DNA of 64,000 bases, from the NCBI RefSeq assembly GCF_004661485.1, contig NZ_PQVH01000012.1, forward strand, positions 157,854-221,853, written 5' to 3'. A model generated the notes under the pieces. The model saw nothing but the letters and a program-made list of their open reading frames with translations, ran no database searches and was not told the DNA's origin. Position numbers and translations under genes: made by a program. Position 1 is the first letter of the stretch; every line of letters begins with the position of its first letter. Below are positions 1-64,000 of this stretch, one piece after another. Source of the DNA: Methylotenera oryzisoli. GTDB taxonomy: Bacteria; Pseudomonadota; Gammaproteobacteria; Burkholderiales; Methylophilaceae.

Positions 1-279
1 GCGCAATTCAAGCTGAACGAGCAGACGCAAACCGTGATATTTGGCGATGGCACTCAGCATAACCTCACCAACGTAGAGTTCAGGCTGCTGCGCTATTTTA
101 TGCTGCACCCTGGGCATATTCTGTCTAAATCGGTATTAACAGAGCATGTATATGAATATGATGCAGATAAAGACAGCAATGTGATTGAAGTTTACGTCAA
201 CCGCCTGCGCCAGAAGATTGGTAGCCATCTCATACAAACCCGGCGCGGCCAAGGTTATGTGTTCGGAGTTAGCTCTTAA
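1..279 (+). CDS. Response regulator, C-terminal part (OmpR/PhoP family), truncated by window edge
   Basis: The reading frame is open from base 1 and ends at the TAA at 277-279. The visible 92 residues form a winged-helix DNA-binding domain of the OmpR/PhoB type: the EFRLLRYF segment, the recognition-helix region DSNVIEVYVNRLRQKIG, and the wing ending RRGQGYVFG. The receiver domain lies outside the window. The stop codon shares one base with the ATG of the downstream sensor kinase, so the pair is translationally coupled. Together with a PhoQ-like kinase this looks like a PhoP/PmrA/QseB-type regulator, but the subgroup cannot be fixed without the N-terminus. Confidence 0.9.
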   Translation, partial: AQFKLNEQTQTVIFGDGTQHNLTNVEFRLLRYFMLHPGHILSKSVLTEHVYEYDADKDSNVIEVYVNRLRQKIGSHLIQTRRGQGYVFGVSS

Positions 280-1610
280 TGCACTCACTCAAAGGCAGGT
301 TATCATGGAGCATCACGCTTAGCTTGGTATTGTTGCTATTGCTACAATGGCTAGTGGTTAGCTATGCGATTAATAAACTCAGTGAAGATCAGCTGATCAA
401 ACGTCTGGAGCATGAAGGGGAAAGCCTCCTTGCGAGCGCCAGATTAAATGCATCTAACCAACTGGAAATTGACGCACAGCGCTTAAGTGCCATTTACCAG
501 CGTCCATTCTCAGGCAATTACTATGTGGTCATTTCTGGGCAGCAGCGCTTAATTTCCCGCTCACTGTGGGATACCGACATTAGCGTCACTTCCTTAGCTG
601 CAGGTGAGCAGCAATTAATTTACCGCCAAGGCCCAGAACAGCAGTCTTTGCTGATTGTGGCTCATGGCTACCAAAAGCAAACGCTGCCAATCACGATAGC
701 CATTGCTGAAAACCTTGGCCCGCTAAAAGCCAGTATTGAACGCTTTCAGCTGATTTATGCCGCCATCTCGTTGCTTGGCCTCATCCTTTTACTCGCGATA
801 CAACGCCTGATGATACACCGCGCACTTCTACCACTAAAAGAGATGCAAAGCGACATTGCCAAACTAGAGCGTGGCGAGGCTGACCAAATTGCTTCAAAAG
901 GCCCAGAAGAAATTGCACCGCTTATTACAGAGCTTAACCACCTATTGCATACGGTGCAACAGAAGTCCAAACGTTCCCGAGAGTCTCTAGGCAACTTAGC
1001 ACACGCCCTCAAAACCAAACTGACGCTGCTGAACCAAACAGCGGAACGCGCAGAAATTGATGGCCTACCCGAGATTCGCACATCCATTTATGCGGTGACA
1101 GCATCACTAGACCAAATTATCGAACGCGAACTCAAACGCGCGCGTTTAGTGGGCAATGCAAAACCTATGCAGCAGGTGGATTTAAAAACCGAGATTGCAC
1201 AGCTGACGCATACCATGCGTATGATTTATCAAACCAAAACCGTGAATATCACGTGGGAAGTCGCAGAAGGGACAAGGTTTCATGGCGATGGTGAAGACCT
1301 ATTAGAAATACTGGGCAACTTGCTAGATAACGCTTGTAAATGGTGCGCACGCAATGTGTCACTGACAGTCACTGGCAATGAAGCACCTATTTTTGTAGTA
1401 GAAGATGACGGCCCAGGCTGCCCAGTGCATGAGCTGAACTCACTCACACAACGAGGCTTTAGAGCAGATGAAACGGTTGCTGGTAGCGGCTTAGGACTTG
1501 CCATCGTGTACGACATTGCAAACAGCTACGAGGCTAAGCTCAGCTTTAGTCGCTCAGCCGCGCTTGGCGGCTTACGCGTTGAAATTAGATTTAGCCCTCG
1601 TATCCCTTAA
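279..1610 (+). CDS. PhoQ-like membrane sensor histidine kinase
   Basis: 443 aa. A transmembrane helix at about residues 9-31, a periplasmic region of about 125 residues and a second helix near 158-176 precede HAMP-like sequence. The dimerisation/phosphoacceptor box NLAHALKTKLTLL places the phosphorylated His at about 243. The N box NLLDNACKWC and the glycine boxes (DDGPGCP, GSGLGLAIV) complete an HATPase domain. The HALKT and LLDNACK(W/Y)C signatures are those of the PhoQ subgroup. It overlaps the regulator's stop by one base. It should phosphorylate that regulator in response to an unknown envelope signal. Confidence 0.9.
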   Translation: MHSLKGRLSWSITLSLVLLLLLQWLVVSYAINKLSEDQLIKRLEHEGESLLASARLNASNQLEIDAQRLSAIYQRPFSGNYYVVISGQQRLISRSLWDTDISVTSLAAGEQQLIYRQGPEQQSLLIVAHGYQKQTLPITIAIAENLGPLKASIERFQLIYAAISLLGLILLLAIQRLMIHRALLPLKEMQSDIAKLERGEADQIASKGPEEIAPLITELNHLLHTVQQKSKRSRESLGNLAHALKTKLTLLNQTAERAEIDGLPEIRTSIYAVTASLDQIIERELKRARLVGNAKPMQQVDLKTEIAQLTHTMRMIYQTKTVNITWEVAEGTRFHGDGEDLLEILGNLLDNACKWCARNVSLTVTGNEAPIFVVEDDGPGCPVHELNSLTQRGFRADETVAGSGLGLAIVYDIANSYEAKLSFSRSAALGGLRVEIRFSPRIP

Positions 1611-1611
1611 C

Positions 1612-1932
1612 CTAAAACCACTCGCGGCTCACATCACGTACCGCACCGGTTTTTGCATCCACTAACACCTCCCACTCACGACCATCAGCATCTACGATCT
1701 CAAACTCATAATCCCAGCCTTTGCCAAACCTTCTATTTTCCAGATCGACATCGGCTACCGCGCCAGGCTTTGCAGCCAACGCTTTGGTTCTTGCCTGCTC
1801 TAAAGTAATTAACCCTAACTCTTTTGAGATAGCTTCAATTTCATGAATATCATCATCTGCAAATGCTAATGGTGATAATAAGCTAAGTGAAATAAGTGAT
1901 GCTAAGGTCAATGTATGGATTGATTTTCTCAT
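1612..1932 (-). CDS. Periplasmic PepSY-domain protein
   Basis: 106 aa with a Sec signal peptide (cleavage after about residue 25, SPLAFA). The rest is a single PepSY domain: the helix ITLEQARTKALAAKPGAV, then strands ending WEVLVDAKTGAV. It converges on the sensor kinase gene, ending 2 bases from it. PepSY proteins are often encoded beside PhoPQ/PmrAB-like systems and are thought to modulate periplasmic enzymes or sensors. The AGGAG Shine-Dalgarno lies 7 bases before the ATG, and a tandem OmpR-family box lies just upstream (1979-1995). The molecular role is unproven. Confidence 0.85.
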   Translation of the reverse strand: MRKSIHTLTLASLISLSLLSPLAFADDDIHEIEAISKELGLITLEQARTKALAAKPGAVADVDLENRRFGKGWDYEFEIVDADGREWEVLVDAKTGAVRDVSREWF

Positions 1933-2280
1933 GATGTAACTCCTGTAATAAATGGTGAGTACACTTTATGCACCTAAGCTTAAATCAAGCTTAAAAAGTC
2001 ATCACAACAATTACTTAAGGTTTATCACTTCGCAATATGTGTTGAAACTTAATCAAACTGACATTGCTGCTAATAACACTCAAATAGGGACGGCATCACA
2101 ATTATTAAACCATATACCCAACAGGGTAACTTTACCTGTACAGACAATTTTGTTAGAGTTGAACCATGTACTAAACTCAACATTTCAAACAGCAGACAGA
2201 CATGCGAATGTCTCCTCATTGATGTAGAAATTTGGCGTATAGTCAATTGTCATATGCAGTGACAAGAACTGAGAAAATAC
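1933..2280. other. Intergenic region between PepSY gene and GGDEF gene
   Basis: 348 bases without a credible gene. It holds the PmrA/QseB-type box and leader of the minus-strand PepSY gene on the left and presumably the promoter of the GGDEF gene on the right. A 91-codon open frame at 1952-2227 has no Shine-Dalgarno and a composition unlike coding DNA, and was not called. Confidence 0.5.
1979..1995 (-). promoter_or_regulatory. PmrA/QseB-type tandem box upstream of the PepSY gene
   Basis: CTTAAA, five bases, CTTAAA (same unit on the minus strand as TTTAAG). Two direct 6-mers with an 11-bp period is the layout bound by OmpR-family dimers; the PmrA/QseB consensus is CTTAA-N6-CTTAA. It lies 47-63 bases before the PepSY start, with a possible -10 (CATAAA) between. 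A further half-site, CTTAAG, is at 2014-2019. The neighbouring regulator is the natural candidate ligand, which is inference. Confidence 0.55.
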
Positions 2281-3990
2281 TTGTTCACAAAACTACACAT
2301 CAAAGATGACTTAGGCATCGCTCAAGCGCTCACTTGGCGTTACGTCCTTGCACTATCTCTCGTCGCAACACTTTCAACCGCCGCATGGTTTAGCCTGAAA
2401 CTCGTTATCTCTGAGCAAAATGGTACGGCCGCTGTGGTTAACGTAAGTGGACGACAACGGATGTTAAGCCAACGCACAGCCTTATTTGCCAATTTGCTGG
2501 TCACAGCTCCCAAAAATGAACGCGCAGCCATACGCCTCAAGCTAAAAGAGTCTGTCGAACTGATGGCAGCCTCACATCACGGTTTATTGCATGGCAATCC
2601 AGACATGGGGCTACCCAGCACCATGTCGCCCGCTATCAAGGCCATGTATTACGATGGAGAGCAACCTCTTAACCAACAAGTAAGAACTTACATCAATACG
2701 GTACGTGCATTAATTGCCGCCGATAATGAAAAACTGTCGATAGACAACCCAGCGTTGCGCTATATCACGCTCACTGCACCCGGTACTTTAGTTTCATCGC
2801 TAGATAAAGCAGTACACCAATATCAATTAGAAGGTGAAGCGGCCATCAAGCGGTTAGAAAAAGCCGAAACCGCCTTATGGATGTTTACTTTGCTCCTGCT
2901 TACGCTAGAAGCCATGCTAATTTTCAACCCGTTTATCAAGCACATTAAAGTGGTCTTAGATAAACTCAAACGCGCCACTGACGAAATTTTGCTCAATCAG
3001 GAAACGCTGGAAGAGAGAATCAAACAGCGCACCTCCGAGCTTGCAAACAGAAGCAAAGCACTGGCTGACAGCGAGCAAAAACTATCAGTGCTGTTAAACA
3101 ACACCAATATACATATGTGGGCGTTTGACGGCAAAGTGTTCACCTATACCAATAGGCAGTGGTTTGATTTTACCGGCCAAAACCCAGAAAACAGTCTAAC
3201 CATAGAAAACTGGGTTTCGGTGGTGCATCCAGAGGATTTAGCCGAGGCGCAAAAAATCTGGCAAGTAGACTTTGAAAAGAAATCTAGCCATGACCATTAC
3301 TTTAGATTAAAACGGCACGATGGCGTGTACCGTGACTTCTATTGCCGTGTCACACCGATTAAAGACGAAACCGGAACGCTGCTATATCTGCAAGGACACA
3401 ATTTAGATATTACAGAACGTAAACAGTTGGAAGATGAAGTACGCCAGCTAGCGTTTTACGATGCGCTAACCACACTCCCCAACCGGCGCCTGCTTAAAGA
3501 CCGCTTGAGCCAGACCATAGCATCAAGCAAGCGTAATAGCCGTTACTGCGCACTCATGTTCTTGGATTTAGATAACTTCAAGCCCATCAATGATACTTAT
3601 GGCCACGCATTTGGAGATGCACTATTGCTAGAAGTGGCAGAACGCATCAAAAGCTGTGTACGTCAAAGCGACACTGTAGCGCGATTTGGCGGTGATGAGT
3701 TTATTGTGCTACTGAACACGTTAACCACTGACAAAGAAAAATCCGTACAGCAAGCCAACCGTATTGCAGAGAAAATACGTAAAGCATTATTGGCGCCATA
3801 TTTACTGTCATTAAATACCAATGACAACAAAACAAAAATTGAGCATTTATGTTCTGCCAGCATAGGCGTAGTCGTCTTTATTAATCATGAGTCGGATGAA
3901 GATGAAATTTTAAAACGGGCAGACGATGCCATGTATGCCGCAAAAGCCGCGGGTCGCAACCAAATTAGACTTGACAGCGACTTTATTTAG
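2281..3990 (+). CDS. Membrane diguanylate cyclase with PilJ-type sensor and PAS domains
   Basis: 569 aa. Order: transmembrane helix (about 20-42); PilJ-type N-terminal domain with the signature SGRQRMLSQR (56-65); second helix (about 199-216); coiled coil (about 225-265); PAS domain (about 265-385); GGDEF domain. The active site GGDEF (470-474) is intact, and an RxxD inhibitory site (RQSD, 461-464) sits the usual five residues before it, so a c-di-GMP-producing, product-inhibited enzyme is expected. The start used is TTG; an in-frame stop lies 21 bases upstream and no ATG precedes the first helix. The same PilJ-type motif occurs in the kinase at 55395. Confidence 0.88.
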   Translation: MFTKLHIKDDLGIAQALTWRYVLALSLVATLSTAAWFSLKLVISEQNGTAAVVNVSGRQRMLSQRTALFANLLVTAPKNERAAIRLKLKESVELMAASHHGLLHGNPDMGLPSTMSPAIKAMYYDGEQPLNQQVRTYINTVRALIAADNEKLSIDNPALRYITLTAPGTLVSSLDKAVHQYQLEGEAAIKRLEKAETALWMFTLLLLTLEAMLIFNPFIKHIKVVLDKLKRATDEILLNQETLEERIKQRTSELANRSKALADSEQKLSVLLNNTNIHMWAFDGKVFTYTNRQWFDFTGQNPENSLTIENWVSVVHPEDLAEAQKIWQVDFEKKSSHDHYFRLKRHDGVYRDFYCRVTPIKDETGTLLYLQGHNLDITERKQLEDEVRQLAFYDALTTLPNRRLLKDRLSQTIASSKRNSRYCALMFLDLDNFKPINDTYGHAFGDALLLEVAERIKSCVRQSDTVARFGGDEFIVLLNTLTTDKEKSVQQANRIAEKIRKALLAPYLLSLNTNDNKTKIEHLCSASIGVVVFINHESDEDEILKRADDAMYAAKAAGRNQIRLDSDFI

Positions 3991-4082
3991 CACTAAAAAA
4001 CCTCAAAATATTGAAATCTTGGGCCAATAAATTGCGCCCATAAAAAAAATATCATTTTTATTTAAATTAAGTGAAAAAGGTG

Positions 4083-4111
4083 TTGATAACATGCCGCATT
4101 ATCTGTAATAT
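4083..4111 (+). promoter_or_regulatory. Sigma-70 promoter of the tRNA-Val/tRNA-Asp unit
   Basis: TTGATA (4083-4088), a 17-base spacer, TAATAT (4106-4111). Transcription would start near 4118, 15 bases before tRNA-Val. Both tRNAs and the terminator after tRNA-Asp fit one transcript. Confidence 0.7.
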
Positions 4112-4132
4112 GCGGCCTTCGTTAGTGCTGCA

Positions 4133-4208
4133 GGGTGCTTAGCTCAGTTGGTAGAGCGTCGCCCTTACAAGGCGAATGTCAGCGGTTCGACCCCGTTAGC
4201 ACCCACCA
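4133..4208 (+). tRNA. tRNA-Val (anticodon TAC)
   Basis: 76 bases including encoded CCA. The acceptor GGGTGCT pairs with AGCACCC. D arm GCTC/GAGC, anticodon stem TCGCC/GGCGA around CTTACAA (anticodon TAC), T loop TTCGACC. Confidence 0.97.
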
Positions 4209-4278
4209 AAAATTTGCACTGACGAAAATTTGAGCTTTAACTGAATATGTACTGATTTTATCAATACATAAAGTTCAA

Positions 4279-4355
4279 GGAGTGGTAGTTCAGTTGGTTA
4301 GAATACCGGCCTGTCACGCCGGGGGTCGCGGGTTCGAGTCCCGTCCACTCCGCCA
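4279..4355 (+). tRNA. tRNA-Asp (anticodon GTC)
   Basis: 77 bases including CCA. The acceptor GGAGTGG pairs with CCACTCC, the anticodon loop CTGTCAC carries GTC, and the T arm is GCGGG/CCCGT. It lies 70 bases after tRNA-Val and is followed directly by a terminator. Confidence 0.97.
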
Positions 4356-4362
4356 ATATTTT

Positions 4363-4400
4363 AAAACCTTTATAAGTGAAAACTTATAAAGGTTTTTTCT
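4363..4400 (+). terminator. Intrinsic terminator after tRNA-Asp
   Basis: A perfect 15-bp stem (AAAACCTTTATAAGT / ACTTATAAAGGTTTT) with a GAAA tetraloop runs into a T-rich tail. Confidence 0.85.
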
Positions 4401-4530
4401 TTTCTAGTTATCAAAAATGGCCAACGCCTCTCGACGCCAGCCATACGGATGCTACAAGCCAAACTTATCAGCCATACCGCTAAGCAGCATGGCTGACGAT
4501 ATAAGCGTTCCGATACCTTAGCTTAAACTT

Positions 4531-4845
4531 TTAAATAGATTGCGCCTCGGCAACCGGCATTAATATATAGTGCATGCCGGTATCACTAAACACTTGCTTC
4601 AACTCGACCACCAACCCTTGTAACTCCGCGAAACTGGCATGCATCATAAACTGCACACGCTTTTGGCGGCCAGCTACCTGCTCAACCAGACTCAGCTCGG
4701 CATGCTGCCTGCCATGCCCGTTGACATTAGTGGTAGTAAAACCAGATATCTGGTCTTTTTGTAACAACAAATCAACCAATGTTTCTTCTAAACTCACTGG
4801 CGCCATCAGTATTAATAAGCCTTGTTCGCTTGGAGACTGACTCAT
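4531..4845 (-). CDS. DUF3240 family protein of metal efflux operon
   Basis: 104 aa, soluble, no signal peptide. The sequence fits DUF3240, a small PII-like ferredoxin-fold family found almost only next to CzcA-type RND pumps in betaproteobacteria. Its start overlaps the end of the pump gene by four bases, so it is the last gene of a translationally coupled operon. A regulatory or metal-sensing role is plausible by analogy with PII-like proteins of CzcA/CusA loci, but no ligand site can be assigned from sequence alone. Confidence 0.75.
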   Translation of the reverse strand: MSQSPSEQGLLILMAPVSLEETLVDLLLQKDQISGFTTTNVNGHGRQHAELSLVEQVAGRQKRVQFMMHASFAELQGLVVELKQVFSDTGMHYILMPVAEAQSI

Positions 4846-7800
4846 TTTGTAACCCCATTAAAAAACCTGCGATAAAAGATTGGCAACAACACTAATGTAA
4901 GCGCGGTAGAGCTAACCAGACCACCGATCACGACAATAGCTAAAGGCCGCTGAATCTCAGAGCCAGGCCCAGTTGCAAACAGCAGAGGAATTAAGCCAAA
5001 GGCAGCAATGCTCGCAGTCATTAACACAGGCCTCAACCTGCGTTTAGCACCTTCCACCACGATATTAACCATCGCCATCCCCTGCGCCTGTAACTGGTTA
5101 AAATAACTCACCATTACCACACCATTCAACACAGCAATCCCAAGCAATGCGATAAAGCCAACAGAGGCAGGGACGGATAAGTACTCCCCTGACAGCCAGA
5201 GTGAGAACACGCCGCCTATCATTGCAAAAGGAATATTAGACAAAATCAATGCTGCCTGCCTAACCGACCCAAATGTCGCAAACAACAATAAGAATATCAA
5301 TCCGATCGCTACTGGTACCACAATAGCTAAGCGAGCAGACGCTCTTTGCTGGTTCTCAAATTGCCCGCCAAATTTTGCAGCATAGCCTTCATCAAACTTA
5401 ACCTCTGCCTGTACACGCTGCTTGGCCTCCTCCACAAAGCTCACCAAATCACGATCACGCACATTGGCTGTCACCACAACGAAACGTGCACCACGCTCCC
5501 TATCAACTTTGACGGGGCCTTCTTCACGCTCAATTCTAGCCACAGCCGAAAGCGGGATATTCGTACCATTGTCCAGTGTTAACATTAAGTTACCGAAGTC
5601 TGCGGGAGATGCACGTAGATCCTGACTGCCTCGAATCAATACCGGGGTGCGCTTCTGCCCTTCCTGCACTACGCCCAACTGCTTACCCTCAAGCTGTGCG
5701 AGCAATATCGCCTCTATCTCGGTGACGCTCAGGCCAAGGCGTCCTGCCGCCATTCGGTCAATTTTGATTTGTAAATACTGCACACCACTGTTTTGCGGGG
5801 TATATACGTCCTGACTACCCGGAATAGAGGTTAAAATTTTAACAATCTGCTGTGCTTTTGCATTCAGCGTATTGAGGTCTGGCCCAAAGATTTTAATCGC
5901 CAGATCACCTCGCACGCCCAATATCATTTCATTCACACGCATATCAATCGGCTGTGTAAAACTAAAGGCGAGACCTGGTAGCTGGTTCATCACTTTTCGC
6001 AGCTCATCAATCAACTCCTCTTTGGTCGCCATGCGCCACTCACGCATCGGCTTTAATATCAAGAAATTATCAGTTTGGTTTAAGCCCATCGGGTCCAAAC
6101 CCAAGTCATCGGAACCAACTCGCGAATACACGCCTTTCACTTCCGGTACTTGGCTTAATATCGCGCGCTGCACGTTCATATCGGTAATGATGGTTTGATT
6201 AAGATTAATCGATGGTAATTTCTCTACCCCAATAATAATGTCGCCTTCATCCATCACTGGCATAAAAGTCTTACCAATCTGGCTATACACTACGCCAGTA
6301 AGGGCAAGCATGACTAGCGCTGCGATGACAATCACCTTTGCATGAGCCAGACACCAGATCAATATTGGTTCATAAATCGCCAGTGCCTTACGCACCAACC
6401 ATGGATTATCGTGACTCACTTCTTTTAATAAAAAGGAAGACAGCATAGGAATCACCGTCAACGACAATACGAGCGAGCCGGCTAACGCAAACATAATGGT
6501 CAAGGCTACTGGCGTGAATAACTTACCCTCTAAGCCCTGCAATGTGAGCAGAGGTAAAAATACCGTAATAATAATCAGCACACCAGCAGTGACTGGCACG
6601 CTAACCTCGCGCACTGCTCGATAAATAATATGCATACGCGGTAATGTGCCGGCCTGCTTTCTATCTGCCAGATGCGATACCACATTTTCCACCACCACCA
6701 CTGCCGCATCTACCAACATACCGATGGCAATAGCAAGTCCGCCTAGACTCATTAAATTGGCAGACATACCGAAACTGCGCATCAATAAAAATGTAAACAA
6801 TGCAGAAAGCGGCAGAATAAAAGCAATGGTCAGCGCTGCTCTAAAGTTACCCAAAAACAGTACCAATAAAATCAACACGAGGACTACAGCTTCAAGAAGT
6901 GCTTTCGTCACGGTATTAACAGCACGTTCAACCAAGCCGCCTCTATCATAAAACACATTAATCTTGACGCTCTTAGGCAACTGTGGCGCTATTTCTGCCA
7001 GTCTGGCTTTTACGCCCTCAACCACCTTTTGTGCATTAGCTCCGCGTAAGCCCAGTACCAAGCCCTGCACGGTTTCATTCTGACCATTACTGGTTACGGC
7101 ACCATAGCGTGTAATTGATCCAATACGTACAGTCGCAACATCGGCTACCCGCACAGACATGCCATGATCCGTGCGCACCACGGTGTTCTCCACATCCTCA
7201 ATGGTTTTAAAACCACCCTCTGAGCGTACCAGTAAAGAGCCTTCACCATCGTTCAATCGCCCAGCACCACCGTTACGATTATTGGTTTGCAGTACTTGCT
7301 GCAGCAGATCTATTGCCACACCTCTTGCGTACATGCGTGCATTGTCCGGTACGATTTCAAAACTACGCACTAAGCCACCTAGCGCATTAACATCTGCCAC
7401 ACCGGCAACTGTGCGTAATTGTGGGCGAATCACCCAGTCCAATAGGCTGCGTCGTTCCTGCAGGCTCAGCTCATCACTCTCCACGGTGAACATAAACATC
7501 TCACCTAAGGGTGTTGTCATTGGCGCCATACCACCAGACACATTGTCAGGCAAATTCGGCCAGACTGCACTTAGCCGCTCTGACAACTGCTGTCTGGCCC
7601 AGTAAATATCCGTACCATCTTCAAAATCAATCGTAATGTCAGTGAGTGCATACTTAGCGACTGAGCGCACCCCCACTTGATGGGGTATGCCTAACACCTC
7701 AACCTCTATCGGTGCTGTAATTCTTGCCTCTACCTCCTCAGGCGTCATACCAGGGGCTTTAACCACAATTTTCACCTGTGTAGAAGACACATCGGGAAAG

Positions 7801-7916
7801 GCATCAATAGGCAATGCGCGATAAGCAACGGTACCTGCAGCCGCCAAACCGAGTGTAGCAATCACCATTAATAGTCGTTGCGTTAGTGCAAATTGAATCA
7901 GCTTAGCTAGCATCAT
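4842..7916 (-). CDS. czcA: Heavy-metal RND efflux pump, inner-membrane subunit (CzcA/CusA family)
   Basis: 1024 aa, the usual family length. N-terminal helix, large periplasmic loops (porter and docking domains) and a second block of helices after about residue 330. The proton-relay helix TM4 reads AIAIGMLVDAAVVVVEN at about 395-411, close to the CusA-type TM4 motif, whereas the PIDMRVNE segment is CzcA-like. The exported metal therefore cannot be assigned. It uses proton-motive force to extrude divalent or monovalent heavy metals from periplasm or cytoplasm. Both ends overlap neighbouring genes by four bases. Confidence 0.85.
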   Translation of the reverse strand: MMLAKLIQFALTQRLLMVIATLGLAAAGTVAYRALPIDAFPDVSSTQVKIVVKAPGMTPEEVEARITAPIEVEVLGIPHQVGVRSVAKYALTDITIDFEDGTDIYWARQQLSERLSAVWPNLPDNVSGGMAPMTTPLGEMFMFTVESDELSLQERRSLLDWVIRPQLRTVAGVADVNALGGLVRSFEIVPDNARMYARGVAIDLLQQVLQTNNRNGGAGRLNDGEGSLLVRSEGGFKTIEDVENTVVRTDHGMSVRVADVATVRIGSITRYGAVTSNGQNETVQGLVLGLRGANAQKVVEGVKARLAEIAPQLPKSVKINVFYDRGGLVERAVNTVTKALLEAVVLVLILLVLFLGNFRAALTIAFILPLSALFTFLLMRSFGMSANLMSLGGLAIAIGMLVDAAVVVVENVVSHLADRKQAGTLPRMHIIYRAVREVSVPVTAGVLIIITVFLPLLTLQGLEGKLFTPVALTIMFALAGSLVLSLTVIPMLSSFLLKEVSHDNPWLVRKALAIYEPILIWCLAHAKVIVIAALVMLALTGVVYSQIGKTFMPVMDEGDIIIGVEKLPSINLNQTIITDMNVQRAILSQVPEVKGVYSRVGSDDLGLDPMGLNQTDNFLILKPMREWRMATKEELIDELRKVMNQLPGLAFSFTQPIDMRVNEMILGVRGDLAIKIFGPDLNTLNAKAQQIVKILTSIPGSQDVYTPQNSGVQYLQIKIDRMAAGRLGLSVTEIEAILLAQLEGKQLGVVQEGQKRTPVLIRGSQDLRASPADFGNLMLTLDNGTNIPLSAVARIEREEGPVKVDRERGARFVVVTANVRDRDLVSFVEEAKQRVQAEVKFDEGYAAKFGGQFENQQRASARLAIVVPVAIGLIFLLLFATFGSVRQAALILSNIPFAMIGGVFSLWLSGEYLSVPASVGFIALLGIAVLNGVVMVSYFNQLQAQGMAMVNIVVEGAKRRLRPVLMTASIAAFGLIPLLFATGPGSEIQRPLAIVVIGGLVSSTALTLVLLPIFYRRFFNGVTK

Positions 7917-9001
7917 TCACCCCCTAAACCCAACCATGTGCCTTTAATCGCAGAGATACCGGTCACTGCAATTTTCTCGGCACCTATAAACGACGCATCT
8001 ACTACAGCCTCATCCCCTTGCTCAGAAATCACCGTCACCTTACTCGGCCTAAAGCCTGTTTGCGTCTGTACAAACACCACGGCATTGCTGCCTTGCCTTG
8101 CAAGTGCTGATTTGGGCACACTAAAATGCTTAGATTGATCACCCAGGTTAATTTCAGCCTCTACGAACTGTCCTGGCGATAGTTTTTCCGCGCCTTTGGT
8201 TATCTCCGCCCGTAAATGCAATGTCTGGTCGGCTTTATTGACACTACGAATCACAGCAATAAGATGACCGCTTGCCTGCAACTTAGGCACCTGCACTTGC
8301 ATGCCCTCCTTCACAAATGGCAAGCCTTCAAGTGGCGCATGAATTTCAAGCCACAACGGAGACAATTTCGCAATTCGGTATAAAGGCGTTGCCATATCAA
8401 CACGCTGTCCAGTCGTCGCCATCTGCTCTAATACTTGGCCAGAAATTGGCGCTAATAAGCTGAGTCCGCTAGCCATTCCTGCTGATGGGCTTAGTTTTGC
8501 AATAACGCCATCACTCACGCCAGACAATTTTAATGCCTGCTTACGCTGAGCTAAATTGGCACTAGCCTCATCATGCGCACTCTCAGTTTCTAAGTACCTG
8601 CGCTGTGCAATAATGCCGTCCTTTAATAACTCCGTATCACGTGCTAACGCTTTTGCTGCCAGCTTTTTCTGCGTTAATGCTTGCAGGTAGTCGCGCTGCA
8701 ATCCCAACAAGTCCGGGCTGATTAAATGCGCCATTACTTGCCCCTTTTTTACCGTCTGCCCAGCTGCAACATGCATTTGATCTAACAAACCTGACTGCGG
8801 CGCGCTAACAACGCGCTCCTGACCAACTGGAATCACAATTTCGGCAGGAAAGCGGCGGCTACTCAATAAAGTATTTTTACTGATTGGAGCCACTACAACG
8901 CCCAGACTTTTTTGTTGCGCCAGACTCATCACCACATCATCTGCCTGCGCATTGCCGCTGAGAAATACCAGCGTACTGATTAATACAAGAAAATATCTCA
9001 T
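7913..9001 (-). CDS. czcB: Periplasmic adaptor subunit of metal RND efflux (CzcB family)
   Basis: 362 aa with a Sec signal peptide (cleavage near NAQA, residue 20). Lipoyl/barrel-sandwich halves (SAPQSGLLDQMHV and LLAPISGQVLEQM) flank an alpha-helical hairpin at about 95-160, followed by a beta-barrel and a membrane-proximal domain. It bridges the CzcA-type pump and the outer-membrane channel. Four-base overlaps with both neighbours indicate coupled translation. Confidence 0.87.
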   Translation of the reverse strand: MRYFLVLISTLVFLSGNAQADDVVMSLAQQKSLGVVVAPISKNTLLSSRRFPAEIVIPVGQERVVSAPQSGLLDQMHVAAGQTVKKGQVMAHLISPDLLGLQRDYLQALTQKKLAAKALARDTELLKDGIIAQRRYLETESAHDEASANLAQRKQALKLSGVSDGVIAKLSPSAGMASGLSLLAPISGQVLEQMATTGQRVDMATPLYRIAKLSPLWLEIHAPLEGLPFVKEGMQVQVPKLQASGHLIAVIRSVNKADQTLHLRAEITKGAEKLSPGQFVEAEINLGDQSKHFSVPKSALARQGSNAVVFVQTQTGFRPSKVTVISEQGDEAVVDASFIGAEKIAVTGISAIKGTWLGLGGE

Positions 9002-10296
9002 GGGAGCACTCCTACTGTTTGGTTATAGCGGGCGATATCCCACTGCACTTTTATTTTTTGATTAGTGAATATACGCTCAGACTCAAAAGCTCGCGCCTGC
9101 ACTCTCAACAGGCTCACCAAGTCAGTTTCGCCTAATTTAAACGCCTTATCCGCAAGCCTGGCACTTTCGGCCGCAATCTCATGCTGCTTAGTCGCCAACC
9201 CAAGTTCTGCACGGCTTACTTCCAGATTATGCTCGGCTTCATGCATCGCAGTTTCCAAGGTGTACTGCAAGGTTGCCTGCTCACTTAAAGCGTTACCTAC
9301 ATTTTGCTCGGCTGCTGCTTTGATTGGTGCAGCACGCACCTCACTGCCCAATGGTATGCGTAATTTCAAGCCAACACTTTCATTGAAAAGTACATCGAAG
9401 CCGCCACGGATACTGCGCATATTCAATGAAAGCTGCACGTTTTCACGGCTTTCCACTTGCGCAAGCTCTCGCTCTGTTTGTGCTAAATCCAACTTGGACT
9501 GCGCCTCAAGCCAGATAGGTGACTGCTGATAATCACGCAAAGCCGACTGTGACTCAACAAAGCCTGCGGGTATCTCGCGCAAACCTGTCAGCACATAATA
9601 TCGGTGACGAGCATGCATGACTTCGGCCTCCGCACGTAGGTTATCCTGCTCTGCGCGTAAGGTTTCCTGCTGTACCAACATCACTTCTGTCTTTGCAAGC
9701 TCACCCGCTAAAAAACGCTTTTCCACATCGTGCTGAAGCTGATTGGCAAGCTTTAATTTATTCGCAGTCAGGGCTAAGCCATTTTCACTGATCGCTAGCT
9801 CCCACAGCGCCTCCCTGAGCAAGCCAGCTACGTGCAGCTTTAAACTGCCACGGCTAGCCATCAGGCTACTGCTACTCGCATCGGCAACCATGAGGCGCTT
9901 ATTACGCTGATTGGGCATCCAAACTGGCAACTCAACTTCAGCTAACCATTCACGCTCACCACGACCGCTAGCCAGAGCATCATTTTGATGCGACACAACC
10001 ATCGCCGGAGCGGCAGGTAAGACAGCATGCGCCAAGGTTTGCTTGGAAGCCACCAGCGCATTTCTAGATTGCAATGCAGACTGCATAGGGCTACGTATAA
10101 AGGTTTTTTCCAGCACCTCGGATAAATGCAAATTTGGGTTAACTTTAAGTAAGTCTAAGTGACGCCCAGCATTACTTTCATCCACAAGTGATGATGACAA
10201 CGCAACATCACCTTGAAGATGAGTCTCGGCATGAAGCAAATTGCTATAACTGACAGATAGCGCTATTACTAGCCAAAGTCGGCTGAATATAGACAT
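8998..10296 (-). CDS. czcC: Outer-membrane efflux channel (CzcC/TolC family)
   Basis: 432 aa, exported (signal peptide ending near LLHAE, residue 24). Two long alpha-helical repeats of the outer-membrane efflux type give the expected length. An AGGAG Shine-Dalgarno lies 7 bases before the ATG. It is the first pump gene in transcription order and overlaps the adaptor gene by four bases. It should complete the tripartite complex that expels metal across the outer membrane. Confidence 0.82.
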   Translation of the reverse strand: MSIFSRLWLVIALSVSYSNLLHAETHLQGDVALSSSLVDESNAGRHLDLLKVNPNLHLSEVLEKTFIRSPMQSALQSRNALVASKQTLAHAVLPAAPAMVVSHQNDALASGRGEREWLAEVELPVWMPNQRNKRLMVADASSSSLMASRGSLKLHVAGLLREALWELAISENGLALTANKLKLANQLQHDVEKRFLAGELAKTEVMLVQQETLRAEQDNLRAEAEVMHARHRYYVLTGLREIPAGFVESQSALRDYQQSPIWLEAQSKLDLAQTERELAQVESRENVQLSLNMRSIRGGFDVLFNESVGLKLRIPLGSEVRAAPIKAAAEQNVGNALSEQATLQYTLETAMHEAEHNLEVSRAELGLATKQHEIAAESARLADKAFKLGETDLVSLLRVQARAFESERIFTNQKIKVQWDIARYNQTVGVLP

Positions 10297-10358
10297 ATCG
10301 CACTCCTAAAAAAGCAGAAAATCATTCGTGACAAGCACGAATATTGAATCTTGGACTT

Positions 10359-10754
10359 TTAGGAGAAGAGAGGTGGAGCGCGCGGCCCCGCTACAGACTG
10401 GAGAAAAGGAGGAATACTGATATGCGCCGTAAACGCATATTTATAACGCCGGAGAGAAATGGCGAGTAAAGGAATAATAAATAACATCAAAAATAGCGGC
10501 ACAGGTAATGCCTCTAAATTTTTAGTTTTAGTTAAAGCTTTATCCACCCCTATCACCTGCACATCATTAACATTCTTAAATGTATGTACAGCATCTAGCG
10601 ATTGAAACAACCCTGCCTCATGCATATGCAAGCCATGCCCATAAACAGGAGCATCCGCCTGCACATGCGCATGGATAAATGGGGTAAAGGCTTGCAATAC
10701 CGCAAACCAAACCACAATGACCATCAATAGTTTTTTATTAAAACCTTTGAGCAT
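10359..10754 (-). CDS. His-rich membrane-associated hypothetical protein preceding the efflux operon
   Basis: 131 aa. An N-terminal hydrophobic segment (about 8-26, signal or anchor), a central part with histidines (FIHAHVQ, YGHGLHMHEAG) that could bind metal, and a second hydrophobic helix (about 85-101). The C-terminus ends AGPRAPPLFS; a proline-rich tail of this kind also ends the small protein at 58851. It sits 62 bases before czcC on the same strand, so a metal-related accessory role like CzcI/CopL proteins is inferred. No family is recognised with confidence and no good Shine-Dalgarno is visible. Confidence 0.6.
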   Translation of the reverse strand: MLKGFNKKLLMVIVVWFAVLQAFTPFIHAHVQADAPVYGHGLHMHEAGLFQSLDAVHTFKNVNDVQVIGVDKALTKTKNLEALPVPLFLMLFIIPLLAISLRRYKYAFTAHISIPPFLQSVAGPRAPPLFS

Positions 10755-10798
10755 GGAATAAATGTATCAGCTATTGAGGAAGATGACAAACGATGTGT

Positions 10799-11056
10799 TT
10801 AGTAGGTTCTTTTTCTAGGCGTAAAACTATGATGGTTATCAATATGCCTAAATGTAATGCGGCCATTGTTTACATCGTAAGGAGATAACTCCAGCGTAAC
10901 CTTGTCACCCGCTAAAATGCGAATATGGTTCTTTTTCATCTTACCGCCGGTATATGCGATTAATACATGACCGTTATCTAAAGTTACACGATAACGCGAA
11001 TCCGGTAAAATCTCCGTTACCACACCGCTCATTTCAATCAACTCTTCTTTTGCCAT
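10799..11056 (-). CDS. infA: Translation initiation factor IF-1 (extended paralogue)
   Basis: 85 aa, S1/OB-fold. [34 protein letters not shown] and the GRITFR strand match IF-1, which occupies the ribosomal A site during initiation. Canonical IF-1 is 72 aa; the extra C-terminal tail ([15 protein letters not shown]) is typical of the second IF-1 copy of betaproteobacteria. It lies divergent from a cold-shock gene rather than in a ribosomal protein operon, in line with a condition-specific paralogue. The main infA would lie outside this window. Confidence 0.9.
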
Positions 11057-11423
11057 TGCTTTGCTCCAAAATCATGTAAGACCCGTGTTAAAGCAAAAAG
11101 CGAATCAAAAGTTGATGCAATCGTAAAACGTTGGGAATATTGAGTATAAAATAGTTTACGCAAGCACTACTTAACGCACGCGCACTATAGCCCCAGAAAC
11201 CTAATTTAGCAAGCTAATCAGTTAAATAAGTGCCTGATTTTAATAACTATCAAGTATGACCCTACAAAGATAATTCAAATTGTGCTTGACAGGCTCCCAA
11301 ATTGTCCGTAAAAAGCAATGTAGGCGTTTGAATTTTTAATTTTTTAGTCTTTCGTAGATTGATTGTATTTAAAAACCCGAACTTTCAGGGTGCCTCCCTT
11401 TTTTAAAAAGTATGGAATAAGAT
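11057..11423. promoter_or_regulatory. Divergent region between infA paralogue and cold-shock gene, with csp promoter
   Basis: 367 bases with no gene. On the plus strand, TTGACA (11286-11291), a 17-base spacer and TAAAAA (11309-11314) form a strong promoter. It gives an unusually long leader of about 100 bases before the csp ATG, as in cspA-type genes whose leader folds differently at low temperature. A TTT-rich run precedes a CAGGGTGCCTCC segment. The infA paralogue promoter must also lie here but is not clear. Confidence 0.6.
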
Positions 11424-11627
11424 ATGGCAACAGGTTTAGTAAAATGGTTTAATGACTCTAAAGGTTTTGGTTTCATTACTCCTGACGCAGGCGGTGACGA
11501 TTTATTCGCACATTTCTCAGCTATCAACGATAGCGGTTACAAAAGTTTGAAAGAAAACGAACGCGTATCTTTCGACGTGACTGACGGACCAAAAGGTAAA
11601 CAAGCTTCTAACATTCAGAAGATTTAG
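11424..11627 (+). CDS. Cold-shock protein (CspA family)
   Basis: 67 aa, a single cold-shock domain. The RNA-binding motifs RNP1 (KGFGFI) and RNP2 (DLFAHFS) are intact, with the usual GLVKWFN start. It is a cytoplasmic RNA chaperone that melts mRNA structure and acts as antiterminator. It has its own sigma-70 promoter, a leader of about 100 nt and a strong terminator, so it is monocistronic. Confidence 0.96.
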
Positions 11628-11645
11628 TACTTAAAGAATCCATTT

Positions 11646-11675
11646 AAAATGACCCTTTATCGGGTCATTTTTTTT
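11646..11675 (+). terminator. Intrinsic terminator of the cold-shock gene
   Basis: Stem AAAATGACCC / GGGTCATTTT, loop TTTATC, followed by a run of T. Confidence 0.9.
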
Positions 11676-11820
11676 GCCTATAGATTTAGTATTTGCACTA
11701 TCAAGCGATGAGCGTTTATTCTTATACTTATATAAAAATTGACTCCAGAGTAAGATGGTGGCTTGTTACAAGCGCGACATCATGTAACAATCACCCAAAA
11801 GGATTAATCAGTCGGATCTT

Positions 11821-13641
11821 ATGGAACAAAAACTAACACCACTTGAAATTGCTCGCCAAACTTTAATTCAGCTATCAAAGAGCCAGAAACCGCCTACGCC
11901 GGAAAACTACAGTAAAGTTTACGATGAGATTGCAGGGGGCACTCCATCCAACGGCAAACCTTTACTGGATATTACACTTAATAAAATACTGGTAGAAAAA
12001 GGCAAAGAGCATCCTAAATACGCATCAATTGCAAAACGTATTCCGAATCTGATTGAAAAGAATGATGCTATTAATCTCGATGCGCAACTGCGTGCGCTTA
12101 TTCTTAACGACGCAGATAAAGATAGTGATGTACAGTGGGGCCCCCTATTGCGCTACTTGCTTAAGCAGCTGGAGCTTAACCATACAGAACTATCCGCATC
12201 AAGCAAACGTGATGGGTTAAATCGCCTCATCACCACGTTTGGTAACGATCCAGCTCAGCTGGCCGAAAAGATTCAAACTCTCATTACCTCGTGGGGCGAG
12301 GGCAAAGCGGCAGACATTGAAATATCTGCCAATCACACACCAGCCCTCAATCATCATGATGTGCAGGCAACTAAGCATGTGCCTCAGCACAGCGACAATA
12401 ACAGCTCGACGCCTGCAGATATCGCGATTGCCTGGCGTGACATATTGGTGAGAACCATTCGGATTATTGTCATGCCAAAATTCGCGGACTCACCCAGTGC
12501 GGCGAACCGTGTGGAAGAGCTGATTAAAGAAGCTGAAGCAGCGCAAACATTAGCGCAAATCGAAGAACTGAACGGCACACTACGCTCAACCCTGCTTCGA
12601 GCAGAAATGCAAACTGACGCACAGCGCAGAATGCAAGAAGCGCTGATTGAAATATTGCGCCTACTTGTTTCCAGTATGGCAGAACTCACTATTGAAGATG
12701 AATGGCTACACGCGCAAATTGCCATCGTTAAAGAGATTGTTTCTAAGCCATTAAAAATTGATACAGTCTATAACGCCGAAAGCAGCTTGAAAGAGCTCAT
12801 TTTCAAACAGGCGCAAATTAAACCAGGCCTGATTGAAGCGAAAGAAACCCTGAAAAGCATGGTGAATACCTTCGTCAGCAGGCTGGCCGACATCACCTCT
12901 TCTACCGGCAACTACCAGAACAAGATTCAGGAGTATCACAATCAAATTAATGCCGTTAACGACATTACTGAACTCAATACAATACTAGAGCATTTAGTAG
13001 ACGATATTGGCGAAATGAATACCGAAGCCAAGGCCAATCATGAGACGCTGCTTGAGTCTCAGAAAAAAGCACAAGAGGCCGAAAAGAAAATCAACGAGCT
13101 CACACTCAAGCTGGACTACATTAGCGAAGCTGCACATGAAGACTTCCTCACCGGCGCTTTAAACAGGCGAGGTATGGATGAGGCCTTGATTCGTGAATTT
13201 GAACGCTCAGACAGGCATGGCACATCACTCTCGCTGGCAATGCTAGACGTTGATCACTTTAAAAAGATCAATGACACGATGGGGCACTCTACAGGCGATA
13301 AAGCGCTTGCCCACTTATCCAAGGTGGTGAAAGGTATTTTACGCAGCACCGATGTCTTAGCGCGCTATGGCGGCGAGGAGTTTGTGATTCTGCTGCCTGG
13401 CTCCAACCAGAACGATGCTGTCAGTGTGGTTTCTGGCTTGCAGCGTGACCTTACCAAGAACTTCTTCTTACACAATAATGAACGTGTACTGATTACATTT
13501 AGTGCTGGCGTTGCGGAGCGTGTGCACGGTGAAACTGTGGATAGCGTTCTGCCAAGAGCAGACGCAGCGCTATACTTAGCGAAGCAATCTGGGCGTAACC
13601 GCGTTGTGGGGGCGGAGCCACCCAAGGTGCACACTGAATAA
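11821..13641 (+). CDS. Cytoplasmic diguanylate cyclase (GGDEF) with long helical N-terminus
   Basis: 606 aa without transmembrane helices. Residues 1-400 are largely helical and of no recognised sensor family, with a coiled coil at about 405-435 leading into the GGDEF domain. The active site is GGEEF (517-521), and the RxxD inhibitory site (RSTD, 508-511) is intact, so c-di-GMP synthesis with product inhibition is expected. The start is ATG at 11821. A terminator shared with the opposite-strand cytochrome gene follows. Confidence 0.88.
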   Translation: MEQKLTPLEIARQTLIQLSKSQKPPTPENYSKVYDEIAGGTPSNGKPLLDITLNKILVEKGKEHPKYASIAKRIPNLIEKNDAINLDAQLRALILNDADKDSDVQWGPLLRYLLKQLELNHTELSASSKRDGLNRLITTFGNDPAQLAEKIQTLITSWGEGKAADIEISANHTPALNHHDVQATKHVPQHSDNNSSTPADIAIAWRDILVRTIRIIVMPKFADSPSAANRVEELIKEAEAAQTLAQIEELNGTLRSTLLRAEMQTDAQRRMQEALIEILRLLVSSMAELTIEDEWLHAQIAIVKEIVSKPLKIDTVYNAESSLKELIFKQAQIKPGLIEAKETLKSMVNTFVSRLADITSSTGNYQNKIQEYHNQINAVNDITELNTILEHLVDDIGEMNTEAKANHETLLESQKKAQEAEKKINELTLKLDYISEAAHEDFLTGALNRRGMDEALIREFERSDRHGTSLSLAMLDVDHFKKINDTMGHSTGDKALAHLSKVVKGILRSTDVLARYGGEEFVILLPGSNQNDAVSVVSGLQRDLTKNFFLHNNERVLITFSAGVAERVHGETVDSVLPRADAALYLAKQSGRNRVVGAEPPKVHTE

Positions 13642-13746
13642 AATCTCGTGAATAATATCTAAGATACGCTGTATGCTCAGTACTTTAATCGGAAGCAAGC
13701 GGCGTAGGGGCCTGTAGAGAAGTGAGCATTCACAATTGACGATAAA

Positions 13747-13780
13747 AAAAGGGCCAACCTCACGGTTGACCCTTTTCTTT
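13747..13780. terminator. Bidirectional terminator between GGDEF gene and cytochrome c gene
   Basis: AAAAGGGCCAACC / GGTTGACCCTTTT with loop TCAC and one internal mismatch. A-rich on the left and T-rich on the right, so it works on both strands. Confidence 0.8.
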
Positions 13781-13801
13781 TATGACAGAATACTCAACCA
13801 G

Positions 13802-14125
13802 CTAGGCCTGCTTAAGTACCCATTTCACAATCGTTTTAATATCATCATCTTTTACCTGCGGGCTGTTAGGTGGCATCGCCATCTTGCCCCAAACACCACC
13901 ACCACCGGCTTTCACTTTTGCAACCAAACGTGCTTCAGCAGCTGCATCACCTTTATATTTAGTGGCTACATCTTTGTAAGATGGGCCAAGAATCGCATTC
14001 TGAATTCCGTGACACATCAAACATCCGCTCTTTTGTGCAAGACTTTCTGCCGGATCAGCAGCGCTAGCCGCTTGTGCACTCAAGAGCAATGCACTTAATA
14101 AAATTGTTTTCTTTAATAGAGACAT
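13802..14125 (-). CDS. Periplasmic cytochrome c (probable electron acceptor of XoxF)
   Basis: 107 aa with a signal peptide (cleavage after about ASA, residue 22). One haem-binding CLMCH motif (about 35-39) and a likely methionine ligand in AMPPNS (about 84) give a small class I cytochrome of the c551/c552 type. It follows xoxF after 26 bases on the same strand with a good Shine-Dalgarno (AAGGAAAT), so it is probably co-transcribed and takes electrons from the dehydrogenase. It is shorter than typical XoxG cytochromes, so XoxG identity is only a functional inference. Confidence 0.88.
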   Translation of the reverse strand: MSLLKKTILLSALLLSAQAASAADPAESLAQKSGCLMCHGIQNAILGPSYKDVATKYKGDAAAEARLVAKVKAGGGGVWGKMAMPPNSPQVKDDDIKTIVKWVLKQA

Positions 14126-14151
14126 TTTATATTTCCTTATGACTTAACAAG

Positions 14152-16038
14152 TTACAGACTAAATACGTTCATTGCGCCACCACCAGGTGCAGCGTTGTAT
14201 TTCACTAGATCTTTATAACCACCAGCAGCACCCAAGCCATCAGTGGAGTTAGTTAAACCTAGGTTCATTGCCACGCCTGCCCAGCCACCAATACCTGATA
14301 GCACGCCAACATATTGCTTACCTTTATTGCTATAAGTAATGGCATTACCAACCACGCCTGAACCTACTTGGAATTTCCACAACTCTTTACCATTGTTGGC
14401 GTCCACTGCTTTAAACCAGCGATCCAATGTACCGTAGAACACTAGGTTAGTTGATGTAACCAGCGCACCGCCCCAAGCTGAGAATTGTTCTTTTTTATAC
14501 CAAGCTGACTTGCCTTTTAAGCCGTCCCAAGCCATAAATCCACCCATTACACCGTCTGGTCCTGGGAACATGGTGAGGGTTGAACCTACCCATGGCTGGC
14601 CTGCAACGTACTTAGATTCAACAGGCTCATATGTCATACATACATGGTTAAGCGGTACGTAGAACATGCCAGTCTTTGGGGAGAATGCAGCAGGCTGCTG
14701 GTCTTTTACCCCAAGTGCAGAAGGACAAATACCCTGTGCGTTGTAATCTTGGTGGGTTGAGAATTTAGGGTCTTTATTTGGTATACCAGTTTTAAGGTCT
14801 ACATTAAAAGCCCAGTTCACAAATGGATGCATTTTGTTGGCAACGAGCAATGAGCCATTGGTACGGTCAAATGTATATCCAAAACCATTACGGTCAAAGT
14901 GGCTAGCTAGTTTCTTACCTTTAGCTTCCCACAAAATGATTTCATTCATGCCGTCGTAATCCCACTCGTCATGCGGTGTCATTTGATAACCCCATTTCGC
15001 CTCACCGGTATCGACATCACGTGCAAAAATAGTCATTGACCATTTGTTGTCACCTGGACGTACATCTGGGTTCCAAGTACTTGGGTTACCAGTACCGTAG
15101 TACATCAGGTTTAATTTTGGATCATATGAGTACCAACCCCAAGTCGGGCCACCACCGTTTTGCCAGCCGTCTTTTTTGGCTTGTGGTTTCAACCAGGTTT
15201 TAATGCCTAGGTCTTTTTCTGGGAACTTCAATTGGTCTTTAGGCAAAGCTTTGAATGAGCCGCCAATTTTATTGCCGCCGTTCACATCTTGGTAAAGTGA
15301 TAACGCGCTGTAGTGCGGATTACCCTTATTGAAATCATTACCGATCAATACGTCTTGGTCTGAACCTGTGCTGTATGCACGCCACACCAAAGCACCATCT
15401 TTGATGTTGTAAGCACTGATATAGCAGCGTACACCGTACTCGCCACCTGAACAGCCTGTAATCACTTTATCTTTAATCACGTGTGGTGCATTAGTGTTTG
15501 ATGCGCCTTCTTTAGGATTTGTTACTTGTGTATCCCATAGTTTTTTACCAGACTTAGCATCCAGTGCAACTAACAAACCATCATTCTGTTGCAAGAAAAT
15601 CTTGCCTTCACCATAGCCTAAGCCACGGTTAACGTTATCACAGCACAGTAAAGCTTGTGTTGATGGGTCTTGTTTCGGGAAATATGACCAAAGGATTTTC
15701 TGGTTGTCATTAAGATCCAATGCGTAAACATTATTAGGGAATGCTGTATGCACGTACATCACGCCATTCACTACTAGCGGCGCACCTTCATGACCACGGT
15801 TAACACCGGTTGCAAAAGACCAGGCAAGCTTCATGTTTTTCACATTGCCTTTATTAATTTGACTCAGACGGCTGTAACCAGAGTTGCTAAAATCTTTACG
15901 TGGGTGCACCCACTGACTATCATCCTTCATGAGTGTTGATAATTCATCTTCAGCAAAAGCTGGAGTACTTAGCATGCCAAATAGGCCTGCACTTAAAGCT
16001 AGGCTAACGCCAAATTTACGTTTAAATAGATGATTCAT
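14152..16038 (-). CDS. xoxF: Lanthanide-dependent PQQ methanol dehydrogenase (XoxF)
   Basis: 628 aa from the ATG at 16038. A GGGGA ribosome site precedes it and the protein then begins with a proper signal peptide ending STPAFA. An upstream in-frame ATG at 16134 lies inside the sigma-54 promoter and is rejected. It is an eight-bladed PQQ propeller with the vicinal disulfide Cys132-Cys133, metal ligands Glu200 and Asn318, catalytic Asp360, and Asp362 in the motif DEWDYDG. An Asp two residues after the catalytic Asp (Ala in calcium-dependent MxaF) marks lanthanide-dependent XoxF. It oxidises methanol to formaldehyde or formate in the periplasm. The length and host suggest clade XoxF4, which a tree would test. 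No xoxJ is adjacent. Confidence 0.92.
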   Translation of the reverse strand: MNHLFKRKFGVSLALSAGLFGMLSTPAFAEDELSTLMKDDSQWVHPRKDFSNSGYSRLSQINKGNVKNMKLAWSFATGVNRGHEGAPLVVNGVMYVHTAFPNNVYALDLNDNQKILWSYFPKQDPSTQALLCCDNVNRGLGYGEGKIFLQQNDGLLVALDAKSGKKLWDTQVTNPKEGASNTNAPHVIKDKVITGCSGGEYGVRCYISAYNIKDGALVWRAYSTGSDQDVLIGNDFNKGNPHYSALSLYQDVNGGNKIGGSFKALPKDQLKFPEKDLGIKTWLKPQAKKDGWQNGGGPTWGWYSYDPKLNLMYYGTGNPSTWNPDVRPGDNKWSMTIFARDVDTGEAKWGYQMTPHDEWDYDGMNEIILWEAKGKKLASHFDRNGFGYTFDRTNGSLLVANKMHPFVNWAFNVDLKTGIPNKDPKFSTHQDYNAQGICPSALGVKDQQPAAFSPKTGMFYVPLNHVCMTYEPVESKYVAGQPWVGSTLTMFPGPDGVMGGFMAWDGLKGKSAWYKKEQFSAWGGALVTSTNLVFYGTLDRWFKAVDANNGKELWKFQVGSGVVGNAITYSNKGKQYVGVLSGIGGWAGVAMNLGLTNSTDGLGAAGGYKDLVKYNAAPGGGAMNVFSL

Positions 16039-16122
16039 GTTGCATCCCCAAATTATAAAATTATTTAAGTTCTGTATTACTAATCTCATGCATTGAAACG
16101 ATATTGGTAACAGTGCTAATAT

Positions 16123-16138
16123 TGCAACAGGCATGCCA
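16123..16138 (-). promoter_or_regulatory. Sigma-54 promoter of xoxF
   Basis: On the minus strand TGGCATG-CCTG-TTGCA: the -24 GG and -12 GC are exactly 10 bases apart, differing from the TGGCACG-N4-TTGCA consensus at one base. The predicted start is near 16112, giving a leader of about 74 bases to the xoxF ATG. A sigma-54 activator is encoded divergently. Confidence 0.75.
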
Positions 16139-16267
16139 ACACAATAAAAAGCCGAAAAATTAAATAAACTTTTATTGAAAATTTATTTAAAATCAACAAA
16201 CTAGAATTTTCGCGAAAATGAATGCTTTTCCAGATTTGAGCGCATTTAACTTTTGATACTGTGTCAG

Positions 16268-16301
16268 AATTGAACAGTTGTCACGTGACAGGTGTTCAAT
16301 T
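16268..16301. promoter_or_regulatory. 34-bp palindrome, candidate upstream activator site for xoxF
   Basis: Symmetric about 16284/16285: a core TGTCACGTGACA (16279-16290) flanked by arms AATTGAACA (16268-16276) and TGTTCAATT (16293-16301); only two base pairs break the symmetry. It lies about 150 bases upstream of the sigma-54 promoter, the usual place for an enhancer-type site, and 24 bases before the regulator's ATG, so autoregulation is possible too. Confidence 0.6.
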
Positions 16302-16324
16302 AATTTAAGGTAGTTAGCCAATAT

Positions 16325-18250
16325 ATGAGTAATGCTGCAACAGATAAAACGCCTGCCATCCTGCAAGCCAGAAAAGAATTTCTGAGCAATGGCAACGTAG
16401 AGCAAGGGGCGATTGCAGAAGCGATTGAACGCTCATGGCGACGCTGCCTGGCAAATGGGATTGATACAAACTCGCCACCCAGTTTAGAAGTAGTCACCGC
16501 ACAGGAGTTGGCACTCAAACGCGAGCAAAACCAGCAGCTGCTTAAACTCGCGCAACCAGAGATGGAAACGCTCAACGAGCAAATTGCTCACACCCGCAAT
16601 GTAGTCATACTGACAGACGATGAAGGCGTGATTCTGCATAGTCTGGGTGGTCATCATTTTTTAAATGAAGCACAGCGTATCGCCTTATCTGCCGGCGCAT
16701 CCTGGCATGAAGATCACAGGGGCACCAATGCAATTGGCACGGTGCTCATTGAGCAGTCGGCACTCACCGTGCAAGGTGCTGAACACTTCATGGCATACCA
16801 TCACTCGTTAAGCTGCTCAGCAGTACCTATTTTTGGGGCAGAGAATCAACTGATTGCCACACTGGATGTCTCTAATGACTCCAATATGTCACAGCAGCAT
16901 ACGCTGGCACTGGTGAAGATGTCTGCGCAGATGATTGAAAACCGCCTGTTCTTGGCAAGCCATCAAGGTGAGATTGCATTGCATTTCCATGCGCGCCCAG
17001 AGTTTATCGGCACTCTATGGGAAGGTGTGGCTATCTTTACTGACGGCGGTCAATTAGTTGCAACCAATCGCAGTGGCCAATTTCAACTCAGCTTAAACAC
17101 TAGCAACGCAGCATCGCGACAAGGTATTCATTTCAACAATCTGTTTGATATCCCGTTCACAAGCTTATTAAGGCAAATTGGCAGCACTGATAAATTAATT
17201 GTGCCCTTAAGATTAAACAATGGCGCGCGTATTTATGTGCAAGTTGAACTACTACAGAAAAAACAACAGATTAGCGCCACGCCTCCTGTCGCTGTAAAAA
17301 GAACTAGCGCCGCCAATTTGGATTTACTCGATAGCGGCGATGCAAAAATCTCACGCGCAGTCCAGCAAATCAAACAAGTGCTGTCGCGTGATATTCCTAT
17401 CCTGATTCAGGGGGAAACCGGCGTGGGTAAAGAGCTGTTTGCACGGGCGATTCACGAAGCCAGTGCGCAGCACAAAGGTCCGTGGATTGCGGTGAACTGC
17501 GCTGCATTGCCCGAAGGTTTAATCGAGGCTGAACTATTTGGCTATGAAGAAGGCGCATTTACCGGCGCGCGCCGTAAAGGCAGCCCCGGTAAAATTGAGC
17601 AGGCCAATGGCGGTACTTTATTTTTGGACGAAATTGGCGACATGCCGCTCTCATTACAGGCACGTTTATTGAGAGTGCTGCAAGAGCGCACCGTGACCCC
17701 ATTGGGCAGCACCAAAACCATCCCGGTCAATTTTTCATTGATTAGTGCGACCAATCTAAAACTGAAAGAAAAGGTCGAAGCTGGTGAGTTCCGCAGCGAT
17801 CTTTACTATCGACTCAATGGCCTCAGTGTTGCACTACCGCCGCTACGTGAACGCTCTGACCTGCAAGCGTTGATTGATGTCATATTACATATTGAACAAG
17901 CTGGCACAGTAGAAATTACGCCTGAAGTGATTGGGATATTCCAGGCACATTCATGGCCAGGCAATATCCGCCAGCTGCATAACGTGCTCAGAACCGCGAT
18001 TGCACTGGCTGATGGCGAGGCAATCAGTACGCTGCATCTCACGCAAGATTTTATTGATGAGATGTCATTAACCAAGCCAAGTTCGATTGCTGACAAAGCA
18101 TCCAACACATTGGATTTAGATGACCTTACTAGCCAAGCCATCAGGCAAGCCATGCAAACTGAGGCAGGCAATGTTTCCGCAGTTGCCCGCCAGCTTGGTA
18201 TTAGCCGCAATACACTGTATCGCAAACTTAAAGCGATGGGCATCGCTTAG
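16325..18250 (+). CDS. Sigma-54-dependent transcriptional activator (AcoR-like)
   Basis: 641 aa. A GAF-like sensory region (about 75-205) and a second, poorly conserved N-terminal part precede an AAA+ domain with Walker A GETGVGKE (363-370), the sigma-54 contact loop GAFTGA (410-415), and Walker B GTLFLDEIGDM. A Fis-type helix-turn-helix (about 608-636) closes it. The layout is that of AcoR-family activators, which respond to small alcohols, ketones or aldehydes. Divergent from xoxF, with a sigma-54 promoter and a palindromic site between, it is the obvious candidate regulator of methanol oxidation here; the ligand is unknown. Confidence 0.9.
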   Translation: MSNAATDKTPAILQARKEFLSNGNVEQGAIAEAIERSWRRCLANGIDTNSPPSLEVVTAQELALKREQNQQLLKLAQPEMETLNEQIAHTRNVVILTDDEGVILHSLGGHHFLNEAQRIALSAGASWHEDHRGTNAIGTVLIEQSALTVQGAEHFMAYHHSLSCSAVPIFGAENQLIATLDVSNDSNMSQQHTLALVKMSAQMIENRLFLASHQGEIALHFHARPEFIGTLWEGVAIFTDGGQLVATNRSGQFQLSLNTSNAASRQGIHFNNLFDIPFTSLLRQIGSTDKLIVPLRLNNGARIYVQVELLQKKQQISATPPVAVKRTSAANLDLLDSGDAKISRAVQQIKQVLSRDIPILIQGETGVGKELFARAIHEASAQHKGPWIAVNCAALPEGLIEAELFGYEEGAFTGARRKGSPGKIEQANGGTLFLDEIGDMPLSLQARLLRVLQERTVTPLGSTKTIPVNFSLISATNLKLKEKVEAGEFRSDLYYRLNGLSVALPPLRERSDLQALIDVILHIEQAGTVEITPEVIGIFQAHSWPGNIRQLHNVLRTAIALADGEAISTLHLTQDFIDEMSLTKPSSIADKASNTLDLDDLTSQAIRQAMQTEAGNVSAVARQLGISRNTLYRKLKAMGIA

Positions 18251-18295
18251 ACTTGATGTTCACATCAGGTTTAAGTAATCACACAGGGACGTTTC

Positions 18296-18871
18296 ATGAT
18301 AGGCATTTTACTGGCGGCTGGCTTTTCTCGCCGTTTTGGCCCAAGCAATAAACTGTTACAGCCGATGGCGGATGGCCGCCCTATCGCACTAGCCTCGGCA
18401 GAAAATCTAATGCAAGCCATACCAACCTGCGTTGCCGTGGTAAGGCCAGAAAATACAACGCTAGCAGCATTATTACAACAAGCTGGTTTAACCGTATTTG
18501 CATGCAAAGAGAACAAACAAGAGATGGCGGATAGCTTATCTGCAGCGATTCGCTTTTCAGCAAATTTCGAGGCAGCTAATCATGGGTTTGTGATTGCATT
18601 AGCCGATATGCCTTACATTCAGCCAGCGACGATCAGCATGGTTGCCAATAGAGTCAATAGCAATGACTCTATCATCATTCCTACTTATCATGGGCAGCGT
18701 GGGCACCCAGTTGGTTTTGCTGCCCGATATCGCAGCGAACTAGAAAACCTGCAAGGAGATGAAGGCGCACGCGCTATCGTCAAACGCTATGCCGATGCTG
18801 TTTGCCTGTTGCCGTGTGAGGATGCCGGCATTTTGGCAGATATTGACACACCGGCTGATTTAAAGCGCTAG
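18296..18871 (+). CDS. MobA/MocA-like nucleotidyltransferase (molybdopterin cytidylyltransferase family)
   Basis: 191 aa, NTP-transferase fold. The signature LLAAGFSRRFGPSNKLL binds the nucleotide and ALADMPYI is the metal-binding Asp region. MocA-type enzymes add CMP to molybdopterin for xanthine-oxidase-family enzymes. It converges on xdhC, 11 bases away, in a molybdenum hydroxylase cluster, which supports the cofactor role over generic MobA. It follows the sigma-54 activator gene after 45 bases on the same strand, so it may be read from that promoter. Confidence 0.82.
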   Translation: MIGILLAAGFSRRFGPSNKLLQPMADGRPIALASAENLMQAIPTCVAVVRPENTTLAALLQQAGLTVFACKENKQEMADSLSAAIRFSANFEAANHGFVIALADMPYIQPATISMVANRVNSNDSIIIPTYHGQRGHPVGFAARYRSELENLQGDEGARAIVKRYADAVCLLPCEDAGILADIDTPADLKR

Positions 18872-18882
18872 AAATTTAAACA

Positions 18883-19860
18883 CTAAGCGGCACAACTTAC
18901 TTCGCGCGCCAAGCCTATCGTTGTTTGCTGCGCTCGCACCTGTATCAACTCGGCAAGAATAGCCACGGCGATTTCTGCTGGTGTACGGCTGCCGATACGT
19001 AAGCCCACTGGCCCGCGCATGGTAGCAATTTCCGGCTCACTGAGATCGAACATGCGCATACGCTCACGCCGTTTTTCCTGATTTTTTTGCGAGCCTAATA
19101 CCCCTACGTAAAACGCATCTGATTTTAACGCCTCAAGCAAGGCCATATCATCAAGCTTGGGATCGTGCGTCACAGCCACTATGGCAGTATGCGTATCCGG
19201 CGCAATATCCAGCACCACATCATCCGGCATCCCATACACCCATGTTACGCCATCCACATGCCATTCATCCCGAATCTCCGGGCGTGGCTCACACACCAGC
19301 ACTTCAAAATCCAAGGCTTGCGCCATGCTAGCCAACGTTGCCCCGAGCTGATTAGCGCCAATAATGAGTAAGCGCCATTGCGGACCAAAATAGGTATGAA
19401 ACCAATCGCCCTCGATGCGTGGCGCACCTTCAGGTAATACTTCTGCTAAAGTAATTTCACCAGTACTGATGCGGATTGAGCGCTTGGTGAGCTTTCTGTC
19501 TCGCAGATTCTGAACGATGGGTAACAATTGTGATGCATGCTGCAATGGCTCAACAAAAATCTGCAATCTGCCACCACAAGGGATTCTAAAGCGCTGCGCA
19601 TCTTCACGACTAATGCCATATTCCATGATACTAGGCTGGGTCGGCAGTGTTTGATTGCGCGCTTTATCAGCTAAATCATCCTCAATACAGCCGCCGGATA
19701 CCGAGCCGATTAAGTGCCCGTCATCTCGCACCACCAGCACAGCACCGGGCAAACGCGGGGCGGAGCCCCATGTTTGCACTACGGTAAACAAGTGTGCCTG
19801 ATAGCCATGATTCAGCCAATCAAGCGCTCGCTCCAGTACTTCTAAATCCGCAGACTTCAC
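18883..19860 (-). CDS. xdhC: XdhC family molybdenum-cofactor insertion/maturation protein
   Basis: About 325 aa from the GTG at 19860, four bases after the stop of the dehydrogenase gene. The longer frame starting at 19929 would overlap that gene by 65 bases and adds no conserved sequence. The N-terminal XdhC/CoxI domain has the motif GSVSGGCIEDDL; the C-terminal Rossmann domain (about 145-300) has IIGANQLGATLA and ends in the conserved GLRIGSRTPAEIAVAI. XdhC binds and sulfurates the molybdenum cofactor before insertion. It is the third gene of the operon. Confidence 0.85.
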   Translation of the reverse strand: MKSADLEVLERALDWLNHGYQAHLFTVVQTWGSAPRLPGAVLVVRDDGHLIGSVSGGCIEDDLADKARNQTLPTQPSIMEYGISREDAQRFRIPCGGRLQIFVEPLQHASQLLPIVQNLRDRKLTKRSIRISTGEITLAEVLPEGAPRIEGDWFHTYFGPQWRLLIIGANQLGATLASMAQALDFEVLVCEPRPEIRDEWHVDGVTWVYGMPDDVVLDIAPDTHTAIVAVTHDPKLDDMALLEALKSDAFYVGVLGSQKNQEKRRERMRMFDLSEPEIATMRGPVGLRIGSRTPAEIAVAILAELIQVRAQQTTIGLAREVSCAA

Positions 19861-19864
19861 AACA

Positions 19865-22042
19865 CTAAGCCAGCTGGTTGCCAATCGGCAATTGACGGAT
19901 ACGCTTGCCCGTTGCCGCAAAAATGGCATTGGTCACTGCAGGTGCCACTGGTGGCAAGCCCGGCTCACCTACACCGCCCATTTTCTCGGTACTTGGCACG
20001 ATATGTACATCTACCTTAGGCATATCTTTCATACGCAGAACGAGATAATCATGGAAGTTAGATTGCTGCACTTTACCCTCTTTAAAGGTAATTTCACTTT
20101 GCATAGCAGCACCCAAGCCAAACGAAATGGACGACTCCATTTGCGCTTTCAGCGAGTCTGGGTTCACTGCCAAGCCGCAATCGATAGCACACACCATACG
20201 ATGCACTTTCACCTCACCCTGATTCACAGACACTTCTGCCACTTGCGCAACAAAACTGCCAAAGGACTCATGTACTGCAATCCCGCGATAAACACCTTTA
20301 GGCAAAGGCTTGCCCCACTCCGCTTTTTCAGCAGCCAGATTAAGCGCAGCTAAATGACGCGGATGACCCTTAAGCAATTCACGGCGATAATCCAATGGAT
20401 CTTTATTTGCAGCATGCGCAAGCTCATCAATCAAACTTTCCATTACAAATGCAGAGTGGCTATGTCCAACGGACCGCCACCAAAGCACAGGAATGCTCGC
20501 CTTCACCGTATGTAAACTCACATGATAGTTAGGAATGCTTTTCAAATAGGGCGAGTCAGCAATGCCTTCTACCGAAGTCGCATCAACCCCGTTTTTAATC
20601 ATAAATGCTTCAAATGGCGTGCCTAACATAATAGACTGCCCCACCGTCACATGCTCCCAAGCCACTGGGGAACCATCAGCACTCACCCCAACTTTAGCTT
20701 GATGCAAATACATTGGACGGTAATAACCGCCATGCACGTCATCCTCACGGCTCCAAACCGTTTTTACCGGAACCCCTGCTGCCTTGGCCACTTGCACCGC
20801 TTCAGATACAAAGTCTGCTGCCGGATTGGCACGACGGCCGAAACCACCACCAAGAAACAAGGTGTGAATTTTGACTTGCTCAGGCTTAAGGCCAAGTATT
20901 TTTGCCGCCGCCTGCTGGTCTGTACCCTGCATTTGTGTGCCGGTCCAGATTTCACATGCGTCTTTATCAATACGCACTGAACAGTTTAGCGGCTCCATCG
21001 GCGAGTGTGCCAAATATGGCAGTGCATATTCGGCCTCTATAGATTTTGCCGCCTTGGGTAACTCGGTTTTACTGTCACCAAGTTGCGCAGCGACTAAACC
21101 TGGTTTAGTCGCCAACGCTCTGTATTCTGTGAGCATCACAGCAGAATCTAAATTTGCATTAGGTCCTAAATCCCATTCCACTTTAAGTGCATCACGCCCC
21201 TGCTTTGCTGCCCAGTAATGATCCGCAATCACAGCCACGCCAGTCGGCACCTGCACGACATTGCGCACACCTTTAATTTGCTTAGTCGCGCTGGCATCAA
21301 ACGATTTCACCGTGCCACCAAACACTGGCGAGCGTGCCACCATGGCGGTCATCAAGCCATCAAAATGAATATCCTGACCAAACACTGCGGTGCCATTGAT
21401 TTTCTCTGGGCCGTCTAAACGCTTGGTCGCTTTACCAATCACTTTCCAATCTTTAGGGTCTTTCAGTACAACTGCTTTAGGTGTTTCTAATTTAGCTGCA
21501 ATCTCTGTCAGCTCACCGTAGCTAACCTTAGTGTCACCACTAATTACAAATCCGTTTTCAGTTTTCAGGCTTTCTGCAGCAACACCTAATTTCTCAGCAG
21601 CTGCGCCAATCAATAACAAACGCGTCAAAGCGCCGGCTTGACGGTAGCGGTCAAACTCAGACCAAGTAGTAGAAGAGCCACCAGTGATTTGTATGCCATA
21701 CGCGGTGTGTATGTAAGCAGGTGCAGCGGCAGCATGCTCAACTTTAATCTTGCTCCAGTCGGCATCCAGCTCTTCTGCAATCAGCATAGGCAATGTCGTC
21801 CAGATGCTTTGACCCATTTCACTATGGGCGAGCATCACCGTAATCGTGTTATCCGTACCAATACGCAAAAAAGCATTTGGTTCAGGGAACTTAGGTGCTG
21901 CTGCTCCAGCATTATCTTGTGCTGCACCCGGCATTAAAAAGCGTTTAGCTGTGGGGATAGAGAAAGCAATCACCAGCCCGCCAACCACAAGTGCAGAGGC
22001 TTTCAGGAAAGTACGTCTTGAAATATTTAAAGGGGAGTTCAT
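19865..22042 (-). CDS. Molybdopterin-binding subunit of an aldehyde/isoquinoline-type dehydrogenase (IorB-like)
   Basis: 725 aa. It begins with a twin-arginine signal (SRRTFLKAS, residues 9-17) and a hydrophobic stretch, so export of the folded enzyme is expected. Xanthine-oxidase-family Moco domains follow: the segment LGGGFGRR at about 400, and a conserved Glu within GVGEPGLPP near residue 698 that matches the catalytic Glu of the family. The IorB branch oxidises aldehydes or N-heterocycles with the 2Fe-2S partner encoded upstream. Substrate unknown; formaldehyde or other aldehyde oxidation is tempting in a methylotroph but is not shown. Confidence 0.87.
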
Positions 22043-22053
22043 GTGATGGCTCC

Positions 22054-22512
22054 TTAAGCTAGCTTAGTGGCAGCAGCATGGATCGCTGCACGAATACGCG
22101 GATAAGTACCGCAACGACAGATATTCCCGCTCATTGCCGCATCAATATCAGCATCGGTAGGTGTTTGATTCGTCGTGAGCAAAGCTGTCGCCGCCATAAT
22201 CTGGCCTGACTGACAGTACCCACACTGCACAACATCAATTTCACTCCACGCCGCCTGCACCGCTTGACCCACTTTATCATTTTGAACATCTTCAATCGTC
22301 ACGATTTTCTTACCGACCGCGGCTGAAACTGGCGTAATACATGCGCGTGTAGGCTGGCCATCAACATGCACCGTACATGCCCCACATTGCGCCATACCAC
22401 AGCCAAACTTGGTACCGGTAAGATGCATCACATCTCTTAATGCCCATAAAATCGGCATATCATCAGATACATCCAGCTGCTGTTCTTTACCATTGACATT
22501 CAAAGTAATCAT
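22054..22512 (-). CDS. (2Fe-2S)-binding subunit of the molybdenum hydroxylase (IorA-like)
   Basis: 152 aa from the ATG at 22512; a GAGGGTG ribosome site precedes it, and an in-frame GTG nine bases earlier is less well placed. A plant-type ferredoxin cluster ([17 protein letters not shown]) and a second C-terminal cluster ([10 protein letters not shown] and [13 protein letters not shown]) give two 2Fe-2S centres that carry electrons from molybdenum. No export signal, so it presumably rides with the Tat-exported partner 11 bases downstream. Confidence 0.92.
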
Positions 22513-22642
22513 GATGGTCACCCTCTAATCTGTTGTTTTAATATTGATTTTTATAAACTGATGCAAGAACTACCGTTTTAACACTTATCACAATTCATGC
22601 AAAAATAGCACTATCGCACACTGTTAGCTATCATTATATGGA

Positions 22643-22671
22643 ATAATCTGGAATTGATAATTCCAGATTAT
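22643..22671. promoter_or_regulatory. Perfect inverted repeat before the LysR gene
   Basis: ATAATCTGGAATT, three bases, then AATTCCAGATTAT: 13-bp arms without mismatch, ending 15 bases before the LysR ATG, in the region divergent to the molybdenum hydroxylase operon. It is a likely operator of the adjacent regulator, though its compact symmetry differs from the loose T-N11-A of most LysR sites. It could instead fold as a hairpin in the LysR leader. Confidence 0.5.
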
Positions 22672-22685
22672 GAATTACATAGACC

Positions 22686-23591
22686 ATGCAAAATCAATTA
22701 GAAATGCTACGCATATTTAAAGCCGTAGCTGAATCCTCCAACTTTAAAGAAGCCTCAATCAGGCTTGGCATCTCGCCACAATCCGTCACGCGCGCTATCA
22801 AGGAGCTTGAAGAGCGCCTAGGGGAGCCCCTGTTTTATAGAAGTACACGTAACACTACCATTACCGAATTTGGTAAGCAAATGGCACTCAAAAGTGAGGG
22901 TGTGATTGAGCAAGTAGATGCGCTATTCCAACTCCACCAACATGCACAAACGCCACAGGCTATTGCTGGCTCAGTCAAGATTACGATGCCAAATACATTT
23001 GGCCGCCAATACCTCCTGCCGGCACTAACCGCCTTCTCCAAAGACTACCCAAACATTCAGCTCGATTTAAGATTCTCAGACCTAATTGATAATGTCGTGG
23101 CAGACCAGATGGATATTGGAGTGCGCATCGGCTTTTTTAGCAACAACAGAAATGTTGCAAGACGTGTGAATGAAATTAAATTCAGTATTGTTGGGGCGCC
23201 CGAACTGATTGCCAAAACTGGCGTACCAAAGCAAGTAAGTGATTTGTGTGCCATGCCATACACTGGGCTGATTGACCAAAATACAGGCCGAATGTGGTCT
23301 TGGTCTTTTGCGAGCGAGCCCGACTGCTTCCCTACCAACCCCGCATTCATCACAGATGACATCGAGGCAGAACTATCAGCGGTGCTTGCCGGTATCGGTT
23401 ATGGACAACTCCCTGACTTTATATGTGAAAAATATATCAAAACTGGGCAACTTGTTACTGTACTAGAAGATCAGTCACCCGCCCCGTGGGGCATTTATGT
23501 CTACCGCCCTCAACGTGGCCCTGTTGCAGAGCGCGTACGTGTATTATTTGATTATTTGGCAAAAACACTGGCTGACATTAAGTTCGGCTAA
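22686..23591 (+). CDS. LysR family transcriptional regulator
   Basis: 301 aa. N-terminal winged helix-turn-helix (residues 1-60: FKEASIRLGISPQSVTRAIKELEERLG) and a C-terminal substrate-binding domain (about 90-295). It is divergent from the iorA-iorB-xdhC-type operon with 173 bases between starts, the usual arrangement for a LysR regulator and its target. The inducer is unknown. Confidence 0.92.
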   Translation: MQNQLEMLRIFKAVAESSNFKEASIRLGISPQSVTRAIKELEERLGEPLFYRSTRNTTITEFGKQMALKSEGVIEQVDALFQLHQHAQTPQAIAGSVKITMPNTFGRQYLLPALTAFSKDYPNIQLDLRFSDLIDNVVADQMDIGVRIGFFSNNRNVARRVNEIKFSIVGAPELIAKTGVPKQVSDLCAMPYTGLIDQNTGRMWSWSFASEPDCFPTNPAFITDDIEAELSAVLAGIGYGQLPDFICEKYIKTGQLVTVLEDQSPAPWGIYVYRPQRGPVAERVRVLFDYLAKTLADIKFG

Positions 23592-23802
23592 GTACATAAG
23601 CTGCTAATTGATAATAAGCAGTACTTATCCGAGCAAGATACTGATTGCACTACTGATCGTGCGTAAATCCTGTTCACACAATATATAGATAATCTAACAG
23701 CACGTTGAACCAACTACTTTGGTGAAAGACAAAACATCCATGCTATTTAAAATGCAGTAAATCCATTTAAATAATACTGCGCATGCTATTTAGGAGTCAT
23801 TG

Positions 23803-24498
23803 ATGTCAGAGAATTATCATATATTAATCACCGGCGCCAACCGCGGCTTAGGCTTAGAGTTTGCCAAGCAATATGCACAAGATGGCTGGCAAGTAATTGC
23901 ATGCTGCCGCGCACCACAGCATGCAACTGCCTTACAAGCATTGGCAAAATCTCATAGCAACATTCAAGTGTTCGCCTTAGATGTGGCTGATTTTGCACAA
24001 ATTGACGCATTAGCCCAGCAATTAAAAAACTCTAAAATTGACGTACTGATTAATAACGCAGGTATTTACCCTGACAGCAGCACTGATCTAGTCAATACAG
24101 ATGACTGGTTAGACGCCTTCACCGTAAACAGCATCTCTCCATATAAAATAGCCAACGCCTTTAAACCACATATTGCCAAAAGCAATCTTAAAAAAATTGC
24201 TACTCTCACCAGCAAAATGGGCAGCATAGACGATAACAGCAGCGGTGGCAGTTATATATACAGAAGCTCCAAAGCTGCAGCCAATATGGTGATGAAAAGC
24301 CTATCAATCGACCTGCAACCGCTTGGAATCTCCGTCGTCACATTGCACCCAGGCTGGGTACAAACAGACATGGGTGGTGACAATGCCTTAATTAACGCAA
24401 AAACAAGCGTTACTGGCATGCGGCGTGTCATTGACCATTTAAACCTAGCCACTACAGGCCGCTTCATCGCCTATGATGGACAACCTATCCCATGGTAG
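23803..24498 (+). CDS. Short-chain dehydrogenase/reductase
   Basis: 231 aa from the ATG at 23803 (AGGAG six bases ahead; the preceding TTG is not needed). Rossmann motif TGANRGLG (about 10-17), NNAG (about 85-88), and catalytic Ser-Tyr-Lys, with the Tyr and Lys in YRSSKAA at about 150-154. Classical SDR of the YciK/sniffer-like branch, NAD(P)H-dependent, cytoplasmic; substrate unknown. It stands alone between the LysR gene and the kdp region. Confidence 0.85.
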   Translation: MSENYHILITGANRGLGLEFAKQYAQDGWQVIACCRAPQHATALQALAKSHSNIQVFALDVADFAQIDALAQQLKNSKIDVLINNAGIYPDSSTDLVNTDDWLDAFTVNSISPYKIANAFKPHIAKSNLKKIATLTSKMGSIDDNSSGGSYIYRSSKAAANMVMKSLSIDLQPLGISVVTLHPGWVQTDMGGDNALINAKTSVTGMRRVIDHLNLATTGRFIAYDGQPIPW

Positions 24499-25064
24499 AC
24501 CAACCTTAGACGCAGAGACTGGGGCGCTTACTGGCATTGATAAATAACAGTCACCATCTAGCCGCATGTACTATTGATGTGCAATGCTTATTACTGAGTC
24601 TATGCGTAACAGTCGCGCTATCATTTAGAGTTAGCACTCTCAAAAATATTGTTCGATGACATTAATGTTGGTAACTTGTTTTTGAAGATAACGTTGTTAA
24701 CTTAATTTAATCTTCTAGTGTTCAATCTTCCAGCCATTAGCTTCTAGCGCTGGGCATACCTTTTGAGATGGCCTAGACATAGCAACATATATATTTCACA
24801 TTTGAGTTTGTTGAGCCACACTTAAGTTTAGTCTAGAAGTTTTATATCTAAGCCGCAGCTTGGCTAATACATATGAGTGGTAATCACCCGTTTTGACACG
24901 AATAGTAAGTTATCAGAGCAGTATTGCGGAACATTGCAGATAGATTGAAACACTAGATCAGAGGTCTTGTTGTGATTAATAGTGATTTTATTAAAGGCTG
25001 TTAGGGTGAGTTTTATATCTCAACATGCCCGTCAACCACCCTAAATTGGTGCCGAAGTAGCTTA
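24499..25064. other. 566-bp gene-free stretch with decayed sequence
   Basis: No intact gene on either strand. It contains a CIRCE half-site TTAGCACTC (24631-24639), an 18-bp element (24658-24675) matching 17 of 18 bases of a repeat upstream of rpoH on the opposite strand, and a likely gene remnant (24715-24840). It looks like a former regulatory region and gene now degrading. Confidence 0.45.
24715..24840 (-). pseudogene. Possible helicase C-terminal remnant, frameshifted
   Basis: On the minus strand a frame reads NIYVAMSRPSQKV and then CPALEANGWKIEH before a TAG at 24717-24715. Upstream, the frame that would continue it (LKCGSTNSNVKYI) is offset by one or two bases inside an AT repeat. YVAxSRP resembles motif VI near the C-terminus of UvrD-type helicases (YVAxTRA). 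Only about 40 residues survive, so the family is a guess. Confidence 0.25.
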
Positions 25065-25757
25065 TTAAATGAATCTAAAGCCAACTCCGATTTCTGTAAT
25101 TAAATGCTCAGGCTGCGTTGGATTATCTTCAAGTTTTTGTCGTAAGTGACTCATATAGATTCTAAGGTAGTGTTCATTATCTACATAACTTGGCCCCCAG
25201 ACCTCTTTTAACAATTGTCTTTGGGTAACTACTCGGCCAGCATTTTTAACTAATTCTGTAAAAAGTCTAAATTCAATTGGCGTAAGATGAATTGTTTGTC
25301 CGTTTTTTGACACTAATCTTTTGGGTAGATCTACAATAATGCTTCCAAATACATGAACACCCAGCTGATTTACATCACTAAGCATGGCTCTGCGTCGCAA
25401 TTGCGCCCGTAATCTCGCTAGCAACTCAGGTGTGCCAAAAGGTTTAGATACAAAGTCATCTGCACCAGCATCTAAAGCAGCTACTTTTTCAGACTCTTGC
25501 GTTCTGGCAGAAAGTATAATGATTGGGACATTACTCCAGTTTCTGGTGTCCTTTATTACTTCAAGCCCGTCCATATCAGGTAATCCCAGATCCAAAATAA
25601 CCGCATCCGGCTTTCTTGTGCCAATCTCAATCAGCCCCTGCTTGCCAGTCTCTGCGCAATACACCTGAAAATTCTCACTCTCAAGGGCAGCAGTAACGAA
25701 ACGACGAATCTGTAATTCGTCTTCGATTAATATGATATTTCCGATAGTGTTAGACAT
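25065..25757 (-). CDS. kdpE: KdpE response regulator of potassium transport
   Basis: 230 aa. Receiver domain with phosphoacceptor Asp56 (DAVILDLGLPDMDG) and Lys in SKPFG; C-terminal OmpR-type winged helix ending ITEIGVGFRF. Its ATG abuts the kdpD stop. It activates the kdp operon when K+ is limiting; a tandem box matching the E. coli KdpE site lies before kdpF. Last gene of the operon. Confidence 0.97.
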   Translation of the reverse strand: MSNTIGNIILIEDELQIRRFVTAALESENFQVYCAETGKQGLIEIGTRKPDAVILDLGLPDMDGLEVIKDTRNWSNVPIIILSARTQESEKVAALDAGADDFVSKPFGTPELLARLRAQLRRRAMLSDVNQLGVHVFGSIIVDLPKRLVSKNGQTIHLTPIEFRLFTELVKNAGRVVTQRQLLKEVWGPSYVDNEHYLRIYMSHLRQKLEDNPTQPEHLITEIGVGFRFI

Positions 25758-28502
25758 TTATACTAAATCATCATCTGGTGGGAGACTTGGTGGTGTCCCT
25801 AAAGGAAGCGAAAAGGTGAATATAGCGCCATGTGGAGGTTTGTTGTTCGCCCAAATCTTGCCATCATGCGCTTCAATAATTGCTTTACATATAGACAACC
25901 CAAGACCAACACCGGCTTTTGATGATTCTTTCTCACCACGTGTAAATTTCTCAAAGAGTTGATTTTCCAAATTTTCAGGCAAACCAGAGCCTTCGTCTGC
26001 AACTGATATCCAAACATCATTTTGCTGCGTTCTAGCACTTATAAAGATTCTATTCCCTGCAGGTGAATATTTGCTAGCATTGTCTAGCAAATTACATAAA
26101 ACTCTGTCAATTAGAACAGCATCAAACTCAATCAGTGGCAGGTCATGTGGCATGTCGATTACTATAGTATGCTTTGATACTACTTCACTCATAGTGCGCA
26201 GCGAGGTGCCAACAACCTCTTCAAGTAGTTGCCATTGTTTGTTAAGTTTAACTTTCCCAGATTGTAGTCTCGCCATATCAAGTAAATTAACGACAAGATT
26301 TTTCATTCGTATGGATTGCTCATTCAGCATGGAGACATATTCATAACGCTTATCATTAGTTTCTGTTTCTTGTTTAAGCCAGCCGGCAGCTGCAATAATA
26401 GTGGTAAGTGGCGTGTTTAAATCATGTGAAATTGCGCTTAATACAGAATTCCTTAATCGTTCAGACTCCATAGAGATGAGGGCTTCCTGTGCAACCTCCA
26501 CATAATGAACACGCTCAATTGCAATTGCAATTTGAGAAGAGAAAGTGTCTAGCAATTGTCTTTGTTCAGGTAAGAATATTGTACGGTTTCCCTTCGATAA
26601 ATTAGTATCAGGCAAAATCACTAACACGCCTCTCGTGCGCATAGGAGCCTGCAAAGGAATATATAAAGCAGGTGCTGATGGCAATGTATCGGTTCCAAAG
26701 CCAGCTTGCTGCTGATGGTCATATACCCATTGAGCGACAGCTAAATCCACATCAAAATTAGAATTTAAATCAGGTTTAGCATTTGAGATTTTATGTAGAG
26801 AAGTGTTGACAATTTTCTCTTGGTTATCTGGTAATAATATTGCTACTTTAGCTTTAAAAATACCAGATAAATGTGGAATGCTAATTTCAATAATATGCGC
26901 TGCAGTAAGGGCTGAAGCTAATGACTTACCTAAATCATACAAGGCGCGACTGCGCTTTTCGCGATTCATCGCTACCATCGCCTGATAGCGTAAATTGGCG
27001 GTCAAGTTACTAATGACTAGCGCAACGACTAACATAACAGCAAAAATAAGTAAGTACTGTGTATCTGATACGCTAAACGAAAGTTTAGGTGGTACGAAAA
27101 AGAAATCGAACGTTGCAACGCTGATAAAAGATGAAAATATGCCGGGTCCTCTACCATATTTAGATGAAATCAAAATCACACCTAAAAGGTAAAGCATCAC
27201 TACATTGGCTAATTCAAAATAATCTAATAACTGAGCGGATAATATTGCCGTAATAGCGCACACAATGGCAGCTATGTAATATCCTGCATAGCTTTTATCT
27301 CCAGAGGCTCGTTCCAAGTTATCCGTATTATCATGATTAGTGGCTGGTCTTTCAGCTAATGTTCGTTCACGAGAAACAACATGAAGATCAATGTCCGTCG
27401 CGTGGTTAGTCAAATCATCAACCACGCCAGGTAAAATCAAACGCTCAAGGGTCGTACGGGTAGATTTACCCACTACAAGTTTTGTTACATTACGACTGCG
27501 GGCATAGCTCAGCACAGTTTCCGCCACCTTGGTACCGCTTAATGTAGCTGTCTCTGCACCTAACGTTTCAGCAAGTTTTAGTGTTTTTAAAATTAGGTTA
27601 CGTTGCTTATCTGAAATGCGCTGTAATTTTGGTGTTTCTACATAGACTGCTAGCCAGTCCGATTTTAAACTTTGCGCTAATCTAGCAGCCACTCTCACCA
27701 AACGTTCAGATTCTGAATCCGGACCAACACAGACCAGCAAGCGATCTTTAGCTTGCCAAACCTGACTTATAGATGAGTTGGTGCGGTATTCACGCATTTG
27801 CGAATCTACGCGATCCGCAGTACGTCTTAGTGCCATTTCCCGTAAGGCGATGAGATTTCCTTTACGAAAGAAACTTTTACCTGCACGTTCTGCTTGTTGC
27901 GGTTGATACACTTTCCCATCTTGTAGTCTTTGCAGCAATTCATCCGCTGGCAAATCAACCAAAGTAACTTCATCAGCGATATCAAATACTTTGTCAGGTA
28001 TCGTTTCACTGACTCGAATGCCAGTGATTTGGCCCACTACATCATTCAAACTCTCAATATGTTGCACATTGAGCGTGGTGTAAACATCAATGCCTGCAAT
28101 CAATAACTCTTCAACATCTTGCCAGCGTTTTGGGTGCCGCGACCCTTCAACATTGGAGTGCGCAAGTTCGTCCACCAGAATTAAGTCTGGTTTACGTGCT
28201 AATGCTGCATCAAGGTCAAATTCAGTTAACTCACGCTCTCGATAAATTAGTTTTTTAAGTGGCAATACTTCCAAGTCGGCTAATTGGCTTTGTGTCCCAA
28301 TACGACCATGCGTTTCCACTATGCCAACAACAACGTCCAGACCTTCTTGGCGTAACGTACGGGCCGTTGATAGCATAGCGAAGGTTTTACCTACACCTGC
28401 GCAAGCGCCAAAGAAAATCTTTAAGCGACCACGCTTTTCCTTTTCCGCTTCTTTGTTAATCTTTTCCAGCAACAGGTCTGGATTTGGGCGATCATCATTC
28501 AT
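25758..28502 (-). CDS. kdpD: KdpD sensor histidine kinase
   Basis: 914 aa, full length. KdpD domain with Walker A GACAGVGKTF (about 32-41) and Walker B DLILVDELAHSN, then a USP-like domain, four transmembrane helices (about 395-490), a GAF domain, phosphoacceptor His in SAISHDLNTPL, N box NLLDNASKYS and glycine boxes DEGSGLP and GLGLS. It senses K+ limitation or osmotic stress and phosphorylates KdpE. It lies 33 bases after kdpC in the same operon. Confidence 0.97.
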   Translation of the reverse strand: MNDDRPNPDLLLEKINKEAEKEKRGRLKIFFGACAGVGKTFAMLSTARTLRQEGLDVVVGIVETHGRIGTQSQLADLEVLPLKKLIYRERELTEFDLDAALARKPDLILVDELAHSNVEGSRHPKRWQDVEELLIAGIDVYTTLNVQHIESLNDVVGQITGIRVSETIPDKVFDIADEVTLVDLPADELLQRLQDGKVYQPQQAERAGKSFFRKGNLIALREMALRRTADRVDSQMREYRTNSSISQVWQAKDRLLVCVGPDSESERLVRVAARLAQSLKSDWLAVYVETPKLQRISDKQRNLILKTLKLAETLGAETATLSGTKVAETVLSYARSRNVTKLVVGKSTRTTLERLILPGVVDDLTNHATDIDLHVVSRERTLAERPATNHDNTDNLERASGDKSYAGYYIAAIVCAITAILSAQLLDYFELANVVMLYLLGVILISSKYGRGPGIFSSFISVATFDFFFVPPKLSFSVSDTQYLLIFAVMLVVALVISNLTANLRYQAMVAMNREKRSRALYDLGKSLASALTAAHIIEISIPHLSGIFKAKVAILLPDNQEKIVNTSLHKISNAKPDLNSNFDVDLAVAQWVYDHQQQAGFGTDTLPSAPALYIPLQAPMRTRGVLVILPDTNLSKGNRTIFLPEQRQLLDTFSSQIAIAIERVHYVEVAQEALISMESERLRNSVLSAISHDLNTPLTTIIAAAGWLKQETETNDKRYEYVSMLNEQSIRMKNLVVNLLDMARLQSGKVKLNKQWQLLEEVVGTSLRTMSEVVSKHTIVIDMPHDLPLIEFDAVLIDRVLCNLLDNASKYSPAGNRIFISARTQQNDVWISVADEGSGLPENLENQLFEKFTRGEKESSKAGVGLGLSICKAIIEAHDGKIWANNKPPHGAIFTFSLPLGTPPSLPPDDDLV

Positions 28503-28535
28503 AGTTAATTATATAGCAGTCTAAAATATCCAGAA

Positions 28536-29171
28536 TTAACGAGCGCTAGTCTTCGTTGCGTTATCCAAGGCAATGTTAAGTAATAGTACGTTGACACGCG
28601 GCTCGCCCAATACGCCCCATTGGCGCCCTTCAGTATTGTTATTAATTAAAGCTTGTACAGTTTCTGGACTTAACCCTCTGGCTTTCGCCACTCTATTTAT
28701 CTGATAATAAGCTGCGGCGGGGCTGATGTGCGGATCCAAGCCGCTGGCAGAAGTCGTCACTAAATCAACAGGTATAGGTTGCGAATTGTCTATATCTGCA
28801 TTTTTCAGCGCAGCAACACGACCTTTAACAGCTTCAGCTAATGTAGGATTAAGCGGCCCTAGATTTGAGCCAGTCGAGGCTGCTGCATTATTTGGATAGG
28901 GCGCTGTAGCAGATGGACGGCCCCAAAAGTATTTGGCTTCCGTAAAGTTTTGACCAATTAAAGTAGAGCCAACTAATTTTCCATCTTTCTCTATCAAAGA
29001 TCCACCAGCTTGTTTTGGCATTAGCCATTGCCCAATGCCTGTTGTCACTAGTGGATACACTATTCCGGTAATGATTGTAAGTACAACAAACAACAATGCT
29101 GCAGGCCTAATAGTTTGCTTGATTGACTCTTTGAAACCTATAGCGGCATTATTTTCGATGATTCTATCCAT
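28536..29171 (-). CDS. kdpC: KdpC subunit of the potassium-transporting ATPase
   Basis: 211 aa with a single N-terminal transmembrane helix (about 20-43). The periplasmic part has the family signatures [18 protein letters not shown] and DPHISPAAA, ending [11 protein letters not shown]. It stabilises the KdpFABC complex and raises K+ affinity. It lies 32 bases after kdpB. Confidence 0.97.
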
Positions 29172-29203
29172 GATTTTTCCTTTAAAAACTCTGTGATATT
29201 TGC

Positions 29204-31297
29204 TTATGCAAAACCAACTGATGTCAGCGCAACATCAATAATTTTGATACCAATGAAAGGCACAACAAGTCCACCTAAACCATAGATGAGCAAGTTTCTA
29301 CGTAATAATTGCTGTGCGCCTATGGCTTTGTAAGCAACACCTTTTAAGGCCAGTGGGATTAAAACAATAATAATGAGGGCATTAAAAATCACAGCAGAAA
29401 GGATGGCTGAGTTTGGACTGCCCAAATGCATGATATTGAGTGCATTAAGTGCTGGAAATGTACTCGCAAAGGCTGCAGGGATGATGGCGAAATATTTGGC
29501 TACATCGTTAGCGATACTGAATGTTGTAAGCGAACCGCGCGTCATCAGCATTTGTTTGCCAATTTCAACAATTTCGATCAGCTTAGTAGGGTTTGAATCT
29601 AAATCCACCATATTGCCTGCTTCTTTAGCTGCTTGTGTACCCGTATTCATGGCCACGGCAACATCTGCTTGTGCCAATGCTGGGGCGTCATTCGTACCGT
29701 CACCCGTCATCGCGACTAGCTTACCTTCTGCCTGATAATCTCGGATGAGCTTTAGCTTAGCTTCTGGTGTAGCTTCTGCTAAAAAGTCATCCACCCCTGC
29801 TTCAGCAGCAATGGCAGCAGCGGTTAAACGGTTATCGCCCGTAATCATGATGGTTGTAATACCCATACGACGTAATTCAGAAAAACGTTCTTTTATACCA
29901 CCTTTCACAATGTCTTTAAGTTCGACGACACCTAATACTACTTTGCCATCTGCAACCACTAACGGCGTGCTACCACGACGCGCTACATCATCTACTTTTT
30001 GATTAATATCCGCGGTGAATACGCCACCCAGATTTTCCACATGCTGTTTGATAGCACTTGCAGCTCCTTTGAGAATTTCACGTTGACGATCACCATCTTT
30101 CAAATGAACCCCGCTCATCCTAGTTTGTGCTGTAAACGGTATGAATGTAGCGCCAAGTGTGGCAATTTCGCGTTCACGAATATTAAAGCGGTTTTTTGCT
30201 AATACTACGACACTGCGTCCTTCTGGTGTTTCATCGTTTAATGAAGCCAATTGCGCTGCATCGGCTAACGCATGTTCAGTAACACCATTAGCCGGTATAA
30301 ATGTTGAAGCTTGGCGGTTACCCAATGTAATCGTACCTGTTTTATCCAACAACAATACGTTTACATCGCCAGCTGCTTCGACTGCGCGACCTGAAGTTGC
30401 AATGACATTAGCTTGCATCATGCGACTCATGCCCGCCACACCAATGGCTGAAAGTAAACCCGCAATGGTGGTTGGAATTAAACAGACTAATAGGGAGATA
30501 AGTACTGTGACGCTAGGGGGTGAACCAGCACCAACTGCACTTACACCAAACATTGAGAACGGCAACAAGGTGACCGTGACCAATAGAAATACTATCGTGA
30601 GTGCTACCAAAAGAATCGTTAAGGCAATTTCATTAGGTGTTTTTTGGCGTTTTGCACCTTCTACCATAGCAATCATACGGTCTAGAAATGCTTCACCAGG
30701 ATTAACACTGACACGCATCACTATCCAGTCAGACAGCACCTGCGTACCACCTGTGACCGCACTGAAATCACCACCGGATTCTCGAATCACAGGAGCCGAC
30801 TCACCCGTAATGGCAGCTTCGTTGACTGACGCAATACCATCAACCACTTCACCATCTGCCGGGATCATGTCGCCAGCTTCTACTAATAACAAGTCGCCTC
30901 TACGCAAGCTATTGCTATCAGTAAGCGTGACTGCAGACTCACGTGATTCATTGGCTAGTTTTTTAGCGACCACATTTTTCTTGGCACTGCGTAATGAGGC
31001 AGCCTGCGCTTTACTACGCCCCTCTGCCATCGCTTCAGCAAAGTTCGCAAATAACACAGTGAACCATAACCAAATACTTACTAAAGCAATGAACCCTGAA
31101 GCAGCCTCATCTTTACCAAATAGAGACTTTATCAAGAACATAGTAGTAAGGATGCTGCCCAAGTAAACAACAAACATTACTGGGTTGCGCCACTGTATTT
31201 GTGGGGCTAGTTTTTTGAATGATTCCGCAATGGCCGGTTTGACCAGTTTCGGGTCAAACATTGATTTCATCGCTGAACTTGAGGCTGAACTAGACAT
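29204..31297 (-). CDS. kdpB: KdpB catalytic P-type ATPase subunit
   Basis: 697 aa. Phosphorylated Asp318 in [12 protein letters not shown], the A-domain motif TGES (164-167) carrying the conserved Ser, the hinge [11 protein letters not shown], and the expected helices. It hydrolyses ATP to drive high-affinity K+ uptake through KdpA. It lies 30 bases after kdpA. Confidence 0.98.
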
Positions 31298-31327
31298 AGT
31301 GTTTTCCTAAATAATTCTTTAACTTTA

Positions 31328-33115
31328 TTAAACGCCAACCATAAGCAGATGCTCAATGACAGGGCCAAGGGCGAGGGCTGGAATAAAAGTAAGTGCGCCT
31401 ACCAATATCACTGCACCTATCAGCAATGTGACAAATAATGCGCCGTGTGTTGGCATGGTGCCCAAACTCACAGGAATACGTTTTTTAGCTGCCATAGAAC
31501 CTGCAATCGCTAATACCGGCAGAATGATGCCAAAGCGACCAAAGAACATCGCAAAGGCTAATAACGTGTTATAAAAAGGGGTATTGGCAGAAAGCCCTGC
31601 AAACGCACTACCGTTGTTATTGGCTGCTGATGACAAGGCATATAAAATTTCACTAAAGCCATGCGCCCCGGGGTTAGCAACGCCGACAGTACCTGAAGTA
31701 ACGCTGACGGCAATCGCGGTACCAATTAATACCAACAATGGTGTGACTAAAATAATGATGGCAGTCATTTTCATATCGAATATTTCAATTTTTTTGCCTA
31801 AATATTCTGGCGTACGGCCTATCATTAGCCCGGCAATAAATACAGCCAATACTGCATAAATCAACATGGTATAAAGTCCAGAGCCAACACCACCAAAAAT
31901 CACTTCACCAAGCTGTATGAGCCACATTGGTACTAGGCCGCCAATTGGTGTTAATGAATCATGCATGGTATTCACCGCACCGCATGAGGCAGCAGTGGTA
32001 ACGGTAGCAAATAAGGCAGATGAAACAATACCAAACCGGGTTTCCTTACCTTCCATATTGCCGCCTGATTGAAGTGCCATACCAGACTGCGAGACGCTCA
32101 CTGTTTGGTCTGCACCGCTAGCCGTTAATATAGAGTTACCAGCCTGTTCTGCCGAAATTGCGACTGCAGCCATGACTACAAACACTATCGCCATGGCAGA
32201 AAATATCGCCCAACCTTGTCGTCTATCGCCCACCATCATGCCGAATGCAAAACACAATCCTGCCGGTATCAAAAATATCGCCAGCATCTGTAAAAAATTA
32301 GAAAGCGGCGTGGGGTTTTCAAATGGATGCGCAGAATTGGTATTAAAAAAGCCACCACCATTTGTACCAATCATCTTGATAGCCTCTTGTGAAGCTACAG
32401 GCCCCATTGCTAATGTCTGCGTATTGGTAGTTTGATTTATCAGCTGACCAGCTTCATTAGCCGTTGAATAAGTGGTGGGTTGTAAAGTCGAAACTTCTTT
32501 GTAAACATCAAAGTTTTGAATTACCCCTTGTCCCATGAGCGCGATTGCAAATAAAAATGACAACGGCAACAATATATACAAAGTAGAACGCGTCATATCC
32601 ACCCAGAAATTACCGATGGTTTTTGATGTATGTCTTGCAAATCCACGAATTAGAGCAAAAACCACAGCAATGCCTGTAGCAGCTGAGAGGAAGTTTTGTA
32701 CTGTTAGCCCAAGCATCTGCGTCAGATAACTCATCGTTACTTCACCTGAGTAGCCTTGCCAATTCGTATTTGTGACGAAACTAATCGCCGTGTTGAAAGA
32801 TGAATCCACGCTGACTGCGGAGAAATGTTGTGGGTTTAACGGCAACCAGACTTGCCAGCGTTGCAATACGTAGACAAACGCTACACCGACTAAATTAAAA
32901 AGTAATAACGCTATAGCGTATTGCTTCCAACCCATTTCGGTATCTGGATTTGTGCCAAGTGTGCGATAAATAAGACGCTCAAAAGGAGCACCAAGCCTAT
33001 TGATTATTTTACAGTTGCCATTCATTACATTGGCAATCCACAAACCCATAGGCTTAGTAACTAACAATAATACCGTGAGAAATAAACCTACTTGCACTAA
33101 AGTATTTGAGAACAT
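31328..33115 (-). CDS. kdpA: KdpA potassium-binding and translocating subunit
   Basis: 595 aa, about ten membrane helices. Selectivity-filter-like loops are visible ([54 protein letters not shown]), as in the SKT superfamily. Its ATG shares a base with the kdpF stop. Confidence 0.98.
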
Positions 33116-33204
33116 TAGAAATTCTCCGGTTTAATTAATACGTAAAATAAATAAGCCAATACCAATAAGGCTATTAGACCACTAATCCAAATCATTGCGT
33201 TCAT
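33115..33204 (-). CDS. kdpF: KdpF small membrane subunit
   Basis: 29 aa ([19 protein letters not shown], then [10 protein letters not shown]), one transmembrane helix; it matches the KdpF lipid-like stabiliser of the complex. Shine-Dalgarno GGAGTGG lies nine bases before the ATG at 33204, while the internal ATG has none. The stop overlaps the kdpA start (TAATG). Confidence 0.93.
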
Positions 33205-33372
33205 TTTTTACCACTCCAATTAACAAGGATATAAATCAGGAAATAGCAAATGATTAAATAGACAATAACCAAGCTAATGCCACAGATATCCATACTCGAA
33301 TTCCATACAAACTATGAGTATTGAATGGTAGGCTTCAGCGAATAAAAATGTCGTAACAAGTAAAATGATTAC

Positions 33373-33389
33373 TGTAAAAAAAGTGTAAA
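33373..33389 (-). promoter_or_regulatory. KdpE-type tandem box of the kdp operon
   Basis: On the minus strand TTTACA-CTTTT-TTTACA, two direct 6-mers with a 5-bp spacer. The E. coli kdp site is TTTATA-N5-TTTACA with nearly the same spacer. It lies 169 bases before kdpF. The region 33205-33372 must contain the promoter, but no clear -35/-10 pair was found. Confidence 0.7.
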
Positions 33390-33496
33390 AATTGTCTTTA
33401 CTACTAAAGAGTAAATAATTTTTACGAGGTGGATTCGAATAAGCCAATTTTAATGACTGGTAATCACTTGCTTTGCTAGAAGGTGGAGACTATCTT

Positions 33497-33814
33497 ATGC
33501 CTTGTACAGAGGTCGCGAAGAGTTTGTGCACTTGGATCGAAAGTTTTGAAGACAAGGTAAAAATGTGGACAGATGCACCACGCTTTGACTGGCAACACGT
33601 AGAACATATGTTTGATAATTATGGCTGGCAACATAATTTGGTTAGGAAGCCTATTGCGCTATCTTTTCCAAACTCAATCCAACAAACAAGATTCTTTGCT
33701 AGAGTTGAAGATGCATTTAAGTCGCTCCAACCAGAGTTAAGAAGACATCATGCGCTAGATGAGGCAATTGCTAATAAATATGGTTTTGAACGAGCAACTA
33801 CTAGAAGATATTGA
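33497..33814 (+). CDS. Small hypothetical protein
   Basis: 105 aa from the ATG at 33497 (GGTGGAG eight bases ahead); an in-frame TTG at 33473 is less likely. Soluble, rich in aromatic and charged residues (FDWQHVEHMFDNYGW), no signal peptide, no family recognised. Divergent from kdp and followed by its own terminator, so it is an independent unit. Coding potential rests on the ribosome site, composition and terminator. Confidence 0.6.
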   Translation: MPCTEVAKSLCTWIESFEDKVKMWTDAPRFDWQHVEHMFDNYGWQHNLVRKPIALSFPNSIQQTRFFARVEDAFKSLQPELRRHHALDEAIANKYGFERATTRRY

Positions 33815-33895
33815 TGCATAGGTGATGCGTCAATTATCACTGACGAACGCTATCTTAATTAATTAAAACTCCAGAACTCAGTACGAATTTATATG

Positions 33896-33930
33896 TTGAT
33901 GCAAAATTTCATTATCAGCATCAATTTTTT
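33896..33930 (+). terminator. Intrinsic terminator after the small hypothetical gene
   Basis: TTGATGC / GCATCAA stem, 15-base loop, then six T. Confidence 0.75.
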
Positions 33931-33962
33931 CAGAAGATAGCAATCAAATAAAAGTCATTTTA

Positions 33963-34022
33963 GTTACCAACTTTATACATTCTTAACGGTTACAACCTTT
34001 AATGTAATGGTTACCAACTTTA
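33963..34022 (+). repeat. Three imperfect direct repeats upstream of rpoH
   Basis: GTTACCAACTTTA at 33963, GTTACAACCTTTA at 33989 and GTTACCAACTTTA at 34010 (spacing 26 and 21 bases). Each contains GTT-N2/3-AAC symmetry, so they could be operator sites. A fourth copy, inverted, is at 24658-24675. The surrounding 308 bases (33815-34122) contain no gene. Confidence 0.6.
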
Positions 34023-34066
34023 ATGTCACAAAACAAATATCGATATTGCATTTGAACCTTCTCGCA

Positions 34067-34093
34067 CTAGCACTCTCCAACGTAGAGTGCTAA
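34067..34093 (+). promoter_or_regulatory. CIRCE element (HrcA operator) upstream of rpoH
   Basis: CTAGCACTC, nine bases, GAGTGCTAA: one base from the perfect TTAGCACTC-N9-GAGTGCTAA consensus. It lies 30 bases before the rpoH ATG, close enough to block initiation. hrcA itself is not in the window. Confidence 0.88.
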
Positions 34094-34122
34094 AATGATT
34101 CATCAAGGAGGGGTAAGTACGA

Positions 34123-34980
34123 ATGACTAATGCTTTAACAGTACCTGTATTAACGGCAGCTGATAGTCTAGATCAATATACTAGAGCGATTAAAGCCTAT
34201 CCTATTTTATCGGCTGAGGAAGAGCTTGCGCTCGCGACCAAGTTCAAAAAAGAAAATGATCTTGAAGCAGCTCGCCAGTTGATTGTTTCACATCTACGTT
34301 TGGTAGCGAGTATCGCACGTGGCTACATGGGCTATGGCCTGCCACAAGCCGACCTGATCCAAGAAGGCAATATCGGCCTGATGAAGGCAGTAAAACGCTT
34401 TGACCCTGAGCGCGGAGTGCGCTTGGTTTCATTTGCCATGCATTGGATCAAAGCAGAAATTCACGAATACATTGTACGTAACTGGCGTTTAGTTAAAATC
34501 GCCACGACCAAAGCTCAGCGCAAGTTGTTTTTTAACTTACGCAGCATGAAAACTGGCATTAACACCATGCAGACCAGCGAGATTGACCATATCGCACGCG
34601 AACTGAATGTAAAGCCTGAAGAAGTACTTGAAATGGAATCTCGCCTCAATGGTCACGAGATTTCGCTAGAGAGCAACATTGATGACGATAGCGAAGAGCA
34701 TTACAGCCCAATTGCTTATCTGCAAGACGAGAGCTTGACACCACCTGAGGCACTTGAAGCCAAACAGTTTGAAATGGCTGAAACCACAGGCTTGGCCTCA
34801 GCACTTAACCATCTGGATGAGCGTAGCCGCCGCGTAGTAGAGGCCCGCTGGTTGCAAGAAGATGCCAGCAAAACCCTGCACGAGTTGGCCGATGAGTTTG
34901 GCGTATCTGCCGAGCGCATTCGACAAATTGAGCAAAAAGCGATGCTAAAAATGAAAACGCTTATGTTAGCGAGTCGTTAA
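34123..34980 (+). CDS. rpoH: RNA polymerase heat-shock sigma factor RpoH (sigma-32)
   Basis: 285 aa. Region 2 (LIQEGNIGLMKAVKRFDPERG, split by position about 82-103), the RpoH box KLFFNLRSMK (about 132-141) that sets RpoH apart from other sigma-70 proteins, and region 4 with LHELADEFGVSAERIRQIEQKA. It directs heat-shock transcription. The AAGGAGGGG ribosome site is strong. The upstream CIRCE element suggests HrcA repression. Confidence 0.96.
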   Translation: MTNALTVPVLTAADSLDQYTRAIKAYPILSAEEELALATKFKKENDLEAARQLIVSHLRLVASIARGYMGYGLPQADLIQEGNIGLMKAVKRFDPERGVRLVSFAMHWIKAEIHEYIVRNWRLVKIATTKAQRKLFFNLRSMKTGINTMQTSEIDHIARELNVKPEEVLEMESRLNGHEISLESNIDDDSEEHYSPIAYLQDESLTPPEALEAKQFEMAETTGLASALNHLDERSRRVVEARWLQEDASKTLHELADEFGVSAERIRQIEQKAMLKMKTLMLASR

Positions 34981-35012
34981 ATCGTAATAAAAACACCTCA
35001 GTTTTAGGCAAT

Positions 35013-35040
35013 AAAAAAGGCTGCTCACGCAGCCTTTTTT
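35013..35040. terminator. Bidirectional terminator between rpoH and the dynamin-like gene
   Basis: AAAAAAGGCTGC / GCAGCCTTTTTT with loop TCAC; the A and T runs let it serve both convergent genes. Confidence 0.9.
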
Positions 35041-35054
35041 ATTAAGTAGCGCTG

Positions 35055-37016
35055 TTAAGCAGCTACCGTGGCTAATGGCTCAGCCTCAAATGCAAGCGCA
35101 TTACGCATATGCATACGTAGCACATTAAGATCATCTAGCTGTGCTTGGATGCTACGTTCAATCGCCTCCAACTCAGCAATCCTATCTTCTAAAGTATCTG
35201 TCGCTTTGTAAATACGCTTGATACTTTCTAAGCGTCTGCGCAATTGCAACTGGTGTTCACGCACTTGAGACTCCATAGGCGCAATCACCGCTTTTAACCA
35301 GTTCTCAATATCACGATTAGCGACTTCAAACACATGAATAACTCGGCTTGCCAGCGTTTCAAAGAACTTGCTGGTGAGCGTCATCTTCTCGTGAGCGATC
35401 ATATTAAACGCGGTATTAAATTGCTCTTTATAAGCACGCTCTAATTTAGATAGCTCTTTTTGATAGCGCAAAGTAGTAAATGCGGGCGGTTCAGATTTAC
35501 GTAAACCATGTTCTTTTGAAAACTTCTCATACATCACATCCATCATTTGTTTAATTTCATCAATTTGTACGTCTGATGAAATCAAGCGCGTTTTCAGTTC
35601 ACTAAAGAAGTTATCCATCGCTTGGCGTATAGTTTTGGTAAAGCTAGCATCCACCATGGTTTGGCGCGTGGCATGCACATGCACTTTCAGTGACTCCATC
35701 CCCAATAAGGTAAATAAACGATTGGTATGCTGCGAGAAAATGCTACGCAACGCCTGAAAACGTTGCAGACCCTGCTCAAAGTTTTCTTTATCTACTTTGA
35801 CTTTATTCATCATGTGCTCGACTACGTCTTCGTTCTTACCACGCAATCCACGTAGCTCAAGCAACTGGTCGTTAACGCCAGAGAACCTTGCATCCAGAAT
35901 CACATGCGAGTTAGCAATCAGGTCTTCAATTTCATTTTGCGTGTTATCACGCACAATTTCTTTTTTGGCTGGAATCAGCTCGTTAGACAAAGCTTTTTCC
36001 AGTTCTAAGACACGACTCTTAGCGAGCAACGCCTCATCGCTATTCACCTTAGCAAGTAAGCCTTTTTGGGCAGATACCGGGTAGATATGATTTACATCCA
36101 AACCCAGCAAGTCTGCGCTGGTTTTCACTTGCTTGGCAAGTTCGGTTTGGATTTCTTCCTCGTCTTTTAGCTCATCCCACAAACCGTCAATCTTATTTAA
36201 TACAGCAAGACGCCCTTTCTGCTTCCAGCGTGTGCCACTGATGTATTGTCGCCAGACATCAATCTCAGACTTAGTAACGCCTGTATCTGCCGCCAGTATA
36301 AATAACACCGCGTGTGCATTAGGCAGCATATTGAGGGTAAGCTCAGGCTCGGTACCAATCGCATTCAAGCCAGGGGTATCTAAAATCACCAAACCCTGCT
36401 CTAGCAAGGGATGAGGGAAGTTAATCATGGCATAGCGCCAGCATGGCACATCAATCGTGCCATCTTTGTTGATATTTAGTGCATCGTCAGCACTGTTCGG
36501 GTCATATAAGCCGTATTTTTCCGCCTCTTGCAGAGTAACCGCCTTAGTACTGCTCACCTCTTTAAAAGCATTGACCATGCTTTCATTAGAGTCAACCTCA
36601 AAGGTAACGGTTTTCCATTCATCTGGGTAACGCTTATATTCAGAAGTGGTTGCATCAGAAAGACGCGTTTCAATCGGCAACATCATAATAGATGTTGGTT
36701 TAGATTTATCGTAAAGTAGCTCGGTCGGGCACATGGTGGTGCGGCCGGCACTGGAAGGTAACAGGCGTGTGCCATACCCTGCAAAGAAGATTGCATTAAT
36801 TAGTTCAGATTTACCGCGTGAGAACTCTGCAACAAAGGCAACGTTCAGTTTATCTTCACGCAACCTGTCCAGTAGCTGTTGAATTCGTTGATCGACTTGC
36901 GCATCATTGAGCTCTTGCTCATTTAGCCAGCTGCGGTAATCGCAAATCGTATCAACAAGCGCCTTACGCCACTGGGAATATACTTCGAAATGATGGGCTA
37001 ATTTATTATCTGCCAT
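35055..37016 (-). CDS. Dynamin-like large GTPase
   Basis: 653 aa from the ATG at 37016 (GAGGACC ahead; an upstream in-frame ATG adds ten residues without a ribosome site). GTPase motifs: G1 AEFSRGKS (63-70), G3 DTPG in LVILDTPGLN, G4 NKID in LAVLNKIDG. Long helical stalk-like regions and terminal coiled coils follow. Bacterial dynamin-like proteins remodel membranes or help in envelope stress or phage tolerance; no partner gene is nearby, so the role is open. Confidence 0.85.
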   Translation of the reverse strand: MADNKLAHHFEVYSQWRKALVDTICDYRSWLNEQELNDAQVDQRIQQLLDRLREDKLNVAFVAEFSRGKSELINAIFFAGYGTRLLPSSAGRTTMCPTELLYDKSKPTSIMMLPIETRLSDATTSEYKRYPDEWKTVTFEVDSNESMVNAFKEVSSTKAVTLQEAEKYGLYDPNSADDALNINKDGTIDVPCWRYAMINFPHPLLEQGLVILDTPGLNAIGTEPELTLNMLPNAHAVLFILAADTGVTKSEIDVWRQYISGTRWKQKGRLAVLNKIDGLWDELKDEEEIQTELAKQVKTSADLLGLDVNHIYPVSAQKGLLAKVNSDEALLAKSRVLELEKALSNELIPAKKEIVRDNTQNEIEDLIANSHVILDARFSGVNDQLLELRGLRGKNEDVVEHMMNKVKVDKENFEQGLQRFQALRSIFSQHTNRLFTLLGMESLKVHVHATRQTMVDASFTKTIRQAMDNFFSELKTRLISSDVQIDEIKQMMDVMYEKFSKEHGLRKSEPPAFTTLRYQKELSKLERAYKEQFNTAFNMIAHEKMTLTSKFFETLASRVIHVFEVANRDIENWLKAVIAPMESQVREHQLQLRRRLESIKRIYKATDTLEDRIAELEAIERSIQAQLDDLNVLRMHMRNALAFEAEPLATVAA

Positions 37017-37219
37017 GATGGTCCTCAAACCATTTTTAGGTAGCATTACTTTATCACTGTTAATTCAATCTGCAAATAAATCCGTGCACTATTGTTTGTG
37101 TATCTGAAAATGATTCAGACAAGCGGTTAATTATTTAATATGAACGGTTGCGCAGGAGATTATCAGCAAACTAACTCATTCTGTTATCATCTTATTTTTT
37201 AAAAGTAGTTAAGCAAACC

Positions 37220-37600
37220 ATGAGCGAAAATACACAAAACGCACCTCGCCCAATTGATATTAAACTTCATCAAGCGTCTCGTTTGCTGGAAATAAAATTT
37301 GATAACAATACTGAATGCATGCTGTCTTGTGAGTTTCTGCGTGTTTATTCACCTTCAGCTGAGGTGCGCGGTCACGGCCACGGGCAGGAGGTACTGCAAG
37401 TCGGTAAAGAGGACGTCAATATTTCAGCCATACACCCTGTTGGCAACTATGCCGTCAAACTCGTGTTTACCGATGGCCATGACACCGGTTTGTACTCGTG
37501 GGATTACTTATACGATTTAGCGCGTAACTATGAATCACTCTGGCTAGAGTATCTGGGTAAATTAAGTGCCGCTGGGCATACGCGCAAAAACTTATCTTAA
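37220..37600 (+). CDS. DUF971 family protein (GBBH-like N-terminal domain)
   Basis: 126 aa, a single DUF971 domain: [29 protein letters not shown], and a C-terminal [15 protein letters not shown]. The fold is the zinc-ribbon-like N-terminal domain of gamma-butyrobetaine hydroxylase, here free-standing. It regularly precedes ubiE in proteobacteria and does so here by 13 bases; a role in ubiquinone synthesis or Fe-S metabolism is inferred from that context. Confidence 0.87.
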
Positions 37601-37613
37601 AGAAAAGACTGCA

Positions 37614-38354
37614 ATGACATCCGAGCAAAATACACACTTTGGTTTTAAAACTGTTGCTGAAACTGAAAAGGCAAAAAAAGTTGCTGAGGTATTCCACTCA
37701 GTTGCCAACAAATACGATTTAATGAACGATGTAATGTCTGCTGGCTTACACCGCACATGGAAGCGTTTTGCAGTCAGTATCAGCGGTGTAAACCCTGGCG
37801 ACAAAGTGCTCGACATTGCTGGTGGCAGCGGCGACTTATCCAAACTATTTGCAAAAAAAGTAGGTCCAGAGGGGCAAGTCATCCTGACCGATATTAATGC
37901 ATCGATGTTAGGCGTTGGGCGTGACCGCATGCTGGATGCTGGCCTGAACGTACCCGCCATGCAATGTGATGCGGAAAAACTACCGTTCCCTGACCAATAC
38001 TTTGACTGCGTGATTGTGGCCTTTGGCTTGCGCAACATGACACATAAAGATAAAGCACTGGCGGAAATGCAGCGCGTACTTAAAGTGGGTGGTCGCTTAC
38101 TGGTACTTGAGTTCTCAAAAGTGTGGCAGCCGCTGTCTAAAGCTTACGATGTTTATTCATTTAAATTGCTACCATTAATGGGCAAACTACTTGCAAAAGA
38201 TGCCGATAGCTATCAATACCTGGCCGAATCTATCCGCATGCACCCAGATCAGGAAACACTGAAACAAATGATGATTGATGCAGGCTTGAGTAAAGTAGAT
38301 TACTACAACTTAGCGGCTGGTGTAGTGGCCTTACATAAAGGTTATAAAACCTGA
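37614..38354 (+). CDS. ubiE: UbiE, demethylmenaquinone/ubiquinone C-methyltransferase
   Basis: 246 aa from the ATG at 37614; a longer frame from 37566 would overlap the preceding gene. HFGFKTV at the N-terminus, SAM site [12 protein letters not shown] (about 68-79), and the family motifs DRMLDAG and [15 protein letters not shown]. It transfers the C-2 methyl in ubiquinone synthesis. Its stop shares a base with the ubiJ ATG. Confidence 0.96.
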
Positions 38355-38983
38355 TGTTCAAAAGCTTGACTACACACCTACTGCAACATCTGATTGCCCA
38401 AAACACATGGGCGTGTAGCATGCTGCAACCTTTCGCTGGCAAGTCTGTACGCATTACCATTGCACCCGTTCACAGCACACTGGTGATTTTAGAAGATGGC
38501 AGCTTGGCGATGGCTGGCGAGACTAACGTTCCGGATGCAAGCATTCATATTGCGCCTAGCTTACTACCACGACTCATCGCCAAAGATGAAGCGGCTAAAC
38601 TGCAAATTGAAGTGACAGGTGACACTCACTTGGCAACCGCGTTAGCCAAAGTGCTTTCCCATCTGCACTGGGATTACGAAGATGATTTAAGTAAGTTGGT
38701 AGGCGATGTCCCAGCCAATAAAATCGGTTCTTTTGCAAGAAGCTCATTACAAAGCCTTAAAGGTGCAGGCATTAATTTTGCCAGTATGCTCAGTGAGTAC
38801 TGGCAAGAAGAAAAACCAATGCTAGCTAAAAAAAGGCATGTGGATCAATTTAACCATGACGTTGATCACCTACGTTCGGACGTAGAGCGTTTTGAAAAAA
38901 GGCTGCAAAAACTGGCCAAAGCACGTCAGGCTAGTGACTCCGGCGCGCCCCCAAATAATCAAGTTACAGATAGCGTTAAATAA
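38354..38983 (+). CDS. ubiJ: UbiJ, SCP2-domain accessory factor of ubiquinone synthesis
   Basis: 209 aa. An SCP2-like lipid-binding fold (about 1-115) and a C-terminal coiled coil (about 155-195: VDQFNHDVDHLRSDVERFEKRL). The position between ubiE and ubiB is diagnostic. UbiJ binds hydrophobic intermediates and helps to assemble the Ubi complex. Confidence 0.9.
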   Translation: MFKSLTTHLLQHLIAQNTWACSMLQPFAGKSVRITIAPVHSTLVILEDGSLAMAGETNVPDASIHIAPSLLPRLIAKDEAAKLQIEVTGDTHLATALAKVLSHLHWDYEDDLSKLVGDVPANKIGSFARSSLQSLKGAGINFASMLSEYWQEEKPMLAKKRHVDQFNHDVDHLRSDVERFEKRLQKLAKARQASDSGAPPNNQVTDSVK

Positions 38984-38986
38984 TTT

Positions 38987-40537
38987 ATGCGGATTTTTCG
39001 GCTCTTTTATATTATTTTTATTACCCTGCGCTTCGGCTTAGATGAATTTATCTTAAGCCATAGCAAACTTAAACCGCTGCAATCCGTTATTGGCATACTG
39101 CTGTTTTGGCGCAACACCACCACCCCGCGCGGCGCCCGATTAAGGTTAGCCTTAGTCGCACTTGGCCCTATTTTTGTGAAGTTCGGGCAAATGCTATCTA
39201 CCCGTCGCGATTTAATCCCGACAGACATCGCAGATGAATTAGCCAAACTACAAGACCAAGTGCCTCCATTTAGCTTTGCTGAAGTAGAAAGCATTATCAC
39301 CCAAGCGTTTAACGAGCCACTTGCACAGCGTTTTTCACAATTTGATGAAACGCCAGTTGCCAGTGCGTCTGTAGCACAAGTGCATTTCGCCCATCTCCCG
39401 CATGGTGAACCTGTTGCCGTTAAAGTGTTAAGACCGAATATTGAAAAAACGATTGCTCATGACCTACTACTCATGGATACAGTGGCTTTATTATTGCAAA
39501 GCATCTCTGCGGAATTTAAACGGTTAAAACCACGCGAGATTGTTGCGGAATTTGCCAGACATACCGAGAGCGAGTTGGACTTAACGCTGGAAGCGGCAAA
39601 CTGCAGTTTGCTAGGACGTAACTTTGCAGACAAATCCATGCTCATCGTGCCAGATGTACATTGGGATTGGTGCCGCAAAGAAGTGATGGTTATGCAACGG
39701 ATGTATGGCACTCAGATCAGCCAACGTGACGCGCTAATCGCCAAGGGTATCGATACATCCAAACTGGCAAGAGACGGTGTTGAGATATTTTTCACCCAAG
39801 TATTTCGTGACGGCTTTTTTCATGCAGACATGCACCCAGGCAACATACAGGTAGCCGATGACGGCAAATACATCGCGCTCGATTTTGGCATTATGGGCAC
39901 GTTAAATGACGTAGATAAATACTATCTTGCGCGTAATTTTCTGGCTTTTTTTAACCGAGATTACCGCGATGTGGCCCAAGCACACATTGACTCAGGGTGG
40001 GTGCCAGCAGACACCAAGCGGGAAGAGCTGGAAACCGCAGTACGTGCCATTTGTGAGCCAATTTTCAATAAGCCACTAAAAGATATTTCTTTTGCGCGCA
40101 CACTGCTCAGCTTATTTCAGATGGCACGTCGCTTTGGTGTGATTATCCAGCCGCAGCTGATTATGCTACAAAAAACGCTACTCAACATTGAAGGCTTAAG
40201 CCGAGAGCTAGACCCTAACCTAGACTTATGGAAAAGCGCACAGCCATTTCTAACACGTTGGATGAGTGAACAAATCGGATGGCGCTCGATGTTCAATAAC
40301 TTTAAGAACGAGTTACCGCATATTATTAAGAGCATGCCGCAAATGCCAAGACTGGCGCATCAATTTCTCACACAGACCAATCAAGCCGAACAAGAAGTAC
40401 CGTTACGTGCATCCATAGAACAGCTTGTGCAAGCACAGCAACTACAAGCAATATGGCAAAAACGATTAGTGATTGCGATTGTCGTAATGGCACTGGTAGA
40501 AGTATTGTTGGTAGTTGGCACTTATTTTATTCACTAA
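38987..40537 (+). CDS. ubiB: UbiB, ATPase/kinase-like protein of ubiquinone synthesis
   Basis: 516 aa. Atypical kinase fold: the KxGQ motif in VKFGQMLSTRRDLIP, ATP-binding Lys in PVAVKVLRP, catalytic loop HADMHPGNIQ and the metal-binding ALDFGIMG. Two transmembrane helices at the C-terminus (about 495-515). Three bases after ubiJ; the last gene of the ubiE-ubiJ-ubiB operon. Confidence 0.96.
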   Translation: MRIFRLFYIIFITLRFGLDEFILSHSKLKPLQSVIGILLFWRNTTTPRGARLRLALVALGPIFVKFGQMLSTRRDLIPTDIADELAKLQDQVPPFSFAEVESIITQAFNEPLAQRFSQFDETPVASASVAQVHFAHLPHGEPVAVKVLRPNIEKTIAHDLLLMDTVALLLQSISAEFKRLKPREIVAEFARHTESELDLTLEAANCSLLGRNFADKSMLIVPDVHWDWCRKEVMVMQRMYGTQISQRDALIAKGIDTSKLARDGVEIFFTQVFRDGFFHADMHPGNIQVADDGKYIALDFGIMGTLNDVDKYYLARNFLAFFNRDYRDVAQAHIDSGWVPADTKREELETAVRAICEPIFNKPLKDISFARTLLSLFQMARRFGVIIQPQLIMLQKTLLNIEGLSRELDPNLDLWKSAQPFLTRWMSEQIGWRSMFNNFKNELPHIIKSMPQMPRLAHQFLTQTNQAEQEVPLRASIEQLVQAQQLQAIWQKRLVIAIVVMALVEVLLVVGTYFIH

Positions 40538-40675
40538 CCGCTTTTATTTTACTTACAGTTCAACAGCATCATGATAGCTACTCACCTGATTACTGCCATG
40601 CACCCTACATTTACTTGCCTGATAGCAGCACGCACTGCATCACTCATGTTAAAGATTAAAGTTTAGGGTACTGCT

Positions 40676-42139
40676 ATGCTGATTTGGTTTGTCGTCGTCT
40701 ACTTATTAGTTTCTATCACGATAGGTTTAGTGGCCGCCACGCGCGTAAAAAACACCAAAGATTACGCAGTTGCCGGGCGACACCTGCCATTGCCAGTCGT
40801 GATTGCTACGGTGTTTGCCACATGGTTTGGCGCAGAGGCTATTTTTGGGGTCTCAGCGACCTTTGTCACCAAAGGTCTAAACGGCGTAGCCGCTGACCCG
40901 TTTGGTGCAAGTATGTGTTTGGTGCTTGCCGGTTTTTTCTTTTCTACCCAACTTTATAAGCTCAACATTATCACGCTGGGTGACTTCTATCGTATGCGCT
41001 ATAACCGCACAGTAGAGGTACTCACAACCATTGCTATCGTTATTTCATATTTAGGCTGGGTGGCGGCACAAATCAAGGCGTTAGGCCTCATCTTCAACAT
41101 TATTACCCATGGTGCAGTCAGCGAAGATACGGGCATGATACTGGGCACGGCGATTGTGCTGACTTATACGACATTTGGTGGCATGCTATCAGTCGCGGTA
41201 CTAGACTTTGTACAAATGATCGTCGTGATTGGCGGCTTGCTTTATATTGGCAGTATCGTTTCTGATATGACCGGCGGCGTAGCGCCTGTGATTGAACATG
41301 CGCGTGCAGCAGGCAAACTGGACTTCTTCCCTAAGGGTGCAGATATCTGGGTATGGCTGACATTTCTTGGCGGCTGGGTGACCATGATGCTGGGCTCAAT
41401 TCCACAACAAGACGTATTTCAGCGCATCACCTCTGCCAAGAGCGCAAAAATCGCGCTATGGGGCTCTCTACTAGGTGCTACGGTGTACTTTTGCTTCACC
41501 TTTGTGCCAATGTTTATCGCCTATTCCGCCACATTGATTGACCCTATGCATTTTGGCGCCTTAGTGGTGGATGATTCCCAACGCGTACTTCCCTATTTAG
41601 TGCTTGAACATACGCCATTACTCGCGCAAGTGATTTTCTTTGGCGCGGTAATGTCGGCCATCATGAGCTGTTCATCAGCAACGCTGTTAGCTCCATCAGT
41701 ATCTTTCGCAGAAAACATCGTTAAAGGTTACATGCCACATTTAAGTGACAAAGGTTTCCTTAAAGTCATGCGGATATGCCTCATCGGCTTTGGTTTATGT
41801 GTGCTATTTTATGCACTCAACTCAGAGCGTTCAATTTTCGGTATGGTAGAGTCAGCCTATAAAATCACGCTGGCTGGGGCATTTGTCCCCCTCATTTTTG
41901 GAGTATTCTGGAAGAAATCCACTTCACAAGGTGCATTAGCTGCCATCATCGGCGGCGTGAGCACATGGGTACTGATTGAGGTGCTGATAGGTGAGGCATG
42001 CTTAGTGCCGCCGCAGCTCATCGGTCTAGGCGTGAGTATCATCGCGATGGTTGCAGGCTCTTTACTACCGCAGAAAATCGGCGGTAGCCCAGAAAAACCA
42101 GCAGGTTATTTACATGAGCATGCGGCAAGGCCACATTAA
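40676..42139 (+). CDS. Sodium:solute symporter (SSS family)
   Basis: 487 aa, about 13 membrane helices. Typical SSS features: N-terminal KNTKDYAVAGRHLP, the loop ATWFGAEAIFG, and GGMLSVAVLDFVQMIVV in helix 5. It imports an unknown solute with Na+. It begins 138 bases after ubiB, so it may have its own promoter. A PutP/PanF-like substrate cannot be inferred. Confidence 0.88.
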   Translation: MLIWFVVVYLLVSITIGLVAATRVKNTKDYAVAGRHLPLPVVIATVFATWFGAEAIFGVSATFVTKGLNGVAADPFGASMCLVLAGFFFSTQLYKLNIITLGDFYRMRYNRTVEVLTTIAIVISYLGWVAAQIKALGLIFNIITHGAVSEDTGMILGTAIVLTYTTFGGMLSVAVLDFVQMIVVIGGLLYIGSIVSDMTGGVAPVIEHARAAGKLDFFPKGADIWVWLTFLGGWVTMMLGSIPQQDVFQRITSAKSAKIALWGSLLGATVYFCFTFVPMFIAYSATLIDPMHFGALVVDDSQRVLPYLVLEHTPLLAQVIFFGAVMSAIMSCSSATLLAPSVSFAENIVKGYMPHLSDKGFLKVMRICLIGFGLCVLFYALNSERSIFGMVESAYKITLAGAFVPLIFGVFWKKSTSQGALAAIIGGVSTWVLIEVLIGEACLVPPQLIGLGVSIIAMVAGSLLPQKIGGSPEKPAGYLHEHAARPH

Positions 42140-42221
42140 CATCCACGCCTTACTTTAACGCAGTTGTTAATCTGGATGGGCCAGCCATTTAGCCAAACAC
42201 CCATCTAGCACTATCTAATGA

Positions 42222-43037
42222 CTACGTCTTTTGGCACGTACCACAATAAAACGTAGAACGCTGGCCTTGCTTAATGTTTAAGATAGGCTTGCCACACACA
42301 CGGCATGGCTCTCCGGTGCGACCATAAACAAAATACTGCTGCTGAAAATAGCCCGGGTTGCCATCTGTGCCAAAAAAATCACGCAGGCTACTACCGCCGG
42401 CTTTCAGCGCATCACTTAATGTCGCTTTAATTTCGGCCACTAGCGTTTCACATTGCCGTAGACTCAGTTTATTGGCTGGCTTTGCTGGATTAATTCTGGC
42501 ACGGAACAAAGACTCACTTGCATAGATATTGCCTACGCCCACCACCAAGTGGCCATCCATAATCGTGGTTTTAATGGCAGCAGTGCGTGTGCGCATATGC
42601 TGGTGTAAATAAGCGCCGGTAAACGCTTCATCTAAAGGCTCCGGCCCCAATACACTAAGCAATTTATGCTGAGCGTAATTTTCGCCAGCCCACAGCACTG
42701 CACCAAAACGGCGTGGGTCACGTAAACGCAACACTTGGCCATCGTTGAACACAAGATCAAAGTGATCATGCTTCTGTGCGGCTTCATTTTCTGCCAACAA
42801 GCAGATACGCCCAGACATACCTAAATGCAGCAATAAAACGCCATGATCAAAGTGGGCAAGAATATACTTGGCGCGGCGCGTGAGTGCCCTTAAGGTTTGT
42901 CCCTGTAACAAGCTAGCTAAGTTGTCAGGTATCGGCCAACGCAATGAGCCGTTTCGAATCACAACTTGCGCAACCGTCTGGTTTAACAATGACAGCAATC
43001 CAAGTCGTGTCGTTTCTACTTCGGGGAGTTCGGGCAT
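42222..43037 (-). CDS. mutM: Formamidopyrimidine-DNA glycosylase (Fpg/MutM)
   Basis: 271 aa. Catalytic Pro1-Glu2 at the mature N-terminus (MPELPEVETT), Lys in the LTRRAKYIL region, helix-two-turn-helix with VGNIYASE, and a C-terminal zinc finger with four cysteines (CRVCGKP and FYCGTC). It removes 8-oxoguanine and formamidopyrimidines. Monocistronic on the minus strand, isolated from the upstream operon by a terminator. Confidence 0.97.
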   Translation of the reverse strand: MPELPEVETTRLGLLSLLNQTVAQVVIRNGSLRWPIPDNLASLLQGQTLRALTRRAKYILAHFDHGVLLLHLGMSGRICLLAENEAAQKHDHFDLVFNDGQVLRLRDPRRFGAVLWAGENYAQHKLLSVLGPEPLDEAFTGAYLHQHMRTRTAAIKTTIMDGHLVVGVGNIYASESLFRARINPAKPANKLSLRQCETLVAEIKATLSDALKAGGSSLRDFFGTDGNPGYFQQQYFVYGRTGEPCRVCGKPILNIKQGQRSTFYCGTCQKT

Positions 43038-43051
43038 ATAGGTTAACTCCT

Positions 43052-43088
43052 AAAAAAATCCCCCACAATGCAAGCACCATGGGGGATT
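43052..43088 (-). terminator. Intrinsic terminator of the Gld-type ABC operon
   Basis: On the minus strand, AATCCCCC / GGGGGATT stem with a 22-base partly complementary loop, then seven U. It separates the transporter operon from mutM. Confidence 0.8.
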
Positions 43089-43123
43089 CTTAAAGTTAGC
43101 AAAATAAGGTCAGTAATCTCACA

Positions 43124-44020
43124 TTACTTATTAGGCAGATTGATCGGCGGGTTCAACATCACAAAACCTGCGTCAGATGGGAAGGTATACATAATGCCTT
43201 CATCCGGACGACCTAACAATAAGTCAGGCGACTCTTGAATCTTGTCAAAATGCACCTTACTACCGTCTGCCAATTTAATTTCAAATGAAGGGTAAACCAT
43301 TTTATGGTCAGGCGTGTATAACTCTACTGATTTTGCCAATGTATGCACCCATGAGTAATCCACCCATTCGTTCATTTCGTTCTGCAATGGCTTAGCTTCT
43401 TTAATCGAAACCTTCCATTGACCGTCAACCAAATCCAGATTCAATCGAGAAGACTCCCATTGCTCAAGTCGGCTAAAGTCAAAACCCGCCACTTTTTCGG
43501 TAGGCTTCAATGGCGCTTTATCCACCATTTCAATCACCTGAGTAGAAGCCGCCTCTGCATAAGAGTTAGAGACTAAGTACACCGTGCCTTTATGTGCAAT
43601 ATACTGCTCATCAGTAAGCGGACTGTGAGTGCCGAATAAAAATTCTTCTGCGTTATTTTTATCTCTAAACAACTTCAACTTAAACGAAGGGTTCACCAGT
43701 CCGAACTTTTCCATATCGTCAGTCACGATTTTTTGATGACTTTTTGCTGCCACTATCGCTAGAATGCGCTGTACAGACATCTGGTCTGCACGTGTCTTAT
43801 AAGGCGCAGTTAAGCGCCAGTATTTATCCACCTTTTCAAACGTAACAGCGGCTTTAGCTGGAAACTCAATACTAATCGCATTAAATTCTGCCAGCTTATA
43901 TGGTGAAACTTCATACTCTGTCGTTTTATTGACTTCGGTTTTAGGGCGGACATATAAAAATGTGATTAAGCCCGCAACCACCGCAAGCAAAATTAGATTT
44001 AATAACCAACGTTTTTTCAT
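43124..44020 (-). CDS. DUF4340 domain protein
   Basis: 298 aa, one N-terminal membrane helix (about 5-23), then a periplasmic DUF4340 repeat (LAEFNAISIEF to KLKLFRDKNNAEEFLFG). This domain is found behind GldG-like genes in ABC transporter operons and is the fourth gene of the set here. Function unknown; probably an accessory exported subunit. Confidence 0.82.
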   Translation of the reverse strand: MKKRWLLNLILLAVVAGLITFLYVRPKTEVNKTTEYEVSPYKLAEFNAISIEFPAKAAVTFEKVDKYWRLTAPYKTRADQMSVQRILAIVAAKSHQKIVTDDMEKFGLVNPSFKLKLFRDKNNAEEFLFGTHSPLTDEQYIAHKGTVYLVSNSYAEAASTQVIEMVDKAPLKPTEKVAGFDFSRLEQWESSRLNLDLVDGQWKVSIKEAKPLQNEMNEWVDYSWVHTLAKSVELYTPDHKMVYPSFEIKLADGSKVHFDKIQESPDLLLGRPDEGIMYTFPSDAGFVMLNPPINLPNK

Positions 44021-44077
44021 GTCACACCCTCAAACAACAATTCAATCTAAATATTCAACTTAAATAACCGCTTCCAC

Positions 44078-45463
44078 TTAAGCTCTTCTGCGTTTCCACC
44101 AGAAATACAAACCAGCAATCATGAAGCCCAGTGGGATAAAGTACTGGAAGCCATGAAACACCGTCCAAGCCACCAAACGACCTTGATCAGTATCTGGAAT
44201 AGAAACATTAATGTCTTTTAGCGGCATTGGCTGTATCGTAATCAAGTTGTCATCACCAGCTAACCAGTTCACGATGTTCACGCCTAAATCCAGATTACCG
44301 CCATTGGTAATAAAGGTATTAGATAAGAAGTTAGCATTACCCATTACGACAACACGCTGACCTTTTTTACCATAAATACGCTCTAATGCCACACCCACAT
44401 TGATTGGGCCGCGCTTGTCTGTTTTTTCATTGAAAACAGGCTTAGCTCCTTTTGCCAACTTCTGAGCAGATAGCCAGCCATTCGGTGCCACTTCAACCAG
44501 TTTGCTTACTTTCCAACCGTTATCATCGGTACCTACCGCGCTCACCTCATGTGACTCCGGGAACAAAGTACGCAACATAAAGTTTGTGGTGATTGGATGT
44601 TCACCGTACAAACTGGCAAAAGCAACACGTGCATCTGCGCCATACTGAGCCGATGCCATGTCTAACACCACACCTGGCGACACCTGCAAACCTAAGTAGT
44701 CAGCTACCCCTTGCATGCCTTTAAAGTCGTTATCATCCAGCAACCACAGTAAATTACCGCCGGCCTCCAAGTACGCCTTAATTTTTTGCGCTTCTATATC
44801 GCTGATATCTACCTGTGGGCTAGCTACCACCAACATTGCGCCATTACGCGGCACAGCCTGTGCAATGGTCAAATCTGGGTTGGCAAACTTAAAGCCCTTG
44901 CTTTCCAACTGTTTACCAAACTCGCCCAAATCATGATTTTTAACTCCAAGCAAGTTACGCTCGCCATGTCCATCTAGGTACATAACAGCCTGCTGGTTGG
45001 TACGTGACAACCTGACCAATAAGTTAGTAAACTCTTGTTCAGCAAACGGTGGCGTAATGTGTTCAGCACGTTTTTGGTATTCAACGACCACTTCACCATC
45101 CACCTTAACGCCAGCATCTTGCGCTAACTTTGGCTCTTCAGATGGGTTCACGAACTTGAGCCTGATGTCATGCTTATCACGTTGATAACGCGCCACAAAA
45201 TCTACAATACCCTTACGAAACACATCTCCGCTCGATGCATCATCTTTAGTGGCATACACGGTAATGTTAACCGGTGCCTTCATTTGCTTAAGCACGTTTA
45301 CACTGCCCTGCGTCAGAATATTGCGATTTGCCTGTGTAATATCTTTTGCAACGCGGTACTGACTAGCCAAATAGCCTAGCAACACAACCAGCATTAAAAA
45401 CAGTACGACAAAAAACCAATTTTGTACTAATAACTGAAAACGTAATTTACGATTAATGTTCAT
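44078..45463 (-). CDS. GldG-like ABC transporter auxiliary component
   Basis: 461 aa. N-terminal helix (about 13-33), a large periplasmic ABC_transp_aux region (YLDGHGERNL, LLWLLDDNDF, VVMGNANFLSN), and a C-terminal helix (about 437-455). It belongs to the GldG/IFT52-related family that accompanies ATPase and permease of Gld-type exporters. It follows the permease gene after 14 bases. Confidence 0.87.
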   Translation of the reverse strand: MNINRKLRFQLLVQNWFFVVLFLMLVVLLGYLASQYRVAKDITQANRNILTQGSVNVLKQMKAPVNITVYATKDDASSGDVFRKGIVDFVARYQRDKHDIRLKFVNPSEEPKLAQDAGVKVDGEVVVEYQKRAEHITPPFAEQEFTNLLVRLSRTNQQAVMYLDGHGERNLLGVKNHDLGEFGKQLESKGFKFANPDLTIAQAVPRNGAMLVVASPQVDISDIEAQKIKAYLEAGGNLLWLLDDNDFKGMQGVADYLGLQVSPGVVLDMASAQYGADARVAFASLYGEHPITTNFMLRTLFPESHEVSAVGTDDNGWKVSKLVEVAPNGWLSAQKLAKGAKPVFNEKTDKRGPINVGVALERIYGKKGQRVVVMGNANFLSNTFITNGGNLDLGVNIVNWLAGDDNLITIQPMPLKDINVSIPDTDQGRLVAWTVFHGFQYFIPLGFMIAGLYFWWKRRRA

Positions 45464-45477
45464 GTTAAAAATTCCAA

Positions 45478-46224
45478 TTAACCACGTAAGCGGTCAGCAT
45501 CTAGGCGACGCACTGTTAGGGTTAAAAATGTCACTGCGAATAAAATAAAATAGACGATATCAGCACTATCAATCAATCCACTTGCAAATGATTGAAAGTG
45601 GCGTGTGAGAGATAAACTGCCAAGTACATTGGTTGGATCATCGCCAAAAAAGCGGTCCAGCATCATCAAGGCAAATAATGCAATGAACGTCAGAATTGCA
45701 GCAATCACAGGCTGCTGCGTTAAGCTGGAAAAGTAAATTCCCAGTGCAGAAAAGCCAGCCACCATCAACAGCAAACCTAATGAGTTGGCTAACAAAAAGC
45801 CAAAATCAATGTCTGCCCAAATGTTCAGTGTAGATAACATTGCCGCAATAAATACAATCAACACGCTTAAAAACGCAACCAAACCTACAAATTTACCCAC
45901 CACAATTTCCGTGAGTGAAATAGGCGCACTGAATAAAAATGGCAGGGTTTGACTACGGCGCTCTTCAGAAATGAGTCGCATCGACAACAGAGGCACGGCA
46001 AACAGCATGATAAATGAAGCTAATCCATATACAGACTGGCCCACAAACTGCGTAACGCCTGTACGTTCAGCCGGGCGCATCGCACCAGACATCACGGCAA
46101 AGTAGTCATTCACTGCATTCAGGTATTGCGTACCAAAAGCAAACATCAGCAGCGATAAAATCACCCACCCCATCGGCGAGGCAAACACACTTTTAAGTTC
46201 TTTTCTTGCGACATTAATAATCAT
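45478..46224 (-). CDS. ABC-2 type permease (GldF-like)
   Basis: 248 aa, six predicted membrane helices, with the cytoplasmic segment MRLISEERRSQTLPFLFSAP between helices 2 and 3 that is typical of ABC-2 exporters. Partner of the upstream ATPase. Confidence 0.9.
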   Translation of the reverse strand: MIINVARKELKSVFASPMGWVILSLLMFAFGTQYLNAVNDYFAVMSGAMRPAERTGVTQFVGQSVYGLASFIMLFAVPLLSMRLISEERRSQTLPFLFSAPISLTEIVVGKFVGLVAFLSVLIVFIAAMLSTLNIWADIDFGFLLANSLGLLLMVAGFSALGIYFSSLTQQPVIAAILTFIALFALMMLDRFFGDDPTNVLGSLSLTRHFQSFASGLIDSADIVYFILFAVTFLTLTVRRLDADRLRG

Positions 46225-46311
46225 AAATAAAACCTTAAATAACCGATTGTTATACTGAAAAGTGACTCGATTGAACCAAATTAAACAGCGGTATAGTGAA
46301 CAGCACGTTGA

Positions 46312-47247
46312 TTAAACAGCAACCTGCTCTTGATAAGTCAACTGCATAAACACGTCTTCTAAACTGGTTTGGTCTGGCGCGATTTGATGCAAACCCCAAC
46401 CTTGCTGAACTGCTGTTTGCACAATCGCTTCTGCTGGCTCTGCACTCTCGGCATAACGCACACGAATCAAGCCATTAGCTAAACTTTCAGCCTCGGAAAC
46501 ACCTGATATTCTTAGAATTTCTTCAATGGCCGGCGGGTTGCGTAAGCCAATCAACAGTTTATTACCAACACGTTGACGTTTAAGCACATCAATTGATCCG
46601 TTGAAAACCAACTTGCCTTTATCAATGATTTGCACCTGATCACACACCATTTCCACCTCCGGCAGAATGTGTGTAGAGATAATCACGCTATGATCCGTAC
46701 CAACCTCACGAATTAATGTACGAATATCACGAATTTGAATTGGATCTAAGCCTACGGTCGGCTCATCCAGAATAACCACCATCGGGCTATGAATAATCGC
46801 TTGTGCGATGCCCACGCGCTGCTGATAACCATTAGATAAGTTCTCAATCAGGCGCTTGCTCATGTGCGTTAAACCACAGCGCTCTTTCGCATTTTCAACT
46901 GCCTTCTTGATGTGTTTAGCACTCACACGATGCAGCCTAGCTGCCATCGTCAAATACTCATCAACAGTTAACTCTTTATACAGGGGACGCATTTCTGGCA
47001 GGTAACCAATCAAGGCTTTAGCCTCTTTTGGATTCTCTATCATATCAATACCACAAATCTTGACACTGCCATGGCTAGGTGCCAAGTTACCAGTGAGCAT
47101 TTTCATGGTAGTAGACTTACCAGCACCGTTCGGGCCTAAAAACCCTAAAACCTCGCCCTTACTTAAGGTGAAATTTACATTACTTACTGCTTCGCGGCCT
47201 CCGTAAAGTCGCGTAAGCTCAATTGCCTCAACTGTAAAATTATTCAT
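46312..47247 (-). CDS. ABC transporter ATPase (GldA-like)
   Basis: 311 aa. Walker A LGPNGAGKSTT (about 33-43), signature NLSNGYQQRVGIAQA, Walker B VVILDEPTVGLDP, and H-loop STHILPE. First gene of an operon of ATPase, permease, GldG-like and DUF4340 proteins. Related systems serve gliding in Bacteroidetes, but in betaproteobacteria the cargo is unknown. Confidence 0.93.
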   Translation of the reverse strand: MNNFTVEAIELTRLYGGREAVSNVNFTLSKGEVLGFLGPNGAGKSTTMKMLTGNLAPSHGSVKICGIDMIENPKEAKALIGYLPEMRPLYKELTVDEYLTMAARLHRVSAKHIKKAVENAKERCGLTHMSKRLIENLSNGYQQRVGIAQAIIHSPMVVILDEPTVGLDPIQIRDIRTLIREVGTDHSVIISTHILPEVEMVCDQVQIIDKGKLVFNGSIDVLKRQRVGNKLLIGLRNPPAIEEILRISGVSEAESLANGLIRVRYAESAEPAEAIVQTAVQQGWGLHQIAPDQTSLEDVFMQLTYQEQVAV

Positions 47248-47600
47248 AGGTACTCAATTTTAAAACATTCGTTTAAATACAGACGGTTATTACCAATTTT
47301 ATAAAAACATCGTAAAAGCCTGACCCAGATAAAACAAATCTATAGATTCAAATCTACAGGCGACAGTTCATTTCACTTGCGCTATAGTCAACCTGTAATT
47401 ATGTCGGAACTTGCAGCCGCTGTCACGGACTAAGAAGCAACGAGGCATGATACAGTGTTTAAGCTAATGATTAGAAGGGCTCACTCAGCCACACAGCATA
47501 AATATTGAGCGAATCTCATTAAAACTAATGCAATCTACAAACGCGTAATTTACTATATAACTAAATTGATCACTTTTATAAAATAGTTTCACATACCCTG
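47248..47600. other. Divergent promoter region of the ABC operon and the TPR gene
   Basis: 353 bases; no gene, tRNA or strong hairpin seen. Promoters for both flanking genes must lie here. A TATAAAATA box (about 47577) precedes the TPR gene, without a convincing -35. Confidence 0.4.
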
Positions 47601-49376
47601 ATGACAAAAAAACTAGATTTGAATACACCGCTGAAAAAAACTTCCTCAATCTCCACAGCGGTGAGCGTGACTTTATGCTTACTTGCATTTGGGCTCACTA
47701 GCTGCGCTAGCAACAACCCCAATCGCTACCATTCTGAGACGTTGGCGAAAAGCAATGAAACCGCCAACCCCAACGAAAGAACACTAAGCGCAGAGTTTGT
47801 ATATAAGTATCTAGTGGCTGAAGTCGCCGGGCAACGCGGTGAAATTGGCACAGCTGGCGCAATTTTTTATGACTTGGCACGTTCAGAGCAAGACCCTCGT
47901 CTGGCAGAGCGTGCGGCTAAAATCGGTGCTTTTGCTAACATTCCAAACTTAGCAATTCCTGCAGTAAAGCTTTGGGCAGAGTTGGACCCATCCTCAACAG
48001 AGGCCCAGCAAGCCATGACAGAGATGCTGATTGCGACTGGCCGTTTACACGAGGCCGAGCCATATTTAGCGCAACTGCTAGTTAAAGAAGACTCTAGAGC
48101 TGGCGGCTTTCTATTTATTAACTCTTTATTAAACCGCAGCCCAGATAAGGACGCAGTATTAAAGCTTATTCAATCATTAGCTAAACCTTATCCTGAGCTA
48201 GCAGAAGCAAGTTTTGCTATTGCACAGGCTGCGTATATTGCCAATCAAGATAACATCGCACTGGATGCGCTGGCAAAAGCTGAAGAGTCACGCCCTAACT
48301 GGGCGATTGCCGCCCTACTGAAAGGCCAGGTGCTATTTCGTCAATCTCCAGCCAAAGCAATTGCCTTTTATTATGAGTATTTAAAAGTACAACCAGATGC
48401 AAACGAAGTACGCATCAATCTGGCAAAAATTCTCGTTAATCAAAAGCAATACGCAGCGGCAAAGGCGGAGTTCCCTACCATTTTAGAGAACGCCAAACAA
48501 TCCACAGAAAACAACAGCGCGGAAATTTATGCGATTGTAGGATTGCTAGCATTCCAGTCCATGGACTACAACGAAGCAGAAAAAAACTTTAAACAAGCCC
48601 TTGCCTACAACTTTAAAGACACTGACCAGATTTACCTTTACCTCGGGCAAACCGCTGAAAAACAAAAACATGATGTGTCAGCCATGTCTTGGTACAACAA
48701 GGTATCAACAGGCCCACGCTATCTTGAAGCACAATTTAGCTTGGCTAACCTGATTGCACGCACGCAATCCACAGATAAAGCCATTGAACTGCTGGATAAT
48801 CTTGAAGACTTAAACGTAGAGCAGCAAATTCTAGTGATCAAGGCGCAAGCATCCTTGCTCGCTAAAGACAAGCGTAACCAAGAGGCTTTCGACCTGTTAG
48901 AAAAAGCAGTTAAGAATCTGCCTAATACACCAGACTTGGTTTATGACTATGCACTTGCCGCAGAGCGCTTAGCTAAATTCAACATCATGGAATCAGAGTT
49001 GCGTAGAGCCATTGCCGAAAAACCAGATTTTGCAGCCGCTTACAATGCGTTAGGCTACTCATTTGCTGACCGTAACATTCGACTAAAAGAAGCCATCAGC
49101 TTAATTGAAAAGGCGCTAACCATTGCTCCTAATGACCACTACATGCTCGACAGCCTAGGCTGGGCACATTACCGCAAGGGAAATTTGGACAAAGCCATTC
49201 AACTTTTGGAGCAGGCATTCAGCATCAACCCTGACCCTGAGATTGCAGCACACTTAGGGGAAGTACTGTGGCAAAAAGGTGAATACGAAAAAGCCAAGAA
49301 AGTATGGAGTGATGCGTTGACTGCAGACCCTGACAATGAAATCCTGTTAACGACTGCAAATAAATTTAAATCTTAA
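47601..49376 (+). CDS. TPR-repeat lipoprotein
   Basis: 591 aa. Signal with lipobox LTSC (Cys about 35), so lipid-anchored, probably outer membrane. The rest consists of tetratricopeptide repeats (for example YNEAEKNFKQALAYN, KAIQLLEQAFSINPDP, YEKAKKVWSDALTADPD). Such proteins precede lolB in many betaproteobacteria, and lolB follows here after 48 bases. Likely a scaffold in envelope biogenesis; no partner known. Confidence 0.85.
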   Translation: MTKKLDLNTPLKKTSSISTAVSVTLCLLAFGLTSCASNNPNRYHSETLAKSNETANPNERTLSAEFVYKYLVAEVAGQRGEIGTAGAIFYDLARSEQDPRLAERAAKIGAFANIPNLAIPAVKLWAELDPSSTEAQQAMTEMLIATGRLHEAEPYLAQLLVKEDSRAGGFLFINSLLNRSPDKDAVLKLIQSLAKPYPELAEASFAIAQAAYIANQDNIALDALAKAEESRPNWAIAALLKGQVLFRQSPAKAIAFYYEYLKVQPDANEVRINLAKILVNQKQYAAAKAEFPTILENAKQSTENNSAEIYAIVGLLAFQSMDYNEAEKNFKQALAYNFKDTDQIYLYLGQTAEKQKHDVSAMSWYNKVSTGPRYLEAQFSLANLIARTQSTDKAIELLDNLEDLNVEQQILVIKAQASLLAKDKRNQEAFDLLEKAVKNLPNTPDLVYDYALAAERLAKFNIMESELRRAIAEKPDFAAAYNALGYSFADRNIRLKEAISLIEKALTIAPNDHYMLDSLGWAHYRKGNLDKAIQLLEQAFSINPDPEIAAHLGEVLWQKGEYEKAKKVWSDALTADPDNEILLTTANKFKS

Positions 49377-49424
49377 GTGCTAGCGTAGCTCACCAACTGA
49401 ACTCAACCTACACTAGCCATACCT

Positions 49425-50036
49425 ATGCAATTAATACGTTATTTTTTAGCACTCAGCATGGTCACTTTATTAGCCGCATGCGCAACCACAGCGCACCAAG
49501 TGACCATGAGTGCAGATTCACTCGCGCGTAATCAAACACATTTAGAGCGCAATGCAACGATTCAACAATTTTCACTACAGGGTAGAATCGGCGTACAAAC
49601 CAATAGCAAAGGCTTTTCAGGCGGCCTGCAGTGGCAGCACTCAGCTACCAACGACAACATCGCACTTTACTCCCCCCTTGGTGGCCAAGTTGCTCAGATT
49701 ACAAAGTCTAGCAACCAGATCACGCTTACCGATGCCAATGGCAAGCAGATATCTGCGGCAAATGCAGAAACGCTTACCTACAATGCCTTAGGCTGGTCGC
49801 TACCACTCACTGGATTATCCGACTGGTCACTGGGGCGCCCTTCCAGTAGTCCTGTTCTAGCCAGCACCTGGGATGAACAAGGCTTGCTCACCACCCTAAA
49901 CCAGGATGGCTGGAAAATTGAGTTCTCAAACTACACCGAGCAAAATGGCCTCTGGCTACCAGGCAAAATTTCCCTGAAAAGCGACCAAGTTAACCTTAAA
50001 CTATTAGTAGAAAGCTGGAATAACATTACAAACTAA
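49425..50036 (+). CDS. lolB: Outer-membrane lipoprotein receptor LolB
   Basis: 203 aa. Lipobox LLAAC (Cys about 19) after a short signal. The beta-barrel half-open fold shows FSLQGRIGVQTN, FSGGLQWQHS, and a C-terminal WKIEFSNYTEQNGLWLPGKI. It takes lipoproteins from LolA and inserts them into the outer membrane. The position before ispE is conserved. Confidence 0.92.
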   Translation: MQLIRYFLALSMVTLLAACATTAHQVTMSADSLARNQTHLERNATIQQFSLQGRIGVQTNSKGFSGGLQWQHSATNDNIALYSPLGGQVAQITKSSNQITLTDANGKQISAANAETLTYNALGWSLPLTGLSDWSLGRPSSSPVLASTWDEQGLLTTLNQDGWKIEFSNYTEQNGLWLPGKISLKSDQVNLKLLVESWNNITN

Positions 50037-50096
50037 ATAGCGATATGCTTAATACTTTAATACTCTCCACTTTTTACGCCACACCACATCACCAGC

Positions 50097-50975
50097 ATGC
50101 ATGATTTTGAAGCTTTTTTAGCACCCGCAAAAATTAATTTATTTTTACACGTCTTGGGGCAACGCGAGGATGGCTACCATCTATTGCAAACAGCCTTTAG
50201 ATTACTGGACCACTACGACACCATTTATATCAAGACAACAAGTACAAGCACAATCAAGCGTGTAAATGATGTGCCCGGCGTGCCAGAGGCACAGGACTTA
50301 TGCATACGCGCCGCGCTGTTGCTACAGCAACATACCGGCTGCCAACTTGGCGCCGAAATATTGGTAGATAAAAAAATACCGATGGGTGGCGGCCTTGGCG
50401 GCGGCAGTTCAGATGCCGCAACCGTGTTGCTTGCATTAAACCAACGCTGGCAGCTTAATCTACCGCGTGAAGAACTGTTAAAATTAGGATTACAGCTAGG
50501 CGCCGACGTACCATTTTTTATTTACGGTAGCAATGCTTGGGCAGAAGGTGTAGGTGAGCAATTACAAGCACTTACGCTACACGATGCTTATTATGTAGTG
50601 CTTACGCCGAATGTTCATGTATCAACAGCGCAAATTTTTGCTAATAAGCAATTGACAAAGAATACGATTCCTAAGACAATAGCGGCCTTTTCAGGGATAG
50701 CGCAATTAAGCACTGAAAATTCAGCATGTAAAAACATACATGATGGATTTATAAATGACCTGGAAAAAGTAGTTTGCAGCATTTATCCTGAAGTAAAAGC
50801 TTGCTTGGGCTGGCTAAAACAGTACGGAGATGCTAGAATGAGCGGCTCAGGCGCTTCGGTTTTTTTAGAAGTAGCTGATGCAGATACTGCAAATAGTATT
50901 TACCAACAAAAACCGGAAGGATATTCTGGGTTTGTTGCAAAAGGGTTAAATCAGCACCCTTTTATGAGTAAATAA
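50097..50975 (+). CDS. ispE: 4-diphosphocytidyl-2-C-methyl-D-erythritol kinase (IspE)
   Basis: 292 aa, GHMP kinase. [12 protein letters not shown] near the N-terminus, the ATP loop [14 protein letters not shown] (about 99-112), and the C-terminal [11 protein letters not shown]. It phosphorylates CDP-methylerythritol in the non-mevalonate isoprenoid pathway. It ends 13 bases before tRNA-Gln, so the tRNA may be co-transcribed. Confidence 0.97.
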
Positions 50976-50988
50976 GCTGGTTAAATAT

Positions 50989-51065
50989 TGGGGAGTCGCC
51001 AAGCTGGTTAAGGCACCGGATTTTGATTCCGGCATGCGAAGGTTCGAATCCTTCCTCCTCAGCCA
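50989..51065 (+). tRNA. tRNA-Gln (anticodon TTG)
   Basis: 77 bases including CCA. TGGGGAG / CTCCTCA acceptor with one G-T pair, anticodon stem CCGGA/TCCGG around TTTTGAT, T arm GAAGG/CCTTC. The ispE-tRNA-Gln-prs order is conserved in betaproteobacteria. Confidence 0.97.
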
Positions 51066-51075
51066 AATTTTGTAG

Positions 51076-51116
51076 AAGCGTGTAGATTATTTGATTTACA
51101 CGCTTTTATTTTTTAG
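51076..51116 (+). terminator. Intrinsic terminator after tRNA-Gln
   Basis: AAGCGTGTA / TACACGCTT stem, 12-base loop, then a T-rich tail. Confidence 0.8.
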
Positions 51117-51175
51117 TGAGTTTTTTTCATTAGTTAGCTGGTCAATATTGATGAGCCGGCACGATAGGAAATCAA

Positions 51176-52129
51176 ATGGTGTCTAACGGCAACATGATGG
51201 TCTTTACTGGCAACGCAAACCCAGAGCTCGCACAACAAGTGGCAAAACACTTAGGTATTGAGCTAGGCCAAGCGCATGTAGGCAAATTTAGCGATGGCGA
51301 AGTCATGGTTGAGTTGCTTGAAAACGTACGCGGTCGTGATGTTTTTGTGTTGCAATCTACCAGCCACCCTACCAATGATAGTTTAATGGAAGTAATGGTG
51401 ATGGTTGATGCGCTTCGTCGCTCATCTGCTGGCCGTATTACTGCAGCTATCCCATACTTTGGTTATTCAAGACAAGATCGTCGTCCACGCTCTGCTCGCG
51501 TTGCAATTACCGCTAAAGTGGTTGCCAACATGTTGACCGGCGTTGGTGTTAACCGTGTACTGACGATGGATTTGCACTCAGACCAAATCCAAGGCTTTTT
51601 TGATATCCCAGTAGATAACATCTATGCAACACCAATTTTATTGGCTGACTTGCTAGTGCAAAAGCACGAAAACCTCGTCGTGGTTTCTCCTGACGTTGGT
51701 GGTGTGGTGCGCGCACGTGCATGTGCAAAACAGCTAGGTTCTGATTTGGCGATTATTGATAAACGTCGTCCAAAACCAAACGTAGCAAAAGTAATGAACA
51801 TCATTGGTGATGTTGCTGGCCGTACTTGTGTGATTATGGATGACATGGTCGATACAGCCAACACGCTATGTGAAGCTGCTGCTGCACTAAAAAAACACGG
51901 CGCACTAAAAGTAGTAGCGTATGCAACTCACCCAGTATTGTCTGGCGGTGCAGCTGAGCGCATTATGAACTCTGAGTTGGATGAATTGGTAGTCACCAAC
52001 ACCATTCAACTGCAAGAAGATAGTATTAATTGTAAAAAAATCCGTCAATTGAGCGCAGCAGCCTTGCTGGCAGAAACAATTCGCCGCATTAGCTGTGAAG
52101 ATTCTGTAAGCTCATTGTTTATGGACTAA
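51176..52129 (+). CDS. prs: Ribose-phosphate pyrophosphokinase (PRPP synthetase)
   Basis: 317 aa. [21 protein letters not shown] site [23 protein letters not shown], and the PRPP-binding loop [12 protein letters not shown]. It makes PRPP from ribose-5-phosphate for nucleotide, His, Trp and NAD synthesis. AGGAA lies six bases ahead of the ATG. Confidence 0.98.
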
Positions 52130-52201
52130 GTATTTCACCCTGCTTTCTGGTCGCGGAAGGCAGATTCGTTGTAGTAAAGCAGTAAATTTAGGAGTAGTAA
52201 A

Positions 52202-52810
52202 ATGGCTATTGAAATCAATGCAGTAAAACGTGATGCTAAAGGTACGGGTGCGAGCCGCCGCCTACGTCACGCTGGCTCTGTGCCTGGTGTAGTATACGGT
52301 GGTGGTAAAGAAGCATTCCCACTAGAAATCAACGCTAAAGAATTGTTCTTACAATTCCGTCACGAAGCTTTCCACGCTTCAGTATTGACACTAATCGTTG
52401 ATGGCAAAAAAGAAAGCGTATTATTACGTGACTTCCAAATGCACCCAGTGCGTAACACAATTCAACACGTTGATTTCCAACGCGTTAGCGCAACTGAAAA
52501 AATCCACGTTAAAGTGCCATTCCACTTCATCAACGCTGATGTAGCTCCTGGTGTTAAATTAGGTGGTGGTATTGTTGCTCACGTATTAACAGAAGCTGAC
52601 GTAAGCTGCTTGGCAAAAGACTTGCCAGAGTTTATCGAAGTTGACGTTGCAGCGTTAGAAATCGGTCACTCAATCCACTTGTCACAAATCAAACTACCAA
52701 AAGGTGTTGAATTTGTACAATTAGCACACGGTGATGACGCAGCAGTAGCTTCTATCGCTAAAACACGCGGTAGTGTTTCAGCAACAGCTGAAGAAACACC
52801 AGCAGCTTAA
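52202..52810 (+). CDS. rplY: Ribosomal protein bL25, long (TL5/CTC) form
   Basis: 202 aa: the 5S-RNA-binding L25 domain (residues 1-90) plus the C-terminal beta domain of the general-stress protein CTC type. It follows prs as in most betaproteobacteria and has its own terminator. Confidence 0.97.
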
Positions 52811-52838
52811 GTATTAATTACGTAAGCTAGCAAAATAG

Positions 52839-52872
52839 CGCGCACTTTTTGATTAAAGTGCGCGTTTTTTTT
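52839..52872 (+). terminator. Intrinsic terminator after rplY
   Basis: CGCGCACTTT / AAAGTGCGCG stem, loop TTGATT, then eight T. Confidence 0.92.
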
Positions 52873-52940
52873 AGGTGCAGGCTGAATCGCATTTACGCAC
52901 AAATGCATTAACCTAAAGATGCATCAACTAAAGTCACTAT

Positions 52941-53516
52941 ATGAGCGGAATTAAATTATTTGTAGGCCTAGGTAATCCTGGCGAAAAATATGCAGCTACG
53001 CGCCATAACGCAGGTTTTTGGTGGGTAGACCAAGTAGCGGCAGCCACGAATAGCAAATTAGCAGTAGATGCTAAATTTTTTGGCTTTGCTGGCAAGTTAA
53101 ATCCTACCGCAGACAGTTGGCTAATCAAGCCCACCACCTTTATGAACGCAAGTGGTAAAGCAGTGGCGGCACTAGCTAATTATTACAAAATATCACCCGC
53201 AGAAATTTTAGTGATTCATGATGAATTAGACTTACCTGCAGGCAGCATTAAAATGAAATTTGGCGGCGGCCACGGCGGTCACAATGGCTTGCGTGATATA
53301 CACTCAGCGTTGGGCACAGCAGACTACTGGCGCTTGCGCGTAGGGATTGGTCACCCCGGCTCAAAAAATGAAGTGGTTAACTTTGTGCTCAAAGCCCCCA
53401 CTAAAGATGAACAGCATGCAATTGATGACAGCATTTACGATAGCAGTAAATTAGTAGATTTAATGCTTAAAGGCGAATTTGATAGCGCCATGTTAAAATT
53501 GCATACAAAGAAGTAA
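52941..53516 (+). CDS. pth: Peptidyl-tRNA hydrolase
   Basis: 191 aa. FVGLGNPGEKYAATRHNAGF contains the catalytic His (residue 23 or so); LIKPTTFMNASG and the VIHDELDLPAGS metal/base region follow. It releases tRNA from stalled peptidyl-tRNA. Confidence 0.97.
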   Translation: MSGIKLFVGLGNPGEKYAATRHNAGFWWVDQVAAATNSKLAVDAKFFGFAGKLNPTADSWLIKPTTFMNASGKAVAALANYYKISPAEILVIHDELDLPAGSIKMKFGGGHGGHNGLRDIHSALGTADYWRLRVGIGHPGSKNEVVNFVLKAPTKDEQHAIDDSIYDSSKLVDLMLKGEFDSAMLKLHTKK

Positions 53517-53664
53517 ATCAGCTTACCTAAGCCACTGTTTTCCATTCAGATTTAACGCAAGCGTATAGTGAGCAGAATAAAGAGATGAAGACAGTACAAT
53601 AAGTACGGCGAATCGATGAAGACGAATATAACGCAATACTTGCGTTAAAGATGATTGGAAAATT

Positions 53665-54750
53665 ATGAAATGTGGAATTGTGGGCCTACCTAATGTAGGA
53701 AAATCAACCTTATTCAATGCAATTACCAAAGCAGGGATTGCGGCTGAAAATTACCCATTCTGTACCATTGAGCCAAATGTGGGCATTGTTGAGGTGCCAG
53801 ACACCCGCTTGCAACCGTTGATTGATATTGTAAAACCACAACGCATACAACCAGCTATCGTAGAGTTTGTTGATATTGCGGGCTTGGTTGCTGGCGCATC
53901 AAAAGGCGAAGGCTTGGGTAATAAGTTCTTGGCTAACATTCGTGAAACGGATGCGATCTCTCACGTAGTGCGCTGCTTTGATGACGGCAATGTTGTGCAC
54001 GTGGCTGGCAAGGTTGACCCGCTTTCTGATATTGAAGTGATCAACACCGAGTTGGCACTTGCCGATATGGAAACTGTTGAGAAAACACTACAGCGCGAAA
54101 GCAAAAAAGCTAAATCTGGCGATAAAGAAGCGATTGCACTTGCTGCGATTTGTGAAAGAATCCAAAAACATCTGGATACTGGCGCACCTGTGCGTACATT
54201 AGGTTTAGACGCTGATGAACTCAACATTATCAAACCGTTATGCCTAATCACGGTAAAGCCTGTGATGTACATCGCCAACGTTGATGAGAGCGGCTTTGAA
54301 AACAACCCATATTTAGACAAAGTAGTCGCGCTAGGTAAAACGGAAGGTGCACCCGTGGTATGCATTTGCGCCAAGATTGAAGGCGAGATCTCCGAGTTGG
54401 ATGACGAAGACAAAGCGGTATTTTTGGCAGAGTTAGGCCAAGACGAACCAGGCTTAAACCGCGTGATTCGCGCGGCCTATGATTTACTCGGCTTGCAAAC
54501 CTACTTTACTGCTGGCGTACAAGAAGTACGTGCATGGACTGTTAAAAAAGGCGCAACAGCCCCACAAGCAGCAGGGGTGATTCATACCGACTTTGAGCGT
54601 GGCTTTATTCGTGCAGAGGTAATTGCCTATGACGAATACGTTAAAAACAAAGGCGAACAAGGCTCAAAAGAAGCAGGCAAAATGCGCTTAGAAGGTAAAG
54701 AATACATCGTGCAAGATGGCGATGTGATGCATTTTAGATTTAACGTTTAA
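53665..54750 (+). CDS. ychF: Redox-regulated P-loop NTPase YchF
   Basis: 361 aa. G1 [12 protein letters not shown] (6-17), G3 DIAGLV, a G4 position reading NVDE instead of NKxD, as is usual for this ATP-preferring Obg-like family, and a C-terminal TGS domain (about 276-360). Linked to ribosome and stress physiology. The conserved pth-ychF pair. Confidence 0.97.
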
Positions 54751-54760
54751 GCACCTTAAA

Positions 54761-54830
54761 CACTAGGCCTCAGTTAGGCCTAGTGCCACAGCAACCCATG
54801 AGTGCAAGTGCTCCGGCATCTGCACTCATG
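54761..54830 (+). terminator. Two tandem hairpins downstream of ychF
   Basis: CACTAGGCCT / AGGCCTAGTG with a 5-base loop (54761-54785), then CATGAGTGCA / TGCACTCATG with a 14-base loop (54797-54830). Both stems are perfect 10-mers. Neither has a T-run, so they may protect the 3' end or be weak terminators. Confidence 0.5.
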
Positions 54831-54946
54831 CGTTTAATATTAAAACTCCGCATTACCACCTATCCTCCCAAAATTATCTCCCATGGCAATATTGCATAGC
54901 CACAGTTTGCATTGAACTACGCTGCCGCGTATTTAACCGTGCTCGC

Positions 54947-54963
54947 TGCACTGCCTTTGTGCA
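54947..54963 (+). promoter_or_regulatory. NtrC-type binding site
   Basis: TGCAC-N7-GTGCA, 17 bp, the layout of the NtrC (GlnG) enhancer site. Its centre is about 119 bases upstream of the predicted sigma-54 start, within the usual enhancer distance. Only one clear copy was found. Confidence 0.6.
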
Positions 54964-55047
54964 CCCACGTATCACCTCTCCATCTCAGATAAACACTAAA
55001 AATTAAATTATCATTTAATATCAAATGGTTAAGATTAACTAAAGCAA

Positions 55048-55063
55048 TGGCACGCCTATTGCT
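55048..55063 (+). promoter_or_regulatory. Sigma-54 promoter, consensus
   Basis: TGGCACG-CCTA-TTGCT fits TGGCACG-N4-TTGCW at every position, with GG and GC 10 bases apart. The predicted start is near 55074. Confidence 0.8.
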
Positions 55064-55073
55064 TCTAGTAAAA

Positions 55074-55260
55074 CAATCGCACCATGTGCAAATAACAATA
55101 AAAATTTACAAACCCAATGAGTGGGCATGTAAATAGCGATAAACATCAACACTGATGCCAATGGCGGCATTAAGTGGCTCAAAGCTTGAGCATCATGAAT
55201 TTAAGACAAAGGCGTCTTTCAGACTGAGTTTTTTACTCGGACAGAAAGACGCCTTTTTTA
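55074..55260 (+). ncRNA. Candidate sigma-54-dependent small RNA or attenuated leader
   Basis: Runs from the predicted sigma-54 start to a strong terminator, about 187 nt. Hairpins: ATTTACA/TGTAAAT with an inner CCCA/TGGG (55104-55134); ATGCC/GGCAT (55155-55170); GCTCAA/TTGAGC (55177-55191); and the terminator (55208-55256). The 5' part is A-rich and unpaired (AATAACAATAAAA). No convincing ORF. No Rfam family is recognised; it is not 6S, tmRNA or a GEMM c-di-GMP riboswitch by motif. It could be an independent sRNA or a leader controlling the operon at 55395. Confidence 0.5.
55208..55260 (+). terminator. Strong intrinsic terminator of the candidate RNA
   Basis: AAAGGCGTCTTTC (55208-55220) pairs perfectly with GAAAGACGCCTTT (55244-55256); an inner stem CTGAGT/ACTCGG (one G-T pair) and a T-run to 55259 complete it. 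Confidence 0.9.
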
Positions 55261-55394
55261 TTAGCGTTGTCATGTTCTTAAATTTAGCTAAGACGCAATT
55301 TGAGGTAGTTATGGCTAGAGATGGAATGACGAAACATCTAGTACAAGGTAACTGTATTACCTAACATATTTTAACCATTAGATAAGGAGCAGGC

Positions 55395-57527
55395 ATGTCA
55401 AGCAACAGTACGTCTAATCACAAGCAGCAGCTAGGTACGTTGAATAAATACCGCGGCATTATATTAGCCGTTACACTCTTTTTGGTATTTAACTTGGCAG
55501 TGCTCGGCCTTAACTTCTACACATCATCCACTCTTGATGGTGACGCTGTTTCCATTAACCTATCAGGGCGGCAACGTATGCTCTCACAGCGTACCGCCAA
55601 GGTGTTGCTAGCAATTCAGGTTGATGCTGCACAGGGAAAATTTGATGCAAAAAATACGGAAGAGCTAAAAAAAGTAAGTTCTCTGTTTGATACCACCCTT
55701 AACAGCTTTAAAACCGGCGGCATGGTGCTGGGTGGCAATGAAAAGCCAGTGTTTCTACCCAAGGTAAATGATGCGGCCTCCATCAAAGCTGTAGATGAAG
55801 CACTGCTCATCTGGCAACCATATAAAAAGCTACTGGAATCCATCATCCAAAGCCGAGTGATAGACGAAGTCAGGCTGGATCTCGCCACAGATTATGCGCG
55901 TGAGAATAATCTGAAGTTATTAAAGCTGATGAACAACCTGACCACGCAACTGGAACAAAACACCAAAACCAAGGCCAGTCACTTACAGCTGATTCAAACC
56001 ATTGCATTGGTATTATCACTGCTACTTTTTGCCAATATTGTATTCAATGCGCTACGCAAACTACGTGCTGCCGATGGTGAAATTGAGAAAGCACAACGCG
56101 AAACGACCGAGATTCTTAATACCGTGAAAGAGGGGCTGTTTCTATTAGACCCCGAGCTTGCGGTAGGTAGCCAGATTTCACGCTCCATTGATCAAATATT
56201 GCAACATGAAGTAAGCGCCAACATGCCGTTTATGCCCATTTTGCAGCAACTGGTTTCAGATGAAATTTACACATCCTCCAAAGACTACATCCAACTACTA
56301 TTTGGCAACAAGGTGAAAGAGAGCTTAATGCTGAGCCTTAACCCACTCTCGCAAGTAAAGGTGCTAACCAAGGACGATTCAGCACCACGTTACCTGAGTT
56401 TTCAGTTCAATCGCGTAGTGGAAAACAAACAAGTACTGCACCTATTGGTCACCGTACAAGATGTTACCGAGCAAGTCACCCAGGCCGAAGAGCTAGCTAA
56501 GCTTAAAGGTCAATCTAACATTAACCTAGAGCTACTCAAAGCACTGCTGCAGGCCGATGCGTTCCAGCTACGTCAGTTCTTAAATCACACACATAGCAAC
56601 TTAGCTGTCATTAACGACATATTAGCCAATGCAGATAAACGCGCCGCCACGCACACTGACATGGTTAATCAATGCTTCCGTATCATCCATGCCATTAAAG
56701 GTGAATCTGCCGCTATAGGCTTGCAGGCTATTCAAGCGCTAGCACATCAGTTTGAAGAACATCTGGTATTTCTGCGTAAAAAGAACGAATGGGATGCTCA
56801 AGAAATTTTAAGCTTACCGGTAATGCTAAGCGCCATACTTGAGCAAATTACGCAAATTGAAACGATTACAGACTTTATGCAAGCGCATCATCAAGCTAAT
56901 CATAGCCCAGAATCCCCACCATCTATCTCCACCAGTGTAGCTAACAACCTAAAACGCCTCGCAGAACAAGTAAATCAAAGCCAAAATAAGAACGTACAGC
57001 TAAATTTAGAACTCACGCTGCTGGATCAGATGGACACAAAAACAGTGCACCAACTGCAACAGATTGGCATCCAACTCATCCGTAACGGCATCTGCCACGG
57101 CATTGAATCTGCTGACGCAAGGCTGGCAAAAGGTAAACCATCGCATGGCGAAATATCCATCACCACACGTATGAACCAAGAAGGCATTATCGACTTTATC
57201 GTACGTGACGATGGGCAAGGCATCGTCCCCAACCGCATCCGCGCAGCCATGCTCACATCAGGGCGCTACTCTAGTGAAATAGTGCATCAGTTATCAGACA
57301 AAGAAATTGTCGCCAAACTGTTTGAGCCCGGCTTCTCAACTTCCAACGGCACAGACCAAGATGCAGGGCGTGGCGTAGGCATGGACTTAGTGCAATCTCT
57401 TATAAATGAAATTGGTGGTGAGCTAAAAATTGACACCAAAGCCGATGTCTTTACGCAATTCTCCTTCCGCATCTCCAAACACGCAAAACCATCTATTAAC
57501 CTAAATGCGACAGAGGACGTAATATGA
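55395..57527 (+). CDS. Membrane PilJ-type sensor fused to Hpt and CheA-like ATPase
   Basis: 710 aa. Membrane helices about 21-43 and 200-220 flank a periplasmic PilJ/NarX-like domain with SGRQRMLSQR (57-66). A PAS-like linker (about 240-360) follows, then an Hpt domain with His432 in IHAIKGESAA. A CheA-like HATPase has N box LIRNGICHGIE (561-571), G1 DDGQG (605-609) and G2 GRGVGMDL (658-665). It has no CheW-like domain, no receiver and no methylation helices, so it is neither a receptor nor a normal CheA. It is the first gene of the operon with a CheY and a CheX. ATAAGGAGC precedes the ATG. Confidence 0.85.
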   Translation: MSSNSTSNHKQQLGTLNKYRGIILAVTLFLVFNLAVLGLNFYTSSTLDGDAVSINLSGRQRMLSQRTAKVLLAIQVDAAQGKFDAKNTEELKKVSSLFDTTLNSFKTGGMVLGGNEKPVFLPKVNDAASIKAVDEALLIWQPYKKLLESIIQSRVIDEVRLDLATDYARENNLKLLKLMNNLTTQLEQNTKTKASHLQLIQTIALVLSLLLFANIVFNALRKLRAADGEIEKAQRETTEILNTVKEGLFLLDPELAVGSQISRSIDQILQHEVSANMPFMPILQQLVSDEIYTSSKDYIQLLFGNKVKESLMLSLNPLSQVKVLTKDDSAPRYLSFQFNRVVENKQVLHLLVTVQDVTEQVTQAEELAKLKGQSNINLELLKALLQADAFQLRQFLNHTHSNLAVINDILANADKRAATHTDMVNQCFRIIHAIKGESAAIGLQAIQALAHQFEEHLVFLRKKNEWDAQEILSLPVMLSAILEQITQIETITDFMQAHHQANHSPESPPSISTSVANNLKRLAEQVNQSQNKNVQLNLELTLLDQMDTKTVHQLQQIGIQLIRNGICHGIESADARLAKGKPSHGEISITTRMNQEGIIDFIVRDDGQGIVPNRIRAAMLTSGRYSSEIVHQLSDKEIVAKLFEPGFSTSNGTDQDAGRGVGMDLVQSLINEIGGELKIDTKADVFTQFSFRISKHAKPSINLNATEDVI

Positions 57528-57898
57528 AATTAATGATTGTCGATGACTCCAATATTATCAGGAGCCGGATTTCCAGAATTATCGCAAACGCAAAGCTCCC
57601 CCCTATCGAGATAGTAGGCACCGCATCCAATGGTACCGATGCGTTTGCATTATGCGTGGCACAGCGTCCAGATATCGTAACGATGGATCTCACCATGCCT
57701 GAGATGGATGGGGTTGAATGTACCGCCCTGCTAGTTGAGTTCGACCCTAACATCAAAATTCTCATCATCTCTGCACTCAGCGACAAAGCCACTGCGATTG
57801 AAGCGTTAAAAAATGGCGCCAATGGCTTCTTATATAAACCTTTTACGGATGAAGAACTCGTCAACGCGCTACTGGAGCTAATAAAAGAAAATGAGTGA
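57524..57898 (+). CDS. CheY-like single-domain response regulator
   Basis: 124 aa, receiver domain only. Phosphoacceptor Asp55 in IVTMDLTMPEMDG, acidic pair in IVDDSN, Lys in LYKPF (about 107). It overlaps the kinase gene by four bases and the next gene by eight, so the three are translated as a unit. With no output domain it must act by protein contact, and is the likely target of the Hpt-kinase. Confidence 0.92.
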   Translation: MKLMIVDDSNIIRSRISRIIANAKLPPIEIVGTASNGTDAFALCVAQRPDIVTMDLTMPEMDGVECTALLVEFDPNIKILIISALSDKATAIEALKNGANGFLYKPFTDEELVNALLELIKENE

Positions 57899-58352
57899 CT
57901 TAAGTGAAAAAGACATCGAAGTCTTTATTGAAGCTATCGGCAACTATTTCAAACAAGCAACCAAAGAGGCTGCAGCGATTAAAGTAGCTTACCTTGCCCA
58001 AAACGCATTCCCCATGAACGACTACACTGGCAAAATCATGGTCAGTGACGGCTATGAAGGCGCGCTCTACTTCTCTGCCCCTAGCGCCATGCTGCGGCAC
58101 CTGCTTACGGTGATGAAAGAAACCAACCAATCAGAAGAAAATCTGCTCGATGCCGTAGGGGAAATCGCCAATACTATCTCCGGTAATGCACGTAAGTATT
58201 TTGGCGAAAATATGGTGATCTCCATCCCTGAAAAAATAGCCAACCTATCTGAAAATCTGGCGCAACAAGCACGCTCATACGCCTACGTGATTATCATCAA
58301 ATGGAAACACTACAGCGCATCACTCATCGTAGATATTTCAAGAAACCGTTAA
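57891..58352 (+). CDS. CheX-like CheY-phosphatase
   Basis: 153 aa. The CheX/CheC/FliY fold with the catalytic motif ExxN (E91-I-A-N94 in DAVGEIANTISGNARK), which removes phosphate from CheY. Last gene of the operon. It supplies the signal-off step of the module. Confidence 0.85.
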   Translation: MSDLSEKDIEVFIEAIGNYFKQATKEAAAIKVAYLAQNAFPMNDYTGKIMVSDGYEGALYFSAPSAMLRHLLTVMKETNQSEENLLDAVGEIANTISGNARKYFGENMVISIPEKIANLSENLAQQARSYAYVIIIKWKHYSASLIVDISRNR

Positions 58353-58442
58353 GGCAAAAACCAAACTGAGAGATAGCAAATCGCCATGCAATAGATTAGA
58401 AAATTAATTATTAGAATTAAATCAAAAAAGTGAAAACTATTT

Positions 58443-58471
58443 TTGACAATTCGCCACTAAAACACTAGAAT
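58443..58471 (+). promoter_or_regulatory. Sigma-70 promoter of tRNA-Met
   Basis: TTGACA (58443-58448), 17-base spacer, TAGAAT (58466-58471); the start would be about 30 bases before the tRNA. Confidence 0.8.
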
Positions 58472-58508
58472 TGCGACCTTGCTGAAATTGAAGCAAACCA
58501 GTTTACAA

Positions 58509-58585
58509 GGTGATGTAGCTCAGCTGGTTAGAGCACAGGATTCATAATCCTGGGGTCGAGGGTTCAAGTCCCTCTTTCACCACCA
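58509..58585 (+). tRNA. tRNA-Met (elongator, anticodon CAT)
   Basis: 77 bases including CCA. Anticodon loop TTCATAA, stem CAGGA/TCCTG, T arm GAGGG/CCCTC. The acceptor GGTGATG against TTTCACC contains a T-T mismatch at the sixth pair. The elongator assignment follows from the first acceptor pair G-C and the D-arm; it lacks initiator features. Confidence 0.93.
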
Positions 58586-58591
58586 ATAAAG

Positions 58592-58622
58592 ACGCCTCAT
58601 TCGAAAGAATGGGGCGTTTTTC
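58592..58622 (+). terminator. Intrinsic terminator after tRNA-Met
   Basis: ACGCCTCATTC / GAATGGGGCGT stem with a GAAA loop and a T-run. Confidence 0.85.
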
Positions 58623-58850
58623 TTTCCGGCAATTGAAGTTATAAATAATATTGCTCTAGCAACTTCGGCACAAACACAAATAACACAGTCAACATATATA
58701 ACTCAGTCAATAAGTGCCGACTTATAGCTAGCCTAGATGATTATCGCAACCTTGCATAACTAGCAATCGTTCATTACTTCTCTTGAATACATTTCCAGAT
58801 TTATAGCCTCCAGTTTGCAACTTTATTAATTTAAAGGCATCATAAGTGCT

Positions 58851-59240
58851 GTGAGAAAACAATTTTTACATTTACTAGTCACACTCTTAGTATTGTTAAT
58901 GCCAATGCAGGCTATTTCTATGCAAATGGCTATGAACCAATCTAACAGTGTAGGGCATGGTCAGCATGCAGCAATGCTTAATGGGCAAGATTCACAGCAA
59001 ACTGCGGCCATGAGCGAGCATTGTAAAATGCAAATGCATCAAGGCAAGCAAACCCAGCAAAAGCCTGCCTATTGTTTAGGTAGCACTTGTTCGGTGATAT
59101 GCGCTGGCTTGGTGCTATTTATGCCATTGTTTACTTTAGCAACTAGCCCGACCGTGAATGATTTCAGTTCATTTGTTGCGCCCCACTTTTACTCTCAGTC
59201 TCCTGACTCCTTAGAACGCCCTCCTCGCACCTTTAGTTAA
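58851..59240 (+). CDS. Met/His-rich exported hypothetical protein of the metal cassette
   Basis: 129 aa from a GTG start. N-terminal signal or helix (about 6-24), then a Met/His/Gln-rich stretch (MQMAMNQSNSVGHGQH, CKMQMHQGKQ) with several cysteines, a second hydrophobic helix (about 82-97), and a C-terminus RPPRTFS. Composition suggests a copper- or mercury-binding periplasmic protein like CopL/CzcI-type accessories. It is followed by an outer-membrane protein and MerP/MerT-like genes. The family is not recognised. Confidence 0.6.
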   Translation: MRKQFLHLLVTLLVLLMPMQAISMQMAMNQSNSVGHGQHAAMLNGQDSQQTAAMSEHCKMQMHQGKQTQQKPAYCLGSTCSVICAGLVLFMPLFTLATSPTVNDFSSFVAPHFYSQSPDSLERPPRTFS

Positions 59241-59304
59241 TTTCTCTTGATACCGGCTTTTTTGCCGGTAATTAACAATTTAGAAATTGATTAGGAGTGT
59301 AATC

Positions 59305-59976
59305 ATGCAACTTTCCAGTTGCTTCAAGTTTTTACTCAAGCTTGGGCTTTTTGTATGCAGCGTTAATGCAGTTGCCGGCCCCATGGGTTTTAAAGACTCG
59401 TTTATGGCGATGGGTGACTTTAACAAAAACTGGCGTGAGGTGTTTGTGAATTACGCCATCACCCCTCGTGATGCCTTTGGTGTAGGCGCGACTTACATGC
59501 GCTCTGACGATGAAACAAAAACACGCACCCTAGAAGAGTTCACCTATACCAGCTTACTCAAGCGTTGGAACTTGCCAAACTCACAAGCCAATCTATGGTT
59601 TACAGGCGGTATTGGTGCAATACAAGGTGAAAACGATTCAGTGGAGAAAGGCCATCATTTTGACAAGGTGATGGTCACCCCAGGGATTCAGTTCGATTAT
59701 GAAACTACCCGTGTTTATTTTGCGGCAGCACATCGTTTATATCGTGCGGAAGATATTAATCATGACTTCACCAGCGTGCGTGCGGGCTTCTCGTTTTATG
59801 AAACAGATTACGACAAAACTCAACCGTGGGCCATTTTGGAGGCCCGCAATATGAATGGCTTATCTGAAAAAATTGAAGTCACGCCCATGCTGCGGCTCAT
59901 TAATAAAAGTTATTTTGTGGAGGCTGGCATCAACAACTCTGGCCAGCCACGCTTTAACTTTATGTATATATTTTAA
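59305..59976 (+). CDS. Putative outer-membrane beta-barrel protein of the metal cassette
   Basis: 223 aa from the ATG at 59305 (TTAGGAGTG ahead; a longer frame from 59287 is not supported). Signal peptide ends VNAVAG. Alternating beta segments with aromatic residues (NYAITPRDAFGVGATYMRS, NLWFTGGIGAI, VYFAAAHRLY) and a C-terminal Phe (FNFMYIF) are barrel-like. It looks like a small outer-membrane protein that might admit or bind metal. Family unknown. Confidence 0.65.
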   Translation: MQLSSCFKFLLKLGLFVCSVNAVAGPMGFKDSFMAMGDFNKNWREVFVNYAITPRDAFGVGATYMRSDDETKTRTLEEFTYTSLLKRWNLPNSQANLWFTGGIGAIQGENDSVEKGHHFDKVMVTPGIQFDYETTRVYFAAAHRLYRAEDINHDFTSVRAGFSFYETDYDKTQPWAILEARNMNGLSEKIEVTPMLRLINKSYFVEAGINNSGQPRFNFMYIF

Positions 59977-59996
59977 TGATTATTAAGGAATTTATT

Positions 59997-60326
59997 ATGA
60001 AAAAACTATTATTAGCATCATCTATTATCGCTGCATTATTTAGCCAAGCCGCATTTGCCACACAAACCATTAAGGCCAATGTAAACGGTATGGTATGTGC
60101 CTTTTGTGCACAGGGCATTGAGAAGAAAATGCGCGCGCTTTCACAAACTAAAGACGTTTATGTCAATTTAAAGCAGCGTATCGTGGCAGTAGAACTGAAG
60201 GATGGACAAACTTTATCTAACGACACGGTAAAAGATTTGATTAAAGATGCAGGTTACGAAGTAACTAGCATTGAGATCAGCAGCCATCCTATTGAACACA
60301 TTAAAGCAGAAATGGAGTCAAAGTAA
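59997..60326 (+). CDS. Periplasmic HMA-domain metal-binding protein (MerP-like)
   Basis: 109 aa from the ATG at 59997 (TAAGGAAT ahead). Signal peptide ending AAFA; the HMA domain has the metal site GMVCAFC (CxxC) and the ferredoxin-like fold of MerP/CopZ. It probably binds Hg2+ or Cu+ in the periplasm and passes it to the membrane protein encoded next, which begins at the following base. Confidence 0.85.
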   Translation: MKKLLLASSIIAALFSQAAFATQTIKANVNGMVCAFCAQGIEKKMRALSQTKDVYVNLKQRIVAVELKDGQTLSNDTVKDLIKDAGYEVTSIEISSHPIEHIKAEMESK

Positions 60327-60731
60327 ATGTCACCTACTTCTGCCAATCATGAAATGGCTAGCCTTAGGAAAACAAAGTCTGCGTCATTTATCTCACTATT
60401 TACCAGTGGTGGCACGCTGATTTGTTGTGCGCTACCTGCCACGCTGGTGGGCTTGGGTGCAGGTGCGGCTATGTCGTCATTAGTGAGTAATGTGCCACAA
60501 TTGGTATGGTTTTCTGAGCATAAGCTAGGTGTGTTCGCATTTGCTGGCCTAATGCTTGCGCTATCGGGCTATTTGCAGTGGCAGGCACGCAACCTACCAT
60601 GCCCGGCAGATGCACAGCTAGCGGCAGTATGTATCCGTACACGCAAAACCTCACTGCGGGTATATATTGCATCTGTCATCATATTTTTAATTGGGGGGTT
60701 CTTTGCTTTTGTCGCACCATTAATCTTTTAG
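60327..60731 (+). CDS. MerT-like inner-membrane transporter
   Basis: 134 aa, three hydrophobic segments (about 20-45, 68-88, 110-132). Segment 1 carries the vicinal cysteines LICCALPATLVGLGAG seen in MerT/MerC-type transporters, and a further Cys pair lies in the loop. Partner of the MerP-like protein. No merA, merR or metal ATPase is nearby, so function is open: uptake for detoxification, or copper trafficking. Confidence 0.7.
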   Translation: MSPTSANHEMASLRKTKSASFISLFTSGGTLICCALPATLVGLGAGAAMSSLVSNVPQLVWFSEHKLGVFAFAGLMLALSGYLQWQARNLPCPADAQLAAVCIRTRKTSLRVYIASVIIFLIGGFFAFVAPLIF

Positions 60732-61446
60732 TATTTAATATGTTACGTATCCGGATTTAGATACGTATATATAATTAATTAAAAAGTAAAACTGATTGAA
60801 ATTTAATGAGTTTTATAATGATGCGGCTAAGTGTTAGTTACCCACATCGCGAATAAAGACGCCTCATTCCAAACATGAGGCGTCTTATTATTTTGCAAAA
60901 GTTAACCCAAGTTTCAAATACGGGAGCTTATACTTTTTTTCACAATTGAAACAATTAGTTAACTATCTGAAATAATTCATTAATTACTGCCCAGTATGAT
61001 GGCCACATATATTGAATTGATTTGCAATATATACTCTCTCAAAGTTTGTAGCGCTTTTTTGCAGAAGCGCTATTTTTTTGCCCATTTTCTTAGTAATCAT
61101 CATATTATTCATTTTAGTGCCGCTAATTTATTGCTAGCAGGCAAGGCATCATCAATGCTTAAAGTACCAAACACAAGCAATATGATGCCTTAAACCACCG
61201 TAAAAACACCAATTTCCTCTCTAATTTATTAACAGTTTATAGGTGCCATCTCAGCCATCTACGCGGCTTTGCTGCGTAATTGGCATATAGAACAATGACT
61301 CCCACACCCACACAATGTTTTGTAAGACAAACACCTACAAAATAAATAGACAAATAGCCATTGGTCGAATCAGACTAAAGAGTTACATTTCACCAAGCCA
61401 ATTGCAACACGGTTTTTACAATAGAAACAACGAATTAGGAAGCAAA
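60732..61446 (+). other. 715-bp intergenic region with three hairpins
   Basis: No gene found. Hairpins: TACGTATC/GATACGTA (60744-60767); a terminator-like AAGACGCCTCAT/ATGAGGCGTCTT (60856-60886) with a weak T tail; and a strong terminator (61049-61079) that ends a transcript of unknown origin. The flhD promoter must lie in the last 300 bases. Confidence 0.5.
60980..61079 (+). ncRNA. Possible small RNA ending at a strong terminator
   Basis: A weak promoter (TTGAAA 60946-60951, 16-base spacer, TGAAAT 60968-60973), a perfect hairpin ATATATTG/CAATATAT (61007-61032), and an intrinsic terminator TAGCGCTT/AAGCGCTA with seven T (61049-61079) not belonging to any gene. The transcript is hypothetical. 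Confidence 0.3.
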
Positions 61447-61764
61447 ATGAATGTAAAAGATATGATGTCCGAAATCAAGGACGCAAATCTCAACTATTTG
61501 ATGATGGCAAAGCAGCTCATCAGTTCAGATAAAGCGACCGCAATGTTTCTTTTAGGCATCAGCAAAGAGATTGCTGATTTGCTGGAAAGCCTAAGCAATA
61601 TGCAGGTTGTTAAGCTGAGCAGTACAAATATGATGCTGACTCGCTTCCGATTTGACGACAGTGCAGTACTCGGTATGCTGACTGATTATTCAAAAGACCG
61701 CGATCAGGCGCATTTACACACATCTGTTCTGCTGGCGAGTCAATCGGCCGAGCAAATTTCCTAA
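61447..61764 (+). CDS. flhD: Flagellar transcriptional regulator FlhD
   Basis: 105 aa from the ATG at 61447 (AGGAAGC ahead; the longer frame from 61315 has no ribosome site). Sequence fits FlhD: MSEIKDANLNYLMMAKQLI, FLLGISKEIADLL, and the FRFDDSAVLGMLTDYS C-terminal part. FlhD with FlhC activates flagellar class II genes. The gene immediately downstream is flhF, not flhC. Confidence 0.88.
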   Translation: MNVKDMMSEIKDANLNYLMMAKQLISSDKATAMFLLGISKEIADLLESLSNMQVVKLSSTNMMLTRFRFDDSAVLGMLTDYSKDRDQAHLHTSVLLASQSAEQIS

Positions 61765-61775
61765 TAAGATTAAGT

Positions 61776-63143
61776 ATGAATATAAAGCAATTTTTTGGTA
61801 TTAACTCTCGCGAAGCGCTCAAGCAAGTGCGTATGGAGCTTGGCGAGGATGCCATTATTTTATCTAACCGCGCAGTAGATGGCGGCAATAGAATCACCGC
61901 GCTGAAAGAAGAAGATCTAGACGCGATTGTTGATAACGTAGCAACGATGGAGGCGTCATACCGTACCCACACAGAGGGTTTTGGTGAAGACAACCCATCA
62001 GCGCTAATCTCAGTCATCAATAAAAAAATTGAGGGCTTTCATAGCAATCAGGCGCAACCTTTTGCACCTAGCATGATTGAGCCAGAAGTACCTGCGGCTA
62101 AAATGCAGGCCGAACCTGTATTTGCACAGCCGGCACCAGATACCATCATGCAAGCATCTATGTTAGATGCCAGCCAAAAAATGACTGAGATTTTGAACGA
62201 AATGCGTAGCATGCGCGATGTGTTTGAATCTCAACTCACTACGATTGCCTGGAGCAACACACAGCAGCAATACCCTACAAAAACAAGAATACTCAATGTA
62301 CTGCTATCTTCTGGCTTTAGTGCTGCACTTGCCAGAATGTTATCTGAAAAAATGCCGGCTAATCTGAATGAAGCTAAAGCACTTGCTTGGGTAAAAGCTA
62401 TTTTGAGCAAAAACCTAGACACTATCCCTAACGAAATGGGTATGCTGGATCAAGGCGGAATTTTCGCGCTTATCGGCCCTACTGGCGTTGGTAAAACCAC
62501 CACAACAGCTAAGCTTGCCGCACGCTATGTAATGAAACATGGCACTGAAAGCCTAGGCCTGATTACTACCGATGCTTATCGTATCGGGGGTCACGAACAA
62601 CTTAGAATCTACGGCAAGATTCTTGGCGTAATGGTACACGCGGTTAAGGATGAAGCTGATCTTAAAATTGCACTCCACGAACTAAAAAACAAGCGCACCA
62701 TTCTGATTGATACCGTTGGCGTGAGCCAGCGCGATACCATGGTAACAGAGCAAATTGCAATGCTCTCCAACACCAACGCTGGTATTAAAAAGCTGCTGTG
62801 CCTTAACGCAACCAGCACCGGTGAAACGTTAACTGACGTTATTAGAGCTTACAAAGGTAAGGGGCTAGATGGCACCATCATCACCAAGCTGGATGAAGCT
62901 GTCACTATTGGTGGTGTACTCGACGTTATTATCAGAGGCAAGCTAAAGCTTTATTACTTGGCCAATGGCCAACGTGTGCCTGAAGATATCCATTTATCAA
63001 ACAAGAGCTATCTGATTCAGAAAGCACTAAAAATTGGTGCGGATGGTCACTCATTACAGTTCAGAAATGAAGAGTTGCCATTTATCATGGCCAATACTAG
63101 ACCTTCAGTAAATACTTTATCTACAGAGATTAGCCGTGGTTAG
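61776..63143 (+). CDS. flhF: Flagellar SRP-like GTPase FlhF
   Basis: 455 aa. N-terminal basic region, variable linker (about 60-130), NG domain with G1 GPTGVGKTTTTAKLAA (about 235-250), TTDAYRIGGHEQLR, G3 DTVG and G4 TKLDE. It sets the position and number of polar flagella. It is 11 bases after flhD and overlaps flhG by eight bases. Confidence 0.95.
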   Translation: MNIKQFFGINSREALKQVRMELGEDAIILSNRAVDGGNRITALKEEDLDAIVDNVATMEASYRTHTEGFGEDNPSALISVINKKIEGFHSNQAQPFAPSMIEPEVPAAKMQAEPVFAQPAPDTIMQASMLDASQKMTEILNEMRSMRDVFESQLTTIAWSNTQQQYPTKTRILNVLLSSGFSAALARMLSEKMPANLNEAKALAWVKAILSKNLDTIPNEMGMLDQGGIFALIGPTGVGKTTTTAKLAARYVMKHGTESLGLITTDAYRIGGHEQLRIYGKILGVMVHAVKDEADLKIALHELKNKRTILIDTVGVSQRDTMVTEQIAMLSNTNAGIKKLLCLNATSTGETLTDVIRAYKGKGLDGTIITKLDEAVTIGGVLDVIIRGKLKLYYLANGQRVPEDIHLSNKSYLIQKALKIGADGHSLQFRNEELPFIMANTRPSVNTLSTEISRG

Positions 63144-63966
63144 TTTTAAAAATGATCAAGCGGCAGGTTTACGCCGCATCATGGCGGCGCCTAAACCTCG
63201 TGTAGTGTCAGTGATTTCTGCATCAGCAGCAGATCAATCACGCATGATGATTAACTTGGCAGCATCTATTCGTGCGCAAGGGAGTGATGTGCTAATCGTA
63301 CATGCATCCAACACGACGCGCGAAGCTAGTTATGAAGTTGATAAAACACCCACGCTGTTTGAGGTTGCAAAAACATCAGCATCGCTATCTTTAGCCATTA
63401 AAAACACCAAGCAAGAGTTTGCCGTTGCCAAATTACTACCTAAGAATCAAATAAACACGCCACTCAATAGCAAAGCTGGTGCAGCACTGAACCAGTTATT
63501 TGACGAGCTAGTAGTGCAATATGAGATTGTATTAGTGGATGCAACACTAAATAGCGATGACTTGCTGCCATTACAAACACTCAATAACAGCGACATTTTG
63601 ATTCAACTCACACGCGAGCCAGCGTCAATTAAAGATGCATATACGCTTATTAAGCGCATCTGCAGCCAGCTTGGCAGACGCTCTTTTGGCATTATTGTAG
63701 ATGACGCTAATGACGCACAAGCTGAAGTGGTTTTTAACAACATCGCACAAGTAGCCAAACGTTTTATGCAAATTGAGCTAGAGTTCTTTGGTGCGATTCC
63801 AGCCGATGTGCATTTAAACCGTGCGGCCAAGCTTGGCCGCCCGATCGTTGACGCATTTCCGTTAACCCCAGCGTCTAATGCGTTTAAACAAATTGCCCAA
63901 CGTATAAATAGCAAAGGCGTACGCATGCCAGATATCAGCATGCTACAAAGCAGCGCTATGGCATAG
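63136..63966 (+). CDS. flhG: FlhG/MinD-like flagellar number regulator with degenerate P-loop
   Basis: 276 aa from a GTG start inside flhF. The fold and position match FlhG (FleN), and the N-terminal QAAGLRRIM helix matches the activator segment that binds FlhF. However, the deviant Walker A KGGVGKT is replaced by ASAADQSR (about 29-36), and the Walker B region reads IVLVDATLN. ATP binding is doubtful; it may act as a nucleotide-independent partner. Downstream DNA is cut by the window end. Confidence 0.82.
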   Translation: MVSFKNDQAAGLRRIMAAPKPRVVSVISASAADQSRMMINLAASIRAQGSDVLIVHASNTTREASYEVDKTPTLFEVAKTSASLSLAIKNTKQEFAVAKLLPKNQINTPLNSKAGAALNQLFDELVVQYEIVLVDATLNSDDLLPLQTLNNSDILIQLTREPASIKDAYTLIKRICSQLGRRSFGIIVDDANDAQAEVVFNNIAQVAKRFMQIELEFFGAIPADVHLNRAAKLGRPIVDAFPLTPASNAFKQIAQRINSKGVRMPDISMLQSSAMA

Positions 63967-64000
63967 ACTGCGTTAACGCATCATGCAATAAAAAAGGCTC

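Follow-up and report, generated by a model that had tools for sequence, protein, structure and literature searches.

What is the role of the gene-free stretch that precedes a sensor kinase operon in Methylotenera oryzisoli? The window analyzed here, i.e. the whole stretch of 64,000 nucleotides of contig NZ_PQVH01000012.1 (positions 157,854 to 221,853), contains in this stretch, on the forward (+) strand, an NtrC-type box, a sigma-54 promoter and a folded RNA, which an earlier note had read as one unit encoding either a stand-alone sRNA or an attenuator for the signalling operon downstream. The stretch is indeed free of genes, with ychF ending at 54750 and the next gene starting at 55395. We consider it probable that the unit is a nas-type control region that now stands before a PilJ kinase operon and opens this operon only when nitrogen is short and NasT is active.

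The box (TGCACTGCCTTTGTGCA, positions 54947-54963) is an exact TGCAC-N7-GTGCA, the only one in the window, when compared with the NtrC-box consensus as given in the earlier note; NtrC would be expected to bind it. The promoter (TGGCACGCCTATTGCT, i.e. TGGCACG-CCTA-TTGCT, positions 55048-55063) is likewise an exact match to the −24/−12 consensus and the sole exact TGGCACG-N4-TTGCW in the window. When one mismatch was allowed, the box had 3 matches in the window vs. 4.7 expected by chance and the promoter motif 2 vs. 1.4 expected, i.e. both motifs are then about as common as chance predicts, and the box taken alone is not significant. The two elements are credible because they are conserved in the related genomes G051, G012 and G011, not because they are rare. 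From start to start, box and promoter are 101 nt apart in the window, 102 nt in G051, where the pair precedes the same gene as in the window, and 105 nt in G012, where it precedes nasT; in G011, the promoter is present and the box is weaker by one base. The window promoter aligns with the nasT promoters of G012 and G011 (the row for the G051 nasT promoter was left out of this alignment). A consensus −24/−12 element with an upstream NtrC-type box, kept before nasT in relatives, is what was found for an NtrC/sigma-54-dependent promoter, and the genome encodes both NtrC (TIGR01818, 711.5 bits, cut-off 558.6) and a single RpoN (one Sigma54_DBD match, 226.6 bits). Both exact motifs noted previously are thus confirmed, and control of the NtrC/sigma-54 type is supported as a type by these motifs and their conservation in the three relatives. 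Transcription would start at about 55073, a position deduced solely from the distance to the −24/−12 element.

From this start, the terminated form of the predicted leader RNA would measure ~187 nt (positions 55073-55259), as delineated by folding and by a covariance model. The RNA 55073-55261 folds with −61.8 kcal/mol (z = −7.2), and none of 200 shuffled sequences folded as well; the folded RNA ending in a 13-bp terminator stem, as claimed in the earlier note, is accordingly borne out. The covariance model matches the window at 55101-55259 with 174.7 bits, the window being one of the four sequences from which the model was built. The first hairpin, H1 (55105-55133), has a seven-base loop, AAUGAGU, with A at position 1 and G at position 4 (A1/G4), and shows changes on both sides at three pairs among the four leaders. 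H2 (55150-55176) combines an A1/G4 hexaloop, AAUGGC (55160-55165), with an outer stem and a 7-bp run, and its stem carries a compensatory change between the window (C-G) and G051 (U-A). An extra hairpin, GCUCAA-AGC-UUGAGC (55177-55191), lies between H2 and H3; its six pairs are kept in all four subgroup leaders and are not seen in the nas leader of the window genome itself. H1 and this hairpin are features of the subgroup. H3 (AAGAC-AAAGGC-GUCUU, 55203-55218), the predicted antiterminator, is followed by and overlaps the intrinsic terminator (55208-55259), in whose lower stem 55208-55220 pairs with 55244-55256 and which ends in a T run reaching 55259; this lower stem is invariant among the four leaders. 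Altogether, 98.7% of the pair cells are kept in the subgroup leaders (these structure counts refer to an alignment of four sequences; elsewhere, the nas leader of the window genome is misaligned at H2).

The loop and 3' arm of H3 are the 5' arm of the terminator, so that only one of the two structures can form. In folds of the growing chain, H2 and H3 appear before the 3' arm of the terminator exists. The finished RNA favours the terminator (−61.8 kcal/mol vs. −47.1 kcal/mol with H3 forced), and read-through would therefore need something that holds H3, for which NasT is the putative candidate. Owing to the near symmetry of the terminator, the leader model is matched in its 3' part by the reverse (−) strand of the window (55208-55263) as well. 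A DNA search of the bacterium's own genome revealed no second close copy of the leader, just the reverse strand of the terminator.

The earlier note had seen no resemblance to any RNA family; this does not hold, given that the homologues of the element are the leaders between nasT and nrtA, with the hairpin signature of ANTAR targets. Among 101 genomes searched at the DNA level, 7 had a match, and those of G012 and G011 lie between the ANTAR gene and nrtA (nasT denotes here the ANTAR-domain gene and nrtA the nitrate transporter gene, and both families were assigned on the window genome's own copies). The four-leader covariance model yielded 53 matches in 44 of 150 relatives, own genome included (E ≤ 0.001), and the conservation outside this genome on which the earlier note had made its case depend is hence present. 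The search with the model over more than 40 genomes used stricter filters and missed the G016 leader, which was found separately at E = 0.0014. In 41 of the 53 cases, a same-strand ANTAR domain directly precedes the match, at a distance of −4 to 261 nt. The remaining 12 comprise four opposite-strand matches over leaders, two matches before nrtA-like genes (G106 and G060), the window and its G051 twin, two matches (contig C14 of the window genome, G000, and G050) before a protein with a CheW domain in G000, one before a formate/nitrite transporter (G130) and one before an EAL protein (G021:C183). ANTAR proteins are encoded by each of the 44 genomes in which the leader model matched, vs. 83 of 150 overall (hypergeometric p = 4 × 10−15, taking both sets of 150 as identical). 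The window genome has one ANTAR match (G000:C18:48602-48760, 67.3 bits), and this sole ANTAR protein carries a receiver-type domain.

For structural counts, 38 leaders were used, namely those of the window and G051, 28 from model-match loci and 8 cut from other regions. H3, identified by rule, overlaps the terminator in 37 of these. Its fourth pair, the 5' base of which lies outside the terminator, covaries (A-U in 26 leaders, G-C in 9, G-U in 2 and unpaired in 1). At least two C-[A..G..]-G hairpins are present in 35 of the 38 leaders, compared to a mean of 0.03 in shuffled sequences; the three misses include an empty row (G033). The G057 leader has neither H3 by rule nor an A1/G4 hairpin, and the additional G130 leader has one hairpin alone. 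The counted leaders were chosen by a model built on the subgroup, and the H3 core is therefore partly selected. ANTAR substrates are described as two small hairpins with hexaloops that carry A1 and G4, the second of which overlaps a terminator (PMC3369931). The window has two such hexaloops (AAUGGC in H2 and AAAGGC in H3), the second hairpin, 55203-55218, overlaps the intrinsic terminator at 55208-55259, and an ANTAR protein is encoded in the genome. Judged by its sequence, the leader is of the NalA/nasF type and is a predicted binding target of the ANTAR antiterminator NasT.

The operon begins 135 nt behind the terminator, and no sigma-70-type site was found between the terminator and the start of its first gene. 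This gene encodes a sensor kinase of 710 aa (55395-57527; PilJ, Hpt and HATPase domains by Pfam) and is followed by genes for a CheY-like, receiver-only response regulator (57524-57898, PF00072) and a CheX-type phosphatase (57891-58352, PF13690). The N-box of the sensor, INLSGRQRMLSQ, departs from the pattern [IVL]-[ND]-x-A-G-x-Q-R-M-L-[ST]-Q at one position, with Ser for Ala; among 10 sensors, 3 match the pattern exactly and all 10 keep the Arg. By fold comparison, the PilJ domain resembles McpN and NarQ, matches of four-helix bundles being weak evidence; in a second comparison, the PilJ receptor tied with McpN, and the sensor domain of the PilJ receptor is reported not to have bound nitrate (PMC6381276). 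The PilJ-domain kinase may sense nitrate.

Could the terminated RNA of ~187 nt be a product in its own right, acting in trans, in the simplest case by titrating NasT, while the kinase is served by a promoter of its own? EutX/Rli55 titrate EutV, and several observations are in line with such a role: the terminated RNA is stable in prediction, carries hairpins of the NasT type and would arise whenever NasT is inactive, and 135 nt separate the leader from the kinase start. However, the same leader is joined to nas genes in relatives, the overlap between H3 and the terminator is characteristic of a read-through switch, the kinase that follows the leader is the same one in the window genome and in G051, and the sigma-70-type promoter that the kinase would require was not found before it. 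We regard this possibility as unlikely; among the two alternatives put forward in the earlier note, the attenuator for the downstream signalling operon is retained, and the stand-alone sRNA is the weaker reading.

The order of genes in relatives bears on how the leader came to its present place. The locus of G011 and G012 consists, in this order, of ychF, promoter, nasT, leader, nrtABC, porin, PilJ kinase, CheY-like regulator and CheX (the CheY-like regulator of G012 is a partial match only), and the same order from nasT to CheX is found at other sites in G127, G021, G016, G018 and G022. The window genome and G051 have just the promoter, the leader and the kinase operon after ychF, and lack nasT and nrtABC-porin at the locus; this arrangement, with the leader directly before the kinase operon, occurs in just these two of 150 genomes. 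The promoter, leader and pre-start region of the window can be aligned with three distinct parts of the longer locus, i.e. the nasT promoter, the leader between nasT and nrtA and the region before the kinase. A further nas cluster of the window genome, equipped with a sigma-54-type promoter and a leader of its own, is located ~164 kb away from the window leader; in this genome and in G051, such a cluster lies beside a gene that we take to be mutS-like, as it does in G050 and G043. In the kinase tree, the window genome, G051, G011 and G012 stand apart from the other five (support 100), and the kinase sequences reject the tested alternative in which G011 and G012 group with G016 (p = 2 × 10−5). 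The NasT-NrtABC sequences reject the grouping of the window genome, G051, G011 and G012 (AU test, p = 0.022). The nine close sensors exclude the matches in G147 (40% identity, no nas genes within the 15 kb examined) and G057 (partial, near a contig end). On the simplest reading of these sequences, nasT and nrtABC-porin would have been lost on either side of a retained leader; insertion on both sides of the leader in the other lineage would be an alternative, which we do not prefer.

In the gap between porin and kinase, the loci L014, L015, L029, L032 and L033 contain a hairpin, CACC-AACG(A/G)C-GGTG, 42-56 nt before the kinase start. Such an A1/G4 hexaloop hairpin before the kinase is present in 5 of 7 relatives with the long locus (the G022 kinase start was shifted by 48 nt to an inner ATG for this comparison), and no terminator was seen beside it in the porin-kinase gap of these five; it is possibly an ANTAR site that acts on translation.

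These absences raise the question of whether the promoter and leader are simply what is left of a vanished nas operon, with no present role, the kinase being expressed by other means. That G011 and G012 have nasT and nrtABC-porin at the corresponding locus and that these genes are missing here, along with the existence of a second nas cluster, would fit such a view. It is rendered improbable by the state of the control region: the window and G051, ~72% identical over the region, have each preserved promoter, box, hairpins and terminator, H2 shows the compensatory change between the two, and the A1/G4 loops are kept. A riboswitch or a different small-molecule-binding RNA, as might be imagined from the several hairpins before the terminator and from the subgroup-specific H1 and 55177-55191 hairpins, is hardly tenable given the co-occurrence with ANTAR, the A1/G4 hexaloops and the lack of any Rfam riboswitch at threshold in the window.

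NasT-dependent attenuation is thus the explanation that we favour. Under nitrogen limitation, phosphorylated NtrC would start transcription; without active NasT, the RNA would end at about 55259. NasT bound to H2 and H3 would keep H3 formed and block the terminator, whereupon the polymerase could reach the genes for the kinase, the CheY-like regulator and CheX, and the short terminated RNA would be mainly a by-product. This explanation is favoured by the leader homologues between the ANTAR gene and the nitrate transporter gene in G011 and G012, by the 41 of 53 matches behind an ANTAR domain and the 44 of 44 matched genomes that encode one, and by the structure itself, i.e. the A1/G4 hairpins, the H3-terminator overlap, the covariation at the fourth pair and the early formation of H2 and H3. 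It is further favoured by the alignment of the window parts with the three corresponding elements of the longer locus, by the lack of a sigma-70-type site before the kinase along with the presence of NtrC, RpoN and one ANTAR gene, and by the A1/G4 hexaloop hairpin before the kinase in 5 of 7 long-locus relatives. Against it count the occurrence of the arrangement in just two of 150 genomes, a 135-nt gap that could hold a promoter of another type, scores of Rfam narK and P11 below threshold, and motifs that are not rare once a mismatch is allowed. The leader might also be a leftover still in decay, although 98.7% of the pair cells are kept. Further points against are that the choice of the counted leaders by the subgroup model favours the H3 core and that a NasS-like second copy of NrtA was not found in the genome.

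Further leaders were observed elsewhere. In the window genome, a NasT-type leader with A1/G4 hairpins, H3 and a terminator (L101:3775-3953, i.e. G000:C14:47774-47952) precedes the gene for a protein of 861 aa, in which a CheW domain and, with a score below its cut-off, a Cache domain were recognized; in G050, such a leader (L102:3866-4031) precedes the gene for an 854-aa look-alike. The nas and CheW-protein leaders of the window genome were found by the covariance model. The CheW-domain protein is a likely further signalling target of NasT. At G021:C183, a leader-like element with a sigma-54-type motif (L103:2828-2957) stands before EAL and GGDEF genes; it has a single A1/G4 hairpin before the terminator arm, which makes its reading as a NasT target weak. 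Inhibition of NasT by c-di-GMP is reported for P. putida (PMC12830290), so that a regulatory loop at G021:C183 is conceivable. A leader match in G130:C21 (L106:5504-5657) precedes a formate/nitrite transporter gene, which is followed by what is presumably a cyanase gene.

The third NasT-type leader, before the CheW-domain protein, and the A1/G4 pre-kinase hairpin of relatives point to a broader, more tentative and rather doubtful notion, namely that the two-key control region was retained for the needs of the sensing module after the antiterminator and transport genes of a nas operon had been lost, such that, in Methylotenera, NasT governs the perception of nitrate and not only its assimilation. 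No second NrtA-like gene (NasS, which we take to be an NrtA-like protein) was found in the window genome, so that NasT may have another partner there; nasT and nrtA lie side by side at G000:C18:47031-48760. As no NasS was detected, the nitrate input of NasT could in part come from the PilJ kinase. If the attenuator reading is true, antitermination determines whether and when this bacterium produces a nitrate sensor, and the differences between the window/G051 locus and that of G011 and G012 illustrate how a control region can persist after the structural genes of its operon are gone. The genome would offer a compact model, with one NasT protein and three leaders (nas, kinase operon and CheW protein).

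Leaders of the NasT/NasR type are described as serving nitrate/nitrite assimilation and, in Bradyrhizobium, denitrification genes (PMC6759348, PMC12830290). The Bradyrhizobium NasT regulon is characterized as mainly nitrogen metabolism, and the terms "chemotaxis" and "histidine kinase" are absent from the main text of that article (PMC6759348). A literature search that covered few subscription journals found no report of a PilJ/CheX operon controlled by NasT. What is already known is the NalA-like mode of working and the sequence features of ANTAR substrates, which the window leader shares; what is new is a sensory operon as the target, with nas genes absent from it.

An Rfam scan placed no family at its threshold over the leader. 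P11 (RF00625), which we take to be NalA, scored 13.5 bits in the window against a gathering threshold of 70, and matched 8 of 20 leader loci of relatives at 24.5-35 bits; membership in this family was rejected. The leader resembles narK RNA (RF03032) in a hairpin and a GACAAAGACGUC stretch that aligns to H3; membership was likewise rejected (25.4 bits, gathering threshold 43.2). The sensor resembles McpN and NarQ in the PilJ domain, in a fold match and in an N-box that differs at one position and keeps the Arg reported to bind nitrate in the McpN-type N-box (PMC6381276); in contrast to these, it is a CheA-like kinase with Hpt and HATPase domains, neither a chemoreceptor nor a NarQ-type kinase, and has Ser for Ala. 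Like the EutV-ANTAR leaders of Enterococcus, the window leader has two A1/G4 hexaloop hairpins, the second overlapping the terminator, whereas the former serve ethanolamine genes, with the kinase EutW phosphorylating the ANTAR protein (PMC3369931), and the window leader adds H1 and the extra hairpin. The nasF leader of Klebsiella, a nitrate operon leader that works with NasR, is described as an ANTAR hexaloop hairpin before an intrinsic terminator (PMC3369931), the same succession as in the window; however, NasR has a NIT domain whereas the ANTAR protein here is of the receiver type, and the downstream genes here are not assimilation genes. The parallel with NalA, the nirBD leader of Pseudomonas, was already drawn in the earlier note and is reinforced by the description of NalA as a leader RNA that is transcribed under NtrC/sigma-54 control and acted upon by the ANTAR protein NasT (PMC12830290). 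The window leader is likewise of the NtrC/sigma-54 type, ends in a terminator and has the same type of ANTAR protein encoded in its genome, with the action of NasT predicted; it differs from NalA in its target, a sensor kinase operon instead of nitrite reductase.
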